A DNA stretch of 33,526 nt, taken from positions 1 to 33,526 of the IMG/VR virus record IMGVR_UViG_3300044533_000637; one strand, 5' to 3'. Shown here in pieces: positions 1-33,526 of the stretch. Positions within the stretch are counted from its first letter, which is position 1, and each line of letters starts with the position of its first letter. Below the pieces are notes generated by a model that was not told the DNA's origin, did no database searches, and worked only from the letters and a program-made list of their open reading frames with translations. Source of the DNA: a virus. A program made the translations under genes and the position numbers.

Positions 1-3000
1 ATAATGCAGGCCCTGGTGATCAACCATTAGCTGGTGGCGGTACCAAACGTGCTAAACGAATGGCTACTGAATTACCTTATGCAGAAAAAGTATTAAAAAG
101 ATATGCTGAGATGTCACAAGAAGGTGCAGTATTGCCTCAAGTGACAGCGTTAAAAGGCTATGAAAGTACTTTAATTCCTGGAACTAAACCTATTGATGTA
201 TCAGGCGTTAAGCCAAGTGGAGCTGCAGGCATAATTAATACAGCCACTGTGAATGCTGTAGAAGTAATGCAAAAAGAGATTGCTAATCCATTACAAGATT
301 TGCAAACAGAGTTGAGTTCAGGAAGATCTTCTATTAGAGAAATTTTAGCTAGTAAAGGTCAATATGACCCTGCAATGCTTGCTTCACTTAGTAATGAACA
401 AGCTAATAAGCTGCTAGAAGGTTTGAAAATAAAATTAGGCAAAGAATCTCAATTAAATCGGATAACAGCTGCTGGATATGATACTACTGGATTGCAAAAA
501 TCTATTCTTAGTGATGCTGAAAAAGAAAAAGGAAAAATTGATGCTATCAATATGTCCATTAGTTTGACAGCTAATAGATTAAACGAAGCTAATGGCTTCT
601 TAGAGCAAATGCCAAATAATATCACATCATTTCTAGAAGTATACAGTGGATTGAATGCTGAAACCGTTGCATATATGAGTGAAGCACAAAAGTCAATACT
701 TAAAACAATGACTTTAGACGCACTTCATTTGCAAAAACAAATTGATGATGCTAAATTATTAGGACAACCTACAGATGAAGCTTCAAGTAAACTTGCGTTA
801 CTAAAAGATAGTATCAAAGAAATGGGTGATGCTGCTAATGCAAGTGCTATTCAAGCTCGTGAAGCAGGTAAGTCATTTGCAAGCGGTATTCAAGGTGGTT
901 TCAAAGATGCATTTAAAGGCTTAATAACAGGCGCAGGTGCAGGTGAAAAAGGCGGAATACTAGGTGCTTTTGCTAATAAACTAAAATCAGCTTTCATTGA
1001 TAATATGGCAAATGCTATGTCTGACAGTATGACTAAAAGTTTAGGTTTAGGGGCAGAAGGTACTTTATTTAAAACAGCGGAAGGCTTAGGAACTAAAGTA
1101 TTTAGTTTATTTGAGTCAGGGATAAATAGTATTACACCTAATGCAATGAGATCACCATCAAGTGGTTTCTTATCATTCTTAGGTTTTGCAGAAGGCGGTC
1201 AAATAGCTGGTCCAGGTACTGGTACATCTGATTCAATGATTGCTGCTGTATCTAATGGTGAGTATATTGTAAATGCTAAATCTACAGCTAAACATTTAGG
1301 CTTATTAGATGCAATTAATAAAGGCAAGATTCCTAAGTTTGCTAAAGGTGGTTTTTACGGTAATAATGTTACATCTGCATTTTCTACGATTCCCGCTACA
1401 ACAGGTACTGTAATTGAAATAAATGGATTAGATGCACCAGCCGCTAAATTATCTAAAGCTGGAGATGATTTATTAAATTCAAGTAGCATCTCTAAAGATG
1501 TATCATCTGTATGGCTAGATTCAATAACTCAAATGGTTACAGGTGGCCCTGATGGTGGCGGAATAACTGGTACGCTTGTAGATGTTGGTGCAGAAGTTGG
1601 TAAATTCTTTCAAGATAAATCTAAATGGGTATGGGATGGTACTATTAATCTTTATGACAAAGCCAAAGGTTTGTTAAATACTGCTGGAAATTTTGTATGG
1701 GATGGCGTAATTAATGTAGCTGGGACTATTAAAGATAATTTACCTTCTGTATCAGCTCTTGTAAATTGGACAGGAGGTGGAAATGTCTCTGTTCCCGGCA
1801 CAGTTAATACTGGTTCCGCACCATCAGTAACGGCTACAGTAAGCGGTTGGTTAGATAAAGCAGGAAATGCAATTAAAGATTTAAATATAACAGGTACTTT
1901 AGCAGATTTCAAAAATACTATAACTGCTAAATTTGCTGGATGGTATGAAAATGGAACAACGCTTATAAATGACGCGTGGCAAGGTGTTAAAGGTACTCTT
2001 AATATTTCAGAAACTGCTAAAACAGTATCAACAAAAATCTCTGAATGGTATGATGCAGGCGGTACTTTAATAGGAGAAGGCTGGAAAGGCGTCAAAGGTG
2101 TTATTTCAAATATTCCTAGTATTGACTTCAGTAATATGTTTACTGTAGATAATATGGAAGCGATAGGCGGTGCATATGTCTTAAAACCGTTCACTTATAT
2201 GTCTAGCGCATTGAAGAATATAGACTTTAATAAATACTTTAGTCTTGAAGCAATAGGCAAAGGGTTCAAAGCTGTTTTAACGCCATTTACATGGATTCGC
2301 GATAAAGTATCCGCAATGGATCCTGGCCAATATCTGACATTAGATACTGTCGCAGCTGCAGGTAAAAACATTATAAAGCCATTTACATGGCTCGGCGCTC
2401 AAGTCACTAAAATACCTTTCTCAGATTATTTGTCTGTACAAGGGATCAAAGAAGTTGGTACAACTTTATTAAAACCGTTTGAATATATCGGTGCAGAAAT
2501 AAACAAAGTAGATTGGGCGGGATTATTTAAATTTGATCCTTCCAAAATATTTCCTAATTTATCTAATGATATTTCTGGTGATATTGCGGAGTGGTTCGGT
2601 AATATTGATTTGCCAGCTTTTGAACCTAGTAAATGGGCGAATGAAATAAGATCACTCGGGACGGTAGCCTTTGACTTCCTCACTAACTTGGTAAAAGGCA
2701 TAAGAATTGATTCTGTTGCTAGTTTATTCCCGCAAGCTACAGGAGGTTTAGCAGGAACTGGCAAAGACATTCCTCTCAGCGGTCTAGTTAAAGGCCCTGG
2801 TACTGGTACATCGGATTCAATTCCAGTTCGATTATCGAATGGGGAGTATGTAATACCGGCAAAACAAACAGCAGAATATGCTGATGTACTTAATCAAATT
2901 AGAGCTGGTACTTTTGGAAAAGGATTGCCTGGTGACCTAACAATTGGAGACTATGCGGCGGGTATTAAAAGTGGTAAATATGCAACTAAAGATAATAAAG

Positions 3001-6000
3001 GATTCTTTGATGCATTAGGTAAATTAAAAACTTATGATGCTAATGGTAATCCTACAGGGCATTATTGGATGCCTGAATATGCGCCTATAATGGACTCATT
3101 GGGTTCTGCATTTACATCAGGATTGCCTTCAAATTCTTCTGTTAATTATGGTGGAAAGGATTACGGCATTGCTGCTTTCAATAAATTAATGATGAAGGGC
3201 ATTAGTGGTGCAGGCCAATTAGTTAGGACAGCGCTAGGGAAATACTCTTGGGATAATACTGGAGAAATGTCTGATTGGACTCCTGATATTTCTGAAACGC
3301 CTATAGCTGGCACATCTCAGTATACTATGGAGCAGTTAAAGTATACTTTTGGAAAGCAAGGCGAAGCTATCGGATACTCGGATATAAAACCTACTGATAT
3401 GACTACTAAGTTCATATTAAGTGATAATGGCGCTAGACAAGTTCCTAATCTCTTAAATGATGATAGTAATTGGTTTGGTACAGGTATTCTGTTGCCTAAT
3501 GATCGTTCTATGTCAGTAGAAGATATGGCTGCAATTAGAGCGCATAACTATTTAAACCTTAGACGATTTGATTCTATTGCTGATAAGCAAACAGGTAAAG
3601 GTTTACTTCGTGTATTCAATCAAAATCCTAAAACTAAAGCTTTTGAACCTGCCAAAGGTTCTTTAGGGCCTTGGAGAACTCAATCAGAAGTAAATAAGTT
3701 AGTTGAAAATTCAGGCTATTTAGGGAATACACAATTCTTTGATAACACAACAGTTGCACAAATGGATGCTGTCAGAGAAGCTTCCTTTCCTGTAATAAGT
3801 GCGTATGATGAAGAATCCCAAAATACGTTTAAAAAGTTTAAACCGAATTTAGGTACATTAGGCATTTTTGCCAATACAGGTGCATCATCATTCCTCAATT
3901 TGAATGACAGCATTGATGGATATGTATGGCCATCTGGTATGAATAATGCCACTGCATTAGCTAAAATAGGATTACAAAATAAGCAATATTCTGAATTATT
4001 AGCAAAAAGTGAAAATCCGTTATCAGATGCAGCAGTTTTCTGGCAAAACACCAAAGGTTCAACTCATTATGAAAAAGAACTTGCAAAAACTTCAAGTGTA
4101 TCTGGTCATTCTTCTATAAACTATTGGGAGGATTATTTCGGACAAAAGGCTTTAGATTTAATCAATCAATACCATCCTGACGCTTCTAATAATTATTTAG
4201 GCACAGCAGTACAACCTAAGCCTAACGCTCAAGTTCAAAAAATATTAGAAGCTACAGAAAAAGCTTTTGAGTTACCTTTGAAAGCAGATGGATCTCCATA
4301 TTCAGATGATGATATCAAAGCAATTCACCAAGGATTAGTCGATTCTAATATTCTAAGTAAAGTTGTTGCGGGATCTACTAAAAGTGCTGTAGGCTTAAAT
4401 GGGTTCCAAATTCCTTCTAATGTTATGGCCAGTTTGCTTAAAGACGGCCAACTAGGTACAGGTAGTTGGGCATTAGAGAAAAACAGTGGAATGTACAATT
4501 ACACTGAAGAAGCTGTAGCAAATGGTACAAAGATGCGTGAGACTGTCTTAGGTCTTACTAGTGCTGCAGGTGATCTCGTAACAGAGAGAATTCCTACAGA
4601 TAAGCCTATGTTAGAGTTGAATAAAGCAGGCAAGTGGGAATTACCAAAAATAAAAGTACCAGAAGCCACTAATACCCGATTGGCAGCTAAATTAGTTTCA
4701 AATGTAGCTTCTGGAAAATCCAAAGTCAGTGATTGGATGTCACCAAAAACTCCTAAAGTTACATCAACTACTCCATATATGACTTTTGATCTTTTAAGTA
4801 AGAATGCCGGTCCTAAGCCTGCCTCTGATCCTTTTGCGCATATTAAAGATTTATTATCGGTAAAAGGTGTCAAGAAGTTCGGATCAGATAGTATGAAGAT
4901 GGCGTCCTACTTGGCTGATAAATTATACAGGGGTGGTGTTGATACAGCTATTTCAATAAAAGATTTTTATACGAGTATGACTGCGGAGGGCTATATTGAT
5001 GCAGGAAAGGTAGGTGCGTTACCTGATTTTAAACTACCAGATACGCTATTTGCTTTAGATAATGTTAAAACTAAATTCCCATTTGACGCAAAATTCTTGG
5101 GAGAACAATTTGCGTCAGATGCTTGGGCAGGTTATACATTGCTAGGTAGTGCTGATAATCCTTATGGTTCGTCCTTTCCATTTCTATTAGATAAGAATGC
5201 GAGCCCTAAAGATGTTTCCGGAGCTAAGGCAAACTTGGATCAATTAGTTGCTTATGTAAAAGCCGGCGGTGCAATGACTTCCGAGCAGACATTAGGGGCT
5301 GATTGGATTTTAGGCAAGTCTAACCTTGATATTAATAAACTTCGTCCGCCAACAATGTTAGATAAGGTAGGAAATTGGCTAATAAAACCTGCGGGTGCTG
5401 ATGCTGGAGTCCCTCCTGTATTACAGGCATATGATACTTCAACTGCTGCAGGATTATCTCAATTCTACCCTAAAGTATTTTCAAACCCTGTTTTAGCAAA
5501 GCAGATAACATCTGATCTTGCACCAGATAATACTTTGGATGAAAGTACAGTAACTTCGTTATTAGACAATATTGAATTTTCAAGTCTTTCAAAATCATTA
5601 AACGACAAGTTAGTAAGCGACTGGGGTAAAGATATGATAGCACCAATGCTATCAGGCGTAGAAGTAATAGATCAATCTACATACCCTAATCCTGAATTCG
5701 GTATTTGGGATCGTATGTTAAGCTGGGTAGGGTTATCTGATAAGCCTGAAATTTTAACAGCAGAACAACATGATGATTATGAAACTTTCAAAGGTTACAA
5801 ACCATTAGCTATTTCTAAACCAGTAACACCTTCGTTATTTAATTTTGGAAATGATCCTATTACTAAAGTTCCAATGTTGTCTATAGGTTCTGGTAAGTTA
5901 TTACAAGATTGGGAAGCAGATGAAAATCCACTAATTACTCTTGCAAAAGATTCCCAAGGACAAAGTTTATCTTCTAATTGGGATGCGGGTTGGAAAAACG

Positions 6001-6512
6001 ATTTTGGATTTAGCGATAATCGGATGACAGATATTACTCCGATGGTTGAGGCAATATTCTCAGCATTTACCAATGACCCTGTTGGAACCATCGCATCTAT
6101 TGTTACTCCAGCTGCTCAACAGACAGTGACAAGTTTGTTAACTGGATGGTTATTCAGCTCAGTTATGGGTATGGCTACAGGCGGTTTAGTAACAGGCCCT
6201 GGAACAAGTACTTCTGATTCAATTCCTACAATGTTATCCAATGGTGAATTTGTAATTAATGCGGCTGCAACTAGACAGAATAGAGCGTTACTTGAATCTA
6301 TCAATTCAGGCCGTCCACTTTCATCTTTAGCGCCTTCTATCGGTGTTAAAGAATTTGATACAAATAAAAATTCAGTAGTTAATAATAACTCTACTGTAGT
6401 AAATTTAAATATAACAGGAGATATCTCTAATCAAACAAGATCTGAGATTCTTCAATTAATTCCAACAATAGCTCAAGGTGTTAATACATACAATAGAGCT
6501 AGAGCTTACTAA
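1..6512 (+). CDS. Tail tape measure protein, C-terminal part (5' end outside window)
   Basis: The frame is open from base 3 to the stop at 6510-6512 with no stop upstream of the first ATG (60), so this is the last 2169 residues of a longer protein and ATG 60 need not be the start. Tape measure proteins set tail length and line the tail tube. The identifying feature is the C-terminal module of lambda-type tape measures, glycine-rich GPGTxTSDSIP followed by LSNGE(F/Y)VINA, seen at about 6180-6263. Two further copies lie near 1193-1290 and 2780-2865. Between about 2160 and 2540 there are four tandem repeats of about 32 residues with the core KPFTW/Y. Upstream of them, around 1620-2130, are Trp-rich repeats such as EWYDAGGTLIGEGWKGVKG. 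The 2870-5400 part has no recognisable domain. The next gene starts 10 bases after the stop, consistent with a tail operon. Identification is strong; the role of the middle part is unknown. Confidence 0.93.
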   Translation, partial: NAGPGDQPLAGGGTKRAKRMATELPYAEKVLKRYAEMSQEGAVLPQVTALKGYESTLIPGTKPIDVSGVKPSGAAGIINTATVNAVEVMQKEIANPLQDLQTELSSGRSSIREILASKGQYDPAMLASLSNEQANKLLEGLKIKLGKESQLNRITAAGYDTTGLQKSILSDAEKEKGKIDAINMSISLTANRLNEANGFLEQMPNNITSFLEVYSGLNAETVAYMSEAQKSILKTMTLDALHLQKQIDDAKLLGQPTDEASSKLALLKDSIKEMGDAANASAIQAREAGKSFASGIQGGFKDAFKGLITGAGAGEKGGILGAFANKLKSAFIDNMANAMSDSMTKSLGLGAEGTLFKTAEGLGTKVFSLFESGINSITPNAMRSPSSGFLSFLGFAEGGQIAGPGTGTSDSMIAAVSNGEYIVNAKSTAKHLGLLDAINKGKIPKFAKGGFYGNNVTSAFSTIPATTGTVIEINGLDAPAAKLSKAGDDLLNSSSISKDVSSVWLDSITQMVTGGPDGGGITGTLVDVGAEVGKFFQDKSKWVWDGTINLYDKAKGLLNTAGNFVWDGVINVAGTIKDNLPSVSALVNWTGGGNVSVPGTVNTGSAPSVTATVSGWLDKAGNAIKDLNITGTLADFKNTITAKFAGWYENGTTLINDAWQGVKGTLNISETAKTVSTKISEWYDAGGTLIGEGWKGVKGVISNIPSIDFSNMFTVDNMEAIGGAYVLKPFTYMSSALKNIDFNKYFSLEAIGKGFKAVLTPFTWIRDKVSAMDPGQYLTLDTVAAAGKNIIKPFTWLGAQVTKIPFSDYLSVQGIKEVGTTLLKPFEYIGAEINKVDWAGLFKFDPSKIFPNLSNDISGDIAEWFGNIDLPAFEPSKWANEIRSLGTVAFDFLTNLVKGIRIDSVASLFPQATGGLAGTGKDIPLSGLVKGPGTGTSDSIPVRLSNGEYVIPAKQTAEYADVLNQIRAGTFGKGLPGDLTIGDYAAGIKSGKYATKDNKGFFDALGKLKTYDANGNPTGHYWMPEYAPIMDSLGSAFTSGLPSNSSVNYGGKDYGIAAFNKLMMKGISGAGQLVRTALGKYSWDNTGEMSDWTPDISETPIAGTSQYTMEQLKYTFGKQGEAIGYSDIKPTDMTTKFILSDNGARQVPNLLNDDSNWFGTGILLPNDRSMSVEDMAAIRAHNYLNLRRFDSIADKQTGKGLLRVFNQNPKTKAFEPAKGSLGPWRTQSEVNKLVENSGYLGNTQFFDNTTVAQMDAVREASFPVISAYDEESQNTFKKFKPNLGTLGIFANTGASSFLNLNDSIDGYVWPSGMNNATALAKIGLQNKQYSELLAKSENPLSDAAVFWQNTKGSTHYEKELAKTSSVSGHSSINYWEDYFGQKALDLINQYHPDASNNYLGTAVQPKPNAQVQKILEATEKAFELPLKADGSPYSDDDIKAIHQGLVDSNILSKVVAGSTKSAVGLNGFQIPSNVMASLLKDGQLGTGSWALEKNSGMYNYTEEAVANGTKMRETVLGLTSAAGDLVTERIPTDKPMLELNKAGKWELPKIKVPEATNTRLAAKLVSNVASGKSKVSDWMSPKTPKVTSTTPYMTFDLLSKNAGPKPASDPFAHIKDLLSVKGVKKFGSDSMKMASYLADKLYRGGVDTAISIKDFYTSMTAEGYIDAGKVGALPDFKLPDTLFALDNVKTKFPFDAKFLGEQFASDAWAGYTLLGSADNPYGSSFPFLLDKNASPKDVSGAKANLDQLVAYVKAGGAMTSEQTLGADWILGKSNLDINKLRPPTMLDKVGNWLIKPAGADAGVPPVLQAYDTSTAAGLSQFYPKVFSNPVLAKQITSDLAPDNTLDESTVTSLLDNIEFSSLSKSLNDKLVSDWGKDMIAPMLSGVEVIDQSTYPNPEFGIWDRMLSWVGLSDKPEILTAEQHDDYETFKGYKPLAISKPVTPSLFNFGNDPITKVPMLSIGSGKLLQDWEADENPLITLAKDSQGQSLSSNWDAGWKNDFGFSDNRMTDITPMVEAIFSAFTNDPVGTIASIVTPAAQQTVTSLLTGWLFSSVMGMATGGLVTGPGTSTSDSIPTMLSNGEFVINAAATRQNRALLESINSGRPLSSLAPSIGVKEFDTNKNSVVNNNSTVVNLNITGDISNQTRSEILQLIPTIAQGVNTYNRARAY

Positions 6513-6522
6513 GGAATATATT

Positions 6523-7170
6523 ATGGAATTCGGTATCCTAGATATTGATGGTTCTTTACTTGCTAAATTCACAACTCCATTAACTGTGAAAAGTAATCAA
6601 CCAATATTTGTCTCGGATACCCTTTCTCTACAAAGAAAAGTTACAAAGAGATCTTCAAGTCATAGATGGGAAATAGATACTAATCTAGCTCCTTTAAAAC
6701 TTGATGCGAATGATCTCTTTGCATTTATTGTAGAAAAAGGGCTATCGGAAACAGTTAAAATAAAAATGCCACAAAATTATGCAGTGGTGGTAAAATTAGA
6801 AAAAGATGGATTAGGTAAACATACAGACAGGCTAGTAATAGATGACAATATTACTAATGGAAACTTAGGTACTAGTACAATTAAAGTAACAGGTACTTCT
6901 TATGAAATACCAAGAGGTACATTTGTTTCTTTTACAGGCAGTAATCCTAAGATGTACATGACAACCTCTGAATCAACACCATCTGTTAATGGCGTATCTA
7001 CTATTAATATTTTCCCTGCATTAGTTTCAAATGTAACTGGAGAATATTTGAAATATAAAAATGTTGAAATGACATGTAAATTTGATACGTCAGTTGTAAT
7101 AGGCATGACATATAGTGATGGTGTTTTGATGGATAATGGCACCTTTAAACTATTGGAGCATTTGGTATGA
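6523..7170 (+). CDS. Putative minor tail protein after the tape measure
   Basis: This 215-residue protein starts at ATG 6523, preceded by AAGGA at 6511-6515. A longer frame from 6478 would overlap the tape measure gene and lacks a ribosome site. The protein is rich in beta-type sequence with no signal peptide or membrane segment. The N-terminal third contains the strand-like segment LQRKVTKRSSSHRWEIDTNL. I recognise no catalytic motif. Its place directly after the tape measure gene matches lambda gpM/gpL or distal tail proteins, so a structural role at the tail tip is the likely one. Its stop overlaps the next start in an ATGA arrangement, indicating translational coupling. The exact family is not identified. 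Confidence 0.6.
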   Translation: MEFGILDIDGSLLAKFTTPLTVKSNQPIFVSDTLSLQRKVTKRSSSHRWEIDTNLAPLKLDANDLFAFIVEKGLSETVKIKMPQNYAVVVKLEKDGLGKHTDRLVIDDNITNGNLGTSTIKVTGTSYEIPRGTFVSFTGSNPKMYMTTSESTPSVNGVSTINIFPALVSNVTGEYLKYKNVEMTCKFDTSVVIGMTYSDGVLMDNGTFKLLEHLV

Positions 7171-7745
7171 TATCTGCTACAAGTAATATACATGCTGCAG
7201 TATTGAGTAATGCACCGTCATCTATTTTATTGAGAATCTTAGATCCAACTGGTGATCAAATCCTGAGTACAACTACCGCACCTTTTGATGTTGTGTTCAA
7301 AGATAATACGTATTATTCAAATGCTATTTTAGTATCAACATCTCCTCCACAATTTACAACTTTAATAGGAGGCGGCGATTACACGTTTGTAGTTACAGAT
7401 CCTGATTTATTAGCTTTAGTGTCTTTTAATAATGGTCTTGTAGGTTATTCAGCAGAGGTTTACGTTGTGTACTTAGAGAACGATACACCAATCGATGATG
7501 AAGGCTATTTAATATTTAAGGGTAAGATAAACTCTGTATCTCAAACAACTAAAACAGATGTAATAGGCGAGAATACATTAATATGCACTTGCTCTAGTCC
7601 ATTATACAGTTTAGATTATGAAAAGGGATTTTTATTATCTCATGAGAAAGTCTCTACAACTACATTAGGTGATGATTGCTGTATCAATATAGCATCAGAT
7701 AAAAATACTGGGAAGCTTAAATGGGGGTATGTCAATGGCCGATAG
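7167..7745 (+). CDS. Putative tail tip protein
   Basis: A 192-residue protein whose ATG overlaps the preceding stop (ATGA at 7167-7170). It is soluble and beta-rich, with several Cys residues near the C-terminus (a CTC at about residue 142 and a CC pair at about 171). The layout loosely recalls the small proteins that sit between the tape measure and the gpJ-like protein in many siphophages of Gram-negative hosts. I see no NlpC/P60 peptidase motif, so this is not a lambda gpK equivalent. Its end overlaps the gpJ-like gene start. Role inferred from position only. Confidence 0.5.
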   Translation: MISATSNIHAAVLSNAPSSILLRILDPTGDQILSTTTAPFDVVFKDNTYYSNAILVSTSPPQFTTLIGGGDYTFVVTDPDLLALVSFNNGLVGYSAEVYVVYLENDTPIDDEGYLIFKGKINSVSQTTKTDVIGENTLICTCSSPLYSLDYEKGFLLSHEKVSTTTLGDDCCINIASDKNTGKLKWGYVNGR

Positions 7746-10260
7746 TTGGTTTAAAAATATATTTTCACTTGCAGGTATTGGAGCTTTTGCATATCTAATT
7801 TATGATGAAGCTACTAATAAACCTAAAGTCGTAAATAAAGTAGGCTCTGATGTTGAAAACCAAACAGAAGCAACATATCTTCCTATTGCTTACGGGAGAT
7901 GTACTTTAGATGGTATTAGGGTTTCTGCGGAGACTGTTAATAAGTATATTCAAACTACTGGAAATTTTGATAATAGCTTCTATACACCTGGAATAACTTC
8001 TACATATGTAAATTCTGCTAATAATATTTTAGTAACACAATCTGTATTATGTTTAGGCCCGATTAATAGAGTAGTAGATGTTCTTGTTGATGACAAACCT
8101 ATAACAGATCCTAATTTTGCAAATTTAAATGGGTTTAGAATTGATGTACACAACTTAGGCTCTACTAGTTATTCATGTGAACTTGCACGTAGTCATGTAT
8201 CAAATGCTGCACATTCTTATTTCAATAAAATGGCATACGCTACTTCTGTATTTAAGCTAAATGGTACAACACCAGCTTTTAGTGGTATACCTAAATTACA
8301 GTTCTTTTTAGAAGGGTCTAAAGTAAATGTATATGATGCTACAGGGCAAAATCCAGTATTACAGTATTCTAATAATCCAGCATGGTGTTTACTACATTTC
8401 TTAACAAATAATTACTTAACAAAATCTCTTGTAAATATAAATGAAATAGATATTATATCATTTTATAAAGCAGCTCAAATATGTAATCAGTCCACAGGCA
8501 TATCGCATGTAGGAAAAGGGCGTGTATGGGACTCACCAGATCCTTATACATATAAAAGATATGAATGTAATATGGTTTTAGATACTAGTAGACCTGCTAG
8601 AGAAAATATTTCAGACATATTATCTACTATGAATTATGCAGATTTAGTATGGTCTGAAGGGACTTATAAATTAAAGCTTATCGATCCCACTAAAAATTAT
8701 TCTTTGGCAGCTAATTTATGTTCACCATTAGATAGTGTTTCAATAAATGATGACCATTTAGTATTAGGCGAACAAATTGATTTAGCATGGCCGCCTATTT
8801 CTAGTAAGTTGAACTATATAACTGTTAAATTTAAAAATGAAGAATTAGATTTTAAAGAAGATTCTATTTCATGGCCACCGAAAAATACTAGAACCTATTA
8901 TGTAGGTGAGGGACCGTATCAGTATACTGCAGATATTTATACTAAACCTGAAGCTAATTCTTTAGCGGCTGATTATGGTGTTTGGTCAGGTTCGGGCAGT
9001 AGTTGTATACTAGTGTACTTATTTAAAACCCCTATGTATTTAACGTCTACATCTGCTACATTCTACCATTCTGGCCCATCTAGTGATAGTTGGAATATTA
9101 AAAGCGAATCTGATGCTTCATTAGCATTAACAACAAAGCCTACTACAATTACCTTAAAGGCTAATACAGTATATAAAGTTACAATGAATGCAACAGGCAG
9201 AGCTGTAGGCGATCGTGCATTAGCGGGTACTATTCAAACATCTAGCCAAATATTATGGACAACACGTGATGAAACTTTTGCAAACTATGTAACTATTTCT
9301 GAAACAGACCAATACAGTTCATTATTAGCAGAAGATGGTGGAATAATATTAGAACAATCTACTAATTTAGTAGGCATAACCTCCAGAACACATGCTCTTG
9401 CAAGAGCTAGGGATATTCTAAATAAAAGTAGAAATGAATTAGCTGTTGGTATTTCTGTTGCTACACCTGGAGTATTATTTGAACCTGGTGATATAATTCA
9501 ATTAGATACCGCTACATTAGACCTGGCTATACAGAATTTTAGAATAGCATCTATAGATATTAAAGATAATGATATATTGCAATTAAAAGCAACATTATAT
9601 GATAACGCTATAATTGCACCGTATACTTCTACATACCAAACTGAGAAATTAGAATGGGTTTCGAGTACTTATGTACCAGCTCCGACTAATGTTTCGTATA
9701 CAGTTTCTACTGTTTCGTCATCTGAGAAATCTTCAGGGACTATTAAGTGGTCAGGTGTATCGAGTAATTTAGGTAACATTGTTTATAGGATAACTGTATA
9801 TGGATTAAATGCGCCTATTATTGATGTAGATAAGGTTTTATCTTTTGATGTAGTCGGTACTACTGAATGCGTATTGCCTGATTTAGAACTTAAAGGGATT
9901 ACAGAAGCTAGATTTTCTGTAAAAACAGTAATAGATAAACATGGAGAGTCTATAGAATCATTTACTGGAACAACTTTAGAAACATTAGTTCCTTATGATC
10001 CGTCTATTATTATAACACCTGCAAGTGGCCAGCCTTCTAATTTTACAATAGCATCTAATAGCAAGGTTATTACACCTTCGTATATTATACTGCAAGCTAA
10101 TTCTGGTGTTTCACATTCGAATTATACATGGTATATTAATAATGTGAAACAAACGTATCAGATAATTAATGGTGTTTCAACACCTGCTAATACACAGACA
10201 TTCAGATTAATAGCTCCATCTGATTCAAATCCATTAAGTATAAAAGTTATAGCGAGTTAA
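7735..10260 (+). CDS. gpJ-like tail tip / central fibre protein
   Basis: Two in-frame ATGs exist, 7729 and 7735. I choose 7735 (841 residues) because the run GGGGG at 7723-7727 is correctly spaced for it and too close to 7729. The N-terminus has a short hydrophobic stretch (IFSLAGIGAFAYLIYDEA), followed by YLPIAYGRCTLDGIRVSAE, which resembles the 'P(V/I)xYGR' opening of gpJ-type tail tip proteins. Near residues 555-625 the sequence ILNKSRNELAVGIS, then FEPGDIIQLDTATLDLAIQ, resembles the phage tail 3 domain of gpJ relatives. A fibronectin III-like domain follows at about 645-745. gpJ relatives form the tail tip and contact the receptor or hold the side fibres. Length is shorter than lambda gpJ (1132). 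The next gene, a fibre, starts two bases after the stop. Confidence 0.75.
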   Translation: MADSWFKNIFSLAGIGAFAYLIYDEATNKPKVVNKVGSDVENQTEATYLPIAYGRCTLDGIRVSAETVNKYIQTTGNFDNSFYTPGITSTYVNSANNILVTQSVLCLGPINRVVDVLVDDKPITDPNFANLNGFRIDVHNLGSTSYSCELARSHVSNAAHSYFNKMAYATSVFKLNGTTPAFSGIPKLQFFLEGSKVNVYDATGQNPVLQYSNNPAWCLLHFLTNNYLTKSLVNINEIDIISFYKAAQICNQSTGISHVGKGRVWDSPDPYTYKRYECNMVLDTSRPARENISDILSTMNYADLVWSEGTYKLKLIDPTKNYSLAANLCSPLDSVSINDDHLVLGEQIDLAWPPISSKLNYITVKFKNEELDFKEDSISWPPKNTRTYYVGEGPYQYTADIYTKPEANSLAADYGVWSGSGSSCILVYLFKTPMYLTSTSATFYHSGPSSDSWNIKSESDASLALTTKPTTITLKANTVYKVTMNATGRAVGDRALAGTIQTSSQILWTTRDETFANYVTISETDQYSSLLAEDGGIILEQSTNLVGITSRTHALARARDILNKSRNELAVGISVATPGVLFEPGDIIQLDTATLDLAIQNFRIASIDIKDNDILQLKATLYDNAIIAPYTSTYQTEKLEWVSSTYVPAPTNVSYTVSTVSSSEKSSGTIKWSGVSSNLGNIVYRITVYGLNAPIIDVDKVLSFDVVGTTECVLPDLELKGITEARFSVKTVIDKHGESIESFTGTTLETLVPYDPSIIITPASGQPSNFTIASNSKVITPSYIILQANSGVSHSNYTWYINNVKQTYQIINGVSTPANTQTFRLIAPSDSNPLSIKVIAS

Positions 10261-10262
10261 TT

Positions 10263-12770
10263 ATGGCTACACAAAGTGCTTCTACAACAATATTAACTTT
10301 AAAGGAAGGTGATGCTAATTCATCTTTATATTTAAATACATATGCAACAGTTGTACAATATGATTATACAGGTGCAATTAAAGCCAATCAACTCCCATCT
10401 ATAAATGTATCAATACAACAGGGCGCTATTCTATTAGATAATGCTAAATTTGATTTCACATTAACGCCTGTTAATTGTACTGCAACTTATTCTAATGGTG
10501 TTGTGACAGTTGCATCTATAGGTACCGCTGATAAAACTAATTTAAAGATAACAGCAACCTTAAAATCACAATATTTAAACACTATTGTCTTCCCAAGTAG
10601 CGGAGTAAATGCTACACATAATATTATAAAATCTGTTGATGTATTACGTACAGGGATTATGGACGTATATCAATGGAGTCCTACTCAGCCGACTTCTTTT
10701 CCATCAGGCGTATCAACATATACATGGGCCACTGGGCAATTTACTGACGCAGATGTATCAACAAACGGATGGTACCAAACGCCATCTATTGGAAATGAAG
10801 GTGATACGTTATGGGTTGTCAAGCAACCTGTGCTAGATTCGAGTACTGCTGACACAACCGGTGTTACTTGGACAGCTGGCTTGGATACATTGAAAGCTAT
10901 TGGAAAAGCTGGTGAAAATGGAACTAGAAATGGATTTCTAGAATTATATAAATGGTCTTACAATACACCTACTACATTTCCATCTGGAGTGTCCACATAC
11001 ACATGGTCTAGTGGACAATTTACACAACCCGCTACATTAAATGGCTGGGCATTGACTATAAATGATAGTCCAGGTGCTGGTTACAAGTTATTTGGGTGCT
11101 CTGTATCTATTATAAATAAATTAAATACTAATACTGATGATGTTACATGGAATACAGCTACTGCGTATATGATAGGCTCTTCTGGCAATGATTCGGTGTA
11201 TGCTACTATTTCCAAACCTGCTTTAAATGTTTCAGAAGACACTAGTGGTACAATATCTCTAAGTGGGACTGGAATATCTCTTTCATTAAATGAAGGTTCT
11301 TTACAATTAACCCCTGTTACAACTATTACGTCTAACGGTCAATTTACAGTTTCAGTGAGTAGTTCTGGAATTACACCGGGTGCTATTACAATAAATGGAA
11401 ATAATTTTATAGAAGCTGATGCTACAGCGATGTCATCTACGACTAATGCCTCTATTACTTATACTTTTAATTATAAAAGAGCAAATGGTGTTACGGGGAG
11501 TTTATCTCAAACGAGATCGCTAGCACGTAGTAAAGCTGGGGCAACAGGCGCAACAGGCTCAGGTTCTACAGGCGCGACAGGTATTTCTAATTATAGAGCT
11601 TATACAAAAGCTGCTTATAATGCAGCTACCCCTCCAACAGCACCTAATTCGGGATCTAGTTTACCACCGGCACATGCTACATATACTTGGTATAATACAC
11701 CTCCTGCTTTGGCTGATAATGAGGTAATGTGGCAATCTGATGGGCAATCTCAATCTGCAGGCAGTTCTAATATCGTATGGAATACACCTTATCCTTCATC
11801 GTTAAAAGTTGGTACGTTACAAGCACTACAGACTAAAACTGGTGAATTAGTATCTCAAACAGTTGCTGGCCAAAGATTATCTATAAATGAAGGCGAATCT
11901 AATGAATTTAGAAATTATAGTAGCAATAATAAGTTAATATCTTCAATAGGTGATACAGGTACAGGTGCTTGGGAATCTATTTTTTATTGTAGTACAGCAG
12001 CTGTTGCTAATTATAATACAGCTAATAAAAAGACAATGGGCTATGAGGTATTATTGCCGCCAATCACTACATCTTTTGCAGATGGTGTTAATTTAAGAGG
12101 CCTTGTAATAGGGACACGTTTTGAAAATTCATTAGGATTAGATGGCGGTTTGAGTGTAGATATAGGCTGTATACAAAGATACTCAGGCTCAAGTGTGGGA
12201 GTTGTAAATTCCAAATTTGGGTTATTTGCAACATGTGGTGTATATAATAATGAGCCTGATAGGATATCAGGAATGATCGTAAATACTTCTTCTGCAGCTG
12301 ATGGTTCATATGCTGCAAGGTTTGATCGTAGTGGCGTAGCGGGTACTTCAGGTATTGTAGTCATTCTTGATGGCACATATGCAATAAAAGCTACAGGTAA
12401 TATTAAAGCTACTGGAAGTATTTCGGTATCAGGTAATATAACTGCATATGATGGATCTGATAGACGTATTAAAGAAAATATAAAACCGATTAGTAATCCA
12501 TTAGCCAAGCTAAATCATATATCAGGTAATACATTTAAATGGAAACAAGAATACTATGATAAGCAAGATAAAGAATTATTTAAAGAATATGATGTCGGTG
12601 TAATAGCTCAAGAAATAGAAGCAGTATTACCTGAAGCTGTGCATGAGAGATCAGATGGTGTAATGGCTGTTAATTATGTTAAAATAGTACCACTATTAAT
12701 TGAAGCTATTAAGGAACAGCAAGTTCAAATTGAGGAGTTACGTAATGACATTACCCGTCTCTCCAAATAG
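10263..12770 (+). CDS. Tail fibre with C-terminal S74 self-cleaving chaperone domain
   Basis: An 835-residue fibre protein. Two related modules of about 90 residues each (about residues 130-215 and 220-305) share SFPSGVSTYTW then TGQF; a third, degenerate one lies near residues 445-520 (HATYTWYNTPP). A short collagen-like GATGATGSGSTGATG run lies near residue 430. The C-terminal 104 residues form a peptidase S74 intramolecular chaperone: SDRRIKENIKPI at residue 732, then VGVIAQEIEAVLPEAV, ending in a heptad-rich helix. In this family the chaperone trimerises the fibre and then cuts itself off just before the Ser of the SD motif, here Ser732 (codon at 12456). The fibre probably determines host range. 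Its 3' end overlaps the next gene by 26 bases. Confidence 0.9.
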   Translation: MATQSASTTILTLKEGDANSSLYLNTYATVVQYDYTGAIKANQLPSINVSIQQGAILLDNAKFDFTLTPVNCTATYSNGVVTVASIGTADKTNLKITATLKSQYLNTIVFPSSGVNATHNIIKSVDVLRTGIMDVYQWSPTQPTSFPSGVSTYTWATGQFTDADVSTNGWYQTPSIGNEGDTLWVVKQPVLDSSTADTTGVTWTAGLDTLKAIGKAGENGTRNGFLELYKWSYNTPTTFPSGVSTYTWSSGQFTQPATLNGWALTINDSPGAGYKLFGCSVSIINKLNTNTDDVTWNTATAYMIGSSGNDSVYATISKPALNVSEDTSGTISLSGTGISLSLNEGSLQLTPVTTITSNGQFTVSVSSSGITPGAITINGNNFIEADATAMSSTTNASITYTFNYKRANGVTGSLSQTRSLARSKAGATGATGSGSTGATGISNYRAYTKAAYNAATPPTAPNSGSSLPPAHATYTWYNTPPALADNEVMWQSDGQSQSAGSSNIVWNTPYPSSLKVGTLQALQTKTGELVSQTVAGQRLSINEGESNEFRNYSSNNKLISSIGDTGTGAWESIFYCSTAAVANYNTANKKTMGYEVLLPPITTSFADGVNLRGLVIGTRFENSLGLDGGLSVDIGCIQRYSGSSVGVVNSKFGLFATCGVYNNEPDRISGMIVNTSSAADGSYAARFDRSGVAGTSGIVVILDGTYAIKATGNIKATGSISVSGNITAYDGSDRRIKENIKPISNPLAKLNHISGNTFKWKQEYYDKQDKELFKEYDVGVIAQEIEAVLPEAVHERSDGVMAVNYVKIVPLLIEAIKEQQVQIEELRNDITRLSK

Positions 12771-13983
12771 CATTTCTTTATCACAAGTCAATATAGAATT
12801 GGGACTTACAAGTACTGCGACTATTAGTTTGGATGATGCAGCTGTTCGAGCATTGTTTAGTAAATCTTCTGGAATTATTTCAATGAGTGATGGTTGGGGT
12901 AAGAGTAGTGCTTTACCTAAATTAGCTACCCCACTATATTCAGTAGTAGCTGGTGGTGTTAACTCGGTATCTTTCGCATGGGCTGCAGTCTCTAATGCTA
13001 CAAGTTATGATGTGACGTTTAATGGCACTACTGCAAATCAAACTAGTCTTACATTTAACATCGCATCGGGTGTTGCCGCAGGGACTTACTCTTTGAGTGT
13101 TGTGGCCAAGGCAACCAACTACACTCACTCAGATGCTGCTACATCTGGTAATATAATCGTAACAAATGCTAAACTCTCTACCCCTTCGTTTACGGCGGCC
13201 ACTGGTTCAGTCAATCAAGTATCATTTACATGGAGTGCAGTTACAAATGCTACAAGTTATGATGTGACGTTCAATAGTGTAACAACTAATCAGACTAGCA
13301 CAACATTTACAAGCGTTAATACTTTGACCCCGGGCACATATTATCTTTTTGTTAAAGCGAAAGCAGCCAACTATCCCGATTCAGATGTCGGTACCAGTTC
13401 TGCGGTTGCAACCGCAGCGGTACCAGCGCTTGCACTTCCAGGTACGGTTACATTAACCACTAGCGCCATCACAAGCACTACAGCAAGGATTACTGCAACA
13501 ACCAATTCAGGAGGTGCTCCGGCTAATTTCCACTTATTTAGGAATATTAATGGGACCAATACCTATATACGGTCTGCAGCTAATGGTATATTTGATCTGT
13601 ACGATATGACACCTGGTGAAACCTATGGCCCTTATCGTTCTTATGCGGAAAATGCTACAGGCATCTCAGCATATTGGTCTAATGATGTGTATGTCACTAA
13701 CACAGCTGTCTTTACACCTGTATCAACAACAGCTAGTGGTATTACAAACACTAATTGGTACACATATTCGTATACAGCGCCTGTTACTAGAACATATACA
13801 TTTACAGCTACAGGTTTTGATACGCAGATATCTTTCGATGGCTTTACAACATTTACTGATGCTGATTCGCAGCCTGGCAATGGTGAGCAAGTCACAAAAG
13901 CAATGACAGCTGGCCAAAGCGTTACAGTGTCTGTTCGTGCCTATGGCACTGGTGGCGGTACCTTAACATTCTCTATAACTTAA
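12745..13983 (+). CDS. Virion surface protein with Ig/FN3-like repeats
   Basis: A 412-residue protein. ATG 12745 is chosen because TGAGGAG at 12731-12737 sits 7 bases upstream; the frame is open further upstream but inside the fibre gene. Residues 1-55 (LSQVNIELGLTSTATISL... ISMSDGWGKSS) resemble a small module found at the N-terminus of many phage tail-associated proteins. Then come two clearly duplicated beta-sandwich repeats of about 84 residues (near 60-145 and 146-230) with the core NATSYDVTFN, and a third, FN3-like domain at about 245-330. The last 80 residues form another beta-rich domain. Such repeats usually bind surface sugars or decorate virions. G+C is visibly higher than in neighbouring genes, suggesting separate acquisition. 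No catalytic motif seen. Confidence 0.7.
   Translation: MTLPVSPNSISLSQVNIELGLTSTATISLDDAAVRALFSKSSGIISMSDGWGKSSALPKLATPLYSVVAGGVNSVSFAWAAVSNATSYDVTFNGTTANQTSLTFNIASGVAAGTYSLSVVAKATNYTHSDAATSGNIIVTNAKLSTPSFTAATGSVNQVSFTWSAVTNATSYDVTFNSVTTNQTSTTFTSVNTLTPGTYYLFVKAKAANYPDSDVGTSSAVATAAVPALALPGTVTLTTSAITSTTARITATTNSGGAPANFHLFRNINGTNTYIRSAANGIFDLYDMTPGETYGPYRSYAENATGISAYWSNDVYVTNTAVFTPVSTTASGITNTNWYTYSYTAPVTRTYTFTATGFDTQISFDGFTTFTDADSQPGNGEQVTKAMTAGQSVTVSVRAYGTGGGTLTFSIT
12994..13271 (+). repeat. 26 bp exact direct repeat inside the Ig-repeat gene
   Basis: A 26-base sequence beginning AATGCTACAAGTTATGATG occurs at 12994-13019 and again, unchanged, at 13246-13271, 252 bases apart. It encodes the shared NATSYDVTF core of the two repeats. 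Identity at the DNA level suggests a recent duplication or continuing recombination between repeats. Confidence 0.85.
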
Positions 13984-13985
13984 TT

Positions 13986-14162
13986 ATGAAAAAATTATAC
14001 TTCACCGCAGCTACGGAATATGTTGTGCAAGATTCACAGCTTCCGGAACCATTGAATATTGCCAGTTTTGAAGCGGAAGATTTTGATGTTACAGTTAGTT
14101 ACATCTTACTTCCAGGCAATACTTATGAAATTTTAACAAATATTGGAGGACAACCCGCATGA
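13986..14162 (+). CDS. Small hypothetical protein
   Basis: A 58-residue frame starting at ATG 13986, two bases after the previous stop and overlapping the next gene in ATGA. The N-terminus is MKKLYFTAATEYVVQDSQL; the rest is acidic and probably beta-rich, with no membrane segment. There is no good Shine-Dalgarno site, so translation is probably coupled to the upstream gene. Tight packing and coupling on both sides support it as a real gene. Function unknown; a virion accessory protein is possible by position. Confidence 0.6.
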   Translation: MKKLYFTAATEYVVQDSQLPEPLNIASFEAEDFDVTVSYILLPGNTYEILTNIGGQPA

Positions 14163-14341
14163 GATATTTATTTGCAAGATTAAAAGAACCATCTACATGG
14201 TTCGGTATTATTTCAGCTACATTAGCTATCTTAAGTTCATTTAAAGTGTTAGTATTAACGCCTGAAGAAATGGATAGTTTACTCGCGCTGTCGGTTGCCG
14301 TTTTGGGTGGCGGCAGTATCACGTCTAAAGATCCTGAATAA
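14159..14341 (+). CDS. Small membrane protein, holin-like
   Basis: A 60-residue protein with two hydrophobic segments, about residues 14-33 (WFGIISATLAILSSF region) and 41-52 (LLALSVAVLGGG), joined by a short polar loop. The N-terminus is positively charged (RYLFARLKEPSTW). Size, topology and location at the end of the late operon fit a phage holin or a similar pore protein. Against this, the only cell wall hydrolase seen is 8 kb away at 22187. Three other tiny membrane proteins in the window (18073, 18720 and 22841) are alternative holin candidates. Confidence 0.5.
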   Translation: MRYLFARLKEPSTWFGIISATLAILSSFKVLVLTPEEMDSLLALSVAVLGGGSITSKDPE

Positions 14342-14356
14342 AAAGGGAAAAAACAC

Positions 14357-15025
14357 ATGGCGAAAAAATCTAGACGTACTGAAGAAAACGTTGTAGAACC
14401 CACTACTGAAAAGGACTTACAGCTTTTAACAGATGCACAAAAAAGATATTTAAATTCCATAAAATCAAATATAATAACGTTTGGTGTTGGGGTTGCTGGT
14501 ACAGGTAAATCATATGTAGCATTATCATATGCTGCTCAATTACTACAGAACAAGCGAATATCAAAGATCATTGTTACAAGGCCTGCGGTAGAAGCCGGTG
14601 AATCATTTGGATACTTACCAGGAGAGCTTGAGGAAAAATATGCTCCCTACGTTGATCCAATAAAAGATATATTAAACAAAAGATTAGGTCATTCATTTAC
14701 AGATTACTTATTTAAACGTAAAGTAATTGAAGCAAGACCATTGGCATTTATCAGAGGAAGTACATTTGAAAATACATTCGTATTATTAGATGAAGCTCAA
14801 AATTGTACTCCTGCTCAAATGAAAATGTTCTTAACTAGAATTGGTGAGAATACTAAAGTAGTTATTGATGGTGATATACAACAGAAAGATATTAAAGGTA
14901 ATTCAGGATTAGCTGATGCTATCGTCAGACTACAAGGTATTAATAAAGTTGGTATAGTTACTTTTGATGTCGATGATATTGTACGTAGTGGTATCTGTAA
15001 AGAAATTGTGAAAGCCTATTTGTAA
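14357..15025 (+). CDS. phoH: PhoH-like P-loop ATPase
   Basis: A 222-residue protein with the PhoH signature. The Walker A motif GVAGTGKS is at residues 45-52, IIVTRPAVEAGESFGYLPG follows at about 71-89, and the Walker B segment FVLLDEAQN sits about 20 residues before the TRIGENTKVVIDGD motif. The length is close to the single PhoH domain of about 210 residues. PhoH proteins are ATPases linked to RNA metabolism. They are common in phage genomes, and their role in infection is unsettled despite the phosphate-starvation name. Here it is the last gene of the structural operon, ahead of a hairpin and a 413-base gene-free stretch. Family assignment is firm. Confidence 0.92.
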   Translation: MAKKSRRTEENVVEPTTEKDLQLLTDAQKRYLNSIKSNIITFGVGVAGTGKSYVALSYAAQLLQNKRISKIIVTRPAVEAGESFGYLPGELEEKYAPYVDPIKDILNKRLGHSFTDYLFKRKVIEARPLAFIRGSTFENTFVLLDEAQNCTPAQMKMFLTRIGENTKVVIDGDIQQKDIKGNSGLADAIVRLQGINKVGIVTFDVDDIVRSGICKEIVKAYL

Positions 15026-15033
15026 AATTTGAG

Positions 15034-15057
15034 ATGCCCTGACTACGGTTGGGGCAT
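15034..15057 (+). terminator. Weak hairpin terminator after the late operon
   Basis: ATGCCC at 15034-15039 pairs with GGGCAT at 15052-15057, extended by one T-G pair, leaving a loop of about 10 bases. It begins 8 bases after the PhoH stop and is followed only by TTATTC, so the U-tract is poor. It could be an inefficient terminator or an mRNA 3'-end stabiliser. Confidence 0.5.
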
Positions 15058-15060
15058 TTA

Positions 15061-15300
15061 TTCGCACAGAAACGGGGGTAGGCGTGGCGACTGAGTGGCC
15101 AGCTATACGACAGGCATGGGGCAGCCTCAGCGTGGCAGAGACGGGCAGATTTCACACCTCTCAAAGTTGGGCGTGTGTGGGCCGCCTGAGACGGGGCATC
15201 ACTGAGGGATCAGCGTAGCACCCGCGTGCCGTGTGGGGCAGTTTCTGGTCGCGGAACTGGCACTCTCAGCGTGTGGCGTGTCGCAGTTTTCAGCACCGAA
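15061..15300. other. GC-rich noncoding island at the late/early junction
   Basis: My hand count over 15061-15300 gives about 62% G+C against about 35% nearby. No plausible gene covers it. It contains degenerate repeats: TCAGCGT at 15127, 15210 and 15266, and GGGGCA at about 15118, 15193 and 15235. Several small hairpins are possible. The best pairs CAGTTTC (15239-15245) with GGAACTG (15253-15259), using one T-G pair; others are CTGA/TCAG at 15202-15213 and GCAC/GTGC near 15218-15229. Candidate roles are a packaging or genome-end region, a replication origin, or a structured noncoding RNA. I cannot choose among these. The remainder of the gene-free stretch, 15301-15438, holds promoter motifs described separately. 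Confidence 0.6.
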
Positions 15301-15307
15301 CCCGTTG

Positions 15308-15343
15308 AATTAACCCTTCAGACGTTCCCCCTCAATTAACCCT
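15308..15343 (+). promoter_or_regulatory. Two tandem AATTAACCCT motifs, candidate phage RNA polymerase promoters
   Basis: AATTAACCCT occurs at 15308-15317 and 15334-15343, 26 bases apart and both pointing into the early region. These ten bases equal the upstream half of the T3 RNA polymerase promoter, AATTAACCCTCACTAAAG. The downstream half does not match (TCAGACG and TTAGTCA here). A third copy lies before the ssDNA-binding protein gene at 24126, where the similarity to the first copy extends upstream (CCCGTT). Since this phage encodes a single-subunit polymerase, these are plausible promoters, but the start site is not defined. Confidence 0.5.
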
Positions 15344-15378
15344 TTAGTCATTATCCATTAATTGTTAATTCCTTAATA

Positions 15379-15402
15379 CGGAAATAATGGTATCTTATAT
15401 GA
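15379..15402 (+). promoter_or_regulatory. 24 bp promoter-like motif, copy 1
   Basis: The motif is CGGAAA, then four variable bases (TAAT here), then GGGTATCTTATATGA or a one-base variant (TGGTATCTTATATGA here). It recurs at 16124 and 16988 with 20 of 24 positions invariant. It lies 37 bases before the first early gene. Just after its TATAT comes a 7 bp hairpin, ATGATAA (15399-15405) with TTATCAT (15416-15422), as often found at stable mRNA 5' ends. No sigma70 -35 box is spaced correctly. The length resembles single-subunit polymerase promoters, but a host or alternative-sigma promoter is also possible. Confidence 0.65.
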
Positions 15403-15438
15403 TAATCAATATCGGTTATCATAACTAAGGAGTATACT

Positions 15439-15594
15439 ATGAAGAAGATAGTTAAAGCATCAGAAACTGAACTTAATGCCCATAAAGGTTGTAAGAATGG
15501 ATGGAATAGACGACGGATCAGCAATGAGAAGCCTACCATCCCATTCAGCTTCTTCTTAGAAGCAGCTCTAAAGAAAGAGGAGTCTAAACAATGA
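15439..15594 (+). CDS. Small early protein, unknown
   Basis: A 51-residue basic protein (MKKIVKASETELNAHKGCKN start) with the cluster NRRRIS at residues 23-28. ATG 15439 is preceded by AAGGAG at 15428-15433. The stop overlaps the next start in ATGA. It is the first gene after the copy 1 promoter motif and its 5' hairpin. Small, first-expressed phage proteins often inhibit host functions, but nothing in this sequence shows what this one does. Confidence 0.7.
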   Translation: MKKIVKASETELNAHKGCKNGWNRRRISNEKPTIPFSFFLEAALKKEESKQ

Positions 15595-15788
15595 TTAAAT
15601 TAAAATCGAACAAAGTTGTACCAAGGCTTTTACTTAATAGAGCTTCTAACACGACTGAGAATAAATTGTATTTTTCAGTTAACCCGGTTATAATCAAAAA
15701 TCTTCCTGAAGAAGAATTTCAGAAAAATCTCACAACTTTAACGCGTAAGGAAAGACGTAGGGCAACTGCAATTCGGAGACAGAAATGA
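15591..15788 (+). CDS. Small basic early protein, unknown
   Basis: A 65-residue protein, very basic at its C-terminus (TRKERRRATAIRRQK), which suggests nucleic acid or ribosome contact. It overlaps the upstream gene by 4 bases (ATGA) and the downstream gene by 4 bases (ATGA). The site AAAGAGGAG at 15575-15583 provides a ribosome site. No family recognised. Confidence 0.7.
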   Translation: MIKLKSNKVVPRLLLNRASNTTENKLYFSVNPVIIKNLPEEEFQKNLTTLTRKERRRATAIRRQK

Positions 15789-16087
15789 AAAGTACAGTTA
15801 TGTTTTTAATTGAAAGTGGATTAGACATTGACATTCGTCACCATGTCCCTTGGGACTATGAGGAAATTGATGCAGAAGACTACAACGCTGTTATCAACAT
15901 CCTTGATATGGCCAATACGAGGTTACGTATTGGTGATGTAATTCAATACACCTGGGAAAGTGTAATCTGGATGGGGAGAGATATCGATGTTTTAGCAGCT
16001 ATGCTGGAACGTCTAGATGACGATAAGTTTAAACTATGTGTCTTAACGGAAGGGCACATTTACCAGCAGGGTGCGCTGGTACTTTAA
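15785..16087 (+). CDS. Acidic early protein, unknown
   Basis: A 100-residue acidic protein, with the Asp/Glu-rich segment WDYEEIDAEDYNAVINILDM near residues 23-42. It is soluble, with no cysteine cluster and no membrane segment. The start overlaps the previous stop. It is the last gene of the first early unit and ends 4 bases before a strong intrinsic terminator. Acidic small phage proteins can mimic DNA or bind host polymerase, but this is only a general possibility. Confidence 0.7.
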   Translation: MKSTVMFLIESGLDIDIRHHVPWDYEEIDAEDYNAVINILDMANTRLRIGDVIQYTWESVIWMGRDIDVLAAMLERLDDDKFKLCVLTEGHIYQQGALVL

Positions 16088-16091
16088 CAAC

Positions 16092-16118
16092 AGGGATGGT
16101 CTTCGGACTGTCCCTTTT
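16092..16118 (+). terminator. Intrinsic terminator with UUCG loop
   Basis: AGGGATGGTC (16092-16101) pairs over 10 positions, two of them G-U, with GACTGTCCCT (16106-16115) around a TTCG tetraloop, followed by TTT. It closes the first early unit and lies only 5 bases upstream of promoter motif copy 2. Confidence 0.9.
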
Positions 16119-16123
16119 AAACG

Positions 16124-16147
16124 CGGAAAAAGGGGTATCTTATATGA
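16124..16147 (+). promoter_or_regulatory. 24 bp promoter-like motif, copy 2
   Basis: CGGAAA at 16124-16129, then five less constrained bases (AAGGG), then GGTATCTTATATGA, matching copies 1 and 3. It stands between a strong terminator and the next gene, exactly where a promoter is needed. It runs into a hairpin, TGAAGTAC (16145-16152) with GTACCTCA (16159-16166), which has one mismatch. Confidence 0.7.
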
Positions 16148-16194
16148 AGTACAATAAGGTACCTCAATTCAATTAATCCAAGAGGAGAAAAATT

Positions 16195-16425
16195 ATGTTT
16201 AGTTTACTTGATTCACAATTTGCTAGTGTAGGTAGCAATTATGATATATTCACAGAAGAATATATGGAAGCGTTATATCATATCTATTATGGCGACGAAG
16301 AAGAGTCTCACACCTTCTTGGATCATCGTTTGAATGGTAAACAAAAATCTGAACCAGCGTCTGAGTTCAAAGACGTAAAAACAATACAGATTCCATTTGA
16401 GGAGGAGTTTGAAGGCTATTGGTAA
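16195..16425 (+). CDS. Acidic early protein, unknown
   Basis: A 76-residue, strongly acidic protein with acidic and aromatic patches (EEYMEALYHIYYGDEEES; EEEFEGYW at the end). ATG 16195 follows CCAAGAGGA at 16178-16186, a leader shared by five genes in the window. It is the first gene of the second early unit. Its mRNA 3' side runs into a pseudoknot and a hammerhead ribozyme, so after ribozyme cleavage this gene would lie on its own short RNA. No family recognised. Confidence 0.7.
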   Translation: MFSLLDSQFASVGSNYDIFTEEYMEALYHIYYGDEEESHTFLDHRLNGKQKSEPASEFKDVKTIQIPFEEEFEGYW

Positions 16426-16434
16426 CAGCCGCAT

Positions 16435-16462
16435 AGACCTGAGTAGGTCTTTAAACTGCTCG
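16435..16462 (+). ncRNA. H-type RNA pseudoknot, copy 1
   Basis: Stem 1 pairs AGACC (16435-16439) with GGUCU (16446-16450). The loop bases GAGUA (16441-16445) pair with UGCUC (16457-16461), plus a possible U440-G462 wobble. The crossing loops are 1 and 6 nt long (U, and UUAAAC), the geometry of the T-even gene 32 pseudoknot. A second copy at 22140 keeps stem 2 and the loop but has a different stem 1 that still pairs, which supports the fold. It abuts the hammerhead ribozyme. Confidence 0.7.
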
Positions 16463-16516
16463 AGTTGTATATGGATGTGTTATCCATACTGATGAGACTA
16501 TAAAGTCGAAACAACT
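16463..16516 (+). ncRNA. Type III hammerhead ribozyme
   Basis: All core elements are present and in order. Stem III pairs AGUUGU (16463-16468) with ACAACU (16511-16516). The cleavage triplet GUA ends at 16469. Stem I pairs UAUGGAU (16470-16476) with AUCCAUA (16482-16488) around GUGUU. The core CUGAUGA is at 16489-16495. Stem II pairs GACU (16496-16499) with AGUC (16504-16507) around AUAA. Core GAA is at 16508-16510 and A16511 is the 15.1 base pairing with U16468. Predicted cleavage lies between 16469 and 16470. It sits 25 bases before the next start, so it would separate the transcripts of the genes at 16195 and 16542. Confidence 0.92.
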
Positions 16517-16541
16517 TAACAATTCCAAGAGGAAATTTACA

Positions 16542-16823
16542 ATGAAAAACAAATTAAATAAACTAGCTTTAATACATCAATTAAACACTTTCTGGGTGTT
16601 TGAGAGAAATGGAATGGGAGGTGTACCTTCTTTTGATTTCACCAATAAAGCAGCCGGAATTAATCTTTGGCATATTTGGGGAGATAAAGTTGGTCTAATG
16701 CTCATTGAAACAAAGGAAGTATTTGAAATTAACCTAGAATGGGATGAGATTTCCGAATCCTATGGGCTTGGAGATTGGGATATTCCAAGATTAAATTCTC
16801 TTTTAGAAGGAGAAGCAGCATGA
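16542..16823 (+). CDS. Early protein downstream of the hammerhead, unknown
   Basis: A 93-residue acidic protein rich in Trp (FWVFERNGMGG; LWHIWGDKVG; GDWDIPRL). ATG 16542 follows CCAAGAGGA at 16525-16533. The ribosome site begins 9 bases after the hammerhead ends, so the mRNA after cleavage would start with two ribozyme stems and then this gene. No membrane segment and no known motif recognised. It is coupled to the next gene by an ATGA-type overlap. Confidence 0.7.
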   Translation: MKNKLNKLALIHQLNTFWVFERNGMGGVPSFDFTNKAAGINLWHIWGDKVGLMLIETKEVFEINLEWDEISESYGLGDWDIPRLNSLLEGEAA

Positions 16824-16984
16824 ATTACTATTTATTAGCTTACGGAATACTATGGGCAGCTGCAGGGCTGGCCTGGGTGTTCTACCTTATTACTCTAGAA
16901 GACATACGTATTACTAGGGAAAATAAGCTGGCGAAAAAACGCCAGAAACATGGTCTAAAAATTACCCAATTAGACTATAAATAA
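16820..16984 (+). CDS. Small single-pass membrane protein
   Basis: A 54-residue protein: a hydrophobic helix at residues 5-25 (LLAYGILWAAAGLAWVFYLI), then a basic tail (RENKLAKKRQKHG). ATG 16820 overlaps the upstream stop, with AAGGAG at 16807-16812 as ribosome site. A longer in-frame start at 16775 lies inside the previous gene and is less likely. Unknown function; an inner-membrane protein with a cytoplasmic tail is likely. Confidence 0.65.
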   Translation: MNYYLLAYGILWAAAGLAWVFYLITLEDIRITRENKLAKKRQKHGLKITQLDYK

Positions 16985-16987
16985 TTG

Positions 16988-17011
16988 CGGAAAATAGGGT
17001 ATCTTATATGA
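16988..17011 (+). promoter_or_regulatory. 24 bp promoter-like motif, copy 3
   Basis: CGGAAA at 16988-16993, then five less constrained bases (ATAGG), then GGTATCTTATATGA. It lies 3 bases after the stop of the previous gene and 26 bases before the gene at 17038. Unlike copies 1 and 2 it is not followed by an evident hairpin, and no terminator precedes it. Confidence 0.65.
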
Positions 17012-17037
17012 AAACAACCACCACAGAGGAAACTCAA

Positions 17038-17172
17038 ATGAAAGAAAAAACGTTAAAAGCATTAGTTGAGATGTATAGAGATTTATCAACAGAAGAACTT
17101 AAAGTTTGTACTTGGGGTAAAGAACTTCATGTAGAAGCACGTAATATTGTATTGCAAGAGCGAGGAGAATAA
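17038..17172 (+). CDS. Small early protein, unknown
   Basis: A 44-residue, probably helical protein (MKEKTLKALVEMYRDLSTEE start). GAGGA at 17026-17030 supports ATG 17038. An in-frame ATG at 17008 lies within the promoter motif, has no ribosome site and is rejected. It is the first gene of the third early unit, one base before the next start. No function recognised. Confidence 0.6.
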   Translation: MKEKTLKALVEMYRDLSTEELKVCTWGKELHVEARNIVLQERGE

Positions 17173-17173
17173 T

Positions 17174-17539
17174 ATGTTACCATTAGTAATCGGTGTTATC
17201 GCAGGTGTGGCTATTAAAGCTGCATATGATAAATTTAAACCAGAAGTAGAGTTAGTGGCAGAAGAAATCCTTCAAGTAAGTAAAAATAAAAAACTTGAAG
17301 CAGCAGTAAAAGCTTTTGAAGAAAAAGGTTTTAACTTCACTAAGATAGCTTATAATCAGTTTGATTATGATAATTTCGAAACAGAAGAATTTGGAAGAAT
17401 CATAGCAACATGTGGTGTTGTACAATCCACAATGACGGTAGGTTCTGCTGAAAGAGCTTTAGAAATTGCCAGATGGTTCACTGGTGCGTCAATTAAAGAA
17501 CTAAACAACGAAGTATATTCAGTTAGTATAATCCATTAA
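17174..17539 (+). CDS. Early protein with N-terminal hydrophobic segment, unknown
   Basis: A 121-residue protein. ATG 17174 follows GAGGAG at 17163-17167. Residues 1-17 (MLPLVIGVIAGVAIKAA) form a hydrophobic segment that could anchor it in the inner membrane. The rest is soluble (AEEILQVSKNKKLEAAVKAF and a GSAERALEIARWFTG helix). The first residues, MLPLVIG, resemble the start of the next gene (MLPLIFG), and the DNA matches over about 11 bases, but the proteins do not otherwise align. Function unknown. Confidence 0.7.
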   Translation: MLPLVIGVIAGVAIKAAYDKFKPEVELVAEEILQVSKNKKLEAAVKAFEEKGFNFTKIAYNQFDYDNFETEEFGRIIATCGVVQSTMTVGSAERALEIARWFTGASIKELNNEVYSVSIIH

Positions 17540-17556
17540 TCCAAGAGGATACAATC

Positions 17557-17892
17557 ATGTTACCATTAATTTTCGGCATCGCAACAGCAGCAACAGTAGC
17601 AACTTCTTATATCATTAAAAGACGTAAAGAAGCTGTAACATTAACTGATGCTGCAATAGACCTAGGTTTAGCAGGAACACACCTAGTGTTAAATTCATTT
17701 ACACAAAATGTATTGGCTGCAGGCATTGCCGCAGCTCTTTACACAACACTGGTTGTGACACCAGTGCCATGGATCACACTTGCAACAGCATGGTTTCCAA
17801 CTATGTTTGCAATTGATTTAACTTTCAAAATCGGTACAATCGCTTTACTTAAAACTTTCGGTGTGAAATATAACACACTAATTAATCAATAA
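17557..17892 (+). CDS. Multi-pass membrane protein, unknown
   Basis: A 111-residue protein with hydrophobic stretches at about residues 3-19, 48-67 and 72-95 (for example VLAAGIAAALYTTLVV), a basic patch KRRKE at 21-25, and a polar C-terminus. ATG 17557 follows CCAAGAGGA at 17541-17549. It probably sits in the inner membrane. A role in superinfection exclusion or membrane change during early infection is possible, but nothing specific shows it. Confidence 0.7.
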   Translation: MLPLIFGIATAATVATSYIIKRRKEAVTLTDAAIDLGLAGTHLVLNSFTQNVLAAGIAAALYTTLVVTPVPWITLATAWFPTMFAIDLTFKIGTIALLKTFGVKYNTLINQ

Positions 17893-17909
17893 TCCAAGAG
17901 GATACAACA

Positions 17910-18071
17910 ATGTTCAAAAAATTATTTAATGAAATTCGTGCAGACTTAAAAGCAATGAATGCTGAAACTGATGCTACGATTGCACGTATTGAAGCAAGAC
18001 AAGTAATTGAGAATGGTAAAATCGTTACTATTCCTGATTCAGTCTTAAATGCCGCCACATTGGTGAACTAA
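17910..18071 (+). CDS. Small early protein, unknown
   Basis: A 53-residue, helix-rich soluble protein (FKKLFNEIRADLKAMNAET; IARIEARQVIENGKIV). ATG 17910 follows CCAAGAGGA at 17894-17902, the same leader as the previous gene. The next gene starts one base after its stop. No family recognised. Confidence 0.65.
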   Translation: MFKKLFNEIRADLKAMNAETDATIARIEARQVIENGKIVTIPDSVLNAATLVN

Positions 18072-18072
18072 T

Positions 18073-18234
18073 ATGTGGATACTGCTAATCTTAATGTTTC
18101 TTATGATCAGCCCTGTCATCATCTATAAAATGGTAGGGTTGATTCTTCTTCTCTCTGGAATGATAGCGGGAGCGCTATTAATAATGCTTTATTTAATTGG
18201 AGTCAAACATGATTGGTTTTCTAAGACAGGTTAA
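18073..18234 (+). CDS. Tiny two-helix membrane protein
   Basis: A 53-residue, very hydrophobic protein with two likely membrane helices, about residues 2-18 (WILLILMFLMISPVII) and 21-42 (GLILLLSGMIAGALLIML), and a short polar C-terminus (KHDWFSKTG). ATG 18073 comes right after the previous stop with no separate ribosome site, so translation is likely coupled. The fold would fit a holin or antiholin, but it lies among early genes. It overlaps the next gene by 26 bases. Confidence 0.6.
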   Translation: MWILLILMFLMISPVIIYKMVGLILLLSGMIAGALLIMLYLIGVKHDWFSKTG

Positions 18235-18634
18235 AATGCACCTGAATGATTTACGTGCTGAAGCTGAGAGAGTCAAACAAGCTGAAGCTGACGCTAAGAT
18301 GGTAGAGTATCTCGAAAGAGAAGTATTAGCTCACAGATTAGCAGTATCAGGGAGGGCAGTAGTACATGGTTATTTCAAACCAGAATCAAAAGGTGATAAA
18401 TCTAAGGATGAAAAATCTTTAGGCAACACTCTTGATATAGATCAGTTAGGCTATATTGAGAGTGCAAGGGAAGTTAGTATTGATAACTTAGTATTCTTAA
18501 AAGACACTCGATGGTTTAATAAGAATGAAGTATTCGGTATCACTGATATCAAAGGGTCCATAATCCCGTTCTATGTTGACAAAAATGATTTTAAATTTCT
18601 ACAGCAGGTGAAAAAAGCTAGACCCATCCAATAG
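18209..18634 (+). CDS. Early protein with N-terminal coiled coil, unknown
   Basis: A 141-residue protein. ATG 18209 is chosen because GGAG at 18199-18202 is suitably spaced; the frame extends to a TTG at 18197 with no ribosome site of its own. Residues 8-50 are a charged helix, likely a coiled coil (LNDLRAEAERVKQAEADAK). A beta-rich C-terminal domain follows, including RWFNKNEVFGITDIKG. It is the last gene before the terminator pair at 18629-18708. Function unknown. Confidence 0.7.
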   Translation: MIGFLRQVKMHLNDLRAEAERVKQAEADAKMVEYLEREVLAHRLAVSGRAVVHGYFKPESKGDKSKDEKSLGNTLDIDQLGYIESAREVSIDNLVFLKDTRWFNKNEVFGITDIKGSIIPFYVDKNDFKFLQQVKKARPIQ

Positions 18635-18649
18635 GTTAATAGCCTATTG
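18629..18649 (+). other. Hairpin overlapping the early operon stop codon
   Basis: CAATAGG (18629-18635), which contains the TAG stop of the upstream gene, pairs perfectly over 7 bp with CCTATTG (18643-18649) around TTAATAG. No U-tract follows, so it is more likely an mRNA 3'-end or processing hairpin than a terminator. Confidence 0.6.
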
Positions 18650-18663
18650 TAGAAGCCTCAATT

Positions 18664-18708
18664 CCTCCTACCCTTCGGGGTAGGGGGTTCTTCCTTATTT
18701 TTTTTTTT
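18664..18708 (+). terminator. Strong intrinsic terminator with UUCG loop, upstream of RNA polymerase gene
   Basis: A 10 bp stem, 18664-18673 with 18678-18687, encloses a TTCG loop (inner part CTACCC/GGGTAG). The T-rich tail TTCTTCC and then a run of T at 18699-18708 follow. It closes the small early operon. Only 11 bases separate the end of the T-run from the next ATG (18720). Confidence 0.88.
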
Positions 18709-18719
18709 CTTAAAAAACT

Positions 18720-18842
18720 ATGAATAGAGAACTTCTACAATATGGCGTTACAGTTGGTTGCACAATTTTATTAATCGGTTTATCAGTTCAAACATTGACG
18801 TTTGCTACAGCATTATATCTATTCGAAAGAGGTTCGCGATGA
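18720..18842 (+). CDS. Tiny membrane protein before RNA polymerase
   Basis: A 40-residue frame (MNRELLQYGVTVGCTILLIG start) with one likely membrane helix at about residues 9-33 and a C-terminal FERGSR. It has no Shine-Dalgarno site and follows the terminator T-run closely, which lowers confidence. However, its stop overlaps the next start (ATGATTGG), as is typical here. Function unknown. Confidence 0.45.
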   Translation: MNRELLQYGVTVGCTILLIGLSVQTLTFATALYLFERGSR

Positions 18843-18958
18843 TTGGAAAAACTATGGTATTAATTTTTGTTGCCATATTGGTTCCTAGATATCTCTTAAA
18901 TGCTAAACAGATAGATCACATTCGAAATAAGAAGATAAGGGTTGAATATGCGAAATAG
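18839..18958 (+). CDS. Tiny membrane protein overlapping RNA polymerase start
   Basis: A 39-residue protein: MIGKTMVLIFVAILVPRYLL forms one membrane helix, followed by a basic tail (NKKIRVEYAK). ATG 18839 overlaps the preceding stop, with GAAAGAGG at 18825-18832 as a possible ribosome site. It overlaps the RNA polymerase start by 11 bases, suggesting coupled translation. Function unknown. Confidence 0.5.
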   Translation: MIGKTMVLIFVAILVPRYLLNAKQIDHIRNKKIRVEYAK

Positions 18959-21167
18959 ATTAAAACAATCGTTAACACGTAGAGTGCAACTTGAAATTGC
19001 ACCACAAAGCCCTTTAAAATTTCTTAAAGAATTAAGTATCGATAATATATTAGATACAATAATATCTAATGTGTATTTATATACACGACCTAAAAGAGGT
19101 GCAGTAAATAAACAAATACTAATGGTGGAAGTGATTAGTATTATTGGGCATTCAGTAAGGAAAGGATTAAAGAAAGATTCATCTGTTGCGGCTAAGACTG
19201 GTGCATTCATATTATATTCATTTGAAGAGCTTGGAATGCTTAGAGCAATACTCGGTTCTGCTGGTAATGGTCATGCAACATATATTGTAGAAGTTTTAGA
19301 TGATGCAACAATACAATTACTATGGGAAGGTGTAAGCAGAGAAGGTGCCAAAGGTAAATTACCTTCAGTAACACCATATGAACCTTATACAGAATTCAAA
19401 CACCCTACTGGACAAGTATTAGTCAAGACGGGTAATAAAGATGTTCCAACAAAATTAACACCTGCAACACATCCTATAGTATTTGATTCAGTAAATAAAA
19501 GCTTAAATACGGGTTGGCAAATAAACAAAGAAGTTTATAATGTTTCTAAATGGGCATTGAATAACCATACTGATGCATTTAGTGATATATGGGAGCAGCA
19601 AAATCCTCAAGCTAAGACTACTAAATTAAGGGAAACAAAAGCTATTCTATCTATAGCAGATAAGTTCATGGATACTGTATTTTACCATATGTACTATCTT
19701 GACTTCCGTGGAAGGAAATATCCAACAACGGCATATCTCCATGAACAATCTAGTGATATTGCTAAAGGTCTTTTAATGCGTCAAGATAAGAAAGTAATTG
19801 GTGAAGAGGGTTTCTTTTGGCTATGTGTATCTATCGCCAGTAACTGGGCAGGTTCATCAGGACGTGAAGATGGTGCAAAGACGGATAAGATCAATCTCAA
19901 AGACCGATATCAGTGGGTATTAGACAATCAAGAGATTTTATTATCATATGCAGAAAGTCCAAAAGTAAATCAAGGATGGATGTCAGGAGATAAGCCATGG
20001 CAATTCTTAAGTGCATGTATTGAGTTAAGAAATGCTTTAAAATTGGGACCAAGATATTTAGAGTATGAGTCACATGTTGAATGTTTTATTGACGGATCAA
20101 CGAACGGCTCACAACATTTATCTGCATTAACAAGAGATGAAATAACAGCTCCATATGTTAATTTAATTCCATTAGAACTTCCAGGTGATTTATATGCATA
20201 TGTTGCCGAACATGTATGGAATAAAATATCTAATGACATAGCAAGAATGCCAGCGGATTTAATCTTTCAATGTGAAGATTTTATAGATGGTTTAATTAAA
20301 TTAAAGAAAAAGATTACTGCATCCGAACCTAAGTCTGAAATTAGGAATCAACTAGTAGCTCAAATTAAAGCCTATAAACAACAATGGGCTGATATTGGCT
20401 CTGTTGCAGCGCCTGTATTTTGGAATCGTATAAAGGATTTGAAACAAAGAAGGAAGATAGTTAAAAGAAACACTATGACTCTTCCCTATGGAGGTAGCAG
20501 CTATGGATTGGGAGAGCAACAAATCCTTGATGCAAAAAAGCATGGAATAGACTTGCTACTTCATATGGAGCATAAATGGGGAGCTTGGCTGGGCAGACTA
20601 GTATTTGAAGATTGTAAAGCTTCATTAGAGAAGCCGATGAGACTGTTAAATATATTTGAGAATGCCGGAAGAAGCTGTGAGAAAATTGAAGAATTTTTAT
20701 CATGGAATGTTCCAATAGTAAACTTTCCTGTGGTACAAAATTATACAGAAGGTAAAGTTAAAAAGATTTATGTACAGTATGGGCCACCAGTTGGCCCACG
20801 TAAATCTACAGGTTATTATGAAAACACTTTTCAATTAGCAATATGTTTTATTGAAGATGTGGTTCCTAGTAAAGGTAAACAGTCTCAGGGAGCAGCACCT
20901 AACGTTATTCATAGTTTAGATGCAGCGCACTTAGCACTTACTACACATCGTTGTGATTTTACAATTACAACAATTCATGACAGCTATGGTTGTTTATTTG
21001 CTGACATGCCAAATCTCTTTAGAATAGTTCGCGAGACATTTGTAGAACTTTATAAAGATAATCCATTGTTTCCAATAATGGATAATATTGACGGAGATCT
21101 TACTTATCTTGAGATGGGTGATCTTGATATTAATTTAATTCTAGAAAGCGAATACGCTTTCGCATAG
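18948..21167 (+). CDS. T7-like single-subunit DNA-dependent RNA polymerase
   Basis: A 739-residue enzyme that would transcribe phage genes from its own promoters. ATG 18948 is chosen because AAGG at 18937-18940 is well spaced; the frame begins at a TTG at 18942. Conserved elements match T7 RNA polymerase: YLDFRGRKYP (residues 250-259), catalytic DGSTNG with Asp382, KRNTMTLPYG with Lys506 and Tyr514, IHSLDAAHL (654-662), catalytic HDSYG with Asp678, and a C-terminal YAFA matching T7's FAFA foot. It is 144 residues shorter than T7 (883), mainly in the N-terminal domain. The specificity loop before APNVIH (about 630-648) also looks 7-10 residues shorter, so its promoters may differ from T7's. 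It stands behind a strong terminator at 18664-18708 without an obvious promoter between. Confidence 0.97.
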   Translation: MRNRLKQSLTRRVQLEIAPQSPLKFLKELSIDNILDTIISNVYLYTRPKRGAVNKQILMVEVISIIGHSVRKGLKKDSSVAAKTGAFILYSFEELGMLRAILGSAGNGHATYIVEVLDDATIQLLWEGVSREGAKGKLPSVTPYEPYTEFKHPTGQVLVKTGNKDVPTKLTPATHPIVFDSVNKSLNTGWQINKEVYNVSKWALNNHTDAFSDIWEQQNPQAKTTKLRETKAILSIADKFMDTVFYHMYYLDFRGRKYPTTAYLHEQSSDIAKGLLMRQDKKVIGEEGFFWLCVSIASNWAGSSGREDGAKTDKINLKDRYQWVLDNQEILLSYAESPKVNQGWMSGDKPWQFLSACIELRNALKLGPRYLEYESHVECFIDGSTNGSQHLSALTRDEITAPYVNLIPLELPGDLYAYVAEHVWNKISNDIARMPADLIFQCEDFIDGLIKLKKKITASEPKSEIRNQLVAQIKAYKQQWADIGSVAAPVFWNRIKDLKQRRKIVKRNTMTLPYGGSSYGLGEQQILDAKKHGIDLLLHMEHKWGAWLGRLVFEDCKASLEKPMRLLNIFENAGRSCEKIEEFLSWNVPIVNFPVVQNYTEGKVKKIYVQYGPPVGPRKSTGYYENTFQLAICFIEDVVPSKGKQSQGAAPNVIHSLDAAHLALTTHRCDFTITTIHDSYGCLFADMPNLFRIVRETFVELYKDNPLFPIMDNIDGDLTYLEMGDLDINLILESEYAFA

Positions 21168-21175
21168 GAGTTTAT

Positions 21176-21460
21176 ATGACACAGCCACAAAGATTTACAA
21201 TACATGAATACGCAGAATTGACTGGAACAACACCTAATACTGTCCGTACACGTATTGTAAAAAGTCAAGCAGATCCAGTAGATTCTATACGTAATAAAAA
21301 CGGTAGCATAACTTATGTTTATAGTGGTGTTGATTTAAAAGCATGTATGCACAACTTAAGAAAGAAAGAGAGAGAAGCCATTGAGATCACAAATCCGATG
21401 TGCAAGCTTCTTGCTAATCCAATAATGCCTGTTGGCAAATGGTATGGATTTGCGATATGA
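21176..21460 (+). CDS. Small helix-turn-helix protein
   Basis: A 94-residue protein. Residues 6-40 (FTIHEYAELTGTTPNTVRTRI) look like the helix-turn-helix of excisionase/MerR-type DNA-binding proteins, followed by a wing-like GSITYVYSG and a basic helix (NLRKKEREA). ATG 21176 follows AGGAG at 21168-21172. Directly after RNA polymerase and overlapping the next gene by ATGA, it could be a transcriptional regulator, perhaps of the early-to-middle switch. That role is inferred. Confidence 0.65.
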   Translation: MTQPQRFTIHEYAELTGTTPNTVRTRIVKSQADPVDSIRNKNGSITYVYSGVDLKACMHNLRKKEREAIEITNPMCKLLANPIMPVGKWYGFAI

Positions 21461-21660
21461 GTAATGTAGTAGGGTTAACACAACCAAAGAAGAAACACGA
21501 AGTAAAGATACTAAACATTGCTGTTGGCCATAAAGCTGACTACTCTGAATTACAAGCATTAATGGAATCTGAATATGAATTAACAGATGTAATTACAACA
21601 GGTGGTACAGAAGGTTACCACGGATCTTACACAATTTTTATCTTACAAAAATGGGGTTAA
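21457..21660 (+). CDS. Small hypothetical protein
   Basis: A 67-residue protein whose ATG overlaps the previous stop (ATGA at 21457-21460). It has an alpha/beta pattern (KHEVKILNIAVGHKADYSEL; then LMESEYELTDVITTGG; ending YTIFILQKWG) that resembles small DUF-type single-domain proteins ending in a hydrophobic strand. No membrane helix or catalytic motif. Function unknown. Confidence 0.65.
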   Translation: MSNVVGLTQPKKKHEVKILNIAVGHKADYSELQALMESEYELTDVITTGGTEGYHGSYTIFILQKWG

Positions 21661-21661
21661 T

Positions 21662-22132
21662 ATGTTTATTTCAAAAGTAGAATCATTTCACAAAATCACT
21701 TCAATTTCACGTGGCTGTTCAGCTATTTCACGCGCATCAGGGGCATTGGGTAATGATGGTCTTGTATCCATTCTTATAGAAAATCTAAAAGCTGAATTAG
21801 CAGCAACACGATTACCTAAGAAACACAATATCAATTCAGAAGATTTACAAAAGATTAATCTGTTTATTACAGCAGAAATCTGGAGAATCTTAGATGATAG
21901 TCCTTTTGTAAAGAATAGAACCTGCGAAGACGTAGGTGTTGCATTTGGAGCAAGCTATAGTGTAACTGATGAATGTAAAACTTCTCAGTTTGTAATTGAA
22001 ATTGATGGTAAAGAGAAACACATCAATGTAAATGTACGTGTAGCATTTCCTAATGGTAAATACACGTCATGGTCTTTAAATAAATTAATGTCAGCAACGC
22101 ATTTAGATTTCATATCTCAATACTGGGATTAA
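21662..22132 (+). CDS. Hypothetical protein
   Basis: A 156-residue soluble protein starting at ATG 21662, preceded by GGGG at 21654-21657 and one base after the previous stop. The N-terminal half is helical (LVSILIENLKAELAATRL); the C-terminal half looks beta-rich (FVIEIDGKEKHINVNVRVAF). I recognise no family. A pseudoknot (22140-22167) follows its stop. Confidence 0.65.
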   Translation: MFISKVESFHKITSISRGCSAISRASGALGNDGLVSILIENLKAELAATRLPKKHNINSEDLQKINLFITAEIWRILDDSPFVKNRTCEDVGVAFGASYSVTDECKTSQFVIEIDGKEKHINVNVRVAFPNGKYTSWSLNKLMSATHLDFISQYWD

Positions 22133-22139
22133 TTAGTTT

Positions 22140-22167
22140 AAGCCTGAGTATGCTTCAAAACTGCTCA
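22140..22167 (+). ncRNA. H-type RNA pseudoknot, copy 2, before the lysin gene
   Basis: Stem 1 pairs AAGC (22140-22143) with GCUU (22152-22155). The loop UGAGUA (22145-22150) pairs with UGCUCA (22162-22167), and the 6 nt crossing loop is CAAAAC. Stem 2 and the AAAC loop end match copy 1 (16435), while stem 1 differs but still pairs. It ends 11 bases before the Shine-Dalgarno site (GGAGGAAA) of the cell wall hydrolase gene, so it could control its translation or protect an RNA end. Confidence 0.65.
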
Positions 22168-22186
22168 AAACAAAATGGAGGAAAGT

Positions 22187-22561
22187 ATGTTAACATCAAT
22201 AGGTTGTCTCGTAGCTGTAATGTATTTCGAGGCAAGAAACCAACCAGTTGATACTATGTTAGGTGTAGGTCAAGTATTAATTGAACACGCACGTCCAGGA
22301 GAAAATCTATGTCATGTTATTCAACGTGATCCAGGTTTATTTACATGGGCACGACATGGTATGAAAACACCCCACCCTAAAGGTAAAGCCGATAGAGATG
22401 TGTTGGATAAGCAATATGAATTGGCGCGAAAAATGTTATTCAGAAATCTCAGAACTACTAAATTAACAGAAGGCTATATGCATTTTAATAATGTGCCTTT
22501 AGGTAAGCGCTTCAGAACAAATGTTAAAATGGTAAAAATTGGCGATTTATTATTTTTCTAA
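22187..22561 (+). CDS. SleB-like cell wall hydrolase (putative endolysin)
   Basis: A 124-residue protein of the Hydrolase_2/SleB type. It has VAVMYFEARNQP with the likely catalytic Glu15, VGQVLIEHARPG, CHVIQ, FTWARHG and the C-terminal YMHFNNV. SleB-type enzymes cut the peptidoglycan glycan strand. ATG 22187 is preferred over 22175 because GGAGGAAA (22177-22184) lies just upstream. No signal peptide is present, so release would need a holin. Its place among early/middle genes recalls T7, whose lysozyme gene 3.5 is also outside the late operon, though the fold is different. A pseudoknot precedes it. Confidence 0.8.
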   Translation: MLTSIGCLVAVMYFEARNQPVDTMLGVGQVLIEHARPGENLCHVIQRDPGLFTWARHGMKTPHPKGKADRDVLDKQYELARKMLFRNLRTTKLTEGYMHFNNVPLGKRFRTNVKMVKIGDLLFF

Positions 22562-22571
22562 GGAGAACCAA

Positions 22572-22838
22572 ATGGATAATATTCTGAGTACGATTAACTA
22601 TGTTTTAAATTTAGAGATAGACGCATTTGAGGAATACGTCTGTGACCAGTGGAATGATGAAACATTCACACCACGAAATAAACATATGCTTGATAGAGCA
22701 TTAATAGATGACAATATTGATCATATGTATAAGACAGCTTACTTAGCTGGAGAAGAATATGTTACATTAGTAGCATTTGAGAATAAAGTCAAGAGTTTGA
22801 CTTTGAATCAACAACAACAAGCAGCAATGTGGAAATAA
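22572..22838 (+). CDS. Small acidic hypothetical protein
   Basis: An 88-residue acidic, mostly helical protein (LNLEIDAFEEYVCDQWNDE; NKHMLDRALIDDNIDHMYK). ATG 22572 follows AAGGAG at 22560-22565; the longer frame from 22539 overlaps the lysin. It ends with a Gln-rich tail. No family recognised. Confidence 0.65.
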   Translation: MDNILSTINYVLNLEIDAFEEYVCDQWNDETFTPRNKHMLDRALIDDNIDHMYKTAYLAGEEYVTLVAFENKVKSLTLNQQQQAAMWK

Positions 22839-22840
22839 TT

Positions 22841-22990
22841 ATGATTGAAGATATTTGGAAAACAATGCTTTCATTAACAGTAGTAATACCTATTTTTGTA
22901 TTGCTATTTATACTTTATATACCATTTAAAATATTTGGTATAGATTTGATAAGAACAGTAGAAGGTAAATTAGATGATGTCTTACGGTGA
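22841..22990 (+). CDS. Tiny single-pass membrane protein
   Basis: A 49-residue protein with a strong membrane helix at about residues 10-32 (LSLTVVIPIFVLLFILYIPF) and a charged C-terminus (VEGKLDDVLR). It starts two bases after the previous stop, without a clear ribosome site, and overlaps the next gene. Lying one gene away from the lysin, it is a candidate pinholin or holin. Confidence 0.55.
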   Translation: MIEDIWKTMLSLTVVIPIFVLLFILYIPFKIFGIDLIRTVEGKLDDVLR

Positions 22991-23153
22991 TATAGCATTG
23001 TGGGCTTCGCTATTCTTTGTGATGTATAAGAATGTGCATTGGTACCGTGTTTCTATTACAGAAGCAGAATTAAATCAAAAGCTTAGAGATAAAATTGCTG
23101 AGCTTGAGACAATTATAATTATTCATGGAATCAAAAATGAAAGTAAGCACTAG
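22977..23153 (+). CDS. Small protein with N-terminal hydrophobic segment and helix
   Basis: A 58-residue frame (ATG 22977, or 22974) with a hydrophobic N-terminus (ALWASLFFVMYKN) followed by a charged helix (ITEAELNQKLRDKIAELETI) that may form a coiled coil. This layout, an N-terminal anchor and a periplasmic-type helix, resembles small spanin-like or Rz-like proteins, but evidence is weak. It overlaps both neighbours. Confidence 0.5.
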   Translation: MSYGDIALWASLFFVMYKNVHWYRVSITEAELNQKLRDKIAELETIIIIHGIKNESKH

Positions 23154-23331
23154 AGATGTAATGATTAGATTAGGTATCAACCAGATGCAACTAGGTATGG
23201 CATTGTACTCAGGACGATTACCTAATCATGGAGCAGATGCCACATGGGATAAAGAATCCATTGAACCATATTTGGTTAATTGGGAACGACAACTCAACAA
23301 CAAGAAAGAAACAAGTATTAGACACGATTAA
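23137..23331 (+). CDS. Small helix-turn-helix-like protein
   Basis: A 64-residue protein. ATG 23137 is favoured over 23125 because of the GGA upstream at 23128. Residues 3-30 (STRDVMIRLGINQMQLGMAL) resemble a helix-turn-helix, followed by a short loop and the helix SIEPYLVNWERQLNNKKE. It could be a small DNA-binding regulator. Family not certain. Confidence 0.55.
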   Translation: MKVSTRDVMIRLGINQMQLGMALYSGRLPNHGADATWDKESIEPYLVNWERQLNNKKETSIRHD

Positions 23332-23346
23332 CCAAGAGGATTAAAA

Positions 23347-23556
23347 ATGCAATATCAATTATTAGAAGCCGTAAGTTGTAGAATTTTAGAAGAAATGGTT
23401 GTAGAATCATTACATCAAGGTTGGACACCGCTAGGGGGAGTTGCAGCATGTGTAGAGGAAGGCGCTCCACCAATATATATTCAAGCTATGGTGCGAGAAA
23501 ATGGTTACATGGTTGTTCTTGAGAAACTCATGGGGCCATCCTATGCTAGTGCTTAA
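23347..23556 (+). CDS. DUF1737-like small protein
   Basis: A 69-residue protein with the pattern of DUF1737: YQLLEAVSCRILEEMVVESL, then HQGWTPLGGVAACVE and IYIQAMVRE. Short proteins of this type have unknown function. ATG 23347 follows CCAAGAGGA at 23332-23340. It overlaps the next gene by 14 bases. Confidence 0.65.
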   Translation: MQYQLLEAVSCRILEEMVVESLHQGWTPLGGVAACVEEGAPPIYIQAMVRENGYMVVLEKLMGPSYASA

Positions 23557-23692
23557 AGAAGAAGTAATTGAAATACTTAGCTTGCTCAAGCTATTGAGAG
23601 CAATGTTAGGTGAAGGCAAAAGTGGATACGAGGATTCTGTAGCAACAGTTGATCGTTATATTAATTTATTTTCAGAATGGTTAAAAGCATGA
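23543..23692 (+). CDS. Small helical protein, unknown
   Basis: A 49-residue, largely helical protein (LVLKEEVIEILSLLKLLRAM; ending NLFSEWLKA). ATG 23543 lies inside the end of the previous gene and the stop overlaps the next ATG (ATGA at 23689-23692). No ribosome site beyond a weak GGGG at 23531-23534. Function unknown. Confidence 0.5.
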   Translation: MLVLKEEVIEILSLLKLLRAMLGEGKSGYEDSVATVDRYINLFSEWLKA

Positions 23693-24087
23693 TTACATTT
23701 AGACAAAACTCAGACGTACGTAATTTCTTTTATGGAAAAGAAGATCATCCGCATTGGGAGCCACTGTGGCAACACTTTTCAAATATCTTAATGAACACAC
23801 ATGATGCTGCAGGTTACATTCATGAATTTGGAGGTAATCTTCATATTCTAGAATCTTTTGGAGATTTCTTGCATGTAACATTTATGGGCATGGATGATAA
23901 TGGTGTATTTAGAGAGACTAATCTTGCGTTGGATCCTGGTTCATTTGATATTGCTCGAAAAATCGAAGATTCTGACTGGTATGAGTTTCATTTCATCACT
24001 ACAAATGCAGGTGGTCCGGTTTGGTTCATTCCAGAAGAACTTGCTAAAGTAAATGAAAACGTGCAAGAATCAGTAAATATTTCTTAA
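23689..24087 (+). CDS. Hypothetical protein
   Basis: A 132-residue soluble, acidic alpha/beta protein (HPHWEPLWQHFSNIL; YIHEFGGNLHILESFGDFLH; AGGPVWFIPEELAKV). ATG 23689 overlaps the previous stop; an in-frame ATG at 23677 has no ribosome site. It is the last gene before a hairpin (24095-24120) and the replication module. No family recognised. Confidence 0.65.
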   Translation: MITFRQNSDVRNFFYGKEDHPHWEPLWQHFSNILMNTHDAAGYIHEFGGNLHILESFGDFLHVTFMGMDDNGVFRETNLALDPGSFDIARKIEDSDWYEFHFITTNAGGPVWFIPEELAKVNENVQESVNIS

Positions 24088-24094
24088 TAAATGT

Positions 24095-24120
24095 GGGTCT
24101 CTATAAATGCTTAGAGACCC
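24095..24120 (+). terminator. Hairpin before the replication module
   Basis: GGGTCTCTA (24095-24103) pairs perfectly over 9 bp with TAGAGACCC (24112-24120) around an 8-base loop. Only CGTTAAATT follows, so it is a poor intrinsic terminator; RNA processing or 3'-end protection is as likely. The T3-like motif starts 5 bases later. Confidence 0.6.
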
Positions 24121-24125
24121 CGTTA

Positions 24126-24135
24126 AATTAACCCT
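24126..24135 (+). promoter_or_regulatory. AATTAACCCT motif, third copy, before ssDNA-binding protein
   Basis: AATTAACCCT is the same ten bases as at 15308 and 15334. With the first copy the match extends upstream as CCCGTT(A/G)AATTAACCCT. It lies between a 9 bp hairpin and the gp2.5-like gene, 38 bases before the start, pointing into the replication module. It is a candidate middle promoter for the phage RNA polymerase. Confidence 0.5.
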
Positions 24136-24163
24136 AATTCAAAAATCAAAAGAGAGAACAGCA

Positions 24164-24655
24164 ATGGCAAAGTTATATGACGTAGAAATTTATTTCGCTA
24201 AACTTGGTAAACCAAATGGCAAGTTTAATAAAGAAAATCCTACATGGGAACTCCAAATTCGGACTACCGACAAAGAGAAAAAGAAAGAATGGGAAGCTAT
24301 TGGATTGACTGTCAAGGCTATCGTTCCAGATGATGGTGATACATATTTCAGAGCTAATCTGAAAAAGAAGTCTATTAAATCAGACGGTACCCCAAATGAA
24401 CCTGTGAAACTGATTGATGGTAAATTAAGACCTATTGATCCCAACACGATTGGAAATGGATCTATCGGTAATATTCGTGTATTTGAATACGAATATAAAG
24501 ATCCAATGGGGGCTACAAAGAAAGGCTTTACTCTTATGACAGTGCAAATTACAAAGCATATAGTATATACTCCACGAGTAAGTGAAGACGATTTCGGTGA
24601 AACTAATTATGAACGCGAGTTCAGCACTAATGAAACTGAAGACGACGTATTCTAA
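24164..24655 (+). CDS. T7 gp2.5-like single-stranded DNA-binding protein
   Basis: A 163-residue protein. ATG 24164 follows AGAGAG at 24151-24156; an upstream in-frame ATG (24107) lies within the hairpin. The N-terminus, KLYDVEIYFAKLGKPNGKFN, then NPTWELQIRTTDKE, and the middle strands fit an OB-fold. The C-terminus is acidic and ends with an aromatic residue (ETEDDVF). This is the hallmark of T7 gp2.5, whose acidic Phe-ending tail contacts the polymerase and helicase. It would coat single strands at the replication fork. It is shorter than T7 gp2.5 (232). It is the first gene of the replication module. Confidence 0.82.
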   Translation: MAKLYDVEIYFAKLGKPNGKFNKENPTWELQIRTTDKEKKKEWEAIGLTVKAIVPDDGDTYFRANLKKKSIKSDGTPNEPVKLIDGKLRPIDPNTIGNGSIGNIRVFEYEYKDPMGATKKGFTLMTVQITKHIVYTPRVSEDDFGETNYEREFSTNETEDDVF

Positions 24656-24669
24656 GGAGACTTTTATAC

Positions 24670-25371
24670 ATGGTAAATTATACATACAAGATACTTAATA
24701 AAGATCACCAATTTGTAGCTTTTATTAGAGAATGTGAATTAGATAGTATGATTTCTAATTTTAAAGACGGATATTTTATAAAAGCAGAAACAAATAATAT
24801 GCCACTTCAGGGAATTTCTTTTATTAGAAATATTGATGAACTTGATGCGTGGTATGCACAGATAGATCGAAGACATTGGAAGAAGAAAGAACGTACAATT
24901 TCATTTCTATATGATCTTCAAATAGTATATAAAGCAACTATTAATGAATATTTAAATGAGAATATTCGTGATGTTACTGAGTATAATTTAAATAATGACC
25001 ATTTAACCGCAGTAATTACAGAAAGTAATGGAAACGAAATTGTATTCCATGACGAAGAAGCTTTAGATAATTATCTAATGAATTATCGCAAGCCTGAAGA
25101 AGTAAATAATGCAGTAGACCCTAAGCATTACAAGGGATATGTAGATGAATTACAATGGTTAGACACAATGAGTAGAATACCTACCCTGCGTGATCCATTG
25201 AAATTTGAAGCAGCAGTTGAATTACAAATAAGAAAATACCTTGACCGTAATGGTCAAAAGGATGATTCTCTACAAGAACTCCAAAAAGCTTTATGGTACT
25301 TAAAGTACTTAATCGCCTATAAAAAGGCCGGCAGACCGATAAAGGTTGGAGAAGTAGAAAGCATCCTATAA
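24670..25371 (+). CDS. DUF3310 protein, T7 gp1.7-like C-terminus
   Basis: A 233-residue protein. The C-terminal 85 residues match the DUF3310 pattern: DPKHYKGYVDELQWLD, then FEAAVELQIRKYLDRNGQKD, then ELQKALWYLKYLI. The same pattern occurs in T7 gp1.7, reported to be a nucleotide kinase, so a role in dNTP supply is plausible. The N-terminal 145 residues are of unknown fold. They include a helix around KKKERTISFLYDLQIVY and a strand-rich segment. ATG 24670 follows AAGGAG at 24654-24659. It ends 7 bases before an intrinsic terminator. Confidence 0.65.
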   Translation: MVNYTYKILNKDHQFVAFIRECELDSMISNFKDGYFIKAETNNMPLQGISFIRNIDELDAWYAQIDRRHWKKKERTISFLYDLQIVYKATINEYLNENIRDVTEYNLNNDHLTAVITESNGNEIVFHDEEALDNYLMNYRKPEEVNNAVDPKHYKGYVDELQWLDTMSRIPTLRDPLKFEAAVELQIRKYLDRNGQKDDSLQELQKALWYLKYLIAYKKAGRPIKVGEVESIL

Positions 25372-25378
25372 CAAAATC

Positions 25379-25407
25379 GGCACCTCACTAACACTGGGGT
25401 GCCTTTT
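25379..25407 (+). terminator. Intrinsic terminator before DNA polymerase
   Basis: GGCACCTCA (25379-25387) pairs over 9 positions, one of them T-G, with TGGGGTGCC (25395-25403) around CTAACAC, followed by TTTTATTT. Only 15 bases separate it from the DNA polymerase ATG. Confidence 0.88.
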
Positions 25408-25422
25408 ATTTGGAAATTATAT

Positions 25423-27291
25423 ATGAATTATGTATTCGATATTGAAACAGATGGTTTGTTAAAAGACGTAACACAAATGTGGATCATGGTTGTTCATGAT
25501 GTAAATACTAATAAGCGAATGCGGTTCTTGCAAGGAGATATGAGTTGGATACAGTTGTTTAATAACGCTAGACAAGTTATGGGTCATAATATTATTGGAT
25601 ATGACTTAGCTGTATTAAAGAAGCTATTCAACTATGAATTACCTAAGAGCGTAAAAGCTGTAGATACACTCATTCTTTCACAAGTATTAGACTATAGAAG
25701 GTTCGGCAATGATGGGCATGGTTTAAAACGTTGGGGTGAATATTTAGAGTTTCCTAAACAAGAGTTTGAAGACTGGTCTGGATATTCTGAACAAATGGGT
25801 GAATACTGTAATAACGACGTTTCATTAAATGTCAAGGTATTAGAGATATTAAAGCAAGAATTGATTGAAGTGTCTGAAAAGAATCCTAAAGTCAAAGAGT
25901 ATATTAAAGTAGAACATGCAGTAAGTAAGTGGTGTGCCGAAGCTAACTTAGGTGGATGGCCATTTGATTTAGATAAGGCACATATACTCTATGACAGATT
26001 ACAAGTTGAAATGGATAAGACGTATACTGCACTAAATTCAAAACTTGGCTTAAAGATAGTCGCTGTAGATAAGAAACTTGGTATTGTAGAAGTAAAGAAA
26101 CCTAAATATAGAAAGGATGGATGTTATGATGCGCATACTGCTCGGTGGTTTGATGTGGATCCTTGGAGTGGGTTCGATCCTGATGATCGTATTGTCGATG
26201 GTGAGTATTGCCGTATTCAAGTCGAACCTCTTAGTCTGGACTCGGTAACAGATGTAAAGATATTTCTATATAGACATGGTTGGGTCCCTAATGATTGGAA
26301 TTATAAAACTGACCCTATTACAGGAAGAAAGGCAAAAACTACACCTAAGATTACAGAAGATAGTTTAGAATTCTTAGGTGGTGATGGTAAGCTCTATAAG
26401 GATTTCTTAACTGCAAAGGCTAGGCAAGGCATTTTAACAACATGGTTAAAGAACGTAGATGATCAAGGCAATCTGCACGGTGATTGTATGACAATTGGTA
26501 CACCAAGTATGCGTGCTAGACACTCTATTATTGTTAACGTACCGTCAGGAGATTCACCATGGGGTAGAGAAATGCGGGAATTGTTCTCATGCAAGCCTGG
26601 CTGGAAGCTTGTAGGCTGTGATTCATCAGGTAATCAAGCTAGAGGCTTAGCACATTATTTGAATAATGCTACATTTATTGATACATTACTTAATGGTGAT
26701 ATTCATCAATTTAATGCTGATATTCTTACTGAGATCTTAAAGAAAGATTTAAAGATGAATTATGTAGTACCAAGAGCGAATGCTAAGAGAATTCTATACG
26801 CATTCTTATTTGGAGCTAGTGGTGGAAAGCTTTGGTCATATATCTTTGGCTCGCATGATGATGTTAAGGGTAAGAAATTGAAATCAGGCTTTATTAAAGC
26901 TGTTCCAGGGTTTAAAGACTTAAGTGAAAAGTTGGAGAAAATATATGGAAACACAAAGAAAAAGGGAGATGGTTATATCCCTAGCTTGGCTGGTACTCGT
27001 GTGTATGTTGACAGCTTCCATAAGCTTCTTGTCTATCTACTGCAATCAGCAGAGAAAATTACTTGCGGAGCAGCATGTATGCTTGCAATGGAGCGACTCG
27101 AATCTGCAGGAATTCCGTACCAACCCTTGATTATGATGCATGATGAAATTGACTTTATGGTGCCTGAAGAGTTTGCTGAACAAGCAGCTGAGATAGGTAA
27201 ACAAGCTTTTGCAGACGGCCCAAAACTATTCGGTGTTGAGATTATGGATGGTAGCGGAAAAATTGGTAATGACTGGTATGAGATTCACTAA
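25423..27291 (+). CDS. Family A (T7-like) DNA polymerase with 3'-5' exonuclease
   Basis: A 622-residue replicative polymerase (T7 gp5 has 704). The exonuclease domain shows FDIETDG (Asp6, Glu8), MGHNIIGYDLAVL (Asp61) and YCNNDV (Asp132). The polymerase domain shows GCDSSGNQARGLAHYL with Asp400, the fingers motif RANAKRILYAFLFG (Arg451, Lys455, Tyr459), and MMHDEIDF with Asp574. Motif A has Asn-Gln where T7 has Leu-Glu (DASGLELR). The start is ATG 25423, with a weak GGAA upstream; an in-frame ATG at 25399 lies inside the terminator region. Its stop overlaps the next start as TAATG. No separate thioredoxin gene is visible, and I cannot tell whether a thioredoxin-binding loop is present. Confidence 0.95.
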   Translation: MNYVFDIETDGLLKDVTQMWIMVVHDVNTNKRMRFLQGDMSWIQLFNNARQVMGHNIIGYDLAVLKKLFNYELPKSVKAVDTLILSQVLDYRRFGNDGHGLKRWGEYLEFPKQEFEDWSGYSEQMGEYCNNDVSLNVKVLEILKQELIEVSEKNPKVKEYIKVEHAVSKWCAEANLGGWPFDLDKAHILYDRLQVEMDKTYTALNSKLGLKIVAVDKKLGIVEVKKPKYRKDGCYDAHTARWFDVDPWSGFDPDDRIVDGEYCRIQVEPLSLDSVTDVKIFLYRHGWVPNDWNYKTDPITGRKAKTTPKITEDSLEFLGGDGKLYKDFLTAKARQGILTTWLKNVDDQGNLHGDCMTIGTPSMRARHSIIVNVPSGDSPWGREMRELFSCKPGWKLVGCDSSGNQARGLAHYLNNATFIDTLLNGDIHQFNADILTEILKKDLKMNYVVPRANAKRILYAFLFGASGGKLWSYIFGSHDDVKGKKLKSGFIKAVPGFKDLSEKLEKIYGNTKKKGDGYIPSLAGTRVYVDSFHKLLVYLLQSAEKITCGAACMLAMERLESAGIPYQPLIMMHDEIDFMVPEEFAEQAAEIGKQAFADGPKLFGVEIMDGSGKIGNDWYEIH

Positions 27292-27596
27292 TGAATAAAG
27301 AACAATATCTACTTGTATGTTTAATGGAAGAACTCTCAGAAGCCGCACAGGAAGCGTCTAAATGTTTAAGATTCACACTTGATCATAAGTATGAATTATA
27401 TGAAAAGACTAACAAAGAAAAGCTTAAATCAGAATTATCTGATGTACAAGCTATCTTAATACTTCTTTCATCAGAATGTAATATTAGATTGAATTGTGAA
27501 AGAGTGCCTGATATCAGGGATAAGATTGATCGCACATTGCTAAGAATGAAATTGTCTCAGGAAATGGGAGTTTTAGATGCTGATAGCACTGATTGA
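27291..27596 (+). CDS. MazG-like NTP pyrophosphohydrolase
   Basis: A 101-residue all-alpha protein with the MazG-type metal motif: EELSE with Glu14 and Glu17, and SELSDVQA with Glu48 and Asp51. These enzymes hydrolyse (d)NTPs to monophosphates, shaping nucleotide pools or alarmone levels. The start overlaps the polymerase stop (TAATG at 27289-27293). It lies between the polymerase and the exonuclease, and its 3' end overlaps the exonuclease gene by 20 bases. Confidence 0.72.
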   Translation: MNKEQYLLVCLMEELSEAAQEASKCLRFTLDHKYELYEKTNKEKLKSELSDVQAILILLSSECNIRLNCERVPDIRDKIDRTLLRMKLSQEMGVLDADSTD

Positions 27597-28368
27597 TGGT
27601 GATATACTTGCCCATAATTGTTGTTTCAATCGTAGCAACGGCTTTACATACTTTGACAATGAAGGAAATGTAATACCGCAAGTATTTACTAAAGAAGAAG
27701 ATACAGAATATCGTAAAGCCATATGGCATAACTTTGAGAAAATGCTAGAAGTAATCATGGAAGAGACATTTGCAGACGACTATTGTATGGCTGTTAAAGG
27801 CGAAGGCAATTATAGAGATGAAATATTTGTAGACTATAAGAGACATCGCACAATTGGCCCACCTAATCTCTTTGTGCCATTTGTAAGAAAGATGGCAGTA
27901 ATGCAAGAAATTGCCATAGCTGCAGATGGACGAGAAGCTGATGATTTATTACGTATATGGGCAAATGAGTGTAGATCTCAGAATGTAGATTATGTTATAT
28001 GCTCAATAGATAAGGATCTATTAATGATTCCTGGAAAGCATTATAATATAAGACATAAAACAATTACAGAAGTTTCAGAACTTGATGCTAAAAGAAATTT
28101 CTATGAGCAAATATTAAAGGGCGATGCCACGGATAATATTCCTGGTATTTGGAAGATGGGACCAGTAAAAGCATCAAAAGCTTTGGCACATTGCACAACA
28201 GATGAGGAATTCCAAGAGGCAGTAATTGAACAGTATATAAAAGCTAATGGTGATGAATGGCCTGAATATTTATTAGCTAATGCAAAACTTATCAACATCC
28301 AGAATACATATGATGATTACTTCTGTTTTGATAACTGGCCATTAGCACAGGAAATTAGAGATGGCTGA
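27577..28368 (+). CDS. 5'-3' exonuclease (FEN/T7 gp6-like)
   Basis: A 263-residue protein with the metal-binding residues of 5'-3' exonucleases: IDGD (Asp7), EADD (Glu120, Asp122, Asp123), CSIDKDLL (Asp145, Asp147) and KGDATDNIPGI (Asp183, Asp186), followed by a helix-hairpin-helix-like segment (IWKMGPVKASKAL). Such enzymes remove RNA primers and degrade DNA ends, and in T7 supply nucleotides from host DNA. ATG 27577 follows GGGAG at 27566-27570. It overlaps both neighbours. Confidence 0.92.
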   Translation: MLIALIDGDILAHNCCFNRSNGFTYFDNEGNVIPQVFTKEEDTEYRKAIWHNFEKMLEVIMEETFADDYCMAVKGEGNYRDEIFVDYKRHRTIGPPNLFVPFVRKMAVMQEIAIAADGREADDLLRIWANECRSQNVDYVICSIDKDLLMIPGKHYNIRHKTITEVSELDAKRNFYEQILKGDATDNIPGIWKMGPVKASKALAHCTTDEEFQEAVIEQYIKANGDEWPEYLLANAKLINIQNTYDDYFCFDNWPLAQEIRDG

Positions 28369-28876
28369 ATTTAAAGGTAAAATAAACCACACCGTGTCCA
28401 ATTCAGATATTAGTAAATTTGATAATGGACACTGGTGTTTCAATAGACAGATGAACGTAGGAAATAAAAAATATGTGGGATTCATCTATATTATATATGA
28501 TACGGTCTTGGATAGATTCTATCTCGGCAAGAAGAATTATAGATCATATGGTAAGGCTACTTATGGGCAAGAATCTGATTGGCGTAGATACAAATCGAGT
28601 TCTAACAGCTTGGCGGCTCATTTCGCTAGCAGACCGAAGAAAGAGTTCAAGTTTATTGTCCTTGATGAATACACTACCAAAGGCTCCTTAGCTTGGGCAG
28701 AGACATGGTCATTATGTCATGTTGAAACCCCAGTAACACTCAAGTGGTATAATAAACAAATCGAGAAAGTATCATGGGATGTCAAAGAAAATGTATCACA
28801 CGATCACAGAGTACGATTAACCATGATTACTAAAATGTCACCAGAATGTTTAATTCAATGGCCAAAAGATGGGTAA
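28361..28876 (+). CDS. GIY-YIG-like endonuclease
   Basis: A 171-residue protein. A GIY-YIG-like core lies at residues 38-60: YVGFIYIIYDTVLDRFYLGKK, the second part reading FYLGKK. SDWRRYKSSSNSLAAHF and a Glu in WAETWSL (the usual metal ligand position) follow. Related small phage nucleases have this Gly-Lys-Lys and SDW-x-Y pattern. It lies between exonuclease and primase-helicase, close to where T7 carries endonuclease I (gp3), which has another fold. It could resolve junctions or cut host DNA. The start overlaps the previous stop, and its stop overlaps the next gene. Confidence 0.68.
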   Translation: MAEFKGKINHTVSNSDISKFDNGHWCFNRQMNVGNKKYVGFIYIIYDTVLDRFYLGKKNYRSYGKATYGQESDWRRYKSSSNSLAAHFASRPKKEFKFIVLDEYTTKGSLAWAETWSLCHVETPVTLKWYNKQIEKVSWDVKENVSHDHRVRLTMITKMSPECLIQWPKDG

Positions 28877-30485
28877 AATAGTAATTCACAATCAACCGTG
28901 TCCAAATCCAGATTGCGGTTCTTCAGATGCACTTCAGATCTATGAGAACGGCACAGCTACATGCTTTAGCTGTCAAACTTGGTTTCCCGCTAACAAAAAT
29001 AAGGAGTTCACTCACGTGGAAAAACCTAAGAAACCTTTTGTACTAGATGTAGAAAAACTAAGAACTGCTGGCTTTAAAGATAGAAAGATATCTAAGGAAG
29101 TAGCGGAATTCTTTGATGTTAAATCAGCATTTAATGAAGATGGCGAAATAGACACACACTATTATCCTTACGGTGAAGGTATTTATAAAGTTAGAAAATT
29201 ACCTAAAATGTTTTCATGTATAGGTAAACCAACAACTTTATTCGGTATGGATAAGTTTGGAACAGGCGGTAAGAGGTTGATTGTAACAGAAGGTGAGTTA
29301 GATGCAATGGCGGTAGCACAAGCATCTCTAGATAAGTATGGGAAGATTTATCCTGTAGTATCTATACCTTCAGCATCTAATGTTAAGACACTCTTAGCGC
29401 ATAGAGATTGGGTAAGATCATTTGACACAGTAGTATTATGCCTCGATACTGATGAGGCTGGTGAAAAAGCTAAAGCAGAAGCTATTAAATATATAGGTGC
29501 TGATAAAGTAAGATTAGCTAAATTACCTGTTAAAGATCCAAGTCAAATGTTACTTGAGAAAGGCGGCCAACAATTATTAATTGCTATTTGGGAAGCGTCT
29601 AAATACACGCCTGTAGGTATTTTAGGTAGAGATGAACTATGGGAAGCTTTAAAAGCTTATAATGATACTGAATCTGTACCATACCCTATGTGTTTAGATG
29701 CATTAAACACTAAGACTAAGGGTATGCGTGAAAATGAGATTGTACTATTTACTTCTGGTACAGGCTCAGGTAAGTCAACTATTCTCAGAGAAATTGTGTG
29801 GCATATTATAGATACCACCCCTGCAATGGTAGGTATTGTATCATTAGAAGAATCACCTGCTGAGACTACACGTAAACTCTCAGGTATTCCGTTGAATATC
29901 AATCCTTCATATAGAGAGTTAACAGAGGATGAATTAGAATCAGGCTTTAGAGCAGTGTTCGGTGATGATAGAATTATGGTATTAGATCATCAAGGTTCTA
30001 TGGAAGATTCAACTCTGTTTGAAAAGCTAGAGTATATGGCATTATCAGGTTGTAAATATCTATTCATTGATCACATTACAATCCTGGTTTCAGAAGGTGT
30101 AGATGGGTTAACAGGTAATGAAGCCATAGATAAAACTATGAATGATTTACTTAGGTTATGTAAAAGATATCCCGTATGGATTGGCTTAGTATCACATTTA
30201 AGAAAGACACCTACAGGTAAGACATCATTTGAAGAAGGTCAATTACCATCTTTAGATGATATTAAGGGTTCAGGCTCAATTAAACAAATTTCAAACGATA
30301 TCATAGCATTTGCTCGTGATATGTCACATGATGATGATAGAATAAGAAATCATATTAAGATGAGAGTACTGAAATGTAGATTCACAGGTCTAACAGGAAA
30401 CGTACCAGGTGTTGATTATGACTATCCAACAGGTAGGTTATCAGCTTCAATACTATTACAACCAGATGATTTTATGGAGATTTAA
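28869..30485 (+). CDS. T7 gp4-like primase-helicase
   Basis: A 538-residue bifunctional protein (T7 gp4A has 566). An N-terminal zinc finger has Cys11, Cys16, Cys32 and Cys35 (CPNPDCGSSD and CFSC). A TOPRIM primase domain follows with LIVTEGELDAMA (Glu141 region) and VVLCLDTDEAG. The RecA-like helicase has Walker A GTGSGKST at residues 297-304, and FIDHITILVS as Walker B. The segment from TFTSGTG to the C-terminal TGRLSASILL fits DnaB/gp4 helicases. It makes primers and unwinds the fork together with the polymerase and the gp2.5-like protein. ATG 28869 overlaps the previous stop by 8 bases; no internal start for a short gp4B form is evident. Confidence 0.95.
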   Translation: MGKIVIHNQPCPNPDCGSSDALQIYENGTATCFSCQTWFPANKNKEFTHVEKPKKPFVLDVEKLRTAGFKDRKISKEVAEFFDVKSAFNEDGEIDTHYYPYGEGIYKVRKLPKMFSCIGKPTTLFGMDKFGTGGKRLIVTEGELDAMAVAQASLDKYGKIYPVVSIPSASNVKTLLAHRDWVRSFDTVVLCLDTDEAGEKAKAEAIKYIGADKVRLAKLPVKDPSQMLLEKGGQQLLIAIWEASKYTPVGILGRDELWEALKAYNDTESVPYPMCLDALNTKTKGMRENEIVLFTSGTGSGKSTILREIVWHIIDTTPAMVGIVSLEESPAETTRKLSGIPLNINPSYRELTEDELESGFRAVFGDDRIMVLDHQGSMEDSTLFEKLEYMALSGCKYLFIDHITILVSEGVDGLTGNEAIDKTMNDLLRLCKRYPVWIGLVSHLRKTPTGKTSFEEGQLPSLDDIKGSGSIKQISNDIIAFARDMSHDDDRIRNHIKMRVLKCRFTGLTGNVPGVDYDYPTGRLSASILLQPDDFMEI

Positions 30486-31484
30486 ATGGCACAAATTCTT
30501 GAAGAAAGAGAATGCTACGGTACAGACTATCCAGCGTTAATTAACTTCGCTGAAGAACAAACGTCCATATTGTGGACAGCAGATGAAATTGAAGTGGAGA
30601 AAGATATCCATGAATTACGAACAAATTGTACAGCAGCAGAATACCACGGAATTGTCAGTGTTCTTTTGCTTTTTGTACACTATGAAGTTAATGTTGGAAA
30701 TAACTACTGGCGTGATTATATATGTAAGCATTTTCCACGTCCAGATGTTCAAAGAATGGCTTCAGTATTTGCAATGTTTGAACTGAACATTCATGCACCA
30801 TTCTATAATAAAATTAATGAATTGCTAGGGTTAGATAACCCTGAGTTTTATCTAGCATACTTAGATGACCCCATTCTTAAAGATAGAATGGAATGGTTAG
30901 AGAAAGTAGCTACACAATCAGAAACAACATATGATAAGTTAAAATCAGTAGGTGTGTTTAGCATGATTGAAGGCGCTATTCTTTATTCTAGTTTTGCATT
31001 CTTAAAGCACTTTAATAATAATGGCAAAAATAAATTTCAAAATATTAATGCAGGAATTAATTTCTCCGCTATTGACGAGAACATTCATAGTCAAGCTGGT
31101 GCTTATTTGTTTAACACTCTATATCATGAAGCAATAGAGGCTGAGGAATACTTAGCACATGAAAAACTTGCTAATGAACTAGAGATTACTGCATGGATTT
31201 TGTTTGAACATGAAAAACAAATCATTAAGAAAATCTTTGATAAAGGAGATATTCCTGGCATTAATGCATTGATGTTAGAGAACTTTGTACAATCTAGGTT
31301 AGATATATGTCTAGAAAGATTAGGCTATCCAGCTATATTTGAACCTAAGTATAATCCAATTGCTGATTGGTTTTATTTAGATATTGAATCAAGTACATTA
31401 CATGACACTTTCATTGCGCAAGGCAATGATTATCGTAGGGATTGGGCAGAAGCCAAATTTACATGGACACCAAAAAATGTATAG
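30486..31484 (+). CDS. nrdB: Ribonucleotide reductase small subunit (class I-like)
   Basis: A 332-residue R2-type ferritin-like protein, which makes the radical or metal cofactor for the large subunit. Likely metal ligands are Glu67 (HYEVNV), Glu99 and His103 (FELNIHAPFY), Glu162 (MIEGAILYSSF), and Glu198 and His201 (DENIHSQ). Tyr107 sits at the position of the radical Tyr (His+4). The second Glu and His are separated by three residues (ExxxH) instead of the two in E. coli; the family signature allows this. The protein starts directly after the primase-helicase stop and overlaps the large subunit by 8 bases. Confidence 0.92.
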   Translation: MAQILEERECYGTDYPALINFAEEQTSILWTADEIEVEKDIHELRTNCTAAEYHGIVSVLLLFVHYEVNVGNNYWRDYICKHFPRPDVQRMASVFAMFELNIHAPFYNKINELLGLDNPEFYLAYLDDPILKDRMEWLEKVATQSETTYDKLKSVGVFSMIEGAILYSSFAFLKHFNNNGKNKFQNINAGINFSAIDENIHSQAGAYLFNTLYHEAIEAEEYLAHEKLANELEITAWILFEHEKQIIKKIFDKGDIPGINALMLENFVQSRLDICLERLGYPAIFEPKYNPIADWFYLDIESSTLHDTFIAQGNDYRRDWAEAKFTWTPKNV

Positions 31485-33177
31485 AGAGTTAAGTTTAGAA
31501 CGTAAACGATTACAAGCGGAGGGTAGATTACCACCTTGGATTATCACAAACAGTTGGCAATTATTGAAAGAAAAGTACGTATCAGAGAAGTATCCTGATT
31601 TGTTATCAATATACACACGAATAGCTAGACATGCAGCATCCTATACACCTGATCCAGTCACATGGGAAGATAAGTTTTTTGATATCATGTGGAAAGGTTG
31701 GTTAATCCCTAGTACACCTGTGATGGCAAATATGGGTACAGGTTTCGGATGCCCTGTCAGTTGTTCAGGTGGCTCAATAGAGGATCAAGTATATGACTTT
31801 TATGAAAAACAAAAAGAAGTTGCAGTACTTAGTCAACAAGGTTACGGAACGTCTAACTACCTTGGGAATATCCGTTCTAGAGGTAGCGCTATCAGTGGTG
31901 TTGCTGGTAGTGCTTCTGGTGTATTGCCTGTATTTAAAGGCTTTGTAAAGGTAGCACAAGATATCTCTCAGGGCTCACAAAGACGTGGTGCATGGGCAGG
32001 TTACTTAGAAATTGACCATGCTGACTTTGATGAGCTTGTGACACATATAACAAAGCATCCTGATGATGCCAATGTAGGTTGGATTATCAATGATGCGTTT
32101 ATTGAACGTCTTAACAACGGTGATGCAGATGCTATCAGACGTTACCAGCGTGCAATGAAGCTTAGACTGCTTGGTAAAGGTTACTTCTTCTTTATCGATA
32201 AAGTAAATCGTGCTAATCCCCCAATGTATGTAGCTAAAGGGTTAGAAGTTAAAGCTTCAAACTTATGTACTGAAATAGCATTGTTCAGTGGTAAATATAA
32301 AGAAGAAGAATATACATTTGCATGTGTATTATCGTCTATGAATGCATTATACTATGATGATTGGAGTAAGACAGATGCTGTATTCATTGCTACAGTGTTC
32401 TTAGATTGCGTTAACCAAGATCAAATTGAAATTGGTAAGAAACGCAAAGGTATGGAGCGTATTGTAAGGTTCTCTGAAAAATCTAGAGCATTAGGTTTAG
32501 GCATGCTAGGCTTCCACAGTTACTTACAAGAAAAGATGCTACCATTTGATTCATTTGAAGCTCACAATCTCAGTCAATCAATGTTCTATCACTTGTATGA
32601 CAAAGCGCGAGATGCATCAAGATGGATGGCTCGTGAATGGGGTGAACCTGAATGGTGTCGCGGTCATGGAATGCGTAATACACATTTAATAGCTATTGCA
32701 CCTAACTTATCATCGGCATTATTTGCAGGAGGTATGTCACAAGGTATTGAACCGATCTACAAGAATGCATTTGTACAAAACACCGCTGGTGGCAAAATGT
32801 TTAGATCTTCACCTAAGCTTAGAGAAATCATTAAGTCGCACGGTGAAGATGTAACAGCTGCAATGAAGCGTATTGTAGATGATAATGGTTCAGTTCAGAA
32901 TGAAGATTATCTAACTGATGAAGAAAAGGCTGTGTTTAAAACAGCATTTGAAATTTCACCTGAAGCAATTATTAGACTTGCATCTGCTCGTCAAAGATAT
33001 ATTGATCAGGCTCAATCTATTAACCTTTTCTTTAGTGCCGATGAGAGTGAAGCTTATATCTCACAGATTCATCAAATGGCATTTCAGGATGAGGGTATTA
33101 AGTCGTTATATTATATCAGGACTACTAATGGAATCAAATCAAACGCAGCAGGAGAATGTATCGCTTGTCACGCTTAG
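31477..33177 (+). CDS. nrdA: Ribonucleotide reductase large subunit, short form
   Basis: A 566-residue catalytic subunit that reduces ribonucleotides to deoxyribonucleotides. ATG 31477 overlaps the nrdB stop; the longer frame from 31384 lies inside nrdB. Key residues are Cys92 or Cys96 (GCPVSCSG), SNLCTEI with Asn262, Cys264 and Glu266, Cys283 (FACVLSS), the PNLSSALFAGGMSQGIEP loop, Tyr545-Tyr546 (KSLYYIRT) of the radical path, and a C-terminal Cys pair, CIACHA (561, 564). The N-terminal ATP cone of E. coli NrdA (761 residues) is missing. It looks like the minimal phage reductases, such as those from cyanophages. Overall activity regulation by ATP/dATP would then be absent. Confidence 0.93.
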   Translation: MYRELSLERKRLQAEGRLPPWIITNSWQLLKEKYVSEKYPDLLSIYTRIARHAASYTPDPVTWEDKFFDIMWKGWLIPSTPVMANMGTGFGCPVSCSGGSIEDQVYDFYEKQKEVAVLSQQGYGTSNYLGNIRSRGSAISGVAGSASGVLPVFKGFVKVAQDISQGSQRRGAWAGYLEIDHADFDELVTHITKHPDDANVGWIINDAFIERLNNGDADAIRRYQRAMKLRLLGKGYFFFIDKVNRANPPMYVAKGLEVKASNLCTEIALFSGKYKEEEYTFACVLSSMNALYYDDWSKTDAVFIATVFLDCVNQDQIEIGKKRKGMERIVRFSEKSRALGLGMLGFHSYLQEKMLPFDSFEAHNLSQSMFYHLYDKARDASRWMAREWGEPEWCRGHGMRNTHLIAIAPNLSSALFAGGMSQGIEPIYKNAFVQNTAGGKMFRSSPKLREIIKSHGEDVTAAMKRIVDDNGSVQNEDYLTDEEKAVFKTAFEISPEAIIRLASARQRYIDQAQSINLFFSADESEAYISQIHQMAFQDEGIKSLYYIRTTNGIKSNAAGECIACHA

Positions 33178-33319
33178 CCCAAGTCATTTCGTGCTAAGTG
33201 GTAATAGCAGAGACCGCAGAAAACAATTACGGGCGTTGTATCGTAAGTATAAGTATGTTCAAGCATATCAGTGGGGAACTACTGGTTATCGTATTAATGA
33301 ATATTTAGCGTGGAATTAG
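33128..33319 (+). CDS. Small basic protein after ribonucleotide reductase
   Basis: A 63-residue basic protein starting at ATG 33128, inside the end of the large-subunit gene (50-base overlap), with AGGA at 33118-33121 as ribosome site. It has a basic stretch (RDRRKQLRALYRKYKY) and ends with YRINEYLAWN. Frame overlap with a conserved gene makes the exact start uncertain; the frame after 33177 is well supported. Function unknown. Confidence 0.5.
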   Translation: MESNQTQQENVSLVTLSPSHFVLSGNSRDRRKQLRALYRKYKYVQAYQWGTTGYRINEYLAWN

Positions 33320-33321
33320 TT

Positions 33322-33526
33322 ATGACAATTGGACCAAGCAGACAAACAGATTACCCTAAAATTTTTAAAGATACAAAGTGGGATCGTAATTCGCGAAGTG
33401 ATGATTTCTTTCTTTGTAACAACATGAATAAATTTGCAAAAGAATTTGATTTGCAAAAACATATGCCTTTAACTGGGCGCCAAGCTGCTATATTACATCG
33501 AAAATGGGAATATTATGCAGATCATT
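33322..33526 (+). CDS. Hypothetical protein, cut by the window end
   Basis: An open frame from ATG 33322 to the window edge (68 codons seen). It begins MTIGPSRQTDYPKIFKDTKW and includes KFAKEFDLQKHMPLTGRQAA. It starts two bases after the preceding stop and has no strong ribosome site. Too little is seen for an assignment. Confidence 0.55.
   Translation, partial: MTIGPSRQTDYPKIFKDTKWDRNSRSDDFFLCNNMNKFAKEFDLQKHMPLTGRQAAILHRKWEYYADH

Follow-up and report, generated by a model that had tools for sequence, protein, structure and literature searches.

The window, the whole 33.5-kb stretch of DNA analysed here (one IMG/VR virus record), derives from an uncultured tailed phage with tape measure, distal tail and fibre genes. 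The phage also encodes a PhoH-like protein, a family A DNA polymerase, a primase-helicase, an exonuclease, a ribonucleotide reductase and, at 18942-21167, a single-subunit T7-like RNA polymerase; judged by polymerase, the nearest isolate is Bacteriophage DSS3_VP1, at 35% identity. Upstream of the RNA polymerase gene, amid short genes without family matches, two plus-strand genes are separated by a gap at 16426-16541: the gene before it encodes 76 amino acids (16195-16425, stop codon TAA at 16423-16425) and the gene behind it 93 amino acids (16542-16823), again without a family match for either. A Shine-Dalgarno-like AAGAGG on the plus strand (16528-16533) stands ahead of the start codon at 16542. 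The rest of the gap is largely taken up by two RNA structures encoded on the same strand, a pseudoknot (16435-16462) and a type III hammerhead ribozyme (16463-16516).

The operon context is suggested by a plus-strand direct repeat, TAAACGCGGAAAAAGGGGTATCTTATATGAA, at 16118-16148, a putative promoter. The repeat has the form (A/G)CGGAAA...GGTATCTTATATGA, most copies then carrying AGTACAATAAGGTACCTCAA, and is present three times in the window (15373-15403, 16118-16148 and 16982-17012); nine relatives also keep it ahead of blocks of small genes. All three copies are probably phage promoters, and the copy at 16118 is the probable start of the transcript that bears the RNA element. Together with the position of the short genes before the T7-like RNA polymerase gene, these repeats make it plausible that the element belongs to an early operon.

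The hammerhead has an open stem III and loop-closed stems I and II; its fold and covariation give the helix order of a type III ribozyme. Stem III pairs AGUUGU (16463-16468) with ACAACU (16511-16516) over 6 bp, including the U16.1-A15.1 pair (A16511-U16468), and could be extended by a wobble pair, G16462.U16517. The cleavage triplet is GUA (G16467, U16468, A16469), with A16469 as H17, and cleavage is predicted between 16469 and 16470; relatives have GUA or GUC, so that H17 is not G. Stem I pairs UAUGGAU (16470-16476) with AUCCAUA (16482-16488) over 7 bp around a loop at 16477-16481, and stem-loop I as a whole (16470-16488), which shows compensatory changes in two relatives (L010 and L018), is the predicted 5' end of the downstream mRNA, where a 5'-OH would be expected. 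The core strand CUGAUGA (positions 3-9) lies at 16489-16495 and is kept in relatives, and the second core strand, GAA, at 16508-16510; between them stem II pairs GACU (16496-16499) with AGUC (16504-16507), 4 bp closed by the loop AUAA. Energy minimisation of the 54-mer returns this hammerhead, the sole difference being a weak additional pair that closes loop I, and the fold is retained within a 120-nt context. Loops I and II are candidates for a tertiary contact; a loop I sequence, GAUGUGU, facing an A-rich loop II recurs in the window, L019, L022, L027 and the cultured Flavobacterium phage elemoA_7-9A.

The first-pass annotation of this sequence had proposed a scan with the Rfam covariance models, which bears it out in part. 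The match to RF00008 is significant (27.7 bits, E 0.0016, in a 1-kb search; 30.8 bits, E 1.7e-6, in a search of the whole record), but it lies below the curated cut-off of 48.5 bits, and for this reason a scan of the window at the gathering threshold returned no match; the gathering cut-off reflects curation and is no trait of the ribozyme. A family-derived model, which includes the window sequence itself, scores the element at 73.4 bits, against 15.3 bits at the next best place in the window. A descriptor of the architecture, looser than the element, matched twice in 8.3 Mb of shuffled sequence; this count and the covariation in relatives rule out a chance occurrence. A coding explanation was also rejected: the element lies inside the 116-nt gap, into which only a single ORF, of 31 codons, extends.

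BLAST of the region against named phages gave no matches, and relatives were therefore traced through the RNA polymerase and the 93-amino-acid protein. The RNA polymerase is common to nineteen loci (59-100% identity), and the 93-amino-acid protein has homologues in three (L021, L022 and L023); L022 also holds a homologue of the 76-amino-acid gene, with the ribozyme element there too. Genes on the metagenomic contigs were called as simple ORFs. A hammerhead model (R1) built from 15 hammerheads matched the window, the nearly identical L003, L004, L016, L010/L018/L074, L015, L019 (two sites), L022 (two sites) and other phages. Copies outside the model were also recovered: a second copy in L027 (E 2.2e-6), L032 (E 1.6e-5), L118 (E 1e-9) and phage elemoA_7-9A (R1 E 2.6e-15; RF00008 E 1.5e-6), in which the hammerhead, at 19083-19139 of MT497017, directly precedes a run of short genes. 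The same R1 search found no hammerhead in L005, L006, L009 and L012, whose RNA polymerases are 92-98% identical to that of the window phage; with such close relatives lacking it, the hammerhead is dispensable. A general hammerhead pattern scan gave 49 contig stretches, many of them coding coincidences without stem III, and only those confirmed by the model were used.

Across 19 distinct copies, 88% of the alignment cells are paired and 12 of the 17 pairs have changes on both sides. The covariation score is 0.374, against at most 0.080 for slid structures, and none of 500 shuffles reached it; compensatory changes are present in all three stems. The core is constant in relatives save for the unconserved N7 position, an extra U in L010 and L018, and a second copy in L027 that has degenerated. 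As judged from its sequence, the element satisfies all the structural criteria applied for a type III hammerhead: it is almost certainly a genuine member of the family, and very probably active in the cell. From the letters alone, the first-pass annotation had read a complete type III hammerhead at 16463-16516, with stems of 6, 7 and 4 bp, all the invariant bases and a site at 16469/16470, in a gap of 116 bases. Each of these details is correct, the core bases do not vary freely in relatives, and the identification is now backed by an independent Rfam match and strong covariation; the upstream pseudoknot, which lies outside the coordinates then given, had been missed.

Several copies in relatives depart from this arrangement. 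In the hammerheads of L010 (1349-1405) and L018 (6199-6255), which have a GUC site, one more U separates CUGAUGA from a perfect stem II of 4 bp, a core insertion that may affect activity. The second hammerhead of L027 has the core CUGAAGA and a mismatched first pair in stem II. In a second group of contigs (L033, L060, L062 and L068), near-identical type III hammerheads stand just before a start codon, without a pseudoknot and downstream of small zinc-finger- or HNH-like genes. The T7-like RNA polymerase gene is itself split by ~0.7-0.8 kb in eight relatives (L009, L010, L011, L013, L015, L017, L018 and L019), at more than one site; the insert of L009 encodes a homing-endonuclease-like (HNH) ORF, and that of L017 matches an Rfam group I intron (1876-2106).

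When the hammerhead sites were aligned, another stretch, immediately 5' of the ribozyme, proved to be conserved as well. In the window this is an H-type pseudoknot of 28 nt (16435-16462), 9 nt after the stop codon. Its first helix, S1, pairs AGAC (16435-16438) with GUCU (16447-16450), plus C16439-G16446; in the second, S2, the loop bases UGAGUA (16440-16445) pair with UGCUCG (16457-16462). Double changes preserve both helices: AAGC/GCUU or AAUC/GAUU in S1, and UAAGCA/UGCUUA (L027) or UAGACA/UGUCUG (L019) in S2. In 13 pseudoknot sequences 99.2% of the cells are paired; in 31 diverse sequences, again with double changes in both helices, the figure is 95.8%, against at most 38.1% when the structure is slid, and the covariation score is 0.498 against at most 0.132. 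The covariance model R2 comprises these 31 sequences, the window among them, and scores the window pseudoknot at 40.8 bits (E 8e-10). A plain terminator hairpin was rejected as the conserved structure: the 6-bp AGACCU/AGGUCU helix of the energy fold is not conserved, and L027 and L019 keep S1 and S2.

The two structures are closely, if not invariably, associated. Of the 9 distinct hammerhead sites in the phage group, 8 have the pseudoknot; the exception is the second hammerhead of L022 (5470-5524), which lacks it and runs over the stop codon of the ORF before it. The pseudoknot also precedes the hammerheads of L027/L063 and of L118, phages only distantly related to that of the window (for L027, the DNA polymerase is 29% and the primase-helicase 34% identical). 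The genes around the module vary among genomes and the module itself is kept. In L027/L063 four pseudoknots are spread along a run of short genes, two of them followed by hammerheads, which flank a gene of 224 amino acids. Hammerheads without a pseudoknot (L022 at 5470, L033, L034, L060 and elemoA_7-9A) and pseudoknots without a hammerhead both occur, which makes the two modules separable. One of the latter lies in the window itself, on the plus strand at 22140-22167 (22138-22169 as matched by R2), where it begins 7 nt behind the stop codon that ends the gene at 21602-22132; it is outside the R2 set and scores 37.9 bits (E 5e-9). R2 found at least one pseudoknot in each relative of the group that was searched, including those without a hammerhead.

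Beyond this group the pseudoknot is widespread. A pattern that fixed S2 and the loop bases and left S1 almost free matched at least 120 stretches of viral contigs, where ~7 would be expected by chance on our own estimate, and a further 27 pseudoknot stretches were found in bacterial assemblies. S1, although unspecified, forms 3 bp or more in 151 of 152 pattern occurrences among the matches listed. The third S1 pair is GC in 78, AU in 40, CG in 39 and UA in 13 of the copies listed, Watson-Crick in all 170 against a shuffled mean of 56; these 170 copies were prefiltered for an S1 of at least 3 bp, and 151/152 is accordingly the unbiased figure. By the annotation of their genomes, the pseudoknot is intergenic in phages of Arthrobacter, Mycobacterium, Nostoc, Synechococcus and Paracoccus, and likewise in an unassigned gut phage and in the crAss-like phage cr7_1. 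High-E matches from short-query BLAST searches (for example in Staphylococcus and Vibrio phages), many of them inside annotated genes, were not counted. The copies in bacterial assemblies include those of metagenome-assembled genomes (L236-L262, among them L253, the Ignavibacteria chromosome CP054675), and one complete chromosome has two, ~3 kb apart. Rfam 15 (4227 families) has no match on the pseudoknot loci, with nothing there at relaxed thresholds; its matches in the loci scanned are to tRNA, a group I intron and permuted tmRNA only. No description of the pseudoknot was found in the open-access literature (preprints were outside the scope), which is weak evidence of novelty.

The placement of the pseudoknot is defined by the preceding stop codon. 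A stop codon is found in the 200 nt before 164 of the 170 copies listed. The distance from it to the pseudoknot is at least 4 nt throughout and 4-10 nt in 74 of the 164; typically it is 5-9 nt, with a peak at 5. In the Synechococcus phage S-EIVl, 5 of the 6 best copies begin 5-11 nt past an annotated stop codon. What follows the pseudoknot is more varied. A U-run (at least 4 U in 12 nt) stands behind 41 of the 170 listed copies, against 6 in a control stretch, and at least 5 U stand behind 24 listed copies, against 3 in the control. A tRNA gene starts 5-15 nt downstream of 15 listed copies, and the phages Amigo and NMeng1 show the same arrangement. The groups with such neighbours overlap little, and 112 of the 170 listed copies have no hammerhead, tRNA or U-run close behind them. 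In cr7_1 (L273, ~557-588) a permuted tmRNA has the pseudoknot in its spacer, directly before the coding part, with a compensated S2 (UAGGCA/UGCCUA).

The arrangement in the gap suggests a two-part RNA module, with a pseudoknot behind the upstream stop codon and then a type III hammerhead. The hammerhead would fold as the polycistronic transcript is made and cut itself between 16469 and 16470, and from the geometry it follows that such a cut would separate the mRNA of the 16195 gene from that of the 16542 gene; both the cutting during infection and its timing are inferred from the sequence. Stem III starts immediately after the last base of the pseudoknot, and the upstream mRNA would therefore end in the pseudoknot and a tail of ~7 nt bearing a 2',3'-cyclic phosphate. 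The downstream mRNA would begin with a 5'-OH on stem-loop I and carry its own ribosome-binding site, the cut thus uncoupling the fates of two small genes from one transcript. The pseudoknot should hinder RNase R and RNase II, leaving the upstream 3' end poorly attacked by exonucleases; PNPase needs 3'-OH ends (PMC3014915), and the cyclic phosphate would therefore add protection. Whether the transcript ends by U-run termination, by RNase P processing at a tRNA or tmRNA or by hammerhead cleavage, an RNA 3' end would come to lie within ~15 nt of the pseudoknot, right behind the terminating ribosome. The two-part module is, as a whole, the likely explanation; best supported within it is the view that the pseudoknot protects the upstream mRNA 3' end, made in this phage group by the hammerhead. 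Counting against this reading are the 112 listed pseudoknots with no such neighbour, the separability of the two structures, the absence of the hammerhead from close relatives, the tight start-codon spacing in S-EIVl and the RF00008 score below the curated cut-off. As to the parts, mRNA processing is a reasonably probable role for the hammerhead, and the pseudoknot may be a 3'-end cap, a suggestion to which we give slightly less than an even chance. More tentative still is the general proposal that the widespread pseudoknot forms protected mRNA 3' ends in phages of unrelated bacteria, with the hammerhead, RNase P (at tRNA or permuted tmRNA) and U-run termination as interchangeable makers of those ends; if this is true, phage hammerheads would gain their first concrete job.

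Other readings give the two structures different or unrelated tasks. The pseudoknot could be an independent cis-regulator of the downstream gene, a protein site or small-molecule sensor that merely shares the gap with a hammerhead that cuts. Many pseudoknots do have a stop codon on one side and a ribosome-binding site on the other. A precedent is the pseudoknot of T4 gene 32, known to act as a translational operator in that phage (PMC3014915). In S-EIVl, too, the start codon that follows the pseudoknot keeps within a narrow range of distances from it (18-26 nt), as would befit an effect on downstream translation. However, it is the upstream stop codon that fixes the spacing (a peak at 5-9 nt and none below 4 among the copies listed), the downstream genes are unrelated, and dozens of pseudoknots are followed by tRNA genes, U-runs or hammerheads. 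The hammerhead, moreover, would sever the pseudoknot from its supposed target, which ties the pseudoknot to the upstream mRNA and argues against a leader-type regulator; the reading is unlikely, if still a serious one. Intrinsic termination at the pseudoknot, with the hammerhead processing read-through transcripts or trimming the 3' end, would account for the enrichment of U-runs in 41 of the 170 listed copies against 6 in the control. Yet about three-quarters of the copies have no U-run, that of the window among them, the stems are short and unlike classical GC-rich terminators, and genes in the same direction and tRNAs follow within a few nucleotides, all of which makes a terminator quite unlikely.

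A distance of 5-9 nt from the stop codon also matches the spacing of known stimulatory pseudoknots, as expected of a recoding signal for stop readthrough or frameshifting. The reading frames behind the stop codon are soon closed, however, another stop coming after a median of 7, 5 and 3 codons in frames 0, -1 and +1, respectively; the stops are mostly UAA, expected to be poor for readthrough, and tRNAs and hammerheads follow. With no open extension past the stop, a recoding pseudoknot was rejected and is scarcely credible. The hammerhead-like sequence might finally be a functionless relic or a mobile insertion, as its patchiness among close relatives and its weakened copies (the extra U in L010 and L018, a 3-bp stem II in L016, CUGAAGA and a mismatch in the second copy of L027) could suggest. 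Compensatory changes in all three stems are not expected of a relic, though, and the element has no ORF of its own and immediately follows the pseudoknot at all but one of the group's 9 distinct sites; a relic or insertion is thus highly improbable here. The preferred reading remains that of a hammerhead-made, pseudoknot-protected 3' end.

The significance of the locus lies in a hammerhead tied at a fixed register to a second conserved RNA structure, one that marks gene ends in many phages. The result is a testable claim, namely that the ribozyme makes a defined and protected mRNA 3' end. The pseudoknot, if confirmed as new, would be a small, widespread RNA family open to study in cultured phages such as Amigo of Arthrobacter, Labelle of Mycobacterium and S-EIVl of Synechococcus, and it might serve as a compact stabiliser for expression constructs.

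Among known systems, the closest structural counterparts are the type III hammerheads of RF00008, from plant satellite RNAs and some prokaryotic genomes. The core CUGANGA/GAA, the GUA triplet, the stem order with an open stem III, the conserved stem I loop GAUGUGU and a short A-rich stem II loop are common to both. Unlike these, the element described here scores below the curated cut-off, is a single intergenic copy in a tailed DNA phage in contrast with rolling-circle RNA, and is coupled to a pseudoknot. Other pseudoknot RNAs of phage or phage-like DNA include the gene 32 leader pseudoknot of T4 and T2 and the STAXI motif. The former acts in a 5' leader and the latter is a tandem array, and to our knowledge neither occurs 5-9 nt after stop codons.

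The HDV-like theta ribozymes found by phage tRNAs (Kienbeck et al. 2024, PMC10879173) have also been proposed as protein-free makers of RNA ends. They have an HDV-like fold and act in tRNA 3' processing, whereas the present pseudoknot has a different fold and, where tRNAs are near, stands on their 5' side; they are an analogous but unrelated case. For hammerheads, cutting of phage transcripts into gene-length mRNAs was already proposed by Perreault et al. 2011 (PMC3088659), and the view of the first-pass annotation that such use in an early operon looks less described is too strong. In that study, prophage hammerheads cleave in vitro and in E. coli, and they likewise lie between phage genes, sometimes two around one gene, as here in L019 and L027. 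The cases it describes are mostly prophages near integrases, whereas those reported here belong to phages with T7-like RNA polymerase and replication genes; the conserved upstream pseudoknot is not mentioned in the accessible text of that study. A 2017 review still listed the roles of prokaryotic hammerheads as an open question (PMC6155905). The intergenic phage hammerhead is thus already known, and what is new is its fixed coupling to a conserved pseudoknot that is apparently undescribed.
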